Below, piece by piece: positions 1-64,000 of a DNA stretch of 64,000 nucleotides. Both the position numbers and the translations under genes were made by a program. Source of the stretch: Sinohyriopsis cumingii (Eukaryota; Mollusca; Bivalvia; Unionida; Unionidae); the NCBI GenBank assembly GCA_028554795.2, contig CM068828.1, positions 10,930,814-10,994,813 on the forward strand, given 5' to 3'. Below the pieces are notes generated by a model, which was not told the origin of the DNA, did not search any database, and was given only the letters and a program-made list of their open reading frames with translations. Positions within the stretch are counted from its first letter, which is position 1; the number at the start of each line of letters is the position of its first letter.

Positions 1-360
1 ATCATTGTCTTGATCCAGCCACCTTTTACTCCAGATCCCCAACTTATCCTACTTTTTTGCAAAGGTTCTTCTGTCTGTGTGCAGTTCAGGCTGGTCTGTG
101 TTAGGTCTCAGGCAATAAAGTGTAAAATTCAGACACAAAATTAGATTTGGTGTAAAAAAAAATTGGGTCAGTATTTCGTAATGAGTGTAGAAAGTCCAGA
201 TTATATAGTATCATTGTAGAGCTAAATCTGTCTACTTTTCTGTAATACCACCCACTTAAATGACCTTGATGCTAGAAAGCTTGAAAGTAGGGTACAACTT
301 TGTGATGCATAAAAGTGGTGCCAGGGGTTAATGAGTTAATTAGGTGATCACAAAAACACT

Positions 361-537
361 TGCAGGCATCAACGTGACATTTGATTGCAGGCATCAACGT
401 GACATTTGATTGCAGGCATCAACGTGACATTTTATTGCAGGCATCAACGTGACATTTGATTGCAGGAATCAGTGTGACATTTTATTGCAGGCATCAATGA
501 GACATTTGATTGCAGGCATCAATGAGACATTTGATTG
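361..537. repeat. 25-bp minisatellite, 7 units
   Basis: Unit TGCAGGCATCAACGTGACAT plus TTGAT, starting at 361, 386, 411, 436, 461, 486 and 511. The later units carry substitutions (AATGAGACAT). Units are contiguous with no spacers. Confidence 0.95.
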
Positions 538-960
538 ACTCTTTTCATATTTGAATAGATGAGGACATATCACATTTTTGAGGAATACATTGAAAACCAA
601 TTAAAAGATAAAATTCAAACACTAATTTCACTTGAAAAGATTGCTTTTCTATTGGGTATTTATTTCATACAATATTGCCACCAGTAAGCATTTACCAAGA
701 TTTGAATGTCTCGATATTTCATCATATATTGTGGGTTTTTTTGAGAAAATACTTTTGTTCAGGAATTTTTCATATTATATAAATGCTTAGTTGCAAATTT
801 CTTGATATCAAATCAGTTTTAATAACAAGAAAAGTGACATAAAGAGCTTTCATTTACCAGTTTGATTGTGTTTGTGTGTTCAGCAAAAAAGAGTTTATTT
901 ATGGCCTTTTCTACAAGAAACAAAAATAGAATCCACATTTACCTTCACTTTGTAAGTGAC
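538..960. other. Upstream intron, nothing recognised
   Basis: AT-rich DNA between the 25-bp array and a SINE. Bases 1-360 are similar. I saw no exon resembling the missing N-terminal part of the phosphatase subunit. Confidence 0.5.
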
Positions 961-1262
961 CGCTCAGGTGGCCTATTGGTTAGAGTGTCTGTCTCAGATG
1001 TGGGAGGTCGCAGGTTCGAACCCTAGCTAAGTCATACCAAAGACTTATAAAAATGGTACAGGCAGTTAGGCGCTCAGCATTAAGAGGTCAGTGTTAGGAC
1101 TGGTCGATCTGGTGTCAGAATAATGTGACTGAGTGGGACATGATGCTACCTACATGTCTGTGGCATGATGCCCCAGTGCTAGACATCACTATAAACTGCC
1201 ACACTGCAGACATTCTAGCAGTATGACTGAAAAATTGTTACAGCTACGTTAAAAATCCAAAT
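961..1262 (+). mobile_element. tRNA-derived SINE, near full length (copy 1)
   Basis: The head resembles a tRNA gene: an A-box-like TGGTTAGAGTGTC and a B box GGTTCGAACCC (about 1013-1023). A body of about 230 bp is shared with the copies at 20040, 31020, 36310 and 40019 (TCATACCAAAGACTTATAAA, ACTATAAACTGCCACACTGC). It ends in the shared 3' motif GCTACGTTAAAAATCCAAAT. tRNA-headed SINEs such as the V-SINE RUDI are widespread in molluscs; which family this is cannot be settled here. Confidence 0.8.
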
Positions 1263-2778
1263 CACACACTTGCTCACTTTGTAAGCAGATATGTTAGATG
1301 TCTCAGCAGTGGGCATGCTAAGATGAAGGATCAGGACTTCTTGAAATAACAGAGGCTGGTCTGCTTACTCATTAGCATAATTGTTTCTTTACAAATAATG
1401 GTTATCTTTGGTTACTAATTTCCTAATAATTGACACAGCACTCATTGTAATAGTTTGGTGAAAATTGGATGAAAAATGTCAAAAGATTTAACTGTGTGAG
1501 GAGTTGAAATTGTATATGGTAAATAGTAAATTTTAATTTGGTATCTTATTCCATCCGGCAAGTTCTTGTCTGGCCACCTGGTTATGTATTAATTCTTTTC
1601 TCTGGCTATTCATTTGGTTGGCTGGCCACTGGAATCACCATAATGTACTGATTGATTGATAGATGTCACTCACATCAAAGGGGTCTTCAGCCCATTGCTA
1701 CCTTTAAAGTCCACACTCATTATGTGTACTGTATTCATTTGCTTGGGTTTTTATTTTTTCAATGTTAACAATATTCATGAAGACAAACCCATACTGAAAA
1801 GAAAGCTCATACTTAAAAGAAATTATATCAGCATTCTATGTGATGCATTGCTGGTTATAAGCGTTATGTATGTCTATATTTTCCGTAACTTCTGGTATAG
1901 GATTTTATTTAATTTTGTAATTTTTATTCATGGTCATAAATCTTTTAGAATATCTTTTGTTATAAATTGTGTATGTAATTTGGCTCTTAAAAATGCAAAT
2001 TACGTAGGATCTGTAAATAATAATAAGGCTTAAAATGGCACCTATGACTTTTTTTTTCTTCAGTGATGGATGGGATATCAATGTTTCCAGAATAATTCCC
2101 ATTGGTTGTATGAGGTCATGTGAATTATAGTTAGTTTGTCGAAAATCATCAGTATATGTTGTCGCATGGGGTCTGTTGGGAATACAGTCATAATATATGG
2201 TGTATATAAGGAGAAACTTAAGCATTTAGTTTCATTCTGATTTCTGGAGTCATTCATACTTTTAGCATTCCTGTTGTGGGTCTGCAGATGTATTTTATAT
2301 TGTACTTAGATATTTTTTCAAGAGGAAAACCATTTGTTTCAACTGTTCAATAGTGATAGAAAGTGCTCACTATTTGGACTCTAAAATGATTCTGGAACTG
2401 TTATAAATTATTTGAAAGAATTCTGGACAATGCCATCTTGATGAGGTCATGATTCTTGGAGCACCAGTTAATTTCTGGTATTGAAAATTGCTAGGCTTTT
2501 CTCATTCATTCAGAACTTTCATTGACTTTTATAAGGACTAATTTGGATTCCCTTCATTATACTGTATGTTCCTCTCACATTTTTCGTTTATTACTTTAAT
2601 AATTAAATAGTTTGGTACATTTTATACAACTTAGTGGTTTTGCTTCTTTTCTGTTACTTAAGTGTGTGACCATAGGGTTGTAACATAAGACTAACAGAAT
2701 CATTCATAATGGATCTGTTTAGGAGATAAAATTCTGTTCGAGAGGGTTGAATGGTCTTATCCAACAACAGCACATAAT
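1263..2778. other. Intron, no gene supported
   Basis: AT-rich sequence. Short open frames at 1656-2033 (+) and 1905-2225 (-) have low-complexity composition and no recognisable domain. They overlap each other on opposite strands. Confidence 0.5.
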
Positions 2779-2883
2779 AAGGAATTACTGTCTATACTTA
2801 AGGAATTACTGTCTATACTTGAGGAATTACTGTCTGTACTTGAGGAATTACTGTCTATACTTGAGGAATTACTGTCTATACTT
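2779..2883. repeat. 21-bp minisatellite, 5 units
   Basis: Unit AAGGAATTACTGTCTATACT plus T, five nearly perfect contiguous copies, ending at the left edge of a MITE. Confidence 0.9.
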
Positions 2884-3160
2884 GCTTACAAGTCAAGTCC
2901 AGCTGCACACTTCATAGACCCAGATCTACCATTGCATAGTGTGTCAGCAGATCTGTGCCTTACACTTTGTTTGGAGTAATCAGTAGAACAAACTTCATAG
3001 ACCCAGATCTGCCATTGCATAGTTTGTCAGCAGATCTGTGCCTTACACTTTGTTTGGAGTAATCAGTAGAACAAACTTCATAGACCCAGATCTGCAGATG
3101 TATTATGGTGCAGCAGATTAGGATTATTGTTGTTTGCATTTTGCCTTGACTTGTAAACAA
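2884..3160. mobile_element. Palindromic MITE with inverted ends and internal 83-bp duplication
   Basis: Left end TTACAAGTCAAG (about 2886) and right end CTTGACTTGTAA (about 3147-3158) are exact reverse complements. Inside, a block beginning TTCATAGACCCAGATCT recurs at 2911, 2994 and 3077 (83-bp period). The motifs CAGATCTG and TTGTTTGCA are shared with related copies near 39.5, 45.4, 52.4, 55.0 and 56.9 kb. Confidence 0.8.
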
Positions 3161-4498
3161 TAACAAATGGTATTTTCTCATATTCCTTGCGATAGAGTGT
3201 TGGTAGTAAACAAAATAATATCCAGTAACTACACATATACAACATTAAATGGACAAAATATACTGTACATCAAAAATGTTTCCATATTTAGAGAGAAAAT
3301 GCAATGTTTGATTTACACAGGAGAATGTAGTATAAACACGGAAATAAGGTTAAACACAGAAAATTTTATAAGTACAGAAATAAAAACCTTAGAATAATAT
3401 CAGGCAATCATGTCATGTTTATGGGCAAAATCATACAAACAAATTAAATCGGCTATGTGCATTTTCAAAATCATACGTTTCTATGTAAGTTCTTGTGTTA
3501 CATGTTTAGGCAACAAGGTTTAAAAAAAATAACAAATAATTTATTTTCCTGGAAGAAAAAAAGAAAATGAAAAAATAAGAAATTTATGGTTTTAAGAATT
3601 GAAATCCAAAAATAATCCAAGAATAATCCACAACTTAAATTTTAGACGTCCTAATAAAGAAATGTTCTATTGAATTCAAATTCGAGTCCCAGTGAAGAAT
3701 CCAAGATGGAAGGCGATGACGTTTACTGTAACCTTTGTGGTGTTGTAAAGTCTACAGTTCTGTGTTATTCACAAGCAATAATCCAGTGTTTGAATTTTGA
3801 ATAAAATGTAGAGCAATGTCTTTGTCCAAGAATTCTATATGAGCGCTCAGATTTCTCCAGGAAAAAAGAATTAATCCTTTTGAATCCAAATAATTTGAAT
3901 AAACATTAAAATAACTCCAAACTGACACAACAAATGAAGACCTTTACATCCCAGTGTTTTTAAGCCCAACTGAGAAAAATCTCTATAAACAATGATTGTA
4001 CATTAACTTGAAACACAAAACAAATTCCCGGATGAGGGTCAACTTTCCAGAACCTTTGAGAAGTATTTACATATAAAAGCACATAGCCCCAGTATGACCT
4101 TGACAAAAACCAATCATTTTACTCTAAGAATAGGATAAAAATAAAAAAATTGTTTACTTCTCTCACTAATTTCTGAATTAAGGTCGGGAACAAGGTCAGC
4201 TTTAGGTGTTTGCAACTGAAGAGTCAAAGTCAAACTATTTTCTGAAAAAATATCCAGTTCCTAGTAAACAAAACTACATTATTTTTACATATAATGAAAT
4301 TAAAAATAAAAAGATTTAAAAACTTACAAACAATTAAATTAAATCAAATATAAATTAAATCAAATATACATAACAAAGTTTAGTTATGAAAGATGGAGAT
4401 ATTCTCTTTCTGTGTTCTACACTGTACACATATAGAAATGTGAGAGGTGTTATTATAAATCTCTGCATGAAATAAACTGTGTTTACCCTGTTTAAAGC
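3161..4498. other. Intron, no gene supported
   Basis: AT-rich sequence with a few poly(A)/poly(T) tracts. No exon, repeat array or mobile-element end was recognised. Confidence 0.5.
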
Positions 4499-5045
4499 TG
4501 ATGCTACCAAAAAATTGTAGCAGCAATTATAACACTATGTTCCCAAGGTTAAGCCTATGCTACCCAAATTGTTTTACTGCATTAACTGGTATATGTAGTG
4601 TTTTTATGTGACTAAAAGCCCATGCTACCAAATATTATGTTGGCAGGGTATATGTGTACTGTATTTACCTTTAACCCTCTGTTACCAAAAGTTATATTGA
4701 CAGTTTATATGTGTACTGTATTTACCTCCTAAAACACCATGCTACCAAAAATTATGTCATCAGTTCATTTGTGTACTGTATTTTTCCTTGCTAAAAGCCC
4801 ATGCTGACAATTATGTCAACAGTTCATTTGTGTACTGTATTTACCTTGCTAAAAGCCCATGCTGACAATTATGTCAACAGTTAATTTGTGTACTGTATTT
4901 ACCTTGCTAAAAGCCCATGCTGACAATTATGTCATTAGCTCATTTGTGTACTGTATTTACCTTGCTAAAAACCCATGCTACCAAAAATTATGCTGACAAT
5001 GTTTGTTTACTGTATTTACCTTGCTAAAAGCCCATGCTAACATAA
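4499..5045. repeat. 58-bp tandem array, about 9 units
   Basis: Units such as CATGCTGACAATTATGTCAA followed by a segment ending TTACCTTGCTAAAAGCC. The copies at 4801, 4859 and 4917 are exactly 58 bp apart; earlier units are more diverged. It runs directly into the 42-bp array. Confidence 0.85.
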
Positions 5046-5047
5046 AC

Positions 5048-5437
5048 TTCTATGTGGAAAACTGTATTGTATTCATATTCATGTGTGGCTTTTATCTGGA
5101 AAACTATTGTATTGTATTCATATTCATGTGTGCTTTTTCTGGAAAACTGTATTGTATTCATATTTATGTGTGGCTTTTATCTGGAAAACTGTATTGTATT
5201 CATATTTATGTGTGGCTTTTATCTGGAAAACTGTATTGTATTCATATTTATGTGTGGCTTTTATCTGGAAAACTATTGTATTCATATTCATGTGTGGCTT
5301 TTATCTGGAAAACTGTATTGTATTCATATTCATGTGTGGCTTTTATAGATAGAAAACTGTATTGTATTCACATTCAAGTGTGGCTTTTTCTGGAAAACTG
5401 TATTGTATTCATATTCATGTGTGGCTTTTATAGATAG
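5048..5437. repeat. 42-bp tandem array abutting exon a, about 9 units
   Basis: Unit GTATTGTATTCATATTCATG plus TGTGGCTTTTATCTGGAAAACT. All three + frames stay partly open only because the unit lacks stops, so the predicted repeat peptides are artefacts. It ends about 30 bp before exon a. Confidence 0.92.
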
Positions 5438-5466
5438 ACTTAAATGTTTGATTTTTTTTCCTGCAG

Positions 5467-5569
5467 AATTACTCAGACTTGCCATGACAGTTCAGCTAGA
5501 TTTGTGAAAATCATGTCCAGAAAAGGGAACACTTACTTAACGGAAGAGGATTTTGTACCATTCATACAG
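5467..5569 (+). CDS. PPP2R3: PPP2R3 exon a (first exon in window)
   Basis: Residues 1-34 of the visible protein, beginning [17 protein letters not shown] and ending DFVPFIQ. It corresponds to the family segment with the conserved CHD and EDF(V/I)P just before the DVVxTHPGL block. The acceptor is a T-rich tract ending CTGCAG at 5466 and the donor is CAG|GTAAAT. It opens with one base completing a codon from an upstream exon outside the window, so the gene continues 5'. A 42-bp tandem array ends about 30 bp upstream of the exon. Confidence 0.93.
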
Positions 5570-8500
5570 GTAAATATTAGGGGAGGGTATTGACAGAATT
5601 TTAATATGGTGATATTGCAATATGGGACAGTGTACTGATTATGACAGGTATTGCAATATAGTGGTGAAATCTCAAGAAAGTGTAAAAGATCTATTGAAGA
5701 GTGAATGGGAAATCACATGACTTTAATATCTTTAAATTTCTTTAAGTGAACAATGAGTGGGAAGCCTACTTACCTTGGGCATGTCTGAACTACATGAGAT
5801 TGTTTAGTTGCATCTTCTCAACTGGCAGTTACGATCGGATGATGCAGGTGAACATGGCCAGTGAAGTTGATAATTCCCTCCGCAAACTTCATCACTACAT
5901 TACATTGCTGACAAATGGCAAGGTCATTGATTCATTTTTAATTTTTCTTAAAGGATTTAAGCTAAAAATAGTGCAAGACAATTGGTTTGGCTTCTCTGTA
6001 TTTGTCATACAAGACTTGAGGCTCCATGTCTATCATTTTTGGTGTTGCTGTGCAACAGGCAGGCTATAACATGCAGTTAGACTATTTCTTAGTGGTCGCA
6101 TCTTTCAGAAGTCTTTTTGGACTTTAGAACAACTGACATTGAAATAGATAAAACCTTTAAATGAAACTACTTAAAGTTGAAGTAGAAATTTCATTTGTAA
6201 CTAGTTATAGAAATCGTCAGAACTGGTTTATTGATAATATACCATTGTACCAGTAAAATTGCACATTGCTGATCAATCTTGTCTCTGTTTTCGCCACCCG
6301 ACTTTCTGCAGTCTTTTTAGCTAAATCATCAGTCACTCTTTAGTTCCTTTGTCTTCTCATGTATGTCATTTATCAATTTGACCCTTTGATTTAATAATTT
6401 TGAGCTCTACACTCTAATCACTTGTTTTTGTTTCTTTCTGTTTTGAAGGACCCTGATACATAGTCATAGTCATTTGACTGTAATAGAATTCAGTCTATAC
6501 ACTGATGTTTTTTGTTCAGTGTGTGCACATGCTGATTGGGTGTACTGGATTTGGCATCTTCATTAATTTCTTTGAGAAATGCACACTTGTTTCTGATTTC
6601 AGGATGTGGTGGATACACATCCTGGTTTGACCTTCCTCCTAGAGGCTCCAGAGTTCCATTCCCGTTATGTAAACACAGTAAGTATTTGCAATGAAACACC
6701 TCTATCAAGGCAAGTAAGGGATAGATTGGTTATTGTATTTATTCTTTGTTAATAATATTGGGAGTTTCCTTGACATAAAGAAAACCCCAGCTAAACCTAT
6801 AGCAGTAAGAATGTATGTTAATTTATTTTTTGGGGGGTAAATTTAAATATAGTTTTGTGTGATGTTATTTGTGCACTTAATTTAGTCTGATGTAAATGTA
6901 TGTGGATATAATTGTAATATACTAATTTGGAGATAGATAAACAGTGGACATTTACTATTGAACTTCACAATCTTTGCGTGCTGTGGGACAGATGTTATTG
7001 CTATCCCCATGTTTTAATAGCAGCAATTACTTACCCTGTTGCTATGCTTAGCTATCTATTTTCATGCTGAAAATATACCATCCGTATGATGTAAATGCAT
7101 CCTCCCAGAGTGGAGAGTGGAGAAGTTAGTATGACCCTTTGACCTTTTGCACATCACTCTGACACAGGCCATGTGCAGAAGGTAGATGTCCCTATATGTC
7201 ATTCTTTTCACGGATGCCATGCTTTAAAGATATCTGAAGCTGTTGTGACTGAGAAATTAATGCCTTTGGACAGCTAATATAAAGCAGTTAGTGATTTCTC
7301 CTTCTCTACAGTGTTTATAGTGTTGCTACTGTCCATTTGTTTCTAAAAAGTGTATTGTAGCTTTTCATTTTTTCCCCCTTAGAACTGTTCTTTGCAGGAA
7401 TTCGGAAGCTACCTGTTCTACCCATGTTGGTAGACAAAGTCCTTTACTTTAAATATTAACTGAATGGTATGGGTAAGTCTCAATATTCAAGGAACAATAA
7501 ACAGGCCCCGCTCAAATGTTGAGGACATCGTTTCCTCTATTTTTTATGTTAAACTCGATGCAATAAGTTATAACTTCGTACAGTGCTCGTGTTGACATTC
7601 ATGTGTTTTCATGTTACCTCAATAAACATATAATCAGAACTAGAATGTCTTGTTTCTTTCAATAAATAAGGAAATACTTCAGTGATAATTTCCATCTTTT
7701 GTTTATTTGTGGTGATTCAAGTTTTGCAACAACAAGGGACCACACCACTATATAAATTTTTTTTCAGCAAAACAGTCTTGGTGGCAATGTGGCCACAAGG
7801 AGGTCTCATGGGATACACACACAGACTGTAACAAGTGTTCTAGGTGCACTTGGAAATTTTTTTTTTTGTAATTTGTGGTCTTCCAGCACCTGGAATCTAG
7901 CAGATTCCAGGCATACCTATCAAAGTCGGAAAAACTTTCCCTCTTCTTCATCTGAATTTTCAGGTTTTTATTACGGATCTCACAATTTAGGATAAACATC
8001 TTCAGCATTTGTTGAAGCCCCTCCAGAAGGAGGGTCTCAATGTTTGAGATGCCGTTCAACTTCAGCCGGTAGGGAGATGATGGAAAGTTCTCATGTCCTT
8101 AACAGTATTCATTCTTCAGGTAGCGGGTTGCTTCTTCCTGTTGGGGAGCTAGAGCATTGCGACCATGGATTGTGCCCTCCCATTAGAGAGGTAGAGCACC
8201 ATGATGGTGGATTGTGCCCTCCAATTGGGGAGGTAGAGCACTGCGATAGCAGGTTGCACCCTTCCTGTATGGAGTTTGAGCACTGTGACAGCGGGCTGCA
8301 CCCTCCCTTAAAGGAGGTTGAGCACCGTAGCTGTGGGTTGCACCCTCCCTTTAGGGAGGTTGAGCACCACTACTTATTGTGTATTGGCCCCTTCTGTTAG
8401 GGAGACAAGACATCGCACCTATGATTCACAGAGTGAAGATGATGTCTCCATCTATCCCTCATTGACCTCACGGTACAGGGAAAGGGCCATGACTGAGTTC

Positions 8501-11500
8501 GCCATATTCCAGGCAGGATGAACATATTACGGACAGCCTGTCCAGAACAGACTGAGGCGTCCTCACAGAATGGTCTCTTCACCACTCAGTAACAGAGTCC
8601 CTGTTTTCCCTTTGCGAAAGATCTCTAATGGACTTGTTTGTGACCAAGCTTAACAACAAACTTCCCTTTTGCATGTCCTCTGTCCTGGATCCGAAAGCAT
8701 GGGCAGTCAATGCATTCAGCTTCCAGTGGGATTGCCTATTCACGTATGCCTTCCCACCTTTCTGACTGCTACCACAAATTCTTCAAAGAGTCCGAACTTC
8801 CACTGTTCAGATCATTCTCATTGCCTCATTGTGGCCCCCTAGACCTCTTGATAGAATGACCCTGGTCTCTACCACACAGGAGGTATCTCCTGTCACAGCA
8901 CTGGGGATCCCTTCTCTACAACAGCCCAGACATTCTCCACCTTCACGCCTGGCTCATCTCAAAAAAGCTTTCTGTCAGAACAAGTTTTCAGACAGTTACC
9001 AGTTATATCATTCAAGCCAGTAGAGCTTCTACATCCCATGTTTATGATGCCAGGTGGAGAATCTTCTGTGACAGGTGCAGTAGGAAATACATTGATCCTA
9101 TCTGCCCTTCTATAACAGCCATTGCTGATTTCCTTTTGTTCCTTTTTGAGACCAAAAGATGTTCAGTATCCACTACCAAAGGCTATCGAGCTGCCATCTC
9201 CAGCAAACTTAAATTCTCACAGGGCACAGACATCGGTTCAGATCCACATCTTGCTGATCTTATAAAGTTTTTTGAGCTTCAGAGACCGGTCTCTCGTTCC
9301 CTTGTGCCTAGATGGAATCTCTCCTGTGTTCTTTGGTCAGTAGCCAAAGCACCTTATGAACCGTTGAGTGAAGTTTCCTTTTTGGACCTCACACTCAAAA
9401 CTGTATTATTCCTTCTCACCTTTGCCTCGATGAGACAAAGAAGTGAAATTCATGCCTTGTCCATTGACTCTGGCTGTATTAGGTTTAATGGGAACTATGA
9501 CTCCATTCCCTTCTTTGCCAACCTGGTTTTCTTGCAAGAAATCAGTTAACTTCAGTAGCCCTCTTACCCACAGAGATTCCCAGTCTCAGTAAAATATGCA
9601 CAGGGGATGATCAAGATAGACTATTGTACCCTGTGCATGCTCTTCACTTCTATCTTAATGTCACCAAAGCAAAAAGAAAGGGTAGGAAATGTCTCATTCA
9701 CCCTGTTAAGGGCTCCATAGACATTTCAGCTGCCACTATCTCCTGGTGGATTGTCAGGACAATCAAATGAGCATACAAATCTGTCACCGATTGAGACCTC
9801 ACCTTCATGAAAATTAAAACCCATGAGGTTTGAGCTGTTGCTACCTCATGGGCCTCCTTGAATCATTCCTCTCTGGAGGATATTATGAAAGCAGCTATTT
9901 GGTGCTCTCATAATACCTTTTCCTCCTTCTACCTCCAATCATTAGTACATCAGAGCGCAATCATTTGTTCTCTAGGTCCCATTGTTATGGCACAGTGTGT
10001 TACTCAGAGAGACAAAAATATTCTGTATAAGTGGACCCCACCCCCAAAAACTACAGTTTAATGGGAGGAAATTACGTTTGCCCATCTGTATGTCCATAAC
10101 CACTTGCCCTAAACTGTATGCCCATAACCACTTGTCCTAAACTGTATGTCCATAACCACTTGCCCTAAACTACTGGGTAGAAATTCACCATCTGTATGTC
10201 CATAACCACTTGCCCTAAACTACTGGGCAGAAATTCACCATCTGTATGTCCATAACCACTTGCCCTAAACTACTGGGTAGAAATTCACCATCTATATGTC
10301 CATAACCACTTGCCCTAAACTGCTGGGTAGAAATTCACCATCTGTTTGTCCATAACCACTTGCCCTAAACTAGTGGGTAGAAATTTGCCATCTGTATGTC
10401 CATAACCACTTGCCCTAAACTGCTGGGTAGAAATTCACCATCTGTATGTCCATAACCACTTGCCCTAAACTACTGGGTAGAAATTCACCAAACTTGGTAC
10501 ATAGGTTACCAATGTAAATCACAATGATAGCCATCTACTACTGGGTATTGTTTTTTTTTATCTCTGCTAGAGTCTTTTAGAAAAAGAGGTCATTTATTTA
10601 AAAACTGCAACTACAGGGACATTTTCAAATATTTGGATTTTTTAGATAAACTTTCAATATAAAATAAGAATACATAATATATTTAAATGGTTTTGAGTTG
10701 AAACCCCTGGGTTAGATTGGAGGGTGGGATTTTAATAAAAGGTATGGAAAATTTGCATAGCAAGCATTTGAATTGAAACCCCTGGGTCAGATTGGGGGTG
10801 GGGGGATTGATAAAAGAATGGAGGATTTGCATGGGAGGCATTTGAATTGAAACCTTTTGGTCAGGTTGGGGTGGCATTTTAATAATAACCTGGAGATTTT
10901 GCATGGCAAGCATTTGAATGGAAACCTCTTGGTCAGATTGAGGGTGGGGGGATTTTAATAAAATGCATGGAGAATTTGCATGGCAAGCAATGGAAGAGAC
11001 TCTAGTTTTGGAAAACTTTATATTGGGACTGAGCCAGACATTTTAGTAATGCCATGTATGTATTCAGGTGTTGCTCATATATAGGTACATAAATTGATGG
11101 AAGCATGGATAGGTGGATGGATGGATGGATGGATGACAGATTGATTGGATTGATTGGATTTATTTTATAATTGATTTTGGTGTCAGTCTGAGGGTGAAAC
11201 ATTCAGTTCTTTTTGTTACAGAAATATTATGGCTGTTAGCTTTTTTCCCCTTCCTTTGCATATATATTTACCTGTTAGCTTGTTTCCCCTTCCTTTGCAT
11301 ATATATTTACCAGTTAGCTTTTTTCCCCTTCCTTTGCATATATATTTACTTGTTAGCTTTTCTCCCCTTCCTTTGCATATATATTTACCTGTTAGCTTGT
11401 TTCCCCTTCCTTTGCATATATATTTACTTGTTAGCTTGTTTCCCCTTCCTTTGCATATATATTTACTTGTTAGCTTTTTTCCCCTTCCTTTGCATATATA

Positions 11501-14500
11501 TTTACCTGTTTGTTTTTCAGGTAATAGCTAGGATATTCTATAGTGTCAATAGGTCTTGGTCAGGACATATAACAGCTCAAGAACTTAGGAAAAGCAACTT
11601 TTTACAGGTTAGTATGAATAAACCAATTCCAGATCCCAAATTATGCTTGCAAGCATCGTTTTAAAAGTTTGGATAGAAAATTCCAGACTTGGTTTTTTAT
11701 TATGGAAGCTTATTGAGCATGCGATTCAAACTCAAGCTGGAAGATCTGAAAATTCAACTCTGTTTAATTTTACTCTGAATAAAGCTAGAATCAGATCTTT
11801 TAGGATGTTTGTAGAGCCCATGTTATTGGGACAGTGTGACATGGCAGTCACGTTTCCAGTAGCAGTAGCTTTGATGGTGTTGTTATGGTTGTCATCAGGA
11901 TGTTTGTAGAACCCATGTTATTGGAACAGTGTGACATGGCAGTCATTTTTCCAATAGCAGTAGCTTTGATGGTGTCATTATGGTTGTTGTCAGGATGTTT
12001 GTAGAACCCATGTTATTGGGACAGTGTGACATGGCAGTCACTTTTCCAGTAGCAGTAGCTTTGATGGTGTTGTTATGGTTGTCATCAGGATGTTTGTAGA
12101 GCCCAAGTTATTGGGACAGTGTGATATGGCAGTCACTTTTCCAATAGCAGTAGCTTTGATAGTGTTGTTATGATTGTCATCAGGATGTTTGTAGAACCCA
12201 TGTTATTGGAACAGTATGACATGGCAGTCATTTTTCCAATAGCAGTGGCTTTGATGGTGTCATTATGGTTGTCATCAGGATGTTTGTAGAACCCATGTTA
12301 TTGGAACAGTGTGACATGGCAGTCATTTTTCCAATAGCAGTGGCTTTGCTGGTGTCATTATGGTTGTCATCAGGATGTTTGTAGAACCTATGTTATTGGG
12401 ACAGTGTGACATGGCAGTCACTTTTCCAGTAGCAGTAGCTTTGATGGTGTTGTTATGGTTGTCATCAGGATGTTTGTAGAGCCCATGTTATTGGGACAGT
12501 GTGACATGGCAGTCATTTTTCCAATAGCAGTAGCTTTGATGGTGTCATTATGGTTGTCATCAGGATGTTTGTAGAACCCAAGTTATTGGGACAGTGTGAC
12601 ATGGCAGTCACTTTTCCAATAGTAGCAGCTTTGATGGTATCATTATGATTGTCATGAGGATGTCTGTAGAGCCCATGTCACTGGGACAGTGTGACATGGC
12701 AGTCACTTTTCCAATAGCAGTAGTGTTTTAAGTTTTTGATAGAGTGTTTCAAGTTTTTGTTTGAAGTGCTTCAATTGTGTACATTTTCCCTCTTGATGGA
12801 TTCTATTCGTACTTGGCATAAATCATTTTGAAACTTAGACAATTCATTCTGCAACATTTGCTTGTCACTTTGACCTTGGGGGTCTTAGTTACAATCTTAG
12901 AAAATGTTTGTTATTTTTTTTGTTAAGATTTTGTCATTTGTTAATATTACTTAAATCTCTTGATGGATTTTGTTCATACTTAAGATGACACTTGGTCACT
13001 CCTTTGACCTTGGGATCATGGTCAGTAAAAATATTGCATTTCATTTTTTTATTTGCATGTATTTTTGTTGACCCCTTTATGAAGCTAAGACAATTCATTC
13101 CAGAAATATGCTCGCTTAATGTTTGTGACCTTGTTAAGGTCATATGTTTTACATGTGCGTATGTGAGAAAGCTTGCCAGTAGCTTCTCGTGGGTCAGTGG
13201 TTCTTCCCGGGTTCTTCCTCCACCATTAATACTGGCCATCATGCATAGCCTATCTTGTGCTGAAAAATGGCATTAAACCCCACAACAACAACAACATATT
13301 TTACAGCTTTTCTTGTTGTCTAGCTTTAATTCTTGTCTTTGACTTTTAAATTAAAATTGAATAAATGTGTGCCTATTTTAAATGAATTTTATGAATGAAA
13401 CAAATGATAGCAAGCCTTGGAAAGTAAAAGATTGACATAATTCAATGAGTTTCATAAATTTCCTTTGGAATTGGTGCAGATATAATATTCTGTTTAGCAT
13501 GTGTTGAAATGCACATCTTATTTGATGAAATTGCAGAATAGTGTAGCGTAATGACCATGAACAGTGTAGTGTAATGACCATCAATACTGTAGCGTAATGA
13601 CCATGATTAGTGTAGTGTAATGACCATGAATAGTGTAGTTTAATGGCAATGAATAGTGCTGTGTAATGACCATGAATAGTATAGTGTAATGACCATGAAT
13701 AGTGTAGTGTAATGACCATGAATATTATAGTGTAATGACCATGAATAGTGTAGTGTAATGACTGTGAATAGTGTAGTGTAATGACCATGAATATTGTAGT
13801 GTAATGACCATGAATAGTGTAGTTTAATGGCTATGAATAGTGCTGTGTAATGACCATGAATAGTATAGTGTAATGACCATAAATAGTGTAGTGTAATGGC
13901 CATGAATATTATAGTGTAATGACCATGAATAGTGTAGTGTAATGACCATGAATAGTGTAGTGAAATGACCACAAATAGTGTAGTGTAATGACCATTAATA
14001 TTATAGTGTAATGACCATGAATAGTGTAATGAAATGACCATGAATATTATAGTGTAATGACCATGAATACTGTAGTGTAATGACCATGAATAGTGTAGTG
14101 TAATGACCATGAATAGTGTAGTGAAATGACCACAAATAATGTAGTGTAATGACCATTAATAGTGCTGTGTAATGACCATGAATAGTGTAGTGTAATGACC
14201 ATGAACAGTATAGTGTAATGACCATCAATACTGTAGCATAATGACCACAAATAGTGTAGTGTAATGACCATTAATAGTGTAGTGTAATGACCATGAATAG
14301 TATAGTGTAATGACCATGAATAGTGTAGTGTAATGACCATTAATAGTGTAGTGTAATGACCATTAATAGTGCTGTGTAATGACCATGAATAGTGTAGTGA
14401 AATGACCATGAAAAACCATTAAATGCCTGTGTCATTATTCATTATTCATACATTGCATTATGACATCATTTCTAATGTCGTGAGGTGTTGTTATACATGT

Positions 14501-17500
14501 TGCATAAAGAAAATTATGATAGGGGTATATTAAAACCTAAATAATATGGCAGTCATGTTAAATAATATGGCAATTGTGTGATGAAAAATTTTGGGATATG
14601 CAGAGATAAAAGTTTTACCTGGGATATGCATCACTTGTGTTGACAAAGTATTTTCCTACTTTTATTTTCGATCGTGGTGTAATAAAGTACTTACTGAAGT
14701 AGTTCAGTACTGAGAGATAACAAAGGGGACATTATCTTTTACACATCTCATGATGACATATAGACATTACAATTGCAGCAAAATAGTTTATTTGTGCCTT
14801 CCCTTGTTTTCTCATCCCATAGACAGACTGGCTTCCAAATCATTAGGTGTCAGTTAAGAATTCAAAAACTAATGGGAAAGTTAGTAAATCAGTATGTACT
14901 CTAAATTCATATTTTTTCCCATTAGCAAAATAATGAAGATTTTGTTGGTAATTAATTTTATGGATTGAGCAGGAAGTCATATTATTTCCATGGTACGTTA
15001 CTGGTGTCATCATAAGTCTAAAGTTTTATCAGGACAATTTATAATTGATTGATTGAAATGTGCAAATTCTAAGGGCGGGGTGCTACAAATAAATTAAAAT
15101 TTCACATACAAGTGAAATTTTTAATAGATGACCTGTTATCAGTGACTAAGATTTATGCAGACCGGAAAAAATAGAAATTATGATTAAATGGAGACAACTG
15201 GGCTGAAATACACTTGTATATTGACAACTTATATTTGTGTAATGCACTCCAAAATGCATTAGATAATATACATGCATATGAAAAATTCATGAATTTGAGT
15301 ATTCGATCGTATGTTAGAAAATCCACGTATCAGTCAAATCCTGTTAGAAAACAACTAAAACTATGTATAAATAAATGGTAGTCCTTGGTTGATCTATATC
15401 CCATTGTCAACAAAAACGCATTTCCCAAAATAATTCACTCTGATATTTATTATCCTAGTAGCACATGGCTGCATATTTGTTTATATGCTGCATGTACATG
15501 TACTTAAATTGGCCTAGATTTTGGTCATCAAGAGACAACTACTGTCATACTGAGGCTACCAAGGGGATGAGGCTATTCATAGGGAAATGTAATGTAAATT
15601 AAAAAGTTTAACATTCTTGCAAGATGTCCCACCTTCATTTAACTCGATGACCAAATATCTATTGTTTCACAATATTGGAACTTTAATTTGAGTTTTAAAA
15701 AGCCATTGGTAGCGATCATAAGCATTTTGTTTCAAACAGGAAACTTTCACAGCACAATAAATATGTTCCAGTCACTATGAAAAATGAAACAAAGCTTTTA
15801 TTTAAGTTTGTTGCCAACTTCCTTTGATCAAAGGTCTTTGGCTTGATTTGATGAAGGTTATGCTAAAGGCAGTCTTTGAAGAACCAAACAAATACCAGTT
15901 ATTGCTACAGCAACATCAGATAATTATAAAACACTGACGGAGGCTGAATTATTAAAAAATTTGCTTAGTATATATACAGAATGATCGATGCTTCAAAGGT
16001 AATCGGTTTTCTTTGAAGTTTCAGAAAAACTATTTTTACTGGTACTTTTTTCAAAGAGGAAAAAAAATTGCCATGGTTTGGTAGGTTGTAGCCATTCCTG
16101 TTCCCACGTTCAGAGGTGTTCAATTGTAGCTATTCAGGTAGCATGACTATTTGGGTTATATTACAGCACAGAGCACTAAGGCCACATATCAGCATAAGCG
16201 GATAATGATATAAAAATGCTGTGTTAGGGTGGTTTGTCAATATGAACAAAGGATTTGTTTATGTAACACTAGATTCCAGTGCAATTTTATATCCATGTTT
16301 GCTGCTTCCTGTCATGGTGCCTTTGAATTTCTCAACTCGAAACCCAAGACTGTATATACAGTTTTTAACAGCCAAAAATGTTGTTGCCAAAGAGATTGCC
16401 AGATGGCATGTTTTGGTGCCAATAAGGAAAAAAAATAGCAATTTGCAACATTGGTGAAGCCTAGTGCAATCCCTGGCTACTCAGTTAGTACTCGTTGAAT
16501 TTGAAATGGATTAAGTTAAACATGCTACTCAGTGTTATCACTCTATTTTGCAGTGAATTAAATTATGTATGCTACTCTGTTAGTACTCAACATTGCAATG
16601 AATTTGAAATAGATTATGTTGTACATGTTACTTAATGTTAGTACTCTGTATTGCAGTGAATTTGAAATAGATTATGTTGTACATGTTACTTAATGTTAGT
16701 ACTCTATATTGCAATGAATTTGAAATAGATTATATTGTACATGTTACTTAATGTTAGTACTCTATATTGCGGTGAATTGGAAATAGATTATGTTGTACAT
16801 GTTACTTAATGTTAGTACTCTATATTGCAGTGAATTGGAAATGGATTTACTTGAGTCTGGAGGTGGTGTGAATCATCTTAAATCTATGCAGTATCATAAA
16901 TCATTATTTTTTTGTTGTGGCTGATATTGTCATTTTGCCAAATGTGATGATGATACATCAAGATAGCGATATGCAACATCACTATTTCACAGAAAAGTCA
17001 AAGATGGATCTTTATAATTGTGGTTCGTTGCAGCCTTGAAATCCGTGAAAGTCAGTATTGCATTAAATTGTGTATTCACAGTAATAAATAATAAGACAAA
17101 GTATCCACAATGTCTTACTTAATAGTGAGACAAAGAATTCAAAATATCTCAATAGTAACACAAAGTATTTACAATATCTCACTTAATTGTAAGACAAATT
17201 ATTTGAAATATCTCAATAGTTACAAAAAGGTTCACAATATCTCACCTAATACTAAGACAAAAGTATTCAGAATATTTCACTTTATAGTGAGACAAAGTAT
17301 TCACTGTATCTCAAATGATTGTAAGACAGAGTATTTGAAATATTTCACTTAAACTTTGTTTCTTTTTTCAGACAGTACAGTTACTGGAAGATGAAGATGA
17401 TATCAATCAAATAATGGACTACTTTTCCTATGAACATTTCTATGTGATATACTGTAAATTCTGGGAGTTAGACAAAGATCATGATCTCTATATAGACAGG

Positions 17501-20500
17501 AATGATCTAGCTCGACATAATGACCATGGTAAGTCTCACTAGCCTACATCATGATCTCTATATGACAGGAATGATCTATCTAGACATAATGACCATGGTA
17601 AGTCTCACTAGCCTTCATCATGATCTCTATATAGATAGGAATGATCTAGCTTGACATAATGACCATGGTAAGTCTCACTAGCCTTCATCATGATCTCTAT
17701 ATGACAGAAATGATCTAGCTAGACATAATGACCATAATAAGTCTCACTAGCCTTCATCATGATCTCTATATAGACAGGAATGATCTAGCTAGACATAATG
17801 ATCATGGTAAGTCACACTAGCCTTCATCATGATCTCTATATAGACAGGAATCATCTAGCTAGACATAATGACCATGGTAAGTCTCACTAGCCTTCATCAT
17901 GATCTCTATATAGACAGGAATGATCTAGCTAGACATAATGATCATGGTAAGTCACACTAGCCTTCATCATGATCTCTATATGACAGAAATGATCTAGCTA
18001 GACATAATGACCATGATAAGTCTCACTAGCCTTCATCATGATCTCTATATAGACAGGAATGATCTAGATAGACATAATGATCATGGTAAGTCTCACTAGC
18101 CTTCATCATCATAAATGGGATCTATATAGACAGGAATGATCTAGCTAGACATAATGATCATGGTAAGTCTCACTAGCCTTCATCATCATAAATGGAATCT
18201 ATATAGACAGGAATGATCTAGATAGACATAATGATCATGGTAAGTCTCACTAGCCTTCATCATCATAAATGGGATCTATATAGACAGGAATGATCTAGAT
18301 AGACATAATGATCATGGTAAGTATATGTCACTTTGGCATTTAGCACATACAGTCTCACTAGCCTTCATCATGAGAATTTGGATCACTTCAGGCTTTTCTG
18401 CATTAGCTTCAACTCTCAGCCATTTGAATCAGTTGGTCAAGTTTTAGAACATAATCAGCTGCTTGGACATGAAAACTATCCAAGATAATTAACTGCTACT
18501 ATGGTGTTTGCAGAATGTTAACAAAACATTAGATATCAATGAATTCAATTTTAAAAAAGTTACCTGAAATCAAGTATTTTTTAAGATACTTTTATCTGTA
18601 ATTTTACTAGAGCAGTGTTTTGTGAAAATGAAAAGACACAAAAGTAGCAGCTATTGTTTCTTGGCTGGTCTTCTGCTCAGAGTAATGATAGGCTGGTTTT
18701 CTAGTCAGAGTGGTTCTGATTTCTTCAAACACTCTGGCGATTGGCTGACACATGAAGCAGCTACTGACATAAACAAGCATTCTTAAATCTCAAGACATTG
18801 GATGGTGAGATTAAAATAGCTGGCAACATTGACAACTTTTCATCAACATTAAATATTTGTTTAAGGTTTAATAAGTCATATAAATGCTACATCAATTCAG
18901 TTGAAATGTTTTTTGCAACATCATTGTATGCATGAATTTTTTTACATAGATATGTCAGGACTTATGAAGATAATTTACAAAATGTTGAATTTTCCAATCA
19001 GAGGGTCTGGTTTGTACAATTTAAGTAATCGGAGGAAATAATGAAAGAGTTACTCCCCTTTTCTGGTTTCACAATGAGGTGCAAAAATACACAAAATTAT
19101 GACCAAAACCTAGGTTCTGTGGCACAAAAAGTGAAGGTCAGAGGTTTTCTTTGCATTTAATTACACTGTTTGAGTAACATTTTGGCAAAGATTTAGTGGT
19201 AGACACTGAGGAATATTTAATTCCTGAACCTTTCGTTCTCATCCACAATTTATTGGATCACTCCAATAAAATGACAAGCTTTTATTGCACTTAAAAGAAT
19301 AGAAAAATAAATATTTTGTTTACCTGATCTGAGAAAAGTGTATGCAAAATATATTTTGAAACCTAATTTTCAAGACTTTCAGAGACCATTTTATCTGCTT
19401 TCACATGCAATTCAAAAATTAATTTGAGTAGCAGGAGACAATACATTAAAGGAGACTAGAAATCAAAATTTTCCTTTTACGTATGTAATTCTCTACAGAT
19501 TTTAATTCGACTGCAATGTTTATAAATTAAATATCGTAAGCGGGTAGTGATTATATTGTGTGGAAGATACCACGATTCCGTAAATTGCCAAGTTTTTCTG
19601 AGTTTTGATGAGACGACAGATCACATGGTACCGTGACGCTATACTAGCCAGTCCTCGAATACAAACATAAACATTGGCGAGCGAGGCAGACAGGAGACCA
19701 CATTTGGGTTGCACATTCAAAAGTTGAATCTGCAATCTGATATAATAGTTTATGTACTGTACTGGTAAGTGCTAAAAGAAATTTGTTATGCACAGGCCCC
19801 GGGTTGGTGACTTAAATAAACTAAAATCCTGAATGAAATTCCACAAGCCCGGACAGTTCATACCTGTCAACTCTCAAGCCGGGAGAAAAACCTCCCAATT
19901 TTGGAGGTATTTCTACCTCCCGATCTCGTAATATGTCTCGATTTTGCGCAGCGAAGTCCCAATTATTACATTATGTCTGTCAATTTTCATTTGTCAGAAG
20001 AAACAAACCCAGCCCCAAACCATTTTTAAATATAACGTATGCAATCCACAGTCTAAACTGCCACACTGCAGACATCGTAGTGATATGACTGAAAAATTGT
20101 TAAAGCTACGTTAAAAATTCAAATCACACGCACACACGTCTAAACTGGCACTGGACGAAATAATTAATATCATACAACAGTTTTTTTTCTTTTTTTCTTC
20201 TTCAGTAAATAGAACGTGAAGATTAAACATTATTCAAGTAAATTTCAGATTTTTTAAACAACTACAACAGTACTATAGTATTAAAAAAAATTAAAAGAAT
20301 AAAATTGTCACCAATTAGCTTAAATGAATGATCACTTTGAAATTTTCTCTGCAAATAAAATCGCATCTCCATTTCCACCAAAGAAACTCGGCCAGTTAAC
20401 ACCTGACATTCCTTTATCGTATATGAAAAGTTTAATTATCATGATTAAATTACAAGGAATAAAACAAAATATACCATGCAGTATATGTGGCCCTAAAGAA

Positions 20501-22217
20501 CTAATTCTGAATAATATTTTATTCAGCAAACAGTGTTACATGCATTAAGACTTAAACGTAAGGAAATAAGGTGGGGCATAAAACGTGAGAAAAACAGTTG
20601 CCACAAGTACGGTAACTTGTGACTGCAGATTTGAACTGTTAAAATTAAGTCCATGGCATCGTAAGTAACAACAAAATAGGCATCGTTTATTTGGTAATCA
20701 GTTGCTGGTGCTTACGCATACACACACTGTCGAACATGGTTTCTTTGAAGTATGTCCGAAGGGCAGTCTTTTTCACAAGATCAATGCAAGGATAAGGACT
20801 ATGTTCATTAGTCACACCGGCTTTATTGTTTGCGTACTTAAATCAAAACTTTAGCTATTTTGCAGTTTAGCCAGAACTGACCAGAATATGCAAAAGGGGC
20901 TTGTCATGGGGGAATAATAAGGCGTATCACAGGGAGAAAAGGCACGTCAAATGGGTGGTCACACATTGGGGCAAGGGGGAGGGTCAATAGTTTCCCCCCC
21001 CCAGTTCTATTGTCAGACAGTTAATGTGAAACTTTGACCTCTTTTTTTTTAATCGCTGCTTTTTAAACTGCCCAAGGAATAGTTTTATATCAGTTCCAAT
21101 TATTACAGATTACTGTTTATGCATACTACATGTATACAGTGCATTTTTTTTTTTAATTTTTTAATTTTTATAAGATTACTGAAAATTGTGTTTTCTCGAA
21201 ACACGACAGGTTTAGAATCTTATTTTCAGAAAAGTTTCCATTTGATTAAAATCAAATCTAAATTTCACCTAGGACAGTGGTGATTTGATTTAGATTGTGC
21301 TGTGTTAAGGCATGTATGTCAACATCTTGAAAATACATTTACTCATTTCACCAGCGCAATCAAAGTTTCCTCAGGCAAACAATTTTTGTTTCGACAAGCC
21401 TGACGGGCACCTCACTTTGAATACAGGATGGACCGGAACTAAAACCAGAAGGGGCCCAGGGTGTCGGGCTATCAGATTTGTTTTTAGCACTGCTGTTTTT
21501 AGATAAAAGATGTGTGGATTGATTGTTGCATTTTGTGGTCACTTACTCGTCCTTCTGCCTGTTTTCGTAACTCACACATTTAACACTTTTCCCAGGATTT
21601 AAAATGTCCAAAGGTATGTCTGGAACAGCGCCAACTTTTAGTCTAGGCCTAGCATTTGCCTATCTTTGAGCTGCTATTTTTTCATGATCCCTCTTGTAAC
21701 ATTCCTTTGAGAAATGTAACGAGCACATAGTGCTGTATGGTGTTGCTTTGAAATCGACTTGTTTGTAATAATGTACCCATTCTTTCATTATGCCTTTATC
21801 TTTCGGAAAAGAATTTTTTTTATGTTAACAGGTTTTTCTTAATGTTGTATTACACCTGTAAGCAACGCAAAACGGTATTGTCTTTTACTCTGGCAACTCC
21901 TTGGGCTGCTGGAGTCACTACTATGACATCACATCCCGAAAGTAACAGAATAGGCGCGGAAATTTTGCATACGAGGTCACGGAAATTCAGCTCCTAGAAG
22001 ATAGGCCAATATTTAAATATTGGCATTACGGTCGCAGATGATACTTCAGAATAAGGTTTTCTGCTATAGTACTTTTATTATTATTCTATATTTCCATTGG
22101 TTTCTGGTCTCCTTTAAGATACTTTGGCACTTTCTTTGCCGAACTTTGAATAAGATTTATATTAAAAATATTACCTCATTAAATGTTAAATGACATATCA
22201 TTTTGGGATTGAATTTC

Positions 22218-22263
<46 letters not shown>

Positions 22264-25200
22264 AAAGATGGTAATTGTTATTAATTGTTTTATTGTGGGC
22301 GTGGGTGGATGGTAATGTTATTATCAATTCTGAACTATGCAGTACTAAAATGTGAAAATAGAGCAGAAAAATTATGTTACCTATTTCATTCCATCATAAT
22401 AATTAATCTAAAAATCATTTTTAAATGGTTGGAATCTGCCATTATATGAGTAAATTCTGTACTTTAATTAGATAGAAATCATCCCACACTACTAAGCCCC
22501 TTTTCATTGTGTGGATGTTGCTATTGATCTTATTTAATTGGACAAATTTTGTTTTATCATTCTTACTTAATTTATTTCACTTAAGTTTAATTCCTGACTC
22601 ACAAAAACCAATTTTAATGCAATTTCACCTCATTAAATACTCTATTTTTGTGTTTCTATGCATTATTAGGACACATCCATGCTGGAATATCCCTCATTAT
22701 AAAGTCCTTCACGTAAAATTTAGGTAACTTATTTCTCACATGAACAGCATTATAACAAGCAAATGATGTGTACGATATGCCTATCTGACTCACTCACAGA
22801 CTCTCCAGATGACGTCATAAATGGTTGCAGGGTTCCTCGTGATTTTACTATTAAAAGAATAAATGTTTCTTATAATAATAAAATATGTTTACAACAAATA
22901 ACTTAAAAAAACTTTTATAAAATGACCTGTATTGTCTAATGTGACACTTTGGTCAGTGATACACCATCTTTTGTTTTCTAACACTATTTCCTTATGAGAA
23001 ATGAGAGAAAATTACAATTCTGCCCTTTTCTTAGGATTTTTCAATCCCACAAAATTCTGTATGATGAATTCAATTAAATTTTGTTGACTTTCTCCATTGC
23101 AGCAATCAATATGAAAGTCATAGATAGGATATTTTCTGGGTCAGTCACAAGGTGAGTATAGTCAGCTTGATTATTATTATTTTTATTGTCCACACAGTTG
23201 TTAGTTGGAAATGGGATCTAGATTGTTATTATTGTCCACACAGTTGTTAGTTGGAAATGGCATCTAGGTTGTTATTATTGTCCACAGTTGTTAGTTGGAA
23301 ATGGCATATAGATTGTTATTTTTGTCCACACAGTTGTTAGTTGGAAATGGGATCTAGATTGTTATTATTGTCCACACAGTTGATAGTTAGAAATGGGATC
23401 TAGATTATTATTATTGTCCACACAGTTGATAGTTAGAAATGGGATCTAGATTGTTATTATTGTCCACACAGTTGTTAGTTGGAGATGGGATCTAGATTAT
23501 TATTATTGTCCACACAGTTGATAGTTAGAAATGGGATCTAGATTATTATTATTGTCCACACAGTTGATAAGTAGATATGGGATCTAGATTGTTATTATTG
23601 TCCACACAGTTGATAGTTAGAAATGGGATCTAGATTGTTATTATTGTCCACACAGTTGATAAGTAGATATGGGATCTAGATTGTTATTATTGTCCACACC
23701 GTTGTTAGTTGGAGATGGGATCTAGTTTATTATTATTGTCCACACAGTTGTTAGTTGGAAATGGGATCTAGATTATTATTATTGTCCACACAGTTGATAA
23801 GTAGATATGGGATCTAGATTGTTATTATTGTCCACACAGTTGTTAGTTAGAAATGGGATCTAGATTATTATTATTGTCCACACAGTTGTTAGTTGGAGAT
23901 GGGATCTAGATTGTTATTATTGTCCACACAATTGTTAGTTGGAAATGGGATCTAGATTATTATTATTGTCCACACAGTTGTTAGTTGGAAATGGGATCTA
24001 GATTATTATTATTGTCCACACAGTTGTTAGTTGGAGATGGGATCTAGATTATTATTATTGTCCACACAGTTGTTAGTTGGAAATGGGATTTAGATTGTTA
24101 TTATTGTCCACACAGTTGATAGTTAGAAATAGGATCTAGATTATTATTATTGTCCACACAGTTGCTAGTTGGAAATGGCATCTAGATTGTTATTTTTGTC
24201 CACACAGTTGTTAGTTAGAAATGGGATCTAGATTATTATTATTGTCCACACAGTTGTTAGTTGGAAATGGGATCTAGATTATTATTATTGTCCACACAGT
24301 TGTTAGTTGGAAATGGGATCTAGATTATTATTATTGTCCACACAGTTGTTAGTTGGAGATGGGATCTAGATTATTATTATTGTCCACACAGTTGTTAGTT
24401 GGAAATGGGATTTAGATTGTTATTATTGTCCACACAGTTGATAGTTAGAAATGGGATCTAGATTATTATTATTGTCCACACAGTTGTTAGTTGGAAATGG
24501 GATCTAGATTGTTATTATTGTCCACACAGTTGATAGTTAGAAATGGGATCTAGATTGTTATTATTGTCCACACAGTTGTTAGTTGGAAATGGGATTTAGA
24601 TTGTTATTATTGTCCACACTGTTGATAGTTCGAAATAGCATCTAGATTATTATTATTGTCCACACAGTTGTTAGTTGGAAGTGGGATATACATTCAATTT
24701 GTTATTATTATCCACACAGTTGTTAGTTGGAAATGGGATCTAGATTGTTATTATTGTCCACACAGTTGCTAGTTGGAAATAGGATCTAGATTATTATTAT
24801 TGTCCACACAGTTGCTAGTTGGAAATGGTATCTAGATTATTATTATTGTCCACACAGTTGTTAGTTGGAAATAGGATCTAGATTATTATTATTGTCCACA
24901 CAGCTGTTAGTTGGAAATAGGATCTAGATTATTATTATTGTCCACACAGTTGTTAGTTGGAAATGGGATCTAGATTATTATTATTGTCCACACAGTTGAT
25001 AAGTAGATATGGGATCTAGATTGTTATTATTGTCCACACAGTTGTTAGTTGGAGATGGGATCTAGATTATTATTATTGTCCACACCGTTGTTAGTTGGAG
25101 ATGGGATCTAGATTGTTGTTATTGTCCACACAGTTGTTAGTTGGAGATGGGATCTAGTTTATTATTATTGTCCACACCGTTGTTAGTTGGAGATGGGATC

Positions 25201-28200
25201 TAGTTTATTATTATTGTCCACACAGTTGATAGTTAGAAATGGGATCTAGATTATTATTATTGTCCACACAGTTGGTAGTTGGAAATGGGATCTAGATTGT
25301 TATTATTGTCCACACAGTTGATAGTTAGAAATGGGATCTAGATTGTTATTATTGTCCACACAGTTGATAGTTAGAAATGGGATCTAGATTATTATTATTG
25401 TCCACACGGTTGTTAGTTGGAAATGGGATCTAGATTCAATTTGTTATTATTGTCCACACAGTTGTTAGTTGGAAATGGGATCTAGATTGTTATTATTGTC
25501 CACAATTGTTAGTTGGAAATGGGATCTAGATTATTATTATTGTCCACACAGTTGATAGTTAGAGCTGAGATCTAGATTGTTATTATTATCCACACAGTTG
25601 TTAGTTGGAGATGGGATCTAGATTATTATTATTGTCCACACAATTGTTAGTGACTTGGCCTCCTTTAATTAGTAAATATAGTAAAACTTGTCTATAAAGG
25701 ACACTGAAGCATAGTTATCCATCACATTGACATTGACAATGTCCATGAAATCAGGGATTCACATGTGATAGCCATAATGACCAAGTATCTGTTATATGTA
25801 GGTGTTTGTTTACACGGTGTTTGTTTATTACAGACACTGAAAAGACTACAAAAAGTGGTCATTATGAGCATTTGTTCTTAACACTGATTTTGGAAATAAC
25901 AATGAAATCAGTTTTTAAAAAAAACAACTTTTATGTTGTGTCCATTAAGGATAATCACTTGTGTGATGTCAAGGTTTTTGACATTTTGAAAAATGTATAT
26001 TTTTACATCATTAGGTATCCAAGCAACCCAGTGACTAAAAAATGTTTAGGTTGTTTTCAGGTACTGCGCTTAATTAAATATCGATCCCCAAGTTAATGGC
26101 ATCCCACAGTAAAGCATGGGGAAAAAGATCACAGTCCGTAATTGTCCATAAAGTAATGGCTCACCAAGGTCTAAAAATTGTGCTTGTTATCACATTCGAA
26201 AAGGGTGTGTTGGTCAGTGAATCTTTCAGGGTGACACTGTTATTAAGATTACATTGTTTCCACAACAAAAAGACTTCACTGCCAATTTACGGCAAGTCAT
26301 ACATTACTTAAGAGTTTTTCACAGCCTTTTCATTTACTTTCTTTTTTTGACAGGACTGCAATATTGAAAATGTTATTAGACATTTTCATTTTCAATACTG
26401 AATACAAGAAAGACGCAACCAAATCACTTTATTTTCAGTCTCTCCTATAGTTTCTACAGTTGCAATATACTTATGTAAAAAAATGCCATGTTATTGATGA
26501 TGTTGTCTTGTAATGACAGTACCATTTAACTGATGGTAACACTGATTGTTCAAAAGAAAGGATTATGTTAGAGCAGGTTTCCTCTAGTAGATGTCTCTTC
26601 TATAACTAGATTTTGTCGTATAGGAGACCTATATATATACATATATATAGAACACTGAATAGACCACTAAATTTTGTCGATCATGCGCAGGTATTCTTAT
26701 TAAAAATGTGGAATTACAATGACATTATGAAAAAGGCAGATTCATATATGGTGCCATTTTTGAGCAGGTGTTCTTTATATGGAGGCATCCATTAAGGTAG
26801 ATTGGAGGTATCCATTAAGGTAGGTTGGAGAAGATTCATAGTACTAATTCAGTTCCCATAGTAAACCTATAGAAACACCTTGATATTAAAAATTCAATAA
26901 CTTTAAATTTCTGAGTGCTCGTAATCAAACCTATATTTATCAGTATAGATGCATCCTGGATGACAGCTTTTGTGCAGAGAAAACCACATGAGCTGCGGCA
27001 TTCTCTGGATCTATGTGTGCTTGAAACGTGTGCTTTCAGTTCCACGCCAAAAGAGTCAGGTGCTATTTCAGTAATTAGTTTTGCAAACTCAAGTCTGTTA
27101 GGGGACTCCATCAATAAAACAATGTCTCGATGTTTTTTAAAATTATAACTAGGATAAGCTCTCGTAGATTCTTTTTACTAAAATCTAACTTTCATTATGA
27201 ACCATTCCTGGCCAGCCAGTCCCATCCATGCTCGATTTTATGTTCACCCATTTTCCAGACTGGTTTTTTTTTATTTTTCCATACCATTAGTACTGTGAGT
27301 CCTTAAGGTAGGTTAGAAGTATCCATTAAAGTAGGATGTATTTATGCATAAAAGTAGGAAGGAGGTGTGCATTAAAGTAGGATGGAGGTGTGCATTAAAG
27401 TAGGATGTAGGTGTGCATAAAAGTAGGATGGAGGTATCCATAAAAGTAGGATGGAGGTGTGCATTAAAGTAGGATGGAGGTGTGCATTAAAGTAGGATGG
27501 AGGTGTGCATTAAAGTAGGATGGAGGTATGCATTAAAGTAGGATGGAGGTGTGCATAAAAGTAGGATGGAGGTGTGCATTAAAGTAGGATGTAGGTATGC
27601 ATTAAAGTAGGATGGAGGTGTGCATTAAAGTAGGATGTAGGTGTGCATAAAAGTAGGATGGAGGTATGCATTAAAGTAGGATGGAGGTGTGCATTAAAGT
27701 AGGATGGAGGTATCCATAAAAGTAGGATGGAGGTATCCATAAAAGTAGGATGGAGGTGTGCATTAAAGTCGGATGGAGGTGTGCATAAAAGTAGGATGGA
27801 GGTATCCATAAAAGTAGGATGGAGGTGTGCATTAAAGTAGGATGGAGGTGTGCATTAAAGTAGGATGGAGGTATGCATTAAAGTAGGATGGAGGTATGCA
27901 TAAAAGTAGGATGTAGGTGTGCATTAAAGTAGGATGGAGGTGTGCATTAAAGTAGGATGTAGGTATGCATTAAAGTAGGATGGAGGTGTGCATTAAAGTA
28001 GGATGTAGGTGTGCATAAAAGTAGGATGGAGGTATGCATTAAAGTAGGATGGAGGTGTGCATTAAAGTAGGATGGAGGTATCCATAAAAGTAGGATGGAG
28101 GTATCCATAAAAGTAGGATGGAGGTGTGCATTAAAGTCGGATGGAGGTGTGCATAAAAGTAGGATGGAGGTATCCATAAAAGTAGGATGGAGGTGTGAAT

Positions 28201-31200
28201 TAAAGTAGGATGGAGGTGTGCATTAAAGTAGGATGGAGGTGTGCATTAAAGTAGGATGGAGGTATGCATTAAAGTAGGATGGAGGTATGCATAAAAGTAG
28301 GATGGAGGTGTGCATAAAAGTAGGATGGAGGTGTGCATTAAAGTAGGATGTAAGTATGCATAAAAGTAGGATGGAGGTATGCATTAAAGTAGGATGGAGG
28401 TGTGCATTAAAGTAGGATGGAGGTATCCATAAAAGTAGGATGGAGGTATCCATAAAAGTAGGATGGAGGTGTGCATTAAAGTCGGATGGAGGTGTGCATA
28501 AAAGTAGGATGGAGGTGTGCATTAAAGTAGGATGGAGGTATGCATAAAAGTAGGATGGAGGTATGCATTAAAGTAGAATGGAGGTATGCATTAAAGTAGG
28601 ATGGAGGTGTGCATTAAGGTAGGATGGAGGTATGCATTAAAGTAGGATGGAGGTGTGCATTAAAGTAGGATGGAGGTGTGCATTAAAGTAGGATGTAGGT
28701 GTGCATTAAAGTAGGATGGAGGTGTGCATAAAAGTAGGATGGAGGTGTGCATTAAAGTAGGATGGAGGTATGCATTAAAGTAGGATGGAGGTGTGCATTA
28801 AAGTAGGATGTAGGTGTGCATAAAAGTAGGATGTAGGTGTGCATTAAAGTAGGATGGAGGTGTTCATTAAAGTAGGATGGAGGTGTGCATTAAAGTAGGA
28901 TGTAGCTATGCATAAAAGTAGGATGTAGCTATGCATAAAAGTAGGATGGAGGTATGCATTAAAGTAGGATGGAGGTGTGCATTAAAGCAGGATGGAGGTA
29001 TGCATTAAAGTAGGATGGAGGTGTGCATTAAAGTAGGATGTAGCTATGCTTTAAAGTAGGATGGAAGTATGCATTAAAGTAGGATGGAGGTGTGCATTAA
29101 GGTAGGATGGAGGTATGCATAAAAGTAGGATGGAGGTGTGCATTAAAGTAGGATGGAGGTGTGCATTAAAGTAGGATGTAGCTATGCATAAAAGTAGGAT
29201 GTAGGTATGCATAAAAGTAGGATGGAGGTGTGCATTAAAGTAGGATGGAGGTGTGCATTAAAGTAGAATGGAGGTGTGCATTAAAGTAGGATGGAGGTGT
29301 GCATTAAAGTAGGATGGAGGTATGCATTAAAGTAGGATGGAGGTGTGCATTAAAGTAGGATGGAGGTGTGCATTAAAGTCGGATGGAGGTGTGCATAAAA
29401 GTAGGATGGAGGTGTGCATTAAAGTAGGATGGAGGTATGCATAAAAGTAGGATGGAGGTATGCATTAAAGTAGGATGGAGGTATGCATTAAAGTAGGATG
29501 GAGGTGTGCATTAAGGTAGGATGGAGGTATGCATTAAAGTAGGATGGAGGTGTGCATTAAAGTAGGCTGGAGGTGTGCATTAAAGTAGGATGTAGGTGTG
29601 CATAAAAGTAGGATGTAGGTGTGCATTAAAGTAGGATGGAGGTCTGCATAAAGTAGGATGAAGGTGTGCATTAAAGTAGGATGGAGGTATGCATAAAAGT
29701 AGGATGGAGGTATGCATTAAAGTAGGATGGAGGTGTGCATTAAGGTAGGATGGAGGTTTGCATTAAAGTAGGATGGAGGTGTGCATTAAAGTAGGATGGA
29801 GGTGTGCATTAAAGGAGGATGTAGGTGTGCATAAAAGTAGGATGTAGGTGTGCATTAAAGTAGGATGGAGGTGTGCATTAAAGTAGGATGGAGGTGTGCA
29901 TTAAAGTAGGATGTAGCTATGCATAAAAGTAGGATGGATGTATGCATAAAAGTAGGATGGAGGTATGCATTAAAGTAGGATGGAGGTGTGCATTAAAGTA
30001 GCATGGAGGTATGCATTAAAGTAGGATGGAGGTGTGCATTAAAGTAGGATGTAGCTATGCATTAAAGTAGGATGGAGGTATGCATTAAAGTAGGATGGAG
30101 GTGTGCATTAAGGTAGGATGGAGGTATGCATAAAAGTAGGATGGAGGTGTGCATTAAAGTAGGATGGAGGTGTGCATTAAAGTAGAATGGAGGTGTGCAG
30201 TAAAGTAGGATGGAGGTATGCATTAAAGTAGGATGGAGGTGTGCATTAAAGTAGGATGGAGGTATGCATTAAAGTAGGATGGAGGTGTGCATTAAAGTAG
30301 GATGGAGGTGTGTATTAAAGTAGGATGGAGGTATGCATTAAAGTAGGATGGAGGTGTGCATAAAAGTAGGATGTAGGTGTGCATTAAAGTAGGATGTAGC
30401 TGTGCATAAAAGTAGGATGGAGGTGTGCATTAAAGTAGGATGGAGGTATGCATTAAAGTAGGATGGAGGTGTGCATTAAAGTAGGATGTAGGTGTGCATA
30501 AAAGTAGGATGGAGGTGTGCATTAAAGTAGGATGGAGGTGTGCATTAAAGTAGGATGGAGGTGTGCATTAAAGTAGGATGTAGGTATGCATAAAAGTAGG
30601 ATGGAGGTGTGCATTAAAGTAGGATGTAGCTGTGCATTAAAGTAGGATGGAGGTGTGCATTAAAGTAGGATGTAGGTGTGCATTAAAGTAGGATGTGGGT
30701 ATGCATTAAAGTAGGATGGAGGTGTGCATTAAAGTAGGATGGAGGTATCCATAAAAGTAGGTTTTACTGTTTTTTTGAGGAGAGACAGGTCATAAGCTTT
30801 GAACAGATTTGTGGGAAAAGTAGTTTTAGTAACAGAAAAGGATGAGATGAAGGAAGAACTGGATTGAGGATGGAGTCAGGACCCATTTATAAGTTTCATA
30901 TGTCTTTGTACCCATTCCAGTTTCAACTTAGTCCATGAACCTTATTATGAGGTAAAGAGGTAACTCACATTAGACTGTGTACTGTATTCACCTTTATGCA
31001 ATAGACACCTAATTACAAACAGCATAGACCCTGGCTGAGTCATACCAGAGACTTACAAAAAGGTACTATCAGTTGCCTCGCTAGGTACTTAGTATTAAAG
31101 GTTAGTTGTTAGGACTGGTTGGATTGGTGTCAGGATAATGTGACTGGGTGGGACATCATGCTACATGTCTGTGGTATGATGCTCCAGTGCTAGACATCAC

Positions 31201-34200
31201 TATAAACTGCCACACTGCAGACATCATAGTGATATGACTCTGATTTTGAGCTGGACCTTTTATGTTGGCCAATGACAGATGACTTTTGATTGGTTGAGAG
31301 TGAAAACTTGACCTTCATCTCCAGTTCAGAGTTGTATGATCTCTAGACCCAGACTCTGTATTTTCAAAAATGTTCTAACAAGAAGCTTTGAAGCTCAGAC
31401 TCAAAATCCTAAATTTCAGATGATTATCCTTGGAGAAAATCTGTGCAATTAAAAGTTAGCAAACTATGTCAGAATTTGGACGGTCCTGAAAATTGCATGA
31501 CTCTAACTTCATTCAAATAAAATGTGCTAGTCAAACTTGTTTAGCTTGAGATGGAGTATCAAATGTATGGGTCCAGAAAAAGATACAAGTGGAATGAAGA
31601 GTAGACAGCAATCCACCAGTAGATTTTGTGCACCAAAAGACCTAGGTCTGCATTGTATGAAATTATAAGTAGAATGAAGAGTGTAGACCTTTATCTGCCC
31701 ATTCATTATACATCATTAGATCTAGGTTCTGCACTGTATGAAATTATAAATAGATTGAAGACTGTAGACCTTTATCTGCCCATCCATTATCCACCAGTAG
31801 ATCTAGGTATGCACTGTATGAAATTATAAATAGATTGAAGAGTGTAGACCTTTATCTGCCCATCCATTATCCACCAGTAGATCTAGGTATGCACTGTATG
31901 AAATTATAAATAGATTGAAGAGTGTAGACCTTTATCTGCCCATCCATTATCCACCAGTAGATCTAGGTATGCACTATATGAAATTATAAGTGGAATGAAG
32001 AATGTAGACCTTTACCTGCCCATCCATTATCCACCAGTAGATCTAGGTCTGCACTGTATGAAATTATAAGTAGAATGAAGAGTGTAGACCTTTACCTGCC
32101 CATCCATTATCCACCAGTAGATCTAGGTCTGCACTGTATGAAATTATAAGTATAATAAAGAGTGTAGACCTTTACCTGCCCATCCATTATCCACCAGTAG
32201 ATCTAGGTCTGCACTGTATGAAATTATAAGTATAATAAAGAGTGTAGACCTTTATCTGCCAATCCATTATCCACCAGTAGATCTAGGTCTGCACTGTATG
32301 AAATTATAAGTAGAAGGAAAGTTGCAGATCCTGATCTGTCCACTGATAATTCATTAGTTGTTCAAGATATAATTAGAATGAAGAGCTTGGACTGATATCT
32401 GCCAGCATATTATTTACCAGCAGATCTCATTCTACACTGCTTGCATTTAGGTACACATGTTACACTTGTCTAGCAGATACAGTATTAGAATCCATTATTG
32501 CTGACTCAAAATATGATGGAAACTTAAGCAGAAACTACATTCCTCCTGCTTTATCTGTAATATTGTATCAGCCATCTTGACATCTGGTAGTATGAGGTCA
32601 AGATGACCTTGCCCAGTAGGGCTGACTGAGTGGGCTCTTCCTTAAATACAGAAGTATAGATATGTAGCTAATTTGCCTGCTGCATCAGAATGTTAATTAG
32701 GCCACCTGTATGTCAGGTAAGCCACTCAGACCTATATATCAGATTGTGGTAATGATAAAGATGATGATGATGAAGATGATAGTGTTTTTTTTACATAAAT
32801 ATGTATGGTTTCATTTAGAATGGAGGACTAACACTGTGGATATAAATGCAAGTAAATATAAGCAGCTCAGGCCTGATTTCCAAATGTAAAATATATCAAA
32901 ATGTCCGATTTACAAGATGTTTAGAGTTACACCCAGATTTATTTCCATGTCTTTCAGATAATAATAAATATGAAACATATCTTTTCGTTCCCTGAATGAA
33001 GATGAATTACAAGGGGAAGGAGCTTTTGTCATATTCTGTTACACAGGTCCGTTGGATTTTTTCAAACCCTGCATGGTGCTCCTTCTGTCTTACATCATTA
33101 ATGCAAAACTATTTCTAGGATTATTTCCTCCCACATGCATCTATCAGACTGCTTATCTGGCACACATTTAGACAGCTGGTACTTCTCAGGGGTAATAGGG
33201 AACTAGTTTGGTGTAGGTTGCATGCCCAAGAAAATGATAATTAGCCATTTGCCAATATTACTAGATAATTATGTTAAGGGTAAAAGGGTTAAAAAAAAGA
33301 AAGATGAATTGGGGATTAATGAAGAGTTGTACTAAGGCCTTTGAATGCCAAGGTTTTTGAATTGTGCTTCCATTGATAATGGAGGAGCCAGTCTGATAGA
33401 AGAGCTAAAGAGGTGTTCTAAAGGCCTTTTGAGTGCCAGAGTTTCAGGACTGCTTGCTCTGATAATGGGTGAACCAGTTTGATCAAAGATCTAATTAAGA
33501 GAAGTCCTAAAATCATGTCAAGGTTACCAGATAGGGTATGCTTTTTAGAGGATGAATGAATGGATGGATGGACAGACAGACAGATGGATGGATATTTACA
33601 TGTTTAGAGATACGTTAGGTAATAAAACAGGCCAATGGCAAAAACCTTGCCAAAGACCCCATAAGGACAAAACCCTCTGCCCAGAATTCAATGTGCACCA
33701 TGAAGCCATCGACAAAAAGTAAAGATGTTGCAAATCTCCCTATAAAAGACATGCAAAAGCTAAGGCAAAAAATGGGTAAAATCGTTATAATACAGTGCCA
33801 GAATTAAACCTCACTGTTCCAGAAAGTCCAAGACCATCTTATCTGGAACATCATCATGGTACATATCACACTTCAAACTGGTTACATATATTAACATTCC
33901 ATGCCAAACAGGTTGTTTCAGTTATTTGCCTCTTACAATATTTGATGAGGATGCATTCAGCCTTGTCTACCATCCCTGAGCCAGGAGGAGCTTGCTGAGT
34001 AGGGAATAGGGAACAAATCTGTTGAAATGAAGATGTGGTTTATGCTGACTCTTCAGCACTCAAAGTGTGATTCTTTAGCCTCCATTAGATCCTTTACCAG
34101 ATGAGAATACAGAACCAGTCTGGTATATGATCTTGATGAGAATAAGGAACCAGTCTGGTATATGACCTTGATGAAGAAGGCTGATGAAATGCCCCCCCCC

Positions 34201-37200
34201 CCCCTTGACTACTAGGGTTGCTAGAGTCAACCTTAAACCATGGTTTCAGCAAACGGTGACCACATTGCTCCAACTGTTCATCATTACTCAGTTTTTAAAA
34301 AGTATTTTGTCTTTTAATAAATGTAGTGTTCTCTTTAAGTCATATGTAGGGCATAGTAACCTAATTGTGTTGCACTTCTTTGGTCTTTGATTCATCCACT
34401 GGCTTCATTAATGTGCATGGGTAGGTCATGTCTGCACTGATGATTCCTCATGGTTCGTGGACTTTCTCTCCCTTCAAGACTTACTTCCACTAACATCCAA
34501 GTCAAAAAGAATACAGTAAAACCTGTCTTGAAAGGCCACTGCTATGTGAGACCACCTGTCTTGAGAGACCAAATTATCAATGCACAAATTTATTGATTAT
34601 GTAGCATTGTGGCCTGTTATGAGAGACCACCTGTCTTGAGAGACCATAATATTTTGACAAAAGAGGTGGACTTACTTGTTGCTCATGGGTTTCTGGTCCC
34701 CCAAAGCTTGTAAATTGCTTCCAGGCCTGTCATAACATCACTGACTGATTGCAAAACAAACATAGGAGTCTCTACTTGGTCGGCCTGGTGGTAAAATTCC
34801 CTTTGAATTTAATATGGATGAGTCATTGGGTGATGGTTAAACAACAGACAGGCAGTTTCTTTGTGTCCAGAATTGGGTCTATAGTCGTAATCTTACATAA
34901 TACGTTTTGACATTATCCCAGGTGCTCTTAACTATGAATTAACTATAAGAAGATAGTTATATACATGAAGCGACGGAAAATTTTCCACACAATGTAACAA
35001 TGACTATTAATATTTTATGTGATTACTATTAAGGTACTAGACTAAAACAATATGACTTGTATTATTGTTTTATGTGATGATTGTTAAGGTACTAGACTAG
35101 AATAATATGACTCATTGTTTATGTGATTACTGTTAATGTACTAGACTACAACAAAATGATTCTTATTATTGTTTGTTGTGATTATTGTTAAGGTAATAGG
35201 CTAGAACAGTATGATTCATAGTGTTTATGCAATTACTGTTAATGTACTAAACTAAAACAATATGACTTGTATTATTGTTTTATGTGATGATTGTTAAGGT
35301 ACTAGACTAGAACAATATGACTCATTGTTTATGTGTTAACTTTTAAGGTACTATACAAGAACAATATGGCTCATTATTTATTTGATTACTATTAAGGTAC
35401 TAGACTAGGACGGTATGACTCATTATTGTTTATGTGATAATTGTTAAGGTACCAGACTAGAACAATATGACTCATATTATTGTTTTATGTGATTACTGTT
35501 AAGGTAGACTTGAACAATATGACTGAGAATTTTAAAGCTGTGCTTGCAGTTTACAACCAAATTTAGTTTGGAATGAAGATTAAAAAGGTGGCTTTTTTTT
35601 TTAGATGAAACATTCTTTTTTTGTGGTAGGAGTCAGGGTGTTCTGGATTTTTAAAACTACATGTTAGCAGTTATTTTAAAAATAATTAGTGTCAGCCAAA
35701 TAATCAGACTAACCTAATCAATAGGGCCTGACTCATCTAGTAAATACATTCCCTTTTTTATGGAATTTTGTGTACTTTTAGTAGGATCTGTGTATTATTA
35801 AAAAGACTGTTGAATAATTTTATAATGTAAACTGTTTGATCAGGTAATGCTTAAACTGGCAGGTCTATTCTGATGTGAATGTTTATATTATAGGGGTAAT
35901 ACATTCAAGGAGGGAAAGATGAGTTACCCAGAGTTTGTCTGGTTCCTGCTGTCAGAGGAAGATAAACGACATCCCACCAGGTGAGTCATAGAACCAGTCT
36001 TAAGGATAAAAATAGATCACTTTTGCATTACATCATAAAGTTTCATCAGGATTATGGATTGGGTGTTGGTACTATAATTACAATACTTCTTGAAGATGCA
36101 TGAATATTGACCAATTATTGAGTATTGTAGTCATGAGACTTTATAACATGTCATCTAGTTTACATTTACTGGTGTTGTAGCTAAATCAGTGCTTTATCTT
36201 ACAGCGTCAATTTTGGCTACTTCAGTACTCTACTTTACATTTTTCTTTGTCATTTGTAGCTAAACCAGTGTTTTATTTTACATTTACCTATGTCAGTTGT
36301 ATGAGTGTGTGATTTTGATTTTTAATGTAGCTTTAACAATTTTTCAGTCATATCGCTGCGATGTCTTCATTGTGGCAGTTTATAGTGATGCCTAGCACTG
36401 TGGCATCATGTCGCAGACATGTAGCACGATATCCCACCCAGTCATATTATCCTGACACCAGGCCAACCAGTCCTAACACTAACCTCTTAATGCTAAGTGC
36501 CAAGCAAGGCAGCTGTTAATACCATTTTTGTAAGTCTTTGGTATGACTCGGCCAGGGATTGAACCCATGACCTCCCGTAAACAAGGCTGACGCTGAAACC
36601 ACTAGGCCACCAGAGTGGTTCATACATGTCAGTTGTAGCTAATCAAGTGCTCTGTTTTATGTTTACCTGTGTTAGTTGTAGGTAAACCAGTGCTTTATTA
36701 TACCCATGTCAGTTGTAGCTAATCAAGTGCTCTGTTTTACATTTACCCATGTCAGTTGTAGTTAAATCATTGCTCTATTTTCTATTTACCTGTGTCAGCA
36801 TTAGCTAAACTAGTGCTCAGTTTTACATTTACCCATGTCAGTTGTAAGAGCTAATACAGTACTCTGTTTTACATTTACCTGTCATTTGTAGGAAAACCAG
36901 TCCTTTATTTTCCACTGCCAGTTTAGCTAAACAGTGCTACATTTTTCACTTACCTGTGTCATTTGTAGCTAAACCAGTGCTCAGTTTTAAATATACCTGT
37001 GTCAGTTTTAGCTAAACTATTGTGCCATTTACCTACATTCATTGTATCTAAACCAGTGCTTTATTTTACATATACATGTGTCAGTTTTAGCTAAACCATT
37101 GTTCTTATTACATTTACCCATGTCAGTTTTAGCTAAACCAGTACTCCATGTTGCAGGTAAGATAGTTGCATTTGTATAATAAAAAAATGGGTTTGCAAAT

Positions 37201-40200
37201 GAAAACTTTCTTGGGGTTGCTTTATGGTGGTCATAAGAATCATGAAGTGGCAACTAGAAAATTCAGTCATCACATTCTGATTACAACCATGTTTTGTGTT
37301 CAAATAGTACATGGAGTTTTATTCACAGCATGATCCCATTTTGATTTTGAGACAGTTGGTTGTAACATTAAAGACGTGGGCCATCTTGACATGTGATAGA
37401 TCTGACCTACAGTCTATGAAAATCAAAGTAAATTAGTGGCATGAATACATCAGTAACCAGTCTGACTTGATCTTTCAGTAAACATTAAGTGGTATTTATT
37501 TGGAACAAATGCAGACATTGAAATGAATACAGAAAGAGTATAGTTGGCAGTAAAATTAATATCATTTGAACTGCATTAATTGCAGGATTGACTAAGGTCT
37601 AACATCATATATTAATACAATACAGGTATGACTAAAGTCTAATAGCATTTATTAGTACAATACAGGTATGACTAAGGTCTAACATCATATATTAATACAA
37701 TACAGGTATGACTAAGGTCTAACAGCATATATTAATACAATACAGGTATGACTAAGGTCTAACAGCATATATTAATACAATACAGGTATGACTAAGGTCT
37801 AACAGCATATATTAATACAATACAGGTATGACTAAGGTCTAACAGCATATATTAATACAATACAGGTATGACTAAGGTCTAACAGCATTTATTAATACAT
37901 TAAATACAGATATTTATTAATACAATAAATACAGGTATGACTAAAGTCTAACCATTTATTAGTAAAAAAATAAATACAGGTATGACTAAAGTCTAACCAT
38001 TTATTAGTAAAAAAATAAATACAGGTATTTATTAATACAATAAATACAGGTATGCATAAGGTCCAACAGCATATATTAATACAGTAAATACAGGTATGAC
38101 TAAGATCTAACAGCATTTATTAATACATTAAATACAGATATTTATTAATACAATAAATACAGGTATGACTAAAGTCTAACCATTTATTAGTAAAAAAATA
38201 AATACAGATATTTATTAATACAATAAATACAGGTATGCGTAAGGTCCAACAGCATATATTAATACAGTAAATACAGGTATGACTAAGATCTAACAGCATT
38301 TATTAATACATTAAATACAGATATTTATTAATACAATAAATACAGGTATGACTAAAGTCTAACCATTTATTAGTAAAAAAATAAATACAGGTATTTATTA
38401 ATACAATAAATACAGGTATGACTAAGGTCTAACAGTATAAATTATGAAGCAGTATTTTAGAGATGGTTAAGGAGAAAACTCCCAGTAGTAAATTTCAATG
38501 GCTGCCAGAGGTTGAAGCAGATGAAGACTGTTGACCGTTCTGACAGACAGATCTATTTATTTGTTAGCAGTAGCCTTGTGCTTCGATTTGCCTTGACCAA
38601 ATATTTCACTTTGTTTTTCCGACATTAACTCCCGTCTCCTTTGATTTTTTTTTTACACAGTAAGTTTTTTTTTTACACAGTAAGTTTTCTTCATGATTAC
38701 ATACCTTGACCAAAGGTTAAGACCATTGAGACCTGTTGGTCAGTCATCTCCAGTGTCAACCATGCACTAATAGTGTCTATGTAGATCAGTGGTTCCCAAC
38801 CTTTTTTAGCAATGACTCTTAAAAAAAATATTTTTTTCTGAGCCTCACGACCCCATTTCCATATTTTGATAAGTGGTAAAACTTACCACCCTCAAAAAAA
38901 CAAAACATGACATTAAGGATGGGAACACTGCTGATGAAGAGAACTATTAAACATGACACAGGCTTATCATGAACCATTTGTGATACCCTTGTTTTATCTC
39001 AGATAATAATGAACATTAACATTTGTATAGGGAACTTGATAAGAATCTATCCATGTTTTTGATTAAATACTTAGCACTCCACAATGAGATACCTGTATCC
39101 TAAATTAATCACCTTTCCTTCTCTCTGCCAGTCTGTCTATTCATCTGTCCTTCCATTCTAACTTCTTGTAACAACCAAAGCTCAGCAGCTTTTACACATA
39201 ACTGGATGCCATTTCATAAGTGAATTGCTTAGGACACAAAGAATGTGCCTTATAAAGGTTTGCCATTTCAGATTAAATTTTGACAGAGTTATTGCCCTTT
39301 TTCAATCTATTTTGAGTCTTCCTTATAGCAGATCCTTGGAACCATCATAGCTAATGAATCTGTCTACATATTCTGATGCAATTTGGTGTGTGTATGTTAC
39401 TTGTTTGGGTTTTGTTTCGTTAGTTCTATATTGTATCTTCTTGCTAAGTCGAGTACAAATGCAAACTGCACAGACCCAGATCCGCCAGAGTAATCAGTAG
39501 AACAAACAACATACACCCTGCTCTGCAGGTGCATTATGCTATGGCAGAATGGAATCTTTGTTGTTTGCAATTTTACTTGACTTGTAAGAGAATATATACG
39601 GTATTTGATAGTGTTGTGGTCTTTGATAGTTAATTTCACAACTTCATATGGACTTGTCTAGTTGACCTAGATGTGCCTATTAAGGTTTTTGTCTTATGAA
39701 CTCCATTTTCTTTAAGATTTATGATCCTTGACAGTTAACTTCAAATCTTCACATAGGCGTTTTTGTTTGTAACCAGCAAGAATCATTCAAATTAATTTGA
39801 TGTTGTTTAGTTAAAACCTTGTCTCTTAGACCTTAAATTGCCTTTCATATGTTTTGTGTCATCAACTCTATTAACTGCTTTAAGGGCCATGATAATTAAT
39901 TTTGTATCATCATATGGGATGTTGCTTATAACAGGCATAGCTTGAGAACCAATCAGCATGCTTTTATTCAATTTGGTATGAATATTGTCTCATACATATG
40001 GGTTCAATCTTGTATACTCCACTGGACAGGTCTAAGTGGTTAGAGTGTCTGCTTCGGATGTGGGAGGTTGCAGGTTTGAACCCCAGCTGAGTCATACCAA
40101 AGACATATAAAAAAATGGTACTTGCAGCTGCCTGGCTAGGTGCTCAGCATTAAGTGGTTAGTGTTAAGACTGGTCTTCCTGGTGTCAGGATAATGTTACT

Positions 40201-43200
40201 GGGTGGGTCATAATGCCACATGTCTGCAGCATGATCCCTCAGTGTGTGCCAAGACATACTATAAACTGCACACATCATAGTGATATGACTGAAAAATTGT
40301 TAAAGCTACGTTAAAAATCCAATCACACGCACACAGTACACTCCATTGTGGACAGAATTAGGCATATTCTTGTTTTCATACAGTAACTTGGAAATTTGCT
40401 AGCAGTCTGTTATTTCAAGAACCATTCAACATATTTTAATCAGGTTTGGTTAGAACTTTGTCTTTCAGATCTAGATGTGTATTTTTTTATGGGATTTATC
40501 TGTACCATTTGGGGCAGGGGCTATAACCTTTGTCAGTTGACTTAATACCATACACAGGATGTTATTTTCAATCAGTTCAGCTCAAGAACCATTTAACTTA
40601 TTCTGCTGCAGTTTCTTTTGTCAGCCATGTCTTAATCATTGCATTTGCATGTGATAATATTGTGTAATGACGTAACCTTGAAGGAGTTGAATTTCAAGCA
40701 TTCCATGTCATTTGGAAGAGTTATGGCCCCTTACTAACTTTGATTTCCTTTCACAAGTTCCTCAGTTTGAGGCCTTATTGTATTATGTGGTGCCCTTTGT
40801 AATTGCTCACACCATCAGTAGTGAAACAGATAATGCATAGTAACATATTATATTCATTGTTTTCAGTATAGAGTATTGGTTTAGGTGTATGGACCTTGAT
40901 GGAGATGGAATACTATCCATGTATGAGATGGAATACTTCTATGAAGAACAGATGCAGAAAATGGAAGCCTTGGGAATTGAGCGACTGCCATTTGAGGACT
41001 GTCTGTGTCAGGTGCTGAGATATTTTCCCACATCACTGTAACATTTATCATTATACCCCCATTGCATCTCCCTTTGAAAAACAGTAAATGAGATTCACAT
41101 CTTCCATGTACATGTGCACTAACTCATGTTTCAGTAAATCATTTGAGACTAGGTTGCAGCATAGATACATTTTAGAATGAAAGTGTTTTTCCATCATAAA
41201 GCTACTGTCTGTGATAAGCTTTCCATAATTTATTATGAGTTGCTTAAACTTGAAGTCCATGCTCTTATTCCAGTACTTTTCATTAAATAAACTTATCTCA
41301 CATATTTAAAACTGGGTCACTGTGGCCTGGTTTCCAGCACAATTGCATCATTGCTTAAAAATACTGATCTATATTAAGGAAATCAGATGGAAAACTGAAC
41401 GTATGGCAGTTTGAATTCATGCAGTTTAGAGTTTGCCCAACATTGTGAGCCAGAAATCACACAGACTAAACTGACAATAAATATGCGATTACATCATGAG
41501 ACATAAATAATCCACACAAACATTTGTCAGCAGTCAGTTGTAGCTTTGAATGCTGCAGCATAATATAATTTCATGTGTCTTAAGTTTAGTAGTTTTCTAA
41601 AATAAGAAAACAAAAAATTATTTTTGTGGTACTTAAATTCATTGTTTGCATATTTGTAGGTATTTCATTTCTTAGATTAACTTCTACAGATACCCCAAAT
41701 AAAACATACAGAAGACCAAAACTATGTCAACAGCAAAATGTTGGTTGCTTCAGTGGTTAAGACAATACTACCACCTGTATGTGCTCAAATCAAACATCTG
41801 TCAGTATCAGTCACTTATTGACAACATTAAAGGGAGATGATCGAGCCAACTAACACTAAGCTGATCAGTTATTATATTACATGTGTACAGAGCTTGTGTT
41901 TGAGGAGTGTGATTACTCTCTCGCACCATCACACCCCTTGAAATTACTTGCGATCCATCACTCTCCCCAATCTTATTGTTCAAAACAAAAGATTTCCAGA
42001 TGTTTTTTGAGCGAGCTTCTCAATTTGTGTAGCGAATTTCATGGCAATTTCCTTTCATAAGGACCAATAATTTTACAGGTTCTGCCATTTTAAACAGGTT
42101 CCCAGCGGACATTTGTATATGACTCTTTAATTTACTACTATCTAGATGCTTGATCTAGTCCGGCCAAAAGATCCCGAAAAAATCACACTGTGGGACCTGA
42201 AGAAATGCAAGATGACCAACATTTTCTTTGACACCTTCTTCAACCTGGACAAGTTCCTTGAACATGAACAGAAAGATCCATTCACCAATTTGCGGGTAGA
42301 TAGAGCCAGTTTGATGCTTCTGATTTCCTTATGTATTTTAGGTTCACAAGTTTGATATATACACTGTGCAATGTAAGATGTCACGGTTAACATACTTAAT
42401 TTAATTATACCTCAGCCTATGCCATATATAACAAAATTAGCTTGATGTAAATTCAAATCTTGCTGAAATAATGTGTCATAATGATAAGAATTGAACAAGT
42501 AAATATGTATTTCTACCTTGCTTACGAATAATAAAGAGCCTCACAATGTTATAAACCAAGTATGAAGAGGTAGCTTAGAGAAGAAATATTTTCTATTTAT
42601 TATTCTGTGCTAAAAGTTTATGCTTTGTTGTAAATTTAAATTTCTACCAATAAATCTTATTTGTATTAGACATGTGAATTCCTCATTGTGCATATTTGGT
42701 TTGTTCACAGGATATTGAATCTGATGTACCTGAGCCATCCGACTGGGAAAAGTATGCAGCAGAGGAATATGAGCTTTTGGTGGCAGAAGAGGGAGCTAAT
42801 GATGTTAATGAGGAAATGTAGGTTGCTGAACAATCATTCTTACTCTGATGTACAGTTAACTCAAAAAGCCAGAAGCAGACACATTCTCACTCTAATGTAC
42901 AGTTAACTCAAAAAGCCAGAAGCAGACACATTCTCACTCTAATGTACAGTTAACTCAAAATGCCAGAAGCAGACACATTCTCACTCTGATGTACAATTAG
43001 CACAAAAGCCAGAAGCAGACTCATTCTCACTCTGATTTAGTTAACACAAAAAAATAAGAAGCAGACTCATTCTCACTCTAGTGTACGCTTAACACCAAAA
43101 CCAGAAACACTCATTCTTATGCTGGTGTACAGTTAAAATAAAAGCCAGAAACAGACTTACTCACACTCTGGTTTACAGTTAACATACAAAACCAGAAGCA

Positions 43201-46200
43201 TACACTCATCTGATGTACAGTTAACACACAAAACCAGAAGCAGACTCATTCTCACTAAGATGTACAGTTAACACACAAAACCAGAAGCATACACTCATCT
43301 GATGTACAGTTAACACACAAAACCAGAAGCAGACTCATTCTCACTAAGATGTACAGTTAACACACAAAACCAGAAGCATACACTCATCTGATGTACAGTT
43401 AACATACAAAACCAGAAGCATACACTCATCTGATGTACAGTTAACACACAAAACCAGAAGCATGCACACCTGATGTACAGTTAACTCAAAAAGCCAGAAG
43501 CAGACACATTCTCACTCTGATGTTCAATTAACACAAAAGCCAGAAGCAGATTCATTCTAACTCTGATGTACAGTTAACTCAAAAAAACAAGAAGCAGACA
43601 CTCATCTGATGTACAGTTAGCACACAAAACCAGAAACAGACTCATTCTCACTCTGATGTACAGTTAACTAAAAAAGTCGGAAGCAGACACATTCTCACTC
43701 TGATGTATAATTAGCACAAAAGCCAGAAGCAGACTCATTCTCACTCTGATTTAGTTAACACTAAAAAATAAGAAGCAGACTCATTCTCACTCTAGTGTAC
43801 ACTTAACACCAAAACCAGAAACACTCATTCTTATGCTGGTGTACAGTTAAAATAAAAGCCAGAAACAGACTTATTCTCACTCTGATGTACAGTTAACATA
43901 CAAAACCAGAAACATACACTCATCTAATGTACAGTTAGCACACAAAACCAGAAGCAGACTCATTCTCACTCTGATGTACAGTTAACTAAACAAGCCGGAA
44001 GCAGACACATTCTCACTCTGATGTGCAGTTAACACAAAAGCCAGAAGCAGACTCATTCTCACCCTGATGTACAATTAACACAAAAGCCAGAAGCAGACTC
44101 ATTCTCACTCTGATTTAGTTAACACAAAAAAATAAGCAGACTCATTCTCACTCTAGTGTACAACTCTAGTGTACAGTTAACACAAAAGCCAGAAACAGGC
44201 TCATTCTCACTCTAGTGTACACTTAACACCAAAACCAGAAACACTCATTCTTATGCTGGTGTACAGTTAAAATAAAAGCTAGAAACAGACTTATTCACAC
44301 TCTGGTTTACAGTTAACATACAAAACCAGAAGCATACACTCATCTGATGTACAGTTAACACACAAAATGAGAAGCAGACTCATTCTCACTAAGATGTACA
44401 GTTAACACAAAACCAGAAGCATACACTCATCTGATGTACAGTTAACACACAAAACCAGAAGCAATCACATTCTCTGATGTACAGTTAACACACAAAACCA
44501 GAAGCAGTCTCATTTTCTGATGTACAGTTAACACAAAAAACCAGAAGCAAACTCATTCTCACTCTAATGTACAGTACACACAAAACCAGAAGCATACACT
44601 CATCTGATGTACAGTTAACACACAAAACCAAAAGAAGACGCATTCTCACTCTGATGTACAGTTAACACACAAAACCAGAAGCAGACTTACGATTTAAGAT
44701 GTTGAAAGTAGATATAGTATATTGAGGAAGTTTATTGCAATCCATAATGACCCATTCCATTTGAATCATGAAATTGGGTGTTATGGTAATGGTTGATACT
44801 TTGACATTATCATGCTTATAAACATTTAGAATATTAGAGTTATGGAGTTATCCAAGATAAAGTAGTTTTCAATGTTTTGTTATGGTATCGTTATTTAGCA
44901 ATAACTTTTTACCATTGTGACTGTTACTGCTCAGTAATATAGTATCGGTTATGTTATATTATTTAATCATTCTGTCAAGAAATAAATATGATTACATTTA
45001 TATTTTTCATTATCACACATTTCCCCTGCAGTTTTCGGTTGAAATATGAAGTATATTAGATAAACAGAGTTGTTCCTCTTTATTCAGCAGAATGTTTACC
45101 AGGCAGTCCATCAGATTATAGCACTGCTTTATCTGACATCACAGTTTTGCATGGCAAGTAGCATGAAGTTAAGGGTTAAGTCATTATTGTTTGCTTAATT
45201 AAATATAGATTGTAATTAACATATATATTTTCTTATAAGTAGAGTCCAACAGCAAACAACATACTATATATACTCACTTGTAAGATAGTAAAACTGCAAA
45301 CAGCAAAGATCCTGATCTGCCATAGCATAATGTGCCTGTAGATCAGGGTCTGTGTTGTTTGTTTTTCTGATTATGCCACACAAATTGCACAGACCCAGAT
45401 CTGTCAGCACATTATGCAACGTCAGATCTGGGGCTATGCAGTTTGCAGTTGAAGTTGACCGTGAGTATATCTTTAAGGCATTAAAACAGTAAAATTGGGG
45501 CATTGGAATACACAACATTGTTAACAAGAAAGATAACTATATGTCATGTCCTATACAATATCATTTATTGTATGTCTTATTTATCATTAGTGCACACAGA
45601 AAATCATGGTTTCTGGATTGGTATGCTACATATATAGAAGTATTGTAGATCTGTTTTTTGTGTTTAGATGGGAATTTTATAGATGTCTTGAGGCATATGT
45701 GTGTCCTGTCTGAACTGGCTTTGATATAGAAAGTTCTTCATCGACCAATATTATTACTTAGTGAAGATTCGGCAAAAGTTCACGCATTTTATGTCTTAGG
45801 TCTGTTCCATTAAGCTATACTTGTGACCCATGGAGGGCACTTTTAATGTTTGGTAGTCAGCCATTGAGGCAAATATAGATTTTTGTACCCTTTTTATATG
45901 GACTCTGAGTAATCAGAATACCCTGGCATATCTCGTTAAAAATGTGCCTTCCCTGGGTACCATGTATATTTAAATGGAACAGCCCTTAGTTTAAACTGAA
46001 ATCTTTAATTCTCATTTTTTTATATGACTACCACATATTATTTAAGGTGAAATGTTAGTGTCTTAAGCTTACTGCTGGGATGTTTGTCTCATTGGTCTCA
46101 TTCCTCACTGTTATCTGGGGGCTGTCTTTTTAATCAGGTTAATGCTTCTCCTTTTTTAGTCTGTCAGAATTAAAGGTCATCGTCATTAAAGATTTTAACA

Positions 46201-48648
46201 TTGTAGATATTTTCTAAAATCATCAGTATACCATATTAAAGTAGATATTTTTATTGTTGTCAGTGTTGTTGTTTTTGTTGTGTGTGTTTTTGTTTTACCT
46301 AGTGCACCTTCATTTTGTCTTCATTGACTGTGATGCTTACTAATATCAGTCACTTAAATGTATTTAATTCTGTTGCTGTAGTGCCTCTAGTCTGTTCTGC
46401 CTACATGGCTTCCTGTTTACACCTCAAGGTTTGAATGATTCACTAGAACTATATGCAATCTTCCTAAAATATTAGATCGCCTAGACAGTTGGTAATTTTG
46501 CTAGGAAATAAAAGTTTTCATTTGATAAAATCATCTTACAGTTCTCAGATCTACAAAATTGTAAAAGGTTGTTTTTGCATTAAAATTACAGAATCTATTA
46601 TCTGTGAAATATCAAGTTCAGGCTTACCAAAGTCAATGAAATGTCAAAAGGATTTAATCACTGTTTCTGGTACATATATTTTGTCACACCTGTCAAATAT
46701 CAAGGTCAGGACCTCCAAAGGCAATAAAATATAAATTTAACAGTTCTTGCATTGTTTCTGGTGCATGTATTTTTGTCACACTTGCAGTTGATGCTTTGTT
46801 CCTCATGTTCCTTTTCTTCTCAAACTGATCTGTTTGGTGTTTCTTCTTAGCTAGTAAGAGTTTTAAGCATTTATATACCATCATATCAGTGTATTGCAAA
46901 CCGAAGCACAGGTGCAGATTAAGTTTAGCTCACTTAACTGTTTTAGTTATAGCATTGGACTATTACCTATCAATGCGAACAAACAGTTTGACATGGGTAT
47001 AGTGGCAGCAGGCAGCATCAGTCTTTAGATTCCATGTTTTTGTCCAGTCTGCATTGGCAGAAGATGAACATAACAATACAACTTCCTGTCCATCCACTCC
47101 CTAGATTAAGGTCAATGTTAATTTTGTTAAAGACTAAACACGATGTTAAAGTTTTTTACCTACCATCTGAATAATGGGCATGTTTAATGAAATGGCTTTT
47201 ACCTACCATCTGAATAACAGGCATGTTTGTTGAAATGGCTTTTACCTACCTTCTGAATAACAGGCATGTTTGATGAAATGGCTTTTACCTACCTTCTGAA
47301 TAACAGGCATGTTTGATGATAAGGCTTTTAGTTACCAACTGAATAACAGGCATGTTTAATGAAATGGCTTTTACCTACCATCTGAATAACAGGCATGTTT
47401 GATGATAAGGCTTTTAGTTACCAACTGAATAACAGGCATGTTTGATGAAATGGCTTTTACCTACCATCTGAATAACAGGCATGTTTGATGAAATGGCTTT
47501 TAGTTACCATCTAAATAACATGCATGTTTGAAAATAAGGCTTTTAGTTACCATCTGAATAACAGGCATGTTTGTTGATAAGGCTTTTAGTTACCAATATA
47601 ATAACAGGCATGTTTGATGAAATGGCTTTTAGTTACCATCTGAATAACAGGCATGTTTGATGATAAGGCTTTTAGTTACCATCTGAATAACAGGCATGTT
47701 TGATGAAATGGCTTTTAGTTACCATCTGAATAACAGGCATGTTTGATGATAAGGCTTTTAGTTACCAACTGTCTAACAGACATGTTTGATGAAATGGCTT
47801 TTAGTTACCAGCTGAATAACAGGCAAGTTTGATGAAATGGCTTTTAGTTACCAACTGAATAACAGGCATGTTTGATGAAATGGCTTTTAGTTATGAAAAC
47901 TTTGAAAGTATGACACGGTAGATAAAAATCATTGCATGGTTATAGATTCAAAAAAATTGACTGAATGATTCATGATAAATATTTGTATGGCTTGGCATGA
48001 TCTCTCTGTCATGCCCACTTTGGTCTCTTGTAATTTATGTTATAAAACTTTTGCTATAAAACAACCATTTTTGTTCAGCTATGTTCAAGCCAAAGACATT
48101 GTTACTCATTTGTGTTACTTTGAAACTTTCAGTAATGCCAAGAATGCATACGCACAGAGTAATGTTATGTAGTTTATATTTACAACACTGATATTAAATT
48201 AGTAACAGTTAAGAAATAAATTGGAAATTTTAGTTTAAATTGCCTGCCAGTTTGAAATGAAGGGATAGGAGAAAGAAAAGCTAATTTGGTGATTGGAGAA
48301 CCTGTGTATCAATTCTAAAGACATGCATTACGCCCAAGTCAAGACAGTAGACTTGGCTTCATATGATGAATAAATTCAGTCTGTTGTATTTATGCTCTGT
48401 ATGCAGTTGATTGAGAATAGCTACAGCCCACAAAAGTAAGGTTTGACTGTGTAAACATAGTTTCCATACTTTGTTGCAGACATTATGAGGATGATTTTGA
48501 GCCAGATGAAGAAACCAGCCCAGAAGATGCACGGCTGACAGAACCAGTGCAGCGGACTAATGTCACACAAAGTCGCAGTTCGTCAGGTTTACGGAATATG
48601 ACAGATGACATCTATGACTTTGGATCAGTGAAGAAAGCAAGTTACTGA
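5467..48648 (+). CDS. PPP2R3: PP2A regulatory subunit B'' (PPP2R3 family), 3' part of gene, 10 exons
   Basis: Ten exons join in phase to 375 residues and a TGA stop. The protein is the conserved core and C-terminus of the B'' (PR72/PR130/PR70) regulatory subunits. Family members bind the PP2A scaffold and catalytic subunits, choose substrates and respond to calcium through two EF-hands. Seen here: the family segments [77 protein letters not shown] and [18 protein letters not shown]-hand loops sit at residues 122-133 ([12 protein letters not shown]) and 195-206 ([12 protein letters not shown]). The N-terminal part of the B'' core and any isoform-specific N-terminus are missing and should lie upstream of base 1; the first exon seen starts with the last base of a codon. 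Introns range from 415 bp to 12.7 kb. Vertebrate PPP2R3A and PPP2R3B are both close, so only the family is named. Coordinates span exons and introns. Confidence 0.95.
5570..6602. other. Intron between exons a and b
   Basis: About 1 kb without recognisable repeats. An open frame at 5746-6069 has no family resemblance and is not flanked by convincing splice sites in phase with the gene. Confidence 0.6.
6603..6677 (+). CDS. PPP2R3: PPP2R3 exon b
   Basis: Twenty-five whole codons starting [18 protein letters not shown] and ending HSRYVNT. The THPGL(T/S)FL and EFHSRY blocks are hallmarks of B'' subunits. Acceptor TGATTTCAG, donor ACA|GTAAGT, phase 0 on both sides. Confidence 0.95.
6678..7680. other. 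Intron, left of the DIRS relic
   Basis: Unique-looking AT-rich intron sequence. No exon, array or mobile-element end was recognised. Confidence 0.5.
7773..7853 (+). pseudogene. DIRS Gag-like zinc-finger segment
   Basis: The frame from 7773 reads [20 protein letters not shown] then KCSRCTW. The spacing C-G-x(6)-W-D-x-H-x(2)-C-x(2)-C resembles the Cys/His knuckle of DIRS Gag proteins. The frame breaks just downstream in a T-run. Moderate confidence because the segment is short. Confidence 0.45.
8104..8390 (+). repeat. 42-bp (14-codon) repeat in an open frame, about 6 units
   Basis: In the frame 8044-8400 a 14-residue unit repeats: [28 protein letters not shown], then diverged copies with EVEH and GLHPP. 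Units are 42 bp (gag at 8146 and 8188). Because 42 is a multiple of three, the frame survives. It lies between the Gag-like and RNase H pieces of the DIRS relic and may be part of its ORF1 or a later expansion. Confidence 0.75.
8500..8960 (+). pseudogene. DIRS RNase H end and linker, frameshifted
   Basis: 8500-8592 reads [10 protein letters not shown], matching the HIPG(R/K)xN motif at the end of retroelement RNase H domains, then stops. 8628-8765 reads [15 protein letters not shown] with [12 protein letters not shown] and YAFPPF, the linker typical of DIRS pol before the recombinase. Further pieces continue to 8960 in other frames. At least two frame breaks separate them. Confidence 0.7.
9000..9990 (+). 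pseudogene. DIRS tyrosine recombinase, inactivated by three TGA stops and frameshifts
   Basis: The N-terminal SAM-like part ([14 protein letters not shown], then [13 protein letters not shown] at about 9170) leads to the box I region [13 protein letters not shown] (about 9423-9462), with a candidate catalytic Arg. After a frame break near 9549 the C-terminal half continues with TKAKRKGRK, an H-x-x-R type site at HEV(stop), and W-x-x-HNTF-x-x-FYLQSL containing the candidate nucleophile Tyr. Stops TGA at 9768-9770, 9792-9794 and 9831-9833 are in one frame, each where Arg is expected. The recombinase would integrate a circular DNA intermediate in a live element. Confidence 0.8.
10075..10495. repeat. 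50-bp minisatellite, about 8 units
   Basis: CATAACCACTTGCCCTAAAC recurs at 10151, 10201, 10251, 10301 and 10351, exactly 50 bp apart. The first two units are shorter (about 31 bp), lacking the TACTGGGTAGAAATTCACCA part. It begins just after the DIRS relic. Confidence 0.93.
10690..10995. repeat. About 74-bp tandem array, 4 units
   Basis: Units start near GAATTGAAACCCCTGGGT at 10694, 10770, 10844 and 10916 and include G-runs and TTTTAATAAAA. The minus-strand frame across it is a repeat artefact. Confidence 0.85.
11109..11165. repeat. GGAT and ATTG short tandem repeats
   Basis: Four-base GGAT repeats followed by a TTGATTGGA-type repeat. Confidence 0.8.
11229..11512. repeat. 39-bp pyrimidine-rich array abutting exon c, 7 units
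   Basis: Unit TTCCCCTTCCTTTGCATATA plus TATTTACCTGTTAGCTTTT. Seven contiguous copies end about 8 bp before exon c's acceptor AG, so the last unit supplies most of the acceptor context. Each unit also has TTAG, a weak decoy AG. Predicted peptides across it are artefacts of a 13-codon repeat. Confidence 0.93.
11521..11607 (+). CDS. PPP2R3: PPP2R3 exon c
   Basis: Twenty-nine codons: [20 protein letters not shown], then ELRKSNFLQ. The segment RIFYxVNRSWSGxIT is highly conserved in the family. Acceptor TTTTTCAG; donor CAG|GTTAGT, slightly weaker than consensus. The upstream intron edge is a seven-unit, 39-bp pyrimidine-rich tandem array, so the exon's polypyrimidine context is itself repeated DNA. 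Confidence 0.95.
11800..12725. repeat. 95-bp tandem array, about 10 units
   Basis: CAGGATGTTTGTAGAACCCA recurs at 11896, 11991 and 12086 with 95-bp spacing. Units contain AGTGTGACATGGCAGTCA and TAGCAGTAGCTTTGATGGTG. Divergence is low. Confidence 0.93.
12730..13179. other. Intron, no gene supported
   Basis: Low-complexity AT-rich text with phrases such as GACCTTGGG and ATTCATTC recurring loosely (12780-13130), possibly an old diverged repeat. No exon seen. Confidence 0.4.
13180..13297 (+). mobile_element. Fragment of a second SINE-like repeat with (CAA)n tail
   Basis: TGGTTCTTCCCGGGTTCTTC, a middle part with ACTGGCC, and the end GGCATTAAACCCCACAACAA followed by a CAA run. The end GGCrTTAAACCCC plus a CAA tail is a common SINE-like terminus in mollusc DNA (recalled, not checked). 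A possible reverse-oriented relative is near 61085-61260. Confidence 0.45.
13536..14410. repeat. 23-bp satellite-like array, about 38 units
   Basis: Unit AGTGTAGTGTAATGACCATG plus AAT, contiguous, with variants (CCATTAAT, CCACAAAT). The minus-strand peptides of [20 protein letters not shown] type repeat every 23 residues because three 23-bp units equal 69 bp; they are not genes. Confidence 0.95.
14411..16477. other. Intron, no gene supported
   Basis: About 2 kb of AT-rich sequence without an exon. The short frames at 16221-16457 on both strands overlap one another and lack domains. Confidence 0.5.
16478..16850. repeat. 58-bp tandem array, about 6 units
   Basis: Unit GTTGTACATGTTACTTAATG then TTAGTACTCTATATTGCAGT and GAATTTGAAATAGATTAT. 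Each unit contains ATTGCAG, a decoy splice acceptor. The first units are diverged. Confidence 0.9.
17100..17350. repeat. About 33-bp diverged array abutting exon d
   Basis: Loosely repeated phrases AAGACAAAGTATTCACAATA and TCTCACTTAATAGTG run to about 20 bp before exon d's acceptor. The open frame 17110-17352 is a product of the array. Confidence 0.75.
17372..17528 (+). CDS. PPP2R3: PPP2R3 exon d (EF-hand 1)
   Basis: Fifty-two codons plus one base. It carries [18 protein letters not shown] and the first EF-hand loop [12 protein letters not shown] at residues 122-133, with Asp at loop positions 1, 3, 5, 9 and 12. The last position is Asp rather than the usual Glu, as I recall for vertebrate B'' subunits too. 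Acceptor is TTCTTTTTTCAG; donor ATG|GTAAGT. The last 16 codons and the donor are the first unit of a roughly 70-bp tandem array running into the intron. If the donor is skipped, a TAG stop follows in frame at 17540-17542. Confidence 0.95.
17481..18325 (+). repeat. 70-bp tandem array copied from exon d plus its splice donor (about 12 units)
   Basis: The first unit starts inside exon d at ATGATCTCTA (17481) and holds the last 16 codons ([16 protein letters not shown]), the donor GTAAGT and about 20 intron bases. Unit starts follow at 17551, 17620, 17690, 17759, 17829, 17899, 17969 and 18038, spacing 69-70 bp; the last units are longer (about 76-78 bp) because of an ATAAATGG insert. Donor GT copies are at 17529, 17598, 17668, 17807, 17877, 17947, 18086, 18163, 18240 and 18317. 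In two units (near 17736 and 18016) the GT is lost. Most units keep CACTAG, an in-frame stop for read-through from exon d. Confidence 0.95.
18326..19445. other. Intron, no gene supported
   Basis: Non-repetitive AT-rich intron DNA. No exon or mobile-element end was recognised. Confidence 0.5.
19446..22117. mobile_element. 2.67-kb element bounded by TTAA and inverted terminal repeats
   Basis: The left end TTAAAGGAGACTAGAAATCA (19446-) and the reverse complement of the right end, TTAAAGGAGACCAGAAACCA (-22117), match at 18 of 20 positions. A TTAA at each outer edge suits a TTAA target duplication as made by piggyBac-type transposases. No transposase was recognised. Short minus-strand frames at 19520-19735 and 21360-21542 and a plus frame at 20324-20548 have no domain I can name. 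A truncated SINE (20040-20140) lies inside. The interior looks more GC- and CpG-rich than the flanking intron. Confidence 0.7.
20040..20140 (+). mobile_element. SINE 3' fragment (copy 2)
   Basis: Carries CTAAACTGCCACACTGCAGA, TGATATGACTGAAAAATTGT and TAAAGCTACGTTAAAAATTC with an ACACGCACACAC tail, matching the 3' third of the SINE at 961. The head and body are missing. Confidence 0.8.
22118..23102. other. Intron, right of the TTAA element
   Basis: AT-rich intron, with a (TGA)n microsatellite of about 47 bp at 22217-22263. Nothing else recognised before exon e. Confidence 0.55.
23103..23151 (+). CDS. PPP2R3: PPP2R3 exon e
   Basis: Small 49-base exon coding [17 protein letters not shown] with its first and last codons split. 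It matches the IxRIFSGAVTR helix that follows EF-hand 1 in B'' proteins. Acceptor CCATTGCAG, donor AAG|GTGAGT. A 46-bp array of more than 50 units begins about 20 bp beyond the donor. Confidence 0.93.
23170..25655. repeat. 46-bp tandem array abutting exon e, about 54 units
   Basis: Unit GTCCACACAGTTGTTAGTTG then GAAATGGGATCTAGATTATT and ATTATT, 46 bp (for example 24244 and 24290). Sub-variants (GATAGTTAGAAAT, GATAAGTAGATAT, GGAGATGGGATC) alternate in blocks. Two units have a longer TCAATTTG spacer. Each has CACACAG, a decoy acceptor-like motif. Confidence 0.96.
25675..26785. other. Intron with a possible DNA-transposon terminus
   Basis: AGTAAAACTTGTCTATAAAG at about 25680 resembles CAGTAAAACCTGTCTTGAAA at about 34514 and looks like a Tc1/pogo-type end. 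No matching right end was found. Open frames at 25806-26096 and 26096-26311 lack recognisable domains. A small hairpin (TATTGAAAATG with CATTTTCAATA) lies near 26362-26400. Confidence 0.35.
26786..26832. repeat. Outlying units of the 23-bp satellite
   Basis: Two copies of TCCATTAAGGTAGRTTGGAG separated by 24 bp, related to the main array starting at 27295 but about 460 bp away. The DNA between (26833-27294) has no recognised gene. Confidence 0.75.
27295..30763. repeat. 23-bp satellite array, about 150 units, with higher-order repeats
   Basis: Unit GTAGGATGGAGGTGTGCATT plus AAA with variants (GTATGCAT, GTATCCATAA, GATGTAGGT, GATGTAGCTATG). A marker variant AAAGTCGGATGG occurs near 27769, 28137, 28482 and 29379, spaced 368 (16x23), 345 (15x23) and 897 (39x23) bp. 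The blocks 27579-27809 and 27947-28177 give identical 76-residue minus-strand translations, showing a recent 368-bp segmental duplication. Peptides from the array are artefacts. Confidence 0.97.
30764..31016. other. Intron, nothing recognised
   Basis: Short stretch between the satellite and a SINE, without a supported feature. Confidence 0.5.
31017..31237 (+). mobile_element. SINE, 5'-truncated (copy 3)
   Basis: Begins at CCTGGCTGAGTCATACCAGA, lacking the tRNA-like head, and continues through GGTGTCAGGATAATGTGACT and ACTATAAACTGCCACACTGC to TAGTGATATGACT. The 3' motif is also missing. Confidence 0.8.
31590..32320. repeat. 80-bp tandem array, about 9 units
   Basis: ATCTAGGTATGCACTGTATG at 31801 and 31881 (80-bp spacing). 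Units contain GTGTAGACCTTTATCTGCCC and ATCCACCAGTAGATCTAGGT. The frame at 31626-31829 is an artefact. The phrases CAGTAGATC and GATCCTGATCTG at its right edge (about 32325-32430) recall the palindromic MITE family. Confidence 0.93.
32430..34510. other. Intron, short repeats only
   Basis: A GATGAT microsatellite at about 32760-32785, a GGATGGATGGACAGACAGAC tract at about 33553-33592, and a 38-bp duplication around 34105-34165 (ACCAGTCTGGTATATGA twice). A C-run is at 34191-34204. Open frames at 33795-33998 and 34184-34390 have no domain. No exon found. Confidence 0.5.
34512..34670 (+). mobile_element. Possible Tc1/pogo-type terminus with repeated GAGAGACCA motif
   Basis: Begins TACAGTAAAACCTGTCTTGA, with a TA at the edge, and repeats ACCACCTGTCTTGAGAGACC twice. 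Such ends are typical of mariner/pogo-like DNA transposons. The opposite end was not found, so this is a fragment at best. Confidence 0.35.
34985..35525. repeat. About 53-bp tandem array, about 10 units
   Basis: Recurring AAGGTACTAGACTAGAACAA, TATGACTCATTATTGTTT and ATGTGATTACTGTTAAGG with frequent small indels. It ends about 370 bp before exon f. Confidence 0.88.
35894..35980 (+). CDS. PPP2R3: PPP2R3 exon f
   Basis: Codes [20 protein letters not shown] then EEDKRHPT, with both edge codons split. The (M/I)SYxxFVWFLxSEEDK block is diagnostic for the family. Acceptor is TTATAG with little upstream pyrimidine; donor CAG|GTGAGT. The intron before it is the longest here (about 12.7 kb) and mostly tandem repeats. 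Confidence 0.95.
36150..37145. repeat. About 40-45-bp array split by a SINE
   Basis: Units such as TTTACATTTACCTGTGTCAG plus TTGTAGCTAAACCAGTGCTC occur at 36150-36300 and again at 36620-37145, on both sides of the minus-strand SINE. The SINE therefore inserted into an existing array, or the array was seeded beside it. Confidence 0.85.
36305..36615 (-). mobile_element. tRNA-derived SINE, near full length, minus strand (copy 4)
   Basis: Reverse complement of the family: the 3' motif appears as TTTTTAATGTAGCTTTAACA at its left end and the tRNA-like head (GGGATTGAACCC B box, CCACTAGGCCACC) at its right end. Confidence 0.85.
37590..38440. repeat. 40-bp array passing into a composite 186-bp array
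   Basis: The first part (37590-37890) has 40-bp units TACAGGTATGACTAAGGTCT plus AACAGCATATATTAATACAA (37701 and 37741). From about 37890 a longer composite of variant units takes over, with AACAGCATTTATTAATACAT at about 38109 and 38295 (186 bp apart). Confidence 0.92.
38787..38885 (+). mobile_element. hAT-type terminal fragment
   Basis: CAGTGGTTCCCAACCTTTTT followed by CTCACGACCCCATTTCC, the familiar terminal pattern of many animal hAT elements. Only one end is present. Confidence 0.45.
39440..39592. mobile_element. Palindromic MITE fragment
   Basis: Carries CAAACTGCACAGACCCAGAT, AGTAATCAGTAGAACAAAC and a right end TTGTTTGCAATTTTACTTGA plus CTTGTAAG, matching the copy at 2884-3160. The left end CTAAGTCGAGTA is diverged. 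Confidence 0.7.
40019..40337 (+). mobile_element. tRNA-derived SINE, near full length (copy 5)
   Basis: The head has TAAGTGGTTAGAGTGTCTGC and the B-box variant GGTTTGAACCCC. The body matches the other copies and the 3' end is GCTACGTTAAAAATCCAATC with an ACACGCACAC tail. Confidence 0.85.
40867..41011 (+). CDS. PPP2R3: PPP2R3 exon g (EF-hand 2)
   Basis: Forty-eight codons after one carry-in base, starting [20 protein letters not shown]. Residues 195-206 form a canonical 12-residue EF-hand loop with acidic positions 1, 3, 5 and 12. The exon then gives [20 protein letters not shown] and PFEDCLCQ, both family blocks. Acceptor TTTTCAG, donor CAG|GTGCTG (weak beyond GT). Confidence 0.96.
41012..42145. 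other. Intron between exons g and h
   Basis: About 1.1 kb of unique-looking AT-rich DNA, one of the few introns here without an obvious tandem array. The minus-strand frame 41051-41260 has no recognised domain. Intron h (42296-42710, 415 bp) is likewise plain. Confidence 0.6.
42146..42295 (+). CDS. PPP2R3: PPP2R3 exon h
   Basis: Fifty codons, [20 protein letters not shown] then [12 protein letters not shown] and [18 protein letters not shown]. Family members share MLDLVxP, KITLxDLKxCK and FFDTFFNxxKYLDHEQ. The ATG at its start is an internal Met after a phase-0 junction, not a translation start. The acceptor (CTATCTAG) has a poor pyrimidine tract; donor CGG|GTAGAT. Confidence 0.95.
42711..42817 (+). 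CDS. PPP2R3: PPP2R3 exon i
   Basis: Codes [20 protein letters not shown] then [15 protein letters not shown] plus two bases. PEPSDWxKYAAEEYxxLVAEE is strongly conserved in B'' subunits. Acceptor TTCACAG, donor AAT|GTAGGT. If the donor is not used, the next codons are ATG TAG, so intron retention would end the protein at once with Met. A long 47-bp array starts about 10 bp past the donor. Confidence 0.93.
42825..44690. repeat. 47-bp tandem array abutting exon i, about 40 units
   Basis: Unit ACTCTGATGTACAGTTAACT plus CAAAAAGCCAGAAGCAGACA and CATTCTC (TCTGATG at 42844, TCTAATG at 42891). Shortened units of about 38-40 bp (CATACACTCATCTGATGTAC) and composite blocks recur, for example 43000-43250 against 43740-43930 and 44100-44350, indicating higher-order duplication. 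Confidence 0.95.
44695..45259. other. Intron, nothing recognised
   Basis: AT-rich DNA between the 47-bp array and a MITE. Confidence 0.5.
45266..45475. mobile_element. Palindromic MITE, full-length-looking copy
   Basis: Outer ends ATATACTCAC (about 45267) and GTGAGTATAT (about 45461-45470) are inverted. The interior holds AAGATCCTGATCTGCCATAG, then CTGTAGATCAGGGTCTGTGT, which fold back on each other, then a second arm pair around CAGACCCAGATCTG. Confidence 0.8.
45476..47150. other. Intron, no gene supported
   Basis: AT-rich DNA. The overlapping plus and minus frames at 46489-46899 have no domain. The phrase AATATCAAGGTCAGGACCTCC near 46696 looks like a diverged duplicate of 46610-46640. Confidence 0.45.
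47150..47895. repeat. 43-bp tandem array, about 17 units
   Basis: Unit GAATAACAGGCATGTTTGAT plus GAAATGGCTTTTAGTTACCATCT, spacing 43 bp (47642 and 47685). Variants GATAAGGC / GAAATGGC and TTACCTACC / TAGTTACC alternate. Confidence 0.94.
47896..48479. other. Intron before terminal exon
   Basis: Plain AT-rich DNA; the frame 47972-48172 is unsupported. Confidence 0.5.
48480..48648 (+). CDS. PPP2R3: PPP2R3 exon j (terminal, with stop)
   Basis: One carry-in base (joining AT+A as Ile), then [20 protein letters not shown] and a Ser-rich tail ending [13 protein letters not shown], then TGA. The acidic start aligns with the divergent acidic tail of vertebrate B'' proteins; the rest is lineage-specific and weakly constrained. 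Acceptor CTTTGTTGCAG. Exact phase fit with exon i supports the join. Confidence 0.9.
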
Positions 48649-49885
48649 GTTACACATGCATGGAGGAATATTTGTGCTTGAAACAGTGTGTCAGGGCAGA
48701 GTTGTGCTTCATCTTTCGTGATAGAGCGACAAGTGTGATATAAAAGGAAGGGATGATAGAGGCAGAAAATGGAAGCAGTGAAGTGTAAGGGAGATAACTA
48801 AAACATAAGTCAGACAATTCAGATGTGGAGGTCTGCTGTAAAGGAAAAATGGCAAATAAAAATAACAGGAAATGGTGGGACAGTGACCATAAATTCTTAA
48901 CAAGAAAAAAGGATATAAAAATTGCAGGATAAGAATGGTTGAAAATGAATATTGTTACAATAATTATTACTCAATTAAAAAATACTTATAAGATGATAAA
49001 TATGTAGGTTGTTTCTGTTTAAAGAGATGGCTATTGCACCACCGCCTCTGTTTTGAATAAGAGATGTCTAGTACATGTAGTAACAATATTCATTTCTTAC
49101 AAAATTTGTTTGACAACCTCGTGAACTATATATTTTTAATGACAAGTATAATTTAGTAATTACTAATGTGTGATGCATATTAGACTGAAACAAATTTAAT
49201 ATAAAGCATGTTCAGAAACATTGATTCTTTCATTCATTTAAATAAGATTCTCTGTGGTCATTAAATAACGAATTTGTTCTTATACAAACTGGCAGAAATA
49301 ATAGTTGGTTTCAGAAGTAAGCAATGAAAAATTGCATAAATATTACAGTAAGCAGTCATTTTATAAATACAAATATGACCCAATACTTACCTATACTGAA
49401 TTTTATCTTTGAAATGTTGATACATACTGGACATTGATGGGGTTTTGTTTTCCATTTTTATATCAAAACAGAAGTGGAGATGCCTGTTGTTCTTTTTTAA
49501 AACATGAATGATACATTTCATGCTTTAATAGTATATAGGTAGCTGGAACGTTACAAACACCAAAAGAATTGATCTGTTAGTTTCTTTAAATGATCAAATG
49601 AGACAAATTAAGCAAATAGTGTCAAAATTTGTATAGTAGTATTTACAGATTCTTCAAGACTTGGAAGATGTGTTCAGTTTTTATGCTGTCATGCTATCAT
49701 AGTAATTTCTCGTATTACTTTGTATTTCTTGTTAATTTGTACAGCTATTGTGTCCTTTGGCTGAAATACTTATTTATGTAAATATTTTTTCTAATTTATT
49801 CTTTTTTTCTGTGATACTTTTTATGTGTGCTGTGTTTTTCCATTTCATCAAAGTGTCAGTCTTGCTGATTAAAGATACATCTGTA
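48649..49885 (+). other. Probable 3' UTR of the PPP2R3 gene
   Basis: AT-rich sequence without a supported ORF follows the stop. AATAAA occurs at 48855-48860 and ATTAAA at 49868-49873. The second lies just before a dispersed repeat begins at about 49887, so the transcript plausibly ends near 49.89 kb. An earlier end near 48.88 kb is possible. The exact end is inference. Confidence 0.45.
49868..49873 (+). promoter_or_regulatory. Candidate polyadenylation signal ATTAAA
   Basis: ATTAAA, the commonest variant of the poly(A) signal, about 1.2 kb after the stop codon. A competing AATAAA lies at 48855-48860. There is no transcript evidence. Confidence 0.35.
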
Positions 49886-50190
49886 CAGTGGAACCCAACC
49901 ATAACGTGATAATTGGGGTCCAAAAAATTGGATTGCATTAATATCGGGGTCGCGTTAATGCCGAGTTTTACAGTATTTTACTTTTATCAGAGAACAACTC
50001 ATTGGCACATATACATGTATTCATGTCTAATGTATATGATGAATAGAGTATCAACACTGTTTACTGTTGTGCCATCGTGGCATGTAGTTCATCTATAATG
50101 CATGTAATTCCATTGAAAAATTGCACACTGATTTACAGTATTCAATAATTATTTTCCCCAATGTCTAATATACAGCATGAAGAGAGTATC

Positions 50191-51494
50191 AGGGATCGTC
50201 CTGGGCTTCGCCAATGTCGCAAATTGCGATTTTTTTTCCTTATTGGCGACAAAAATATCCCATCTGGTGATTTTTTTGGCGACAGACTTTTTGGTTATTT
50301 AATTTGTACATACAATCATGGATTTGGACTGGATAAATTAAAAGGAAGAACGAAATGAAGCCACAAACTTGACTAAGCAATGCATTGGAATCAATCTGTT
50401 ACACAAACGATCCTTGTTCGTATTGACAACCCCATCTTTACAGTGCATTGTTACATCATAATCTGCTTATGCTGACATCTGGGCTGAGTACTGTATGCTG
50501 TGATAAAGTCAATCATGCTACCGAAATATACCTACAACACCGACTTCTGACTACGCGAATAGAACAGATACAATTAATTGAATGGCTAATCCTTCTGTTA
50601 TTTTTTGTTTTTTTACATATACCAATACAATAGTTTTGCTGAACCTTCATAGAAAACTGATAACCTATGAAGTACTGACTACTGTGTATAAATACAAAGC
50701 AAATGGAAAAAATCTCAATCACAATTATATCTGTCGCCAGTGCAGCATTTTACTCACTGATCTTTTTCTTTTGCCATCAATCCCGTGTTACGGCTGCAGA
50801 GACTTAAACTCCACAACAAGAAATAGCACAAAAAAAAACAGTTTTGCATAATTAAAAATAATTATTTCTCAAAATACAGGAGTGAAAGAATCCCTAAATT
50901 GGGTGTGAATTTATGCTTATATATACGGTCCAATATTGCCAGGTGTTGACTCGTGTAAGTTTCATTCGTGGGAATGGAGATCCTACTTTGCTTGTCGAGA
51001 AAATTTATACAGCATTCAGTGATCAGTCTTGGGATTTAGGAAGCAGTTCACTACAAGCTTTGTGAAGCTAGCCAAAAAGGGGGGGGGCTGCTGAGAGACT
51101 ACTGGTGTGACCTGTCAGCACTGTAGACTGTGAACGTGGATTCAGTAAGATGAACCTCATAAAAACTGACATCAGAAATAAACTCTGCATCTCATCTCTC
51201 GAGAATTTAATGAGGATCAGCATATACAGATGTGAAAAATTAGACTCTGAAACTGCATTCAACAAGTGGGCAGCCCTAAAATCGTGACGGATCTTCATGT
51301 AACACTTTGTATCATTTTGTTAATGCTTGTTGTAATTAGAGTATTAACTAACCCATCTTTTGTAATTTTCATTGCCTGTTACATTAATAGACTAAATTAA
51401 CACTTGGAAAAATGTACACTACTTGTTCTGGCGACAAAATATGGAGGTTGGCGATTTTTTTGGCGACAGCTTTTTAAAAGCCAGGACCATCCCT
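50191..51494. mobile_element. Non-autonomous hAT element, about 1.3 kb, with TIRs and 8-bp target duplication
   Basis: The left end AGGGATCGTCCTGGGCTT and the right end read backwards, AGGGATGGTCCTGGCTTT, form inverted repeats. Flanks are AGAGTATC (50183-50190) and GGAGTATC (51495-51502), an 8-bp duplication with one mismatch, the hAT hallmark. Copy B of the surrounding repeat keeps the uninterrupted site (CAGAGTATTAACACCG near 60214). Subterminal GGCGACAAAA and TTTTTTTGGCGACAG motifs occur at both ends. Only the transposase C-terminus remains. Confidence 0.85.
51111..51287 (+). pseudogene. hAT transposase C-terminal dimerisation segment, truncated
   Basis: The frame reads PVSTVDCERGFSKMNLIKTD, then IRNKLCISSLENLMRIS and a tail ending KWAALKS before TGA. 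V(D/E)CERGFSxMNxIKTxxRN...LxxLMRI is the conserved C-terminal (dimerisation) block of hAT transposases, as in ZNF862/SCAND3-like domesticated proteins. A TGA at 51108-51110 and the absence of the catalytic part show it is a relic. Its location inside the TIR-bounded element supports hAT identity. Confidence 0.85.
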
Positions 51495-52344
51495 GGAGTA
51501 TCAACACCGTTTACTTGCTGTCTGATATCGTACCGTCGGGGCTTGCAATTAATCCATAATATATGTAATTCCATTGCAAAAATTGCATACATACTTAAAC
51601 TATTCAGTATTTTTGGCACACATCATTATGTGTTTGAATTCAATGGGAAAAATTAACAGCAAAGTTAGGTTAAAAAAGATGAAGCACATGTACAATTCAT
51701 TACGTTCCAGGGTCTATGAACTGTGTCTGTACAAATTTCATACTGCTAAAATTTTCTCATATGCGTTTCCGTGTACATTTATCCATTGCAAATTTACAAC
51801 GACTACAGCAAGAATAATCAACAATTAACACATGCTTTCAGCATGCATATAACGTTTACTTCAGATTTTGTGAATATCGAAAGAAACATGTGAAAACTAC
51901 TATACTAATCATTGCGCAAAGTGCAGGGAATGACTTGCGTTTGTGAGCTTGCTTTTTCATAACGGTAAAATATATTTATAAAACAATAGGAAATTAATAA
52001 CGAGTTTATAAACAAACACCATACCCATGTAAAATCAGAGAACTAAGTGCAGTAGGCCTGCAATGGTCACGAGTCACTTTTATCAATTTTTTAAAGCTGA
52101 ACACATGTACAATTTCATACCCTTTCAATTTCCAGCTAATAAAGTGGACATTATTTACTGGTCAACTGATTGCGTCTAATAACACCACCAAGCCCAGCAC
52201 ACATCATGGCGGCTTTTGTTTTTTGATGTTTATTAAACTGTGAGAATCTTTTATCAACCACTGCATTGTCTGCTGCTTGTGTATGCAGTTAAAGAAGAAA
52301 CACATGTTGGCTATTGTTTGAGCAACGATTGTATGCAGAATTAA

Positions 52345-52490
52345 TTGCTTATAAGTCAGGTCTAACTGCAAACAACATAGACCCTGATCTGCCATCACAT
52401 AATGTGCCAGCAGATCAGATTCTGTGTTTTTTGTTCTAATGATTATTCCTAACAAACTGAAGTTTGCAGTTGGAGCTGACATATGGGAAT
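52345..52490. mobile_element. Palindromic MITE copy
   Basis: TTATAAGTCAGGTCTAACTG, CAAACAACATAGACCCTGAT and CCAGCAGATCAGATTCTGTG fold back on each other; the right part has TTTGCAGTTGGAGCTGAC. Confidence 0.75.
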
Positions 52491-52695
52491 ATATGTTGTA
52501 CCTGACTTTACACTTTCCATCCAGTATTGGAGTAGACTGACTTGTGGGAATATATGTTGTACCTGACTTTACACTTCCCATCCAGTATTGGAGTAGACTG
52601 ACTTGTGGGAATATATATTGTACCTGACTTTACACTTTCCATCCAGTATTGGAGTAGACTGACTTGTGGGAATATATATTGTACCTGATTTTACC
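52470..52695. repeat. 60-bp tandem array, about 3.5 units
   Basis: GGGAATATATGTTGTACCTG then ACTTTACACTTTCCATCCAG and TATTGGAGTAGACTGACTTG, repeated at 60-bp spacing. It begins at the right edge of a MITE copy, whose end appears to be part of the unit. Confidence 0.9.
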
Positions 52696-52949
52696 CTTCC
52701 ACCTTTTTATCATGGGAATAAACTGAAAAATCTGAATAGTAATGGCATGTGTGAAAATAAAGTGTATACGTAAAGTAATGTGTGTAATATTGACCATAAA
52801 GCACCCAGTCGTGCTGATATTTCAGTAGCAAAAATATGTTTATATCTTTGATCATGCTGTAAAATCTGGTTTTAATGCTTTAATATCAAAATTTTACAAT
52901 ATTATTGGTTTGTTTTTCATATTGATAAGTGCATATAAAACAACCCGCA

Positions 52950-54790
52950 CATGACTATTTTCAATCATATGCATTTATGCTTATTATCCAGTATGTTCAA
53001 ATGATGCTAATTCTCCTTCAAATGCTGCAGAAATTATTAAAAATAGAAAAACTTGTGAGCAACATCCCACAAACTGCTAAACAGAATTTGATCAGGTTTG
53101 ACAGAAACTGTTCTGGCTTTCAGTTTGTGTAAATGATGCTGGTTTGCCATCAAATTTAACTACCATTGCTGAAAATAGAAGAAAAAAAATCAAATTACAT
53201 ATAATGAAAATGCAGAATCTGACTGAAGTTGACAGCGAACATCCTTGCTCAAAGCCAATAGCTGCCATTTTTAATAAATTTCACCATTCTTCCAATCTAG
53301 GAAAAGATTTGTTAAAAAAATTATCTGACATTAGCCATTCTTTGGAATAATCAAGATGCTAGGTTGAAATGATGTTTAAATATTCAATTTAGCATTAGGA
53401 GGTGCCACCTGTTAATTCTGTTGCCAAAGTCACTCGTAATTCCAGTTTTTTAATAAAGTCCACCAAAAGTAATATCATTTGCACATAATGAACAAAATGA
53501 TTCGAGAGGGAAGAAAGAAAAGTAGGCCTGCTTTTTTAAGTGGATCTAAGAAGATAGAAATTAAATAAGTTTGAACACATATATAAACAGTATGCTTGAT
53601 CTCTTTCCTTCATTTCGTATACAATTTATTTTTACTTGGAACAGAGTAATCTAGTGTATATCACATAATAGTCACCTACCATATCCAACATAGCATAGTG
53701 TTGGCTGCTACTGTTTACAACGATGATGTTATCAAATCTTGTGTTCCAGCTTTTGACTGAAATCCGTTGATCCATGGATCAGCATCGGATTAATTTGTAT
53801 GCATGTGCAAAATGGCCTAATTTCTCAGTTCGAGTGAGAAATTACATGGCTCATAATGTAATGATTTGTTGATATTAACTAGGTTTTAAGGCACCCAACA
53901 ATGTTTAGCATTAATATCCTTAAAGATTCAGCATTATTTAGGTGATTTGGCATATATGACTTTTTGCATGCAACAGCAGCATTGGGGCTTTAAAAGGCTT
54001 TGAAGTTGCAGAAATTATGTTGTTCTGCCATCAAATATGGCTGCTATTGCTAAAAATAGAAGAAAAAACCTTTCCAACAACCGCTTCTCAAAAACTGCTC
54101 AACTGAATTTGACCAAGTTTGACAAATTGTTCTGGCACATTCTGGGTTTTAGATTTGTTTCACCATCAATTTAGCCACCATTCCTAAAAAAAAGATAAAC
54201 CCTTGAACAACGTCTCATAAGCCATTGAACAGAATTTGACCAAATCTGATAGATGGCATCTTAGCATGAAGGGTTTTCAATTATAAAAAGGTGATGCTGA
54301 TCCTCTGTTAAATATGACTACCATTTTCAAAGTCAAAAAATATTTAAACGACTTTTCCAAAATGGCACAAAAGAATATGACCAAATTCATGAGGCATCCT
54401 GACATTTAGAGCTTTTAGAGTTATGCAGATGCTACTGTTCCACTTACAAATATGACTGTAGTAAATAGAAAAACCTTAAAAACAACTTCCAAAAAATGAC
54501 TGAAAAGAACTCAATCAAGTTTGACAGCATCCTCGTATGAAGGGCTTTCAAACTTACACAAATGATACCTATATAAAATTAAATATGACTTCCACAGCTA
54601 AAAGAAGAAAGAGCTTTAGGTGAATTTTCAAAAACAAGTTAAAAAAAATTACAACATTCTGGTATGAAGGGCTTTCAGTTTATACAAATAATACCAATCT
54701 GCCATCAAATATGGTCCGTTTTTTATTACAACTTCTCGAAAGCCATGCCTTTAAAACAATTTCTCTAAAATGACTTGTTTGTTAAGAAAG
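52950..54790. repeat. Old, highly diverged tandem repeat of about 150-180 bp
   Basis: A series of related phrases recurs in order: GCCATCAAATATGACT, CATTGCTAAAAATAGAAGAA, AACAACTTC, CAAAAACTGCTCAACTGAAT, TTGACCAAGTTTGACA, GGCATGAAGGGCTTTCA and ACACAAATGATGCT. About ten cycles can be followed. Copies differ a lot, unlike the young arrays elsewhere. Frames at 52929-53132 and 53144-53350 are inside it and are not genes. Confidence 0.7.
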
Positions 54791-54924
54791 ACATCTATCA
54801 GTAATAGTACACAAGTATAACATAATTATGAAGTTTCGCATAGAGAATCTCCTTTTCTTAAGTGTGGAATCTTAAACTGTTGTGGGTTTTATTTTAATTC
54901 TTCTTATGAGATCATGATCTATAC

Positions 54925-55030
54925 TGGGTCTAATTAGTAGATCAAAACAACGTAGGTTTTGATCTACTGGCACATTATGTGTCTGCAGTTCAGGGTTGAT
55001 GTTGCTTGCAGTTGGACCTGATTAACATTT
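54925..55030. mobile_element. Palindromic MITE fragment
   Basis: ATCAAAACAACGTAGGTTTT, GATCTACTGGCACATTATGT and TGCTTGCAGTTGGACCTGAT match the family with many changes. Confidence 0.6.
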
Positions 55031-55239
55031 AAGTATATGCAGTATAATAATTTAAATCATGTCAGTACTGGTAGAAAATCAACACAGTTTATGTGTGTGG
55101 ACAGTATTCAGTTTTCATAAAGCTGTTATAATGTGTAAACTTATTTCACAGTGTTCATGCATTATTGAATATTGTATGGATACCAGTAGTTTTTATGAGG
55201 CTGGCTTTCAGCATCAGTGACAGCGTTCATGTTTGGACA

Positions 55240-55655
55240 GTTGTCGTACTTCGATGGACTATGCATTGACAATGTGTCATACTTTGATGACTTGTGTTTT
55301 GCATCGACAATGTGACATACTTCGATGGATTACACTTTGCATTGACAATGCGACATACTTGGGATTGCACTTTGCATTGACAATGTGTCATACTTCGACA
55401 GATTTCACTTTGCATTGACAATGTGTCATACTTCAATGATTTCACTTTGCATTGACAATGTGTCATACTTCAGTGATTTCACTTTGCATTGACAATGTGT
55501 CATACTTCGACAGATTTCACTTTGCATTGACAATGTGACATACTTGGGATTGCACTTTGCATTGACAATGTGTCATACTTCGACAGATTTCACTTTGCAT
55601 TGACAATGTGTCATACTTCAATGATTTCACTTTGCATTGACAATGTGATATCACA
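55240..55655. repeat. 37/38-bp tandem array, about 11 units
   Basis: Unit ACTTTGCATTGACAATGTGT plus CATACTTCAATGATTTC or CATACTTCGACAGATTTC. A block of four variants recurs (near 55315-55440 and 55530-55640), another higher-order duplication. Confidence 0.93.
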
Positions 55656-55829
55656 CCAATAATTGTCATGCTGGATCACATTAGTCATTCTGTTTTAAAA
55701 GTCTTGCTTTGTGCATATTCTGTCTTATCAAAACATTTTAAATTAAAATTTGTAACCTCAAAATTATTAGTGAAATTAGTAGAGTTGTTATAGAAGATGC
55801 ACTTTATGAATTAAAGTTGAATACTTAAA

Positions 55830-56365
55830 GTATGAAGTAAGTAACCCAGGTGCTTCAGGTATGAATTAAGTAACCCAAGTGTTTCACGTATGAATTAAGT
55901 AACTCATGTGCTTCAGGTATGAATTAAGTAACTCAAGTGCTTCAGGTATGAATGAAGTAACACAAGTGTTTCAGGTATGAATTAAGTAACTGAAGTGCTT
56001 CAAGTATGGATTACGTAACTCGAGTGCTTTAGGTATGAATTAAGTAACTCAAGTGCTTCAGGTATGAATGAAGTAACTGAAGTGCTTCAAGTATGGATTA
56101 AGTAACTCCAGTGGTTTGAGTATGAATTAAGTAATTCATTGATTCAAGTATGAATTAGGTTTTTGTGTGCTTCAAGTGTGAATTAAAATGAGCATTTCAA
56201 ATGTGAATTAAGTAATTTGAATGCCTTGAGTATGAATTCAGTAACTCATTGCTTCAGGTATGAATTCAGTAACTCTGTGCTTCAAGTATGAGTTAAGTAC
56301 CTTGAGTGCTTTGCATATGAATTAAGTAACTCAAGTGCTTCAGGTATGAAATAAGGAATTTTTCA
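55830..56365. repeat. 29-bp tandem array, about 18 units
   Basis: Unit CAGGTATGAATTAAGTAACT plus CAAGTGCTT, with diverged units in the middle (56110-56230). Confidence 0.93.
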
Positions 56366-56844
56366 GGATAATCTATAGTTTAGAGCTTTATATCAGGCCT
56401 GAATTTCTTCATTGCATTTAAATTTATCCGTATGTTAGTTCGAACTGCCATTGTAAATCAGGAATTTGGATAATTTTCTGAATCTGTTTGTTACACAATT
56501 GAAGGTACTGTTCTGATTTTTTTTTTTATATTTAAGAATTTCTGCTGCTGAATTATCCATTAAAGATTAATTCTGCCTAACATGCAAATATCATGATGAA
56601 TCAATAAAATCATGAAACTTCTTAAAGTTTGTACCTTTTTTGGCAGTATTTATCTTCAAAAACAACTGAGAGTCAGTTTAGACAATTTCAATTGTGTACC
56701 ATGTTGAGATGTTTTTCAAACATATAAAGAATGATGGAATGATTTGATGTTTCTATAAAGTCTTTGCAAAGTAAGTCTTTAAACTATGTTGACAATGTGG
56801 GTCTGTAACCATAATATTGCTTACTGTGCTACCATATGTATTCA

Positions 56845-57050
56845 TCAACAAGTCGAGTCAAGCTGCAAACAACAAAGATCCTGATCTGCCATAGCATAAT
56901 GCGCTAGTACATCAGGGTCTATGTTGTTTGTTGTAGTGACTACCCCTAACAAACTGCAAAGACCAAGATCTGGAGGAACATTAAGTAATGGCAGATCTGT
57001 GTCTGTGTAGTTTTCAGTTGGATGTGTCTTATAAGCGAGTATATATGATA
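56845..57050. mobile_element. Palindromic MITE, full-length-looking copy
   Basis: CAAACAACAAAGATCCTGAT with GTACATCAGGGTCTATGTTG as one fold-back, CAAAGACCAAGATCTGGAGG with GGCAGATCTGTGTCTGTGTA as the second. Closest in layout to the copy at 45266. Confidence 0.75.
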
Positions 57051-59895
57051 TATAGTTTTATTCTTTCACTATAAATTTTGTCTTCCAGAATATAATTTGT
57101 TAATTTATGTATCTTACAAAGTGCCTTTTTGACTGCTTTGAATTCTGCCTTGGGTTTTTTTAACGTGGTTTGTAAGTACATATTTGCCAGAAGATAACCG
57201 TCCACTGTTATTTCAAGATCTGAATCAGGAAATGGGCTTACTTTGCATGCATCTGTTTAAAGTGATAATTTACTTAAATCTTGCTGCTGTGCCTTTTTAT
57301 CCACAATACATTGGAACTTCATGTATTACTTGCATATTGTTGTTGTTTTGTATATTACTTTGAATATGATTACTTGTAAAATGTTATATTTAATTTCTTC
57401 AAAATTTGATATTTTGAAATACTATGCATTCACTGTTTCTTCATAGCATACCATTTATGTTTGATTTTTCATTGGGTACCGATATTGTTGATTTCATGGT
57501 TCATCCGACAATGAATTTTACGACTAAATGAACTATGATTCTTTTGTGAAAACACTCTTCCACTCCACGACTGTAAACATTGATGAAATGTCCATTGTAT
57601 GCCCAACCACAAAAATAAAAATCCTGGAAAATAAAGATTCATTTCCAATTCTGAAAGCAAAAGATTCTAATTATCCATTGGGTTTCATGAATCTCATTTA
57701 CAAATGTAAGAGTCAGTTTATTACACGATAAAAGTTCTGATTTTATTTTACCAAGCCACAAATTAGTGTCTAGTGAAATGACTGTGAAATACATTCAGAT
57801 GTCTCAATCTTTAAGCTGTTCCTTTGTATGATGTGATGGTGTCATTTATGATGTCGTATGTATTACATATATGAAAATTATGGGTGTATTAACATAAATA
57901 ACATAGTAGTCATGTGATAAAAATGAATTCGCACTAGCCAAAGGTTTAAGCACTCCAATATTTCTTTAAAATATGTATGGATTGCTGTACACTATCTTAA
58001 ACTACTTATTGTTCAGCATCAATCTCCATGTAAGGTTAGTACATAGAAATGTAGGGGAGAAAGTACCCTGTCATTAATTGTCCATATAGAATAGGTGAGT
58101 GAACATTTAACTGTTGATCGAATTTGTACACGCTGAAAATCCTAGACTCTTGTACAAGTACAGAAAGGTGTGTGTTGGTGAGCGAAGATTTTAGACTGAC
58201 ACGCTATGAGATCACTTCAACCATGTCATTTATATCCAGTGTCAAAGTTCATATTGCTATGATACGCTGAAATATAACATGACATCATATCAACAATATC
58301 ATAATGTAAAGTTTATGTTGTTTTAAACTGTGCAGGAGGCATTGAATGTATGAGTGTACATCATTAAATATAGTATGCTTAAGGTCAACAGCTGCATTAA
58401 TAAATCTTGTAAATTTTCTTACAGTTTTGGATTTGCACAAGTATAAGCACAATATCGCAACATTTTTTTCTTTCTTTAAGACCGCTGCTCATGATTACCT
58501 TAGCCCAGTTTATAAAAGTGCTTGGACTAAGTTGTCTACTTCACACGTTTTTAAAAGTGCTTGGACCATGCACAGCTATGTTATCAGAAGCCACAAGTGT
58601 CTACTTGATGAGTTTTTTTTATAAAAAAATCCATTAAAGATGTGACAGTTGATACAGCTTACTTTTAAAATTCATTTTGTTTCCCGTTTGAATCTGTTTT
58701 AAAATCCTTGTTTCTGACAAGTTTAACCTTTCTTGGTTTCACAGAACAACTCATTTTTTGAGTGTCAAGATCTTGGTAGCAGATAATGTATTCTGTTGTT
58801 GTTAGTATTCAGCAGTGTGGTCATAGATGTTAGTGTTTAATTTTAAACTTTGAATTTAAAATCAGATAGCAGATAATATATTCTGTTGTTGTTAGTATTC
58901 AGCAGTGTGGTCATAGATGTTAGTGTTTAATTTTAAACTTTGAATTTAAAATCAGAGTTTGTCATATTTTAAGAAAAAAGATTGGTTTCTAATGACAATA
59001 CGTTTTGTAACTCTTTGTTATTAAAGACTGATGTAGGTTCAAAGTATCATTCTACAATTTCCTATGCAGTTGGTATTTTCCCTGTATGTTGTGAAAGTTA
59101 AACCGATTCTATTTTACATACAAACCACATTAAACATTTATTTACAGAAATAATTGAGGCATTTTTAATTGAGTCTTTGCACATTGTAGTATGCTTACAA
59201 TTAGCTAATACTAGTATTTTTCTGTAATAATTTAGTTCATATTGTAATGTTTGAGTAATAAATCAAATGAAGCAGAAACTTGTAGGAATTATTTTTATTA
59301 AAATGATGTTTAAAATGTTACAGTGGCATTCAGTTGCCATTTTTGCAGAGTAATTTTTCATAGACTGCTTTCACATATATTGTTTGACTGTAACCCAATT
59401 TTGGAATTTTATTGTGAAATGAATGAGAATTAAATGACCAGTCTGTGACATGGCAAACATGGTGGCCAGTGACTTATGTAAACCTCAGAGAAACTTTCAA
59501 ATGCTGTTTAGTCATACTGAATCAAGCATCTAGAAGTTGTTACTTTAAGAATAGAAAATGGCAACTTAAGTACGTAAGGTATGTCTTGTTTATTACTCAG
59601 ATATAATCATATCAGCCAAATTATTGCAGAAAAGTATATGTATCAGCTGATCTTGAAAATACTCTATATACTTATAAGAGCTATTTAAAATATGAGTTAG
59701 CTCCCTTTCCCTTAAAGCTTTATTGCAATGTGTATAGTTTAGAAGCAGGGATCAGCTTAAATAAAGGATTACAAATAATAAAATTATGAAATGCATGGAG
59801 ACAGTAATAAGGCATGCAAAAGAGAATGATGTTAACAAAGATAAAAAATGTATAGGTAACCACTTGCTGGTTTAGAAGTTGAATATCACAGATTT
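57051..59895. other. Intergenic DNA with one recent duplication
   Basis: AT-rich DNA. A segment of about 87 bp beginning AGCAGATAATGTATTCTGTT (about 58779) is followed at once by a near-identical copy (to about 58955). Frames at 57469-57731 on both strands and at 58346-58624 have no recognisable domain. Confidence 0.5.
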
Positions 59896-59899
59896 TATA

Positions 59900-61085
59900 T
59901 ACAGTGGAACCCCACTATAATGTGATGATTGGGGTCCAAAAAATTGGATCGTGTTAATAGCGGGGTCATGTTAATGCTGGGTTTTGATAGTATTTTCCTT
60001 TTTTCAGAGAACAACTTATTGGCACATATACATGTATTCACGTCTAATGTATATCATGAATAGGGTATCAACACCGTTTACTATCGTGCCGTTATGGCAT
60101 GCATTTCATCCATAATGCATGTAATTCCATTGAAAAATTGCACACAGATTTAAATATTCAGTAATTTTGTCTCAGATCATGTGTCTGAATTAAACATATA
60201 ATATATAGCATGAACAGAGTATTAACACCGTTTTCTTGCCATCTGATATCATACCATCGGGGTTTGAAGTTAATTCGTAATACATGTAATTTCATTGCAA
60301 AAATTGCATACATATTTAAACTATTCAATAATTTTGTCATAGATCATTATGAGTCTGAATTTCAATGGGAAAAATAAACAGCAAAATTAGGTTAAGAAAG
60401 ACAAAGCACATGTACAGTTCATCACCAGTATGTTCCAGGTTCTATGAATGGTGTCTGTACAAATTTCATACTGCTAAAATTTTCTCATATGTGTTTACGT
60501 GTACATTTATCCATTGTAAATTTTCAATAATTAACACTTGTATGCTTATTCATTTGAATGACTACAGCAAGAATAATTAACAATCAACACATGCTTTCAA
60601 CATGCATATAACTTTTACTTTAGATTTTGTGAATATCGAAAGAAACGTGTGAAAACTACTATACTAATCATTGCACAAAGTGCAGAAAACGACTTGGCAT
60701 TTGTGAACTTGCTTTTCCATAACGGTAAAATATTTTAATAAAAAATAGGAAATTAATAACAAGTTCATAAACAAACACCATATACATGTAAAACCAGATA
60801 ACTATGTGCAGTGGGCCTGCAATGGTCATGAGTCACTTTTATAAAAAAAAATTTAAGCTGAACGCATGCACAATTTCATACCCTATCAGTTAACCAGCTA
60901 ATAAAGTGGACATTATTTACTGGTCAACTGATTGCATCTAATAACACCGCTAAGCCCAGCAAACATGTTGGCAGTTTTTATTTTTTGATGTTTATTAAAT
61001 TGGGAGAATCTTGTATCAACCACCGCATTATCTGCTGCTTGGTTGTGTATGCATTTAAAGAAGAAACACATGTTGGCTGTTGTTT
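59900..61085. mobile_element. Dispersed repeat copy B, uninterrupted
   Basis: Begins CAGTGGAACCCCACTATAAT and aligns with copy A across its length, including TGGCACATATACATGTATTC, ATATCGAAAGAAAC and GTGGACATTATTTACTGGTC. It lacks the hAT insertion and preserves the empty site. Minus-strand frames near 60913-61292 run beyond its right edge and differ between copies. Confidence 0.8.
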
Positions 61086-61489
61086 CATGCCGGCCAGCAT
61101 ATCTGGTGGAGGAAGAAGTTGGAAGACCCCAGGAGGGACTACCGACCCCCAGATTTCCCACATACCCACTTTAGCTGAGTCCATGGTTTGATTCCATGTG
61201 GACAGATGTGAGATGTCAGTGATCTGTAAAGGCAATTGCCTTAGACCACTCAGTCCACCATGGTCCCACCTATACTGTTTTCCAATGTGCATGTTCTACA
61301 CATTTAGATAACATAATTTAAGATGACTTTGTTTTAACTAACATCATTCATGTAATACAACCTTTGAGAGATTTCATCACCTCATCGTAAATGTTGCTTA
61401 AATGTTGTAAGATTACTAATGCGGTATTTTTGTGTCTGTTAACAGTATTACACATATTAATAGTTACAATGTATTCAGCTCAGGTTAGG

Positions 61490-61625
61490 TTTGGTTTGGT
61501 GTTATATGGCACAACAACACATGTAGGTTATTTAATGCTTAGGCAGTTAGAGTAAAGTACCTTGCCCAGGGACACACCAAGCCAGCCGGCCCTGGCTGAT
61601 CTTAGGCTCAGGTATCCGTCAGATG
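61490..61625. mobile_element. Fragment of an unclassified dispersed repeat
   Basis: GGTTTGGTTTGGTGTTATAT, then ACCTTGCCCAGGGACACACC and a GC-richer stretch. It looks unlike its AT-rich surroundings and resembles a SINE-type body, but no second copy in the window confirms it. Confidence 0.3.
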
Positions 61626-61754
61626 ATGTCCACTATATATTGTCGATAATATTCAGTGAATAACTTGTTTAATTCTTGTAAATTTGTGGTTTACTGTTAT
61701 TTATTTGTTCATATTTAATGAACACCAAACTGTAAATTATAACAAAATGTTGAT

Positions 61755-62235
61755 CCTGATCTACTGCAGCATAATGTGCTAACAAATCGGGGTCTGAGAT
61801 GTAGCATAATGTGCTAACAAATCAGGGTCTGGTCTGTAGCATAATGTGCTAACAAATCAGGGTCTGGTCTGTAGTATAATGTGCTAACAAATCGGGGTCT
61901 GGTCTGTAGCATAATGTGCTAACAAATCGGGGTCTGGTCTGTAGCATAATGTGCTAACAAATCGGGGTCTGGTCTGTAGCATAATGTGCTAACAAATCGG
62001 GGTCTGGTCTGTAGCATAATGTGCTAACAAATCGGGGTCTGGTCTGTAGTATAATGTGCTAACAAATCAGGGTCTGGTCTGTAGCATAATGTGCTAACAA
62101 ATCAGGGTCTGGTCTGTAGCATAATGTGCTAACAAATCAGGGTCTGGTCTGTAGCATAATGTGCTAACAAATCAGGGTCTGGTCTGTAGCATAATGTGCT
62201 AACAAATCAGGGTCTGAGATGTTGGTTGGTTGTAC
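61755..62235. repeat. 35-bp array expanded from a palindromic MITE, about 12 units
   Basis: Unit TCTGTAGCATAATGTGCTAA plus CAAATCGGGGTCTGG, with GTAG at 61871 and 61906 giving a 35-bp period. The first unit follows GATCCTGATCTACTGCAGCA, the normal left arm of the MITE family, so the array grew from the loop and right arm of a MITE copy. Confidence 0.93.
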
Positions 62236-62985
62236 TAGGATATTGCCAAACAGGATAGAGCCTGATCAGTAAGTGGATTATGTAATGCTAGATCTGGGTC
62301 AACATGTGTATTTTGATACGTGTTATGCATGTGTTAATACAACATTAGATGAATCTGTTTTTGAGACATGAGTGAAAATTACAATGTGGATCACAAAATA
62401 AATTGACAAAATAAATCAATTATAGATTTTGTTTCTTTTTTCTCTTTGTGTGCGTGTGTGCATGCATCCATGGTTCTTTTAGTTCATGCATATGTCTGTG
62501 GAATATGCAAATGTAGATACAACTGGTTTCCAGATTAGAATAATAAGCATGTAACGAAAGTCAGACTTTATACACTTACTGACATTGTGATTTAGACAAC
62601 ATAAACGTTGTCAGGTGTGGTACACCCAATACAAAGATATTCATATTATGTTTCAATTTGCTTATATATACATTCATTAATTAATCACTTTCATACATTC
62701 AAACCAACATGGATGTAGTATTTATGTATGTCATGGATAGATTCAGATTCTGTTTTCAAAGATGGTTGAAGCTTGAAAGGTATGGTTCATTTAACTTAAA
62801 ACGGCAACATTGCTGTCCAGTAACATTGAAATGTACAGTACCACTACTGGAAAAAGGCATTTTGGTCAAACTCCCTCCAGATCTAGCATGTGTGTGCATG
62901 CCCATCTATCTACTTATATGTATGTATGTAGTGATATGCTGCTACTTCTAATATCTTCTGATCAGCTCACAAAATGTTGTATGAC

Positions 62986-63062
62986 TACAATGTAAGACAT
63001 AGCACATACTGTTTTTGTTTAAGTACTAAACAAAAATATCGGGTGATGTGTCTTACATTGTA
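62986..63062. repeat. Nested palindrome (two-tier foldback)
   Basis: The outer arms TACAATGTAAGACA (62986-62999) and TGTCTTACATTGTA (63049-63062) are exact reverse complements. Within lies a second exact pair, TTTTTGTTTA (63012-63021) and TAAACAAAAA (63027-63036), around GTAC. This would fold as a long hairpin with internal bulges, and could be a small MITE. Confidence 0.85.
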
Positions 63063-63393
63063 TGACTATAGTTGAGTGTAGCCATTTTGAGATATCCCCT
63101 CGAACATCGAAATGCTCGTTACCCGTTCGCATATTTTGTACAACAATACAAGATTTTAAAATTAAATTACCTGCACAAACATTTGAAGATGGGAATAATA
63201 TATTCGGGTAGGTTTGTCATGACTGATCATATTGTTTAATATTATGTTAAATTAGAAGAATTAAAACACGGATTAGTGTGTATTACTGTCATGATTTCAT
63301 TTTCCATCAGCATGGTCAATTTGGATGGCTGATTGATTGCAATACCCACCAATCCATGCTTGTTTACCAGAATGCTTACACATGCCTAACTTG

Positions 63394-63402
63394 TATATAA
63401 AG
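63394..63402 (+). promoter_or_regulatory. Possible TATA box
   Basis: TATATAAAG followed by GC-richer DNA and, about 25-30 bp on, CCAAGTCAGAGACAGA, then a purine-rich stretch (63421-63560). The arrangement suits a TATA-type core promoter or the U3/R border of an LTR. No downstream ORF confirms either. Confidence 0.25.
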
Positions 63403-64000
63403 AGCGTCGTGGTTCCAAGTCAGAGACAGATAGGGGTAGGAAGATAAGAGGGCAGACGGAAAAAGGATAGAGGAAAGGACGGGTCAAGATTAAGCCGTAG
63501 AATAAAGATCTCAGAAAAAGATTGAGTCGGGAAAAATGAGAGAGGTGATTGTTGAAAAAGGAAAATTTATGAAATTTTGAAGAATAATTTGGAACTTAGA
63601 CTCTAACTACAAATTATCATAAGCAGACAAATTTTCTACACACGAATTTCAGAAGCCAAATTTGGATTCCGAAATTCAAAACTTCTTATTTCAAACATAA
63701 TTTGCCCACATATTTTTAACACTCAGGCTTTGTTTTAGTAAATTATGAACTTGTTTAGATAATCGAGATATCTGCTGGTTCTATCTACTGGTATATTTCT
63801 GTAAGTAAAATTTGAATCTGTAAACTGGTAAAAGGGTGTTTTTTTTTTACAGATGAGAAATTATTGAATAAATCTGTCCTAGATTTTTAATCTTTCTTTA
63901 TTGTTTTATCTCTACTGCTAGAGTCAGTTGAACCCTTGTAGCTTCAAGGTCTATAAAAGAAAGCTAAAATCATGAATAATTTTCCAGACCCATGAGGTTA

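What the first reader, a model, noticed from the sequence alone, without database searches (positions are those of the whole stretch)
17481..18325. An EF-hand exon end and its 5' splice site are tandemly copied about twelve times
Each 70-bp unit carries 16 codons of EF-hand 1 of the PP2A B'' subunit plus the exon's donor. Ten of twelve copies keep GTAAGT, so splicing faces a row of near-identical donors after the real one. Using any distal donor, or retaining the intron, reads into TAG at 17540-17542 and would truncate the protein just after EF-hand 1. The array could buffer donor loss, pull U1 binding, or act as a calcium-sensor switch through unproductive splicing. The copying is seen directly; the consequences are inference.
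Basis: partly seen in the sequence, partly recalled or inferred. Interest (0 to 1): 0.82.

Follow-up and report, generated by a model that had tools for sequence, protein, structure and literature searches.

The report
Exon edge copied into a minisatellite
The last 51 bases of one exon of an animal phosphatase-subunit gene, with its splice donor, have been copied about twelve times in a row into the next intron; this looks like a recent, probably tolerated duplication of a kind already described in lancelets, in a gene unusually full of such repeats.

Summary
Twelve units of about 70 bp (17478-18373) each carry the last 51 nt of exon 4 (157 nt, 17372-17528) of a PP2A B'' regulatory-subunit gene, its donor and 13 nt of intron. 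Ten of 12 keep GTAAGT. Donor 17529 is the ancestral one: the exon is also 157 nt in mouse Ppp2r3a and in one animal-like contig, which has a single copy. All nine downstream GTAAGT donors would add TAG 17540-17542, so none can replace it.

The array is one of 26 minisatellites covering 29% of the window. Random placement would put arrays on 3.4 exons; one is seen. Its two ends share ATCATGA, which suggests one microhomology-mediated duplication, later amplified. Its donors are no better kept than the rest of the unit, and exon-derived parts carry frame-breaking indels. Best read as a neutral 'mirage' minisatellite, a kind described in amphioxus genes; human IFI6 has a comparable donor minisatellite. 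Nothing found supports a calcium switch or donor buffer, but RNA was not available.

A side result may matter more: 5 of the 19 other exon edges have a minisatellite within 40 bp (0.42 expected if arrays avoid exons), a post hoc hint that arrays start next to splice sites here.

The parts
17372..17528 (+). Exon 4 of the PP2A B'' gene (157 nt), containing EF-hand 1; its end is copy 1 of the array
   Evidence: 157 nt also in mouse Ppp2r3a exon 9 (PMC2529318, table passage) and in L001
17478..18373 (+). Whole array: 12 units plus the terminal 7-bp ATCATGA
17478..17547 (+). Unit 1: exon end, true donor 17529 and first intron bases
17529..17534 (+). Ancestral donor GTAAGT
17540..17542 (+). TAG read in frame by each of the nine distal-donor products
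17548..18034 (+). Units 2-8 (69 or 70 bp); units 4 and 8 have lost GT; units 2, 4 and 8 carry a 1-bp deletion
18035..18104 (+). Unit 9 (70 bp), donor 18086
18105..18258 (+). Units 10-11 (77 bp, block variant at the 5' end), donors 18163 and 18240
18259..18366 (+). Unit 12 (77 bp plus a 31-bp interruption), donor 18317
17478..17484 (+). ATCATGA in the exon: left end of the array
18367..18373 (+). ATCATGA in the intron: right end of the array
23103..23151 (+). Exon 5 (49 nt), reached from donor 17529 across a 5574-nt intron
17087..17352 (+). A second minisatellite, ending 19 bp before exon 4

Best explanation
This is a 'mirage': a minisatellite born when one tandem duplication crossed an exon-intron boundary. 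Its breakpoints lay at a shared ATCATGA, one in exon 4 and one in the intron (the shared ends are shown; that this was the first event is inferred). Slippage or unequal exchange then raised it to twelve units (inferred from the likeness of neighbours). The first unit keeps the whole exon and donor, so every added copy falls inside the intron and is cut out when donor 17529 is used. The exon-derived copies have no coding role and drift. Correct splicing is thought to use the donor nearest the acceptor of the same exon (exon definition; inferred, not tested). Any use of a distal donor would end the protein after EF-hand 1 and feed nonsense-mediated decay (stop shown, decay inferred). The array is thus mainly a tolerated by-product of a region very prone to minisatellites.
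For: Array ends share 7 bp; at random breakpoints 70 or 101 bp apart, about 0.0009 of 200,000 draws each reach 7 bp. Neighbouring units are more alike than distant ones (Spearman 0.46, permutation P 0.0024); units 5 and 7 are identical. Off-consensus cells in intronic copies: exon part 24 of 561, donor 2 of 66, intron part 2 of 143. Units 2, 4 and 8 have a 1-bp deletion in the exon part, units 10-12 a block variant 7 bp longer. 26 arrays cover 29% of the window. Exon 4 is 157 nt in mouse Ppp2r3a and Ppp2r3d (PMC2529318, table passage) and in L001, where the exon end occurs once. [quoted passage not shown]
Against: No RNA was available, so use of donor 17529 alone is not shown. In human IFI6 two downstream repeat donors are used (PMC4526556, introduction passage), so distal donors in such arrays are not always silent. 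The ten donors have the same core (ATG|GTAAGT), and predicted RNA structure does not single out the first. Arrays kept off exons sit next to exon edges more often than chance, so 'just another random minisatellite' may be incomplete. Only one other locus (L001) speaks for a lineage-specific origin.
Confidence: 0.8

Rival explanations
1. The array is a working unproductive-splicing switch: a share of transcripts uses distal donors or keeps the intron, ends at TAG 17540 and is degraded, lowering PP2A B'' output.
For: All nine distal GTAAGT donors give the same stop. Distal donors share the core of the true donor. IFI6 uses downstream repeat donors (PMC4526556, passage).
Against: Donors are not better kept than the rest of the unit. 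The array is absent from L001. Amphioxus mirages are said not to disturb splicing (PMC3087553, passage).
Confidence: 0.08
2. The row of strong donors acts through U1: it attracts U1 snRNP to the start of the 5.6-kb intron, strengthening exon 4 definition or shielding the intron from early polyadenylation.
For: 10 of the 31 GTRAGT motifs on the + strand of the window lie in this array. The intron has 8 AATAAA.
Against: Not tested directly. Intron 3, of similar length, also has 8 AATAAA and no array with a donor row was seen there. No sign of selection on the donors.
Confidence: 0.07
3. The array is an assembly artefact, wholly or in copy number.
For: No reads were available. PMC3902484 (passage) tells of differing repeat numbers between two versions of a lancelet locus.
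Against: Units differ by substitutions, indels and length classes in an orderly way, unlike one read repeated. The array is only about 0.9 kb.
Confidence: 0.05

Closest known systems
[quoted passage not shown] similar repeats in PGBD5) - PMC3087553 and PMC3902484, passages seen
   Same: Tandem units that span an exon-intron boundary and carry splice signals; unit length (Adh3 10-72 bp, here about 70); stepwise likeness between units; the gene stays readable.
   Different: Another gene (PP2A B''), a host that I could not name, twelve units; no RNA or population data here.
Human IFI6 (6-16) donor minisatellite - Turri et al. 1995, title seen in reference lists and one citing passage (PMC4526556)
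   Same: A minisatellite that supplies several donors to one transcript.
   Different: In IFI6 two downstream donors are used and make other isoforms; here every downstream GTAAGT donor adds a stop.
UBC array of dual-specific splice sites - PMC10809524 (abstract and outline seen)
   Same: A tandem array with a splice signal in every unit.
   Different: UBC sites are AGGT and delimit coding units; here the donor is TG|GT and the copies are intronic.
Human internal tandem repeats at exon-intron boundaries in segmental duplications - PMC2812944 (passages seen)
   Same: Minisatellites at exon-intron boundaries.
   Different: There they are reported to give alternative splicing and novel introns; no such change is shown here.

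Membership tests
Mirage minisatellite | Tandem repeat units span an exon-intron boundary | tested here: met
   Each unit holds the exon 4 end, the donor site and intron bases
Mirage minisatellite | Many, not all, units carry splice signals | tested here: met
   10 of 12 units keep GTAAGT
Mirage minisatellite | Tandem turnover: neighbouring units are alike | tested here: met
   Distance rises with spacing, permutation P 0.0024; units 5 and 7 identical, 4 and 8 one base apart
Mirage minisatellite | End units set apart from the homogenised core | tested here: inconclusive
   Units 1 and 12 are 91% alike, but the lowest pairs (90%) are unit 4 with 11 and 12
Mirage minisatellite | Regular splicing is not disturbed | not testable with these tools
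   No RNA
Mirage minisatellite | Unit number varies between haplotypes or somatically | not testable with these tools
   One sequence only
Mirage minisatellite | Host is a cephalochordate (where the name was coined) | tested here: inconclusive
   Host not named; no whole genome held, scans of viral contigs and genome contigs did not name it
IFI6-type donor minisatellite | Downstream donors give other readable proteins | tested here: not met
   All nine distal products stop at codon 57 of the exon-4 reading
Dual-specific splice site array / AGGT intron gain | AGGT at the repeated site | tested here: not met
   The two bases before GT are TG in all ten donor-bearing units
PP2A B'' regulatory subunit (PR72/PR70) | EF-hand_13 plus EF-hand pair, and strong match to solved B'' chains | tested here: met
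   PF17958 E 2.2e-36 and PF13499 E 5.6e-16; 4i5l_B E 1.2e-141
Poison-splicing regulatory switch | The alternative form is conserved or selected | tested here: not met
   Absent in L001, one locus only; donors drift at the rate of the unit

The most novel reading that the evidence does not exclude
In this genome minisatellites are born preferentially next to splice sites: some process tied to exon edges (transcription, R-loops or splicing signals) seeds tandem duplications there. Exon 4 is then the case in which a seed crossed the boundary, and did so without harm because the first unit keeps exon and donor whole. Mirages would be the visible tip of an edge-biased duplication process rather than a lancelet oddity.
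Probability: 0.22. Interest if true: 0.6.

Novelty: new member of a known kind. Interest (0 to 1): 0.36.

Why it matters
Ten donors with the same core in a row behind one exon are a natural experiment on how the spliceosome picks among equal sites, since using any but the first would break the protein. The array also seems to record its own birth (the 7-bp match at both ends) and shows why a boundary-crossing duplication on the donor side can be harmless. If the edge bias of minisatellites holds genome-wide, it would point to a mutational process linked to exon ends, and to a supply of raw material for new introns.

Tried and rejected
Donor choice by RNA structure: the chance that the true donor is unpaired ranks third of the ten GTAAGT-bearing copies at each of three settings. 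Of four single units folded (1, 2, 7 and 12 of 12), three fold worse than their shuffles and unit 7 somewhat better (z -1.03). Rejected as an explanation.

Donors as back-ups: rejected, since all nine distal products share one stop.

Intron 7 as a new intron: its position lies 31 nt from that of mouse (exons of 145 and 150 nt here, 176 and 119 in mouse). L001 has the same 145-nt exon, so a gain in this lineage alone is not supported.

Unconditional permutation of arrays: no excess at exon edges (6 of 20 edges within 40 bp, 6.3 expected, P 0.60), because random arrays often cover exons. The excess appears only when arrays are kept largely or wholly off exons. Both are reported. The 20 edges include the end of exon 10, which is the end of the coding sequence and not a splice site.

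Other exon edges: 60-nt edges of all ten exons searched against the window. Repeated edges: exon 4 donor (12 further matches) and, without exon sequence, exon 3 acceptor side (6 further matches). Also weak lone matches that I did not follow: exon 4 acceptor side (two 20-nt matches, E 0.02) and exon 8 acceptor side (45 nt, 76%, minus strand at 59507-59550, E 7.6e-4). The other 16 edges matched only themselves.

Host: no Rfam match at gathering score, no tRNA, no whole genome held, no relative in viral contigs.

Papers not held: Turri 1995 and Canestro 2002; I saw only their titles in reference lists and what other papers say of them. From the search listings I opened only PMC2529318, PMC10809524 and PMC2812944 (and PMC3087553, already found); the rest I know by title and start of abstract.

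Full report
What is there. The finding's array is real. Tandem Repeats Finder reports a 70-bp unit at 17478-18322. It has 12 units: nine of 69 or 70 bp, two of 77 bp, and a last one of 77 bp with a 31-bp interruption, which carries the repeat on to 18373. Unit 1 holds the last 51 nt of an exon, the donor, and 13 nt of intron after GTAAGT; the others are its copies. Ten of 12 units keep GTAAGT; the units at 17737 and 18016 read ATAAGT.

The gene. Ten exons between 5467 and 48648 join into one frame (the exon 8 end is 42295, one base later than set there, corrected by eye). The 375-aa product matches solved chains of PP2A B'' beta (4i5l_B, 475 bits, E 1.2e-141) and alpha (4i5j_A, 467 bits, E 4.3e-139) about equally, and Pfam EF-hand_13 and EF-hand_7. 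About equal likeness to both paralogues suggests an animal outside the vertebrates (inference). The first 86 residues of my recalled query had no match in the window, so the start of the gene is not in this exon set.

Which donor is the real one. The sizes of exons 1-9 here are 103, 75, 87, 157, 49, 87, 145, 150 and 107 nt (exon 8 corrected). Mouse Ppp2r3a exons 6-14a are 103, 75, 87, 157, 49, 90, 176, 119 and 107, and exon 9 (157 nt) has the donor gtaagt (PMC2529318, table passage). A scan of genome contigs with the exon's protein returned one relative, L001, filed under a bacterial bin but with animal-like exons. Its exon is again 157 nt, with 121 of 157 bases alike and the donor gtatgc, and its last 50 nt with the donor occur once in the 6494 bases held. 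So 17529 is the ancestral donor, and the array arose in the lineage of the window (or was lost in that of L001).

Consequence of the other donors. Splicing from each of the nine downstream GTAAGT donors to exon 5 reads HNDHGKSH and stops at TAG 17540-17542. The copies therefore cannot replace a lost donor. Products would lack EF-hand 2 and all that follows, and would be expected to be degraded (inference).

How it arose. The array begins in the exon and ends in the intron with the same 7 bases, ATCATGA. Random breakpoints 70 or 101 bp apart outside the arrays share 7 or more bases in about 0.0009 of 200,000 draws each. This fits one microhomology-mediated duplication followed by growth: nearby units are more alike than distant ones (Spearman 0.46, P 0.0024), units 5 and 7 are identical, and units 4 and 8 differ by one base.

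No sign of selection on the copies. In units 2-12, off-consensus cells are 24 of 561 in the exon part, 2 of 66 in the donor and 2 of 143 in the intron part (columns absent from unit 1 are left out). From the drift outside the donor, 8.8 of 11 donors should be intact; 9 of 11 are. Units 2, 4 and 8 have a 1-bp deletion in the exon part, and units 10-12 a block variant 7 bp longer. RNA folding does not single out the true donor: it ranks third of the ten GTAAGT copies at each of three settings.

Background. The window holds 26 minisatellites of at least 100 bp (periods of 10 or more, overlapping rows merged), covering 29%. If they were strewn at random, 3.4 of ten exons would be touched; one is (P 0.09 for one or fewer). 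A touched exon is thus no surprise; if anything, exons are spared.

Edge bias. With arrays kept off exons and the exon 4 array set aside, 5 of 19 exon edges have an array within 40 bp, against 0.42 expected (0 of 4000 placements reach 5). One of the 19 is the end of the coding sequence in exon 10, not a splice site. The five are exon 1 acceptor (35 bp), exon 3 acceptor (3 bp), exon 4 acceptor (19 bp), exon 5 donor (24 bp) and exon 9 donor (16 bp). In twelve settings (six array thresholds, two ranges, 1000 placements each) 5 edges are seen in ten and 3 in the two with arrays of 400 bp or more; P is 0 to 0.002 at 40 bp and 0.001 to 0.032 at 100 bp. At 400 bp the excess fades (7 seen, 3.67 expected, P 0.052). 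Against this: the distance was chosen after looking, one gene is involved, and the unconditional test shows no excess. In L001 a 25-bp repeat of 4.5 copies also begins about 45 bp after the same donor, which was not part of the test.

What is known. Tandem repeats that span an exon-intron boundary are called 'mirages' in amphioxus (Adh3, globins), with units of 10-72 bp in Adh3; many units carry splice signals, and RT-PCR is said to suggest that splicing is not disturbed (PMC3087553, passages). Lancelet PGBD5 has similar repeats (PMC3902484, passages). In human IFI6 two downstream repeat units serve as donors (PMC4526556, passage); [quoted passage not shown] In human segmental duplications, tandem repeats at exon-intron boundaries can alter splicing (PMC2812944, passages). 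The window's array meets three of the mirage features tested; two were inconclusive and two could not be tested. It is not of the AGGT kind seen in UBC (PMC10809524, abstract).

Verdict. A true and tidy case of a known kind, in another gene and an unnamed animal. The regulatory readings lack support but need RNA to be closed. The edge bias is the lead most worth following.

Noticed in passing
window exon edges at 5467, 11521, 17372, 23151, 42817: Five of 19 exon edges (exon 4 donor set aside) have a minisatellite within 3-35 bp; 0.42 expected within 40 bp when arrays are placed off exons. Post hoc, one gene, no excess in the unconditional test.
   Followed up: partly
window 11233-11517: A 39-bp array of about 7 units reaches to 3 bp before exon 3; six places in it match 25-28 of the last 30 nt of that intron at 88-92%, and the TAGs that follow these places have 12-13 pyrimidines in the 20 bases before them (15 at the true acceptor), so it is a row of weak acceptor-like sites.
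   Followed up: partly
window 23176-25651: A 46-bp array of about 54 units starts 24 bp after the exon 5 donor.
   Followed up: no
window 27303-30761: A 23-bp array of about 150 units with strong strand asymmetry (GC skew 0.752 at 28001-30000).
   Followed up: no
window 8860-9546: A 229-aa open frame that by eye looks like a tyrosine-recombinase (DIRS-like) retroelement; not tested.
   Followed up: no
window 59507-59550: On the minus strand, a 45-nt stretch 76% like the exon 8 acceptor edge (E 7.6e-4).
   Followed up: no
L001 (CALBPI010000051.1): A contig filed under an uncultured gammaproteobacterium carries spliced-type PP2A B'' exons; probably host DNA in the bin, or a chimeric contig (G+C 0.51 overall, 0.42 in the last part).
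   Followed up: partly
L001 5203-5315: A 25-bp repeat of 4.5 copies begins about 45 bp after the exon 4 donor of L001: another repeat close behind the same donor.
   Followed up: no
L001 5707-5826: The stretches of exons 5 and 6 seem to be one exon in L001 (one unbroken tblastn match).
   Followed up: no
window 41011/42146 and L001 6381: The intron after exon 7 lies 31 nt upstream of the mouse position but at the same place as in L001 (145-nt exon in both).
   Followed up: partly
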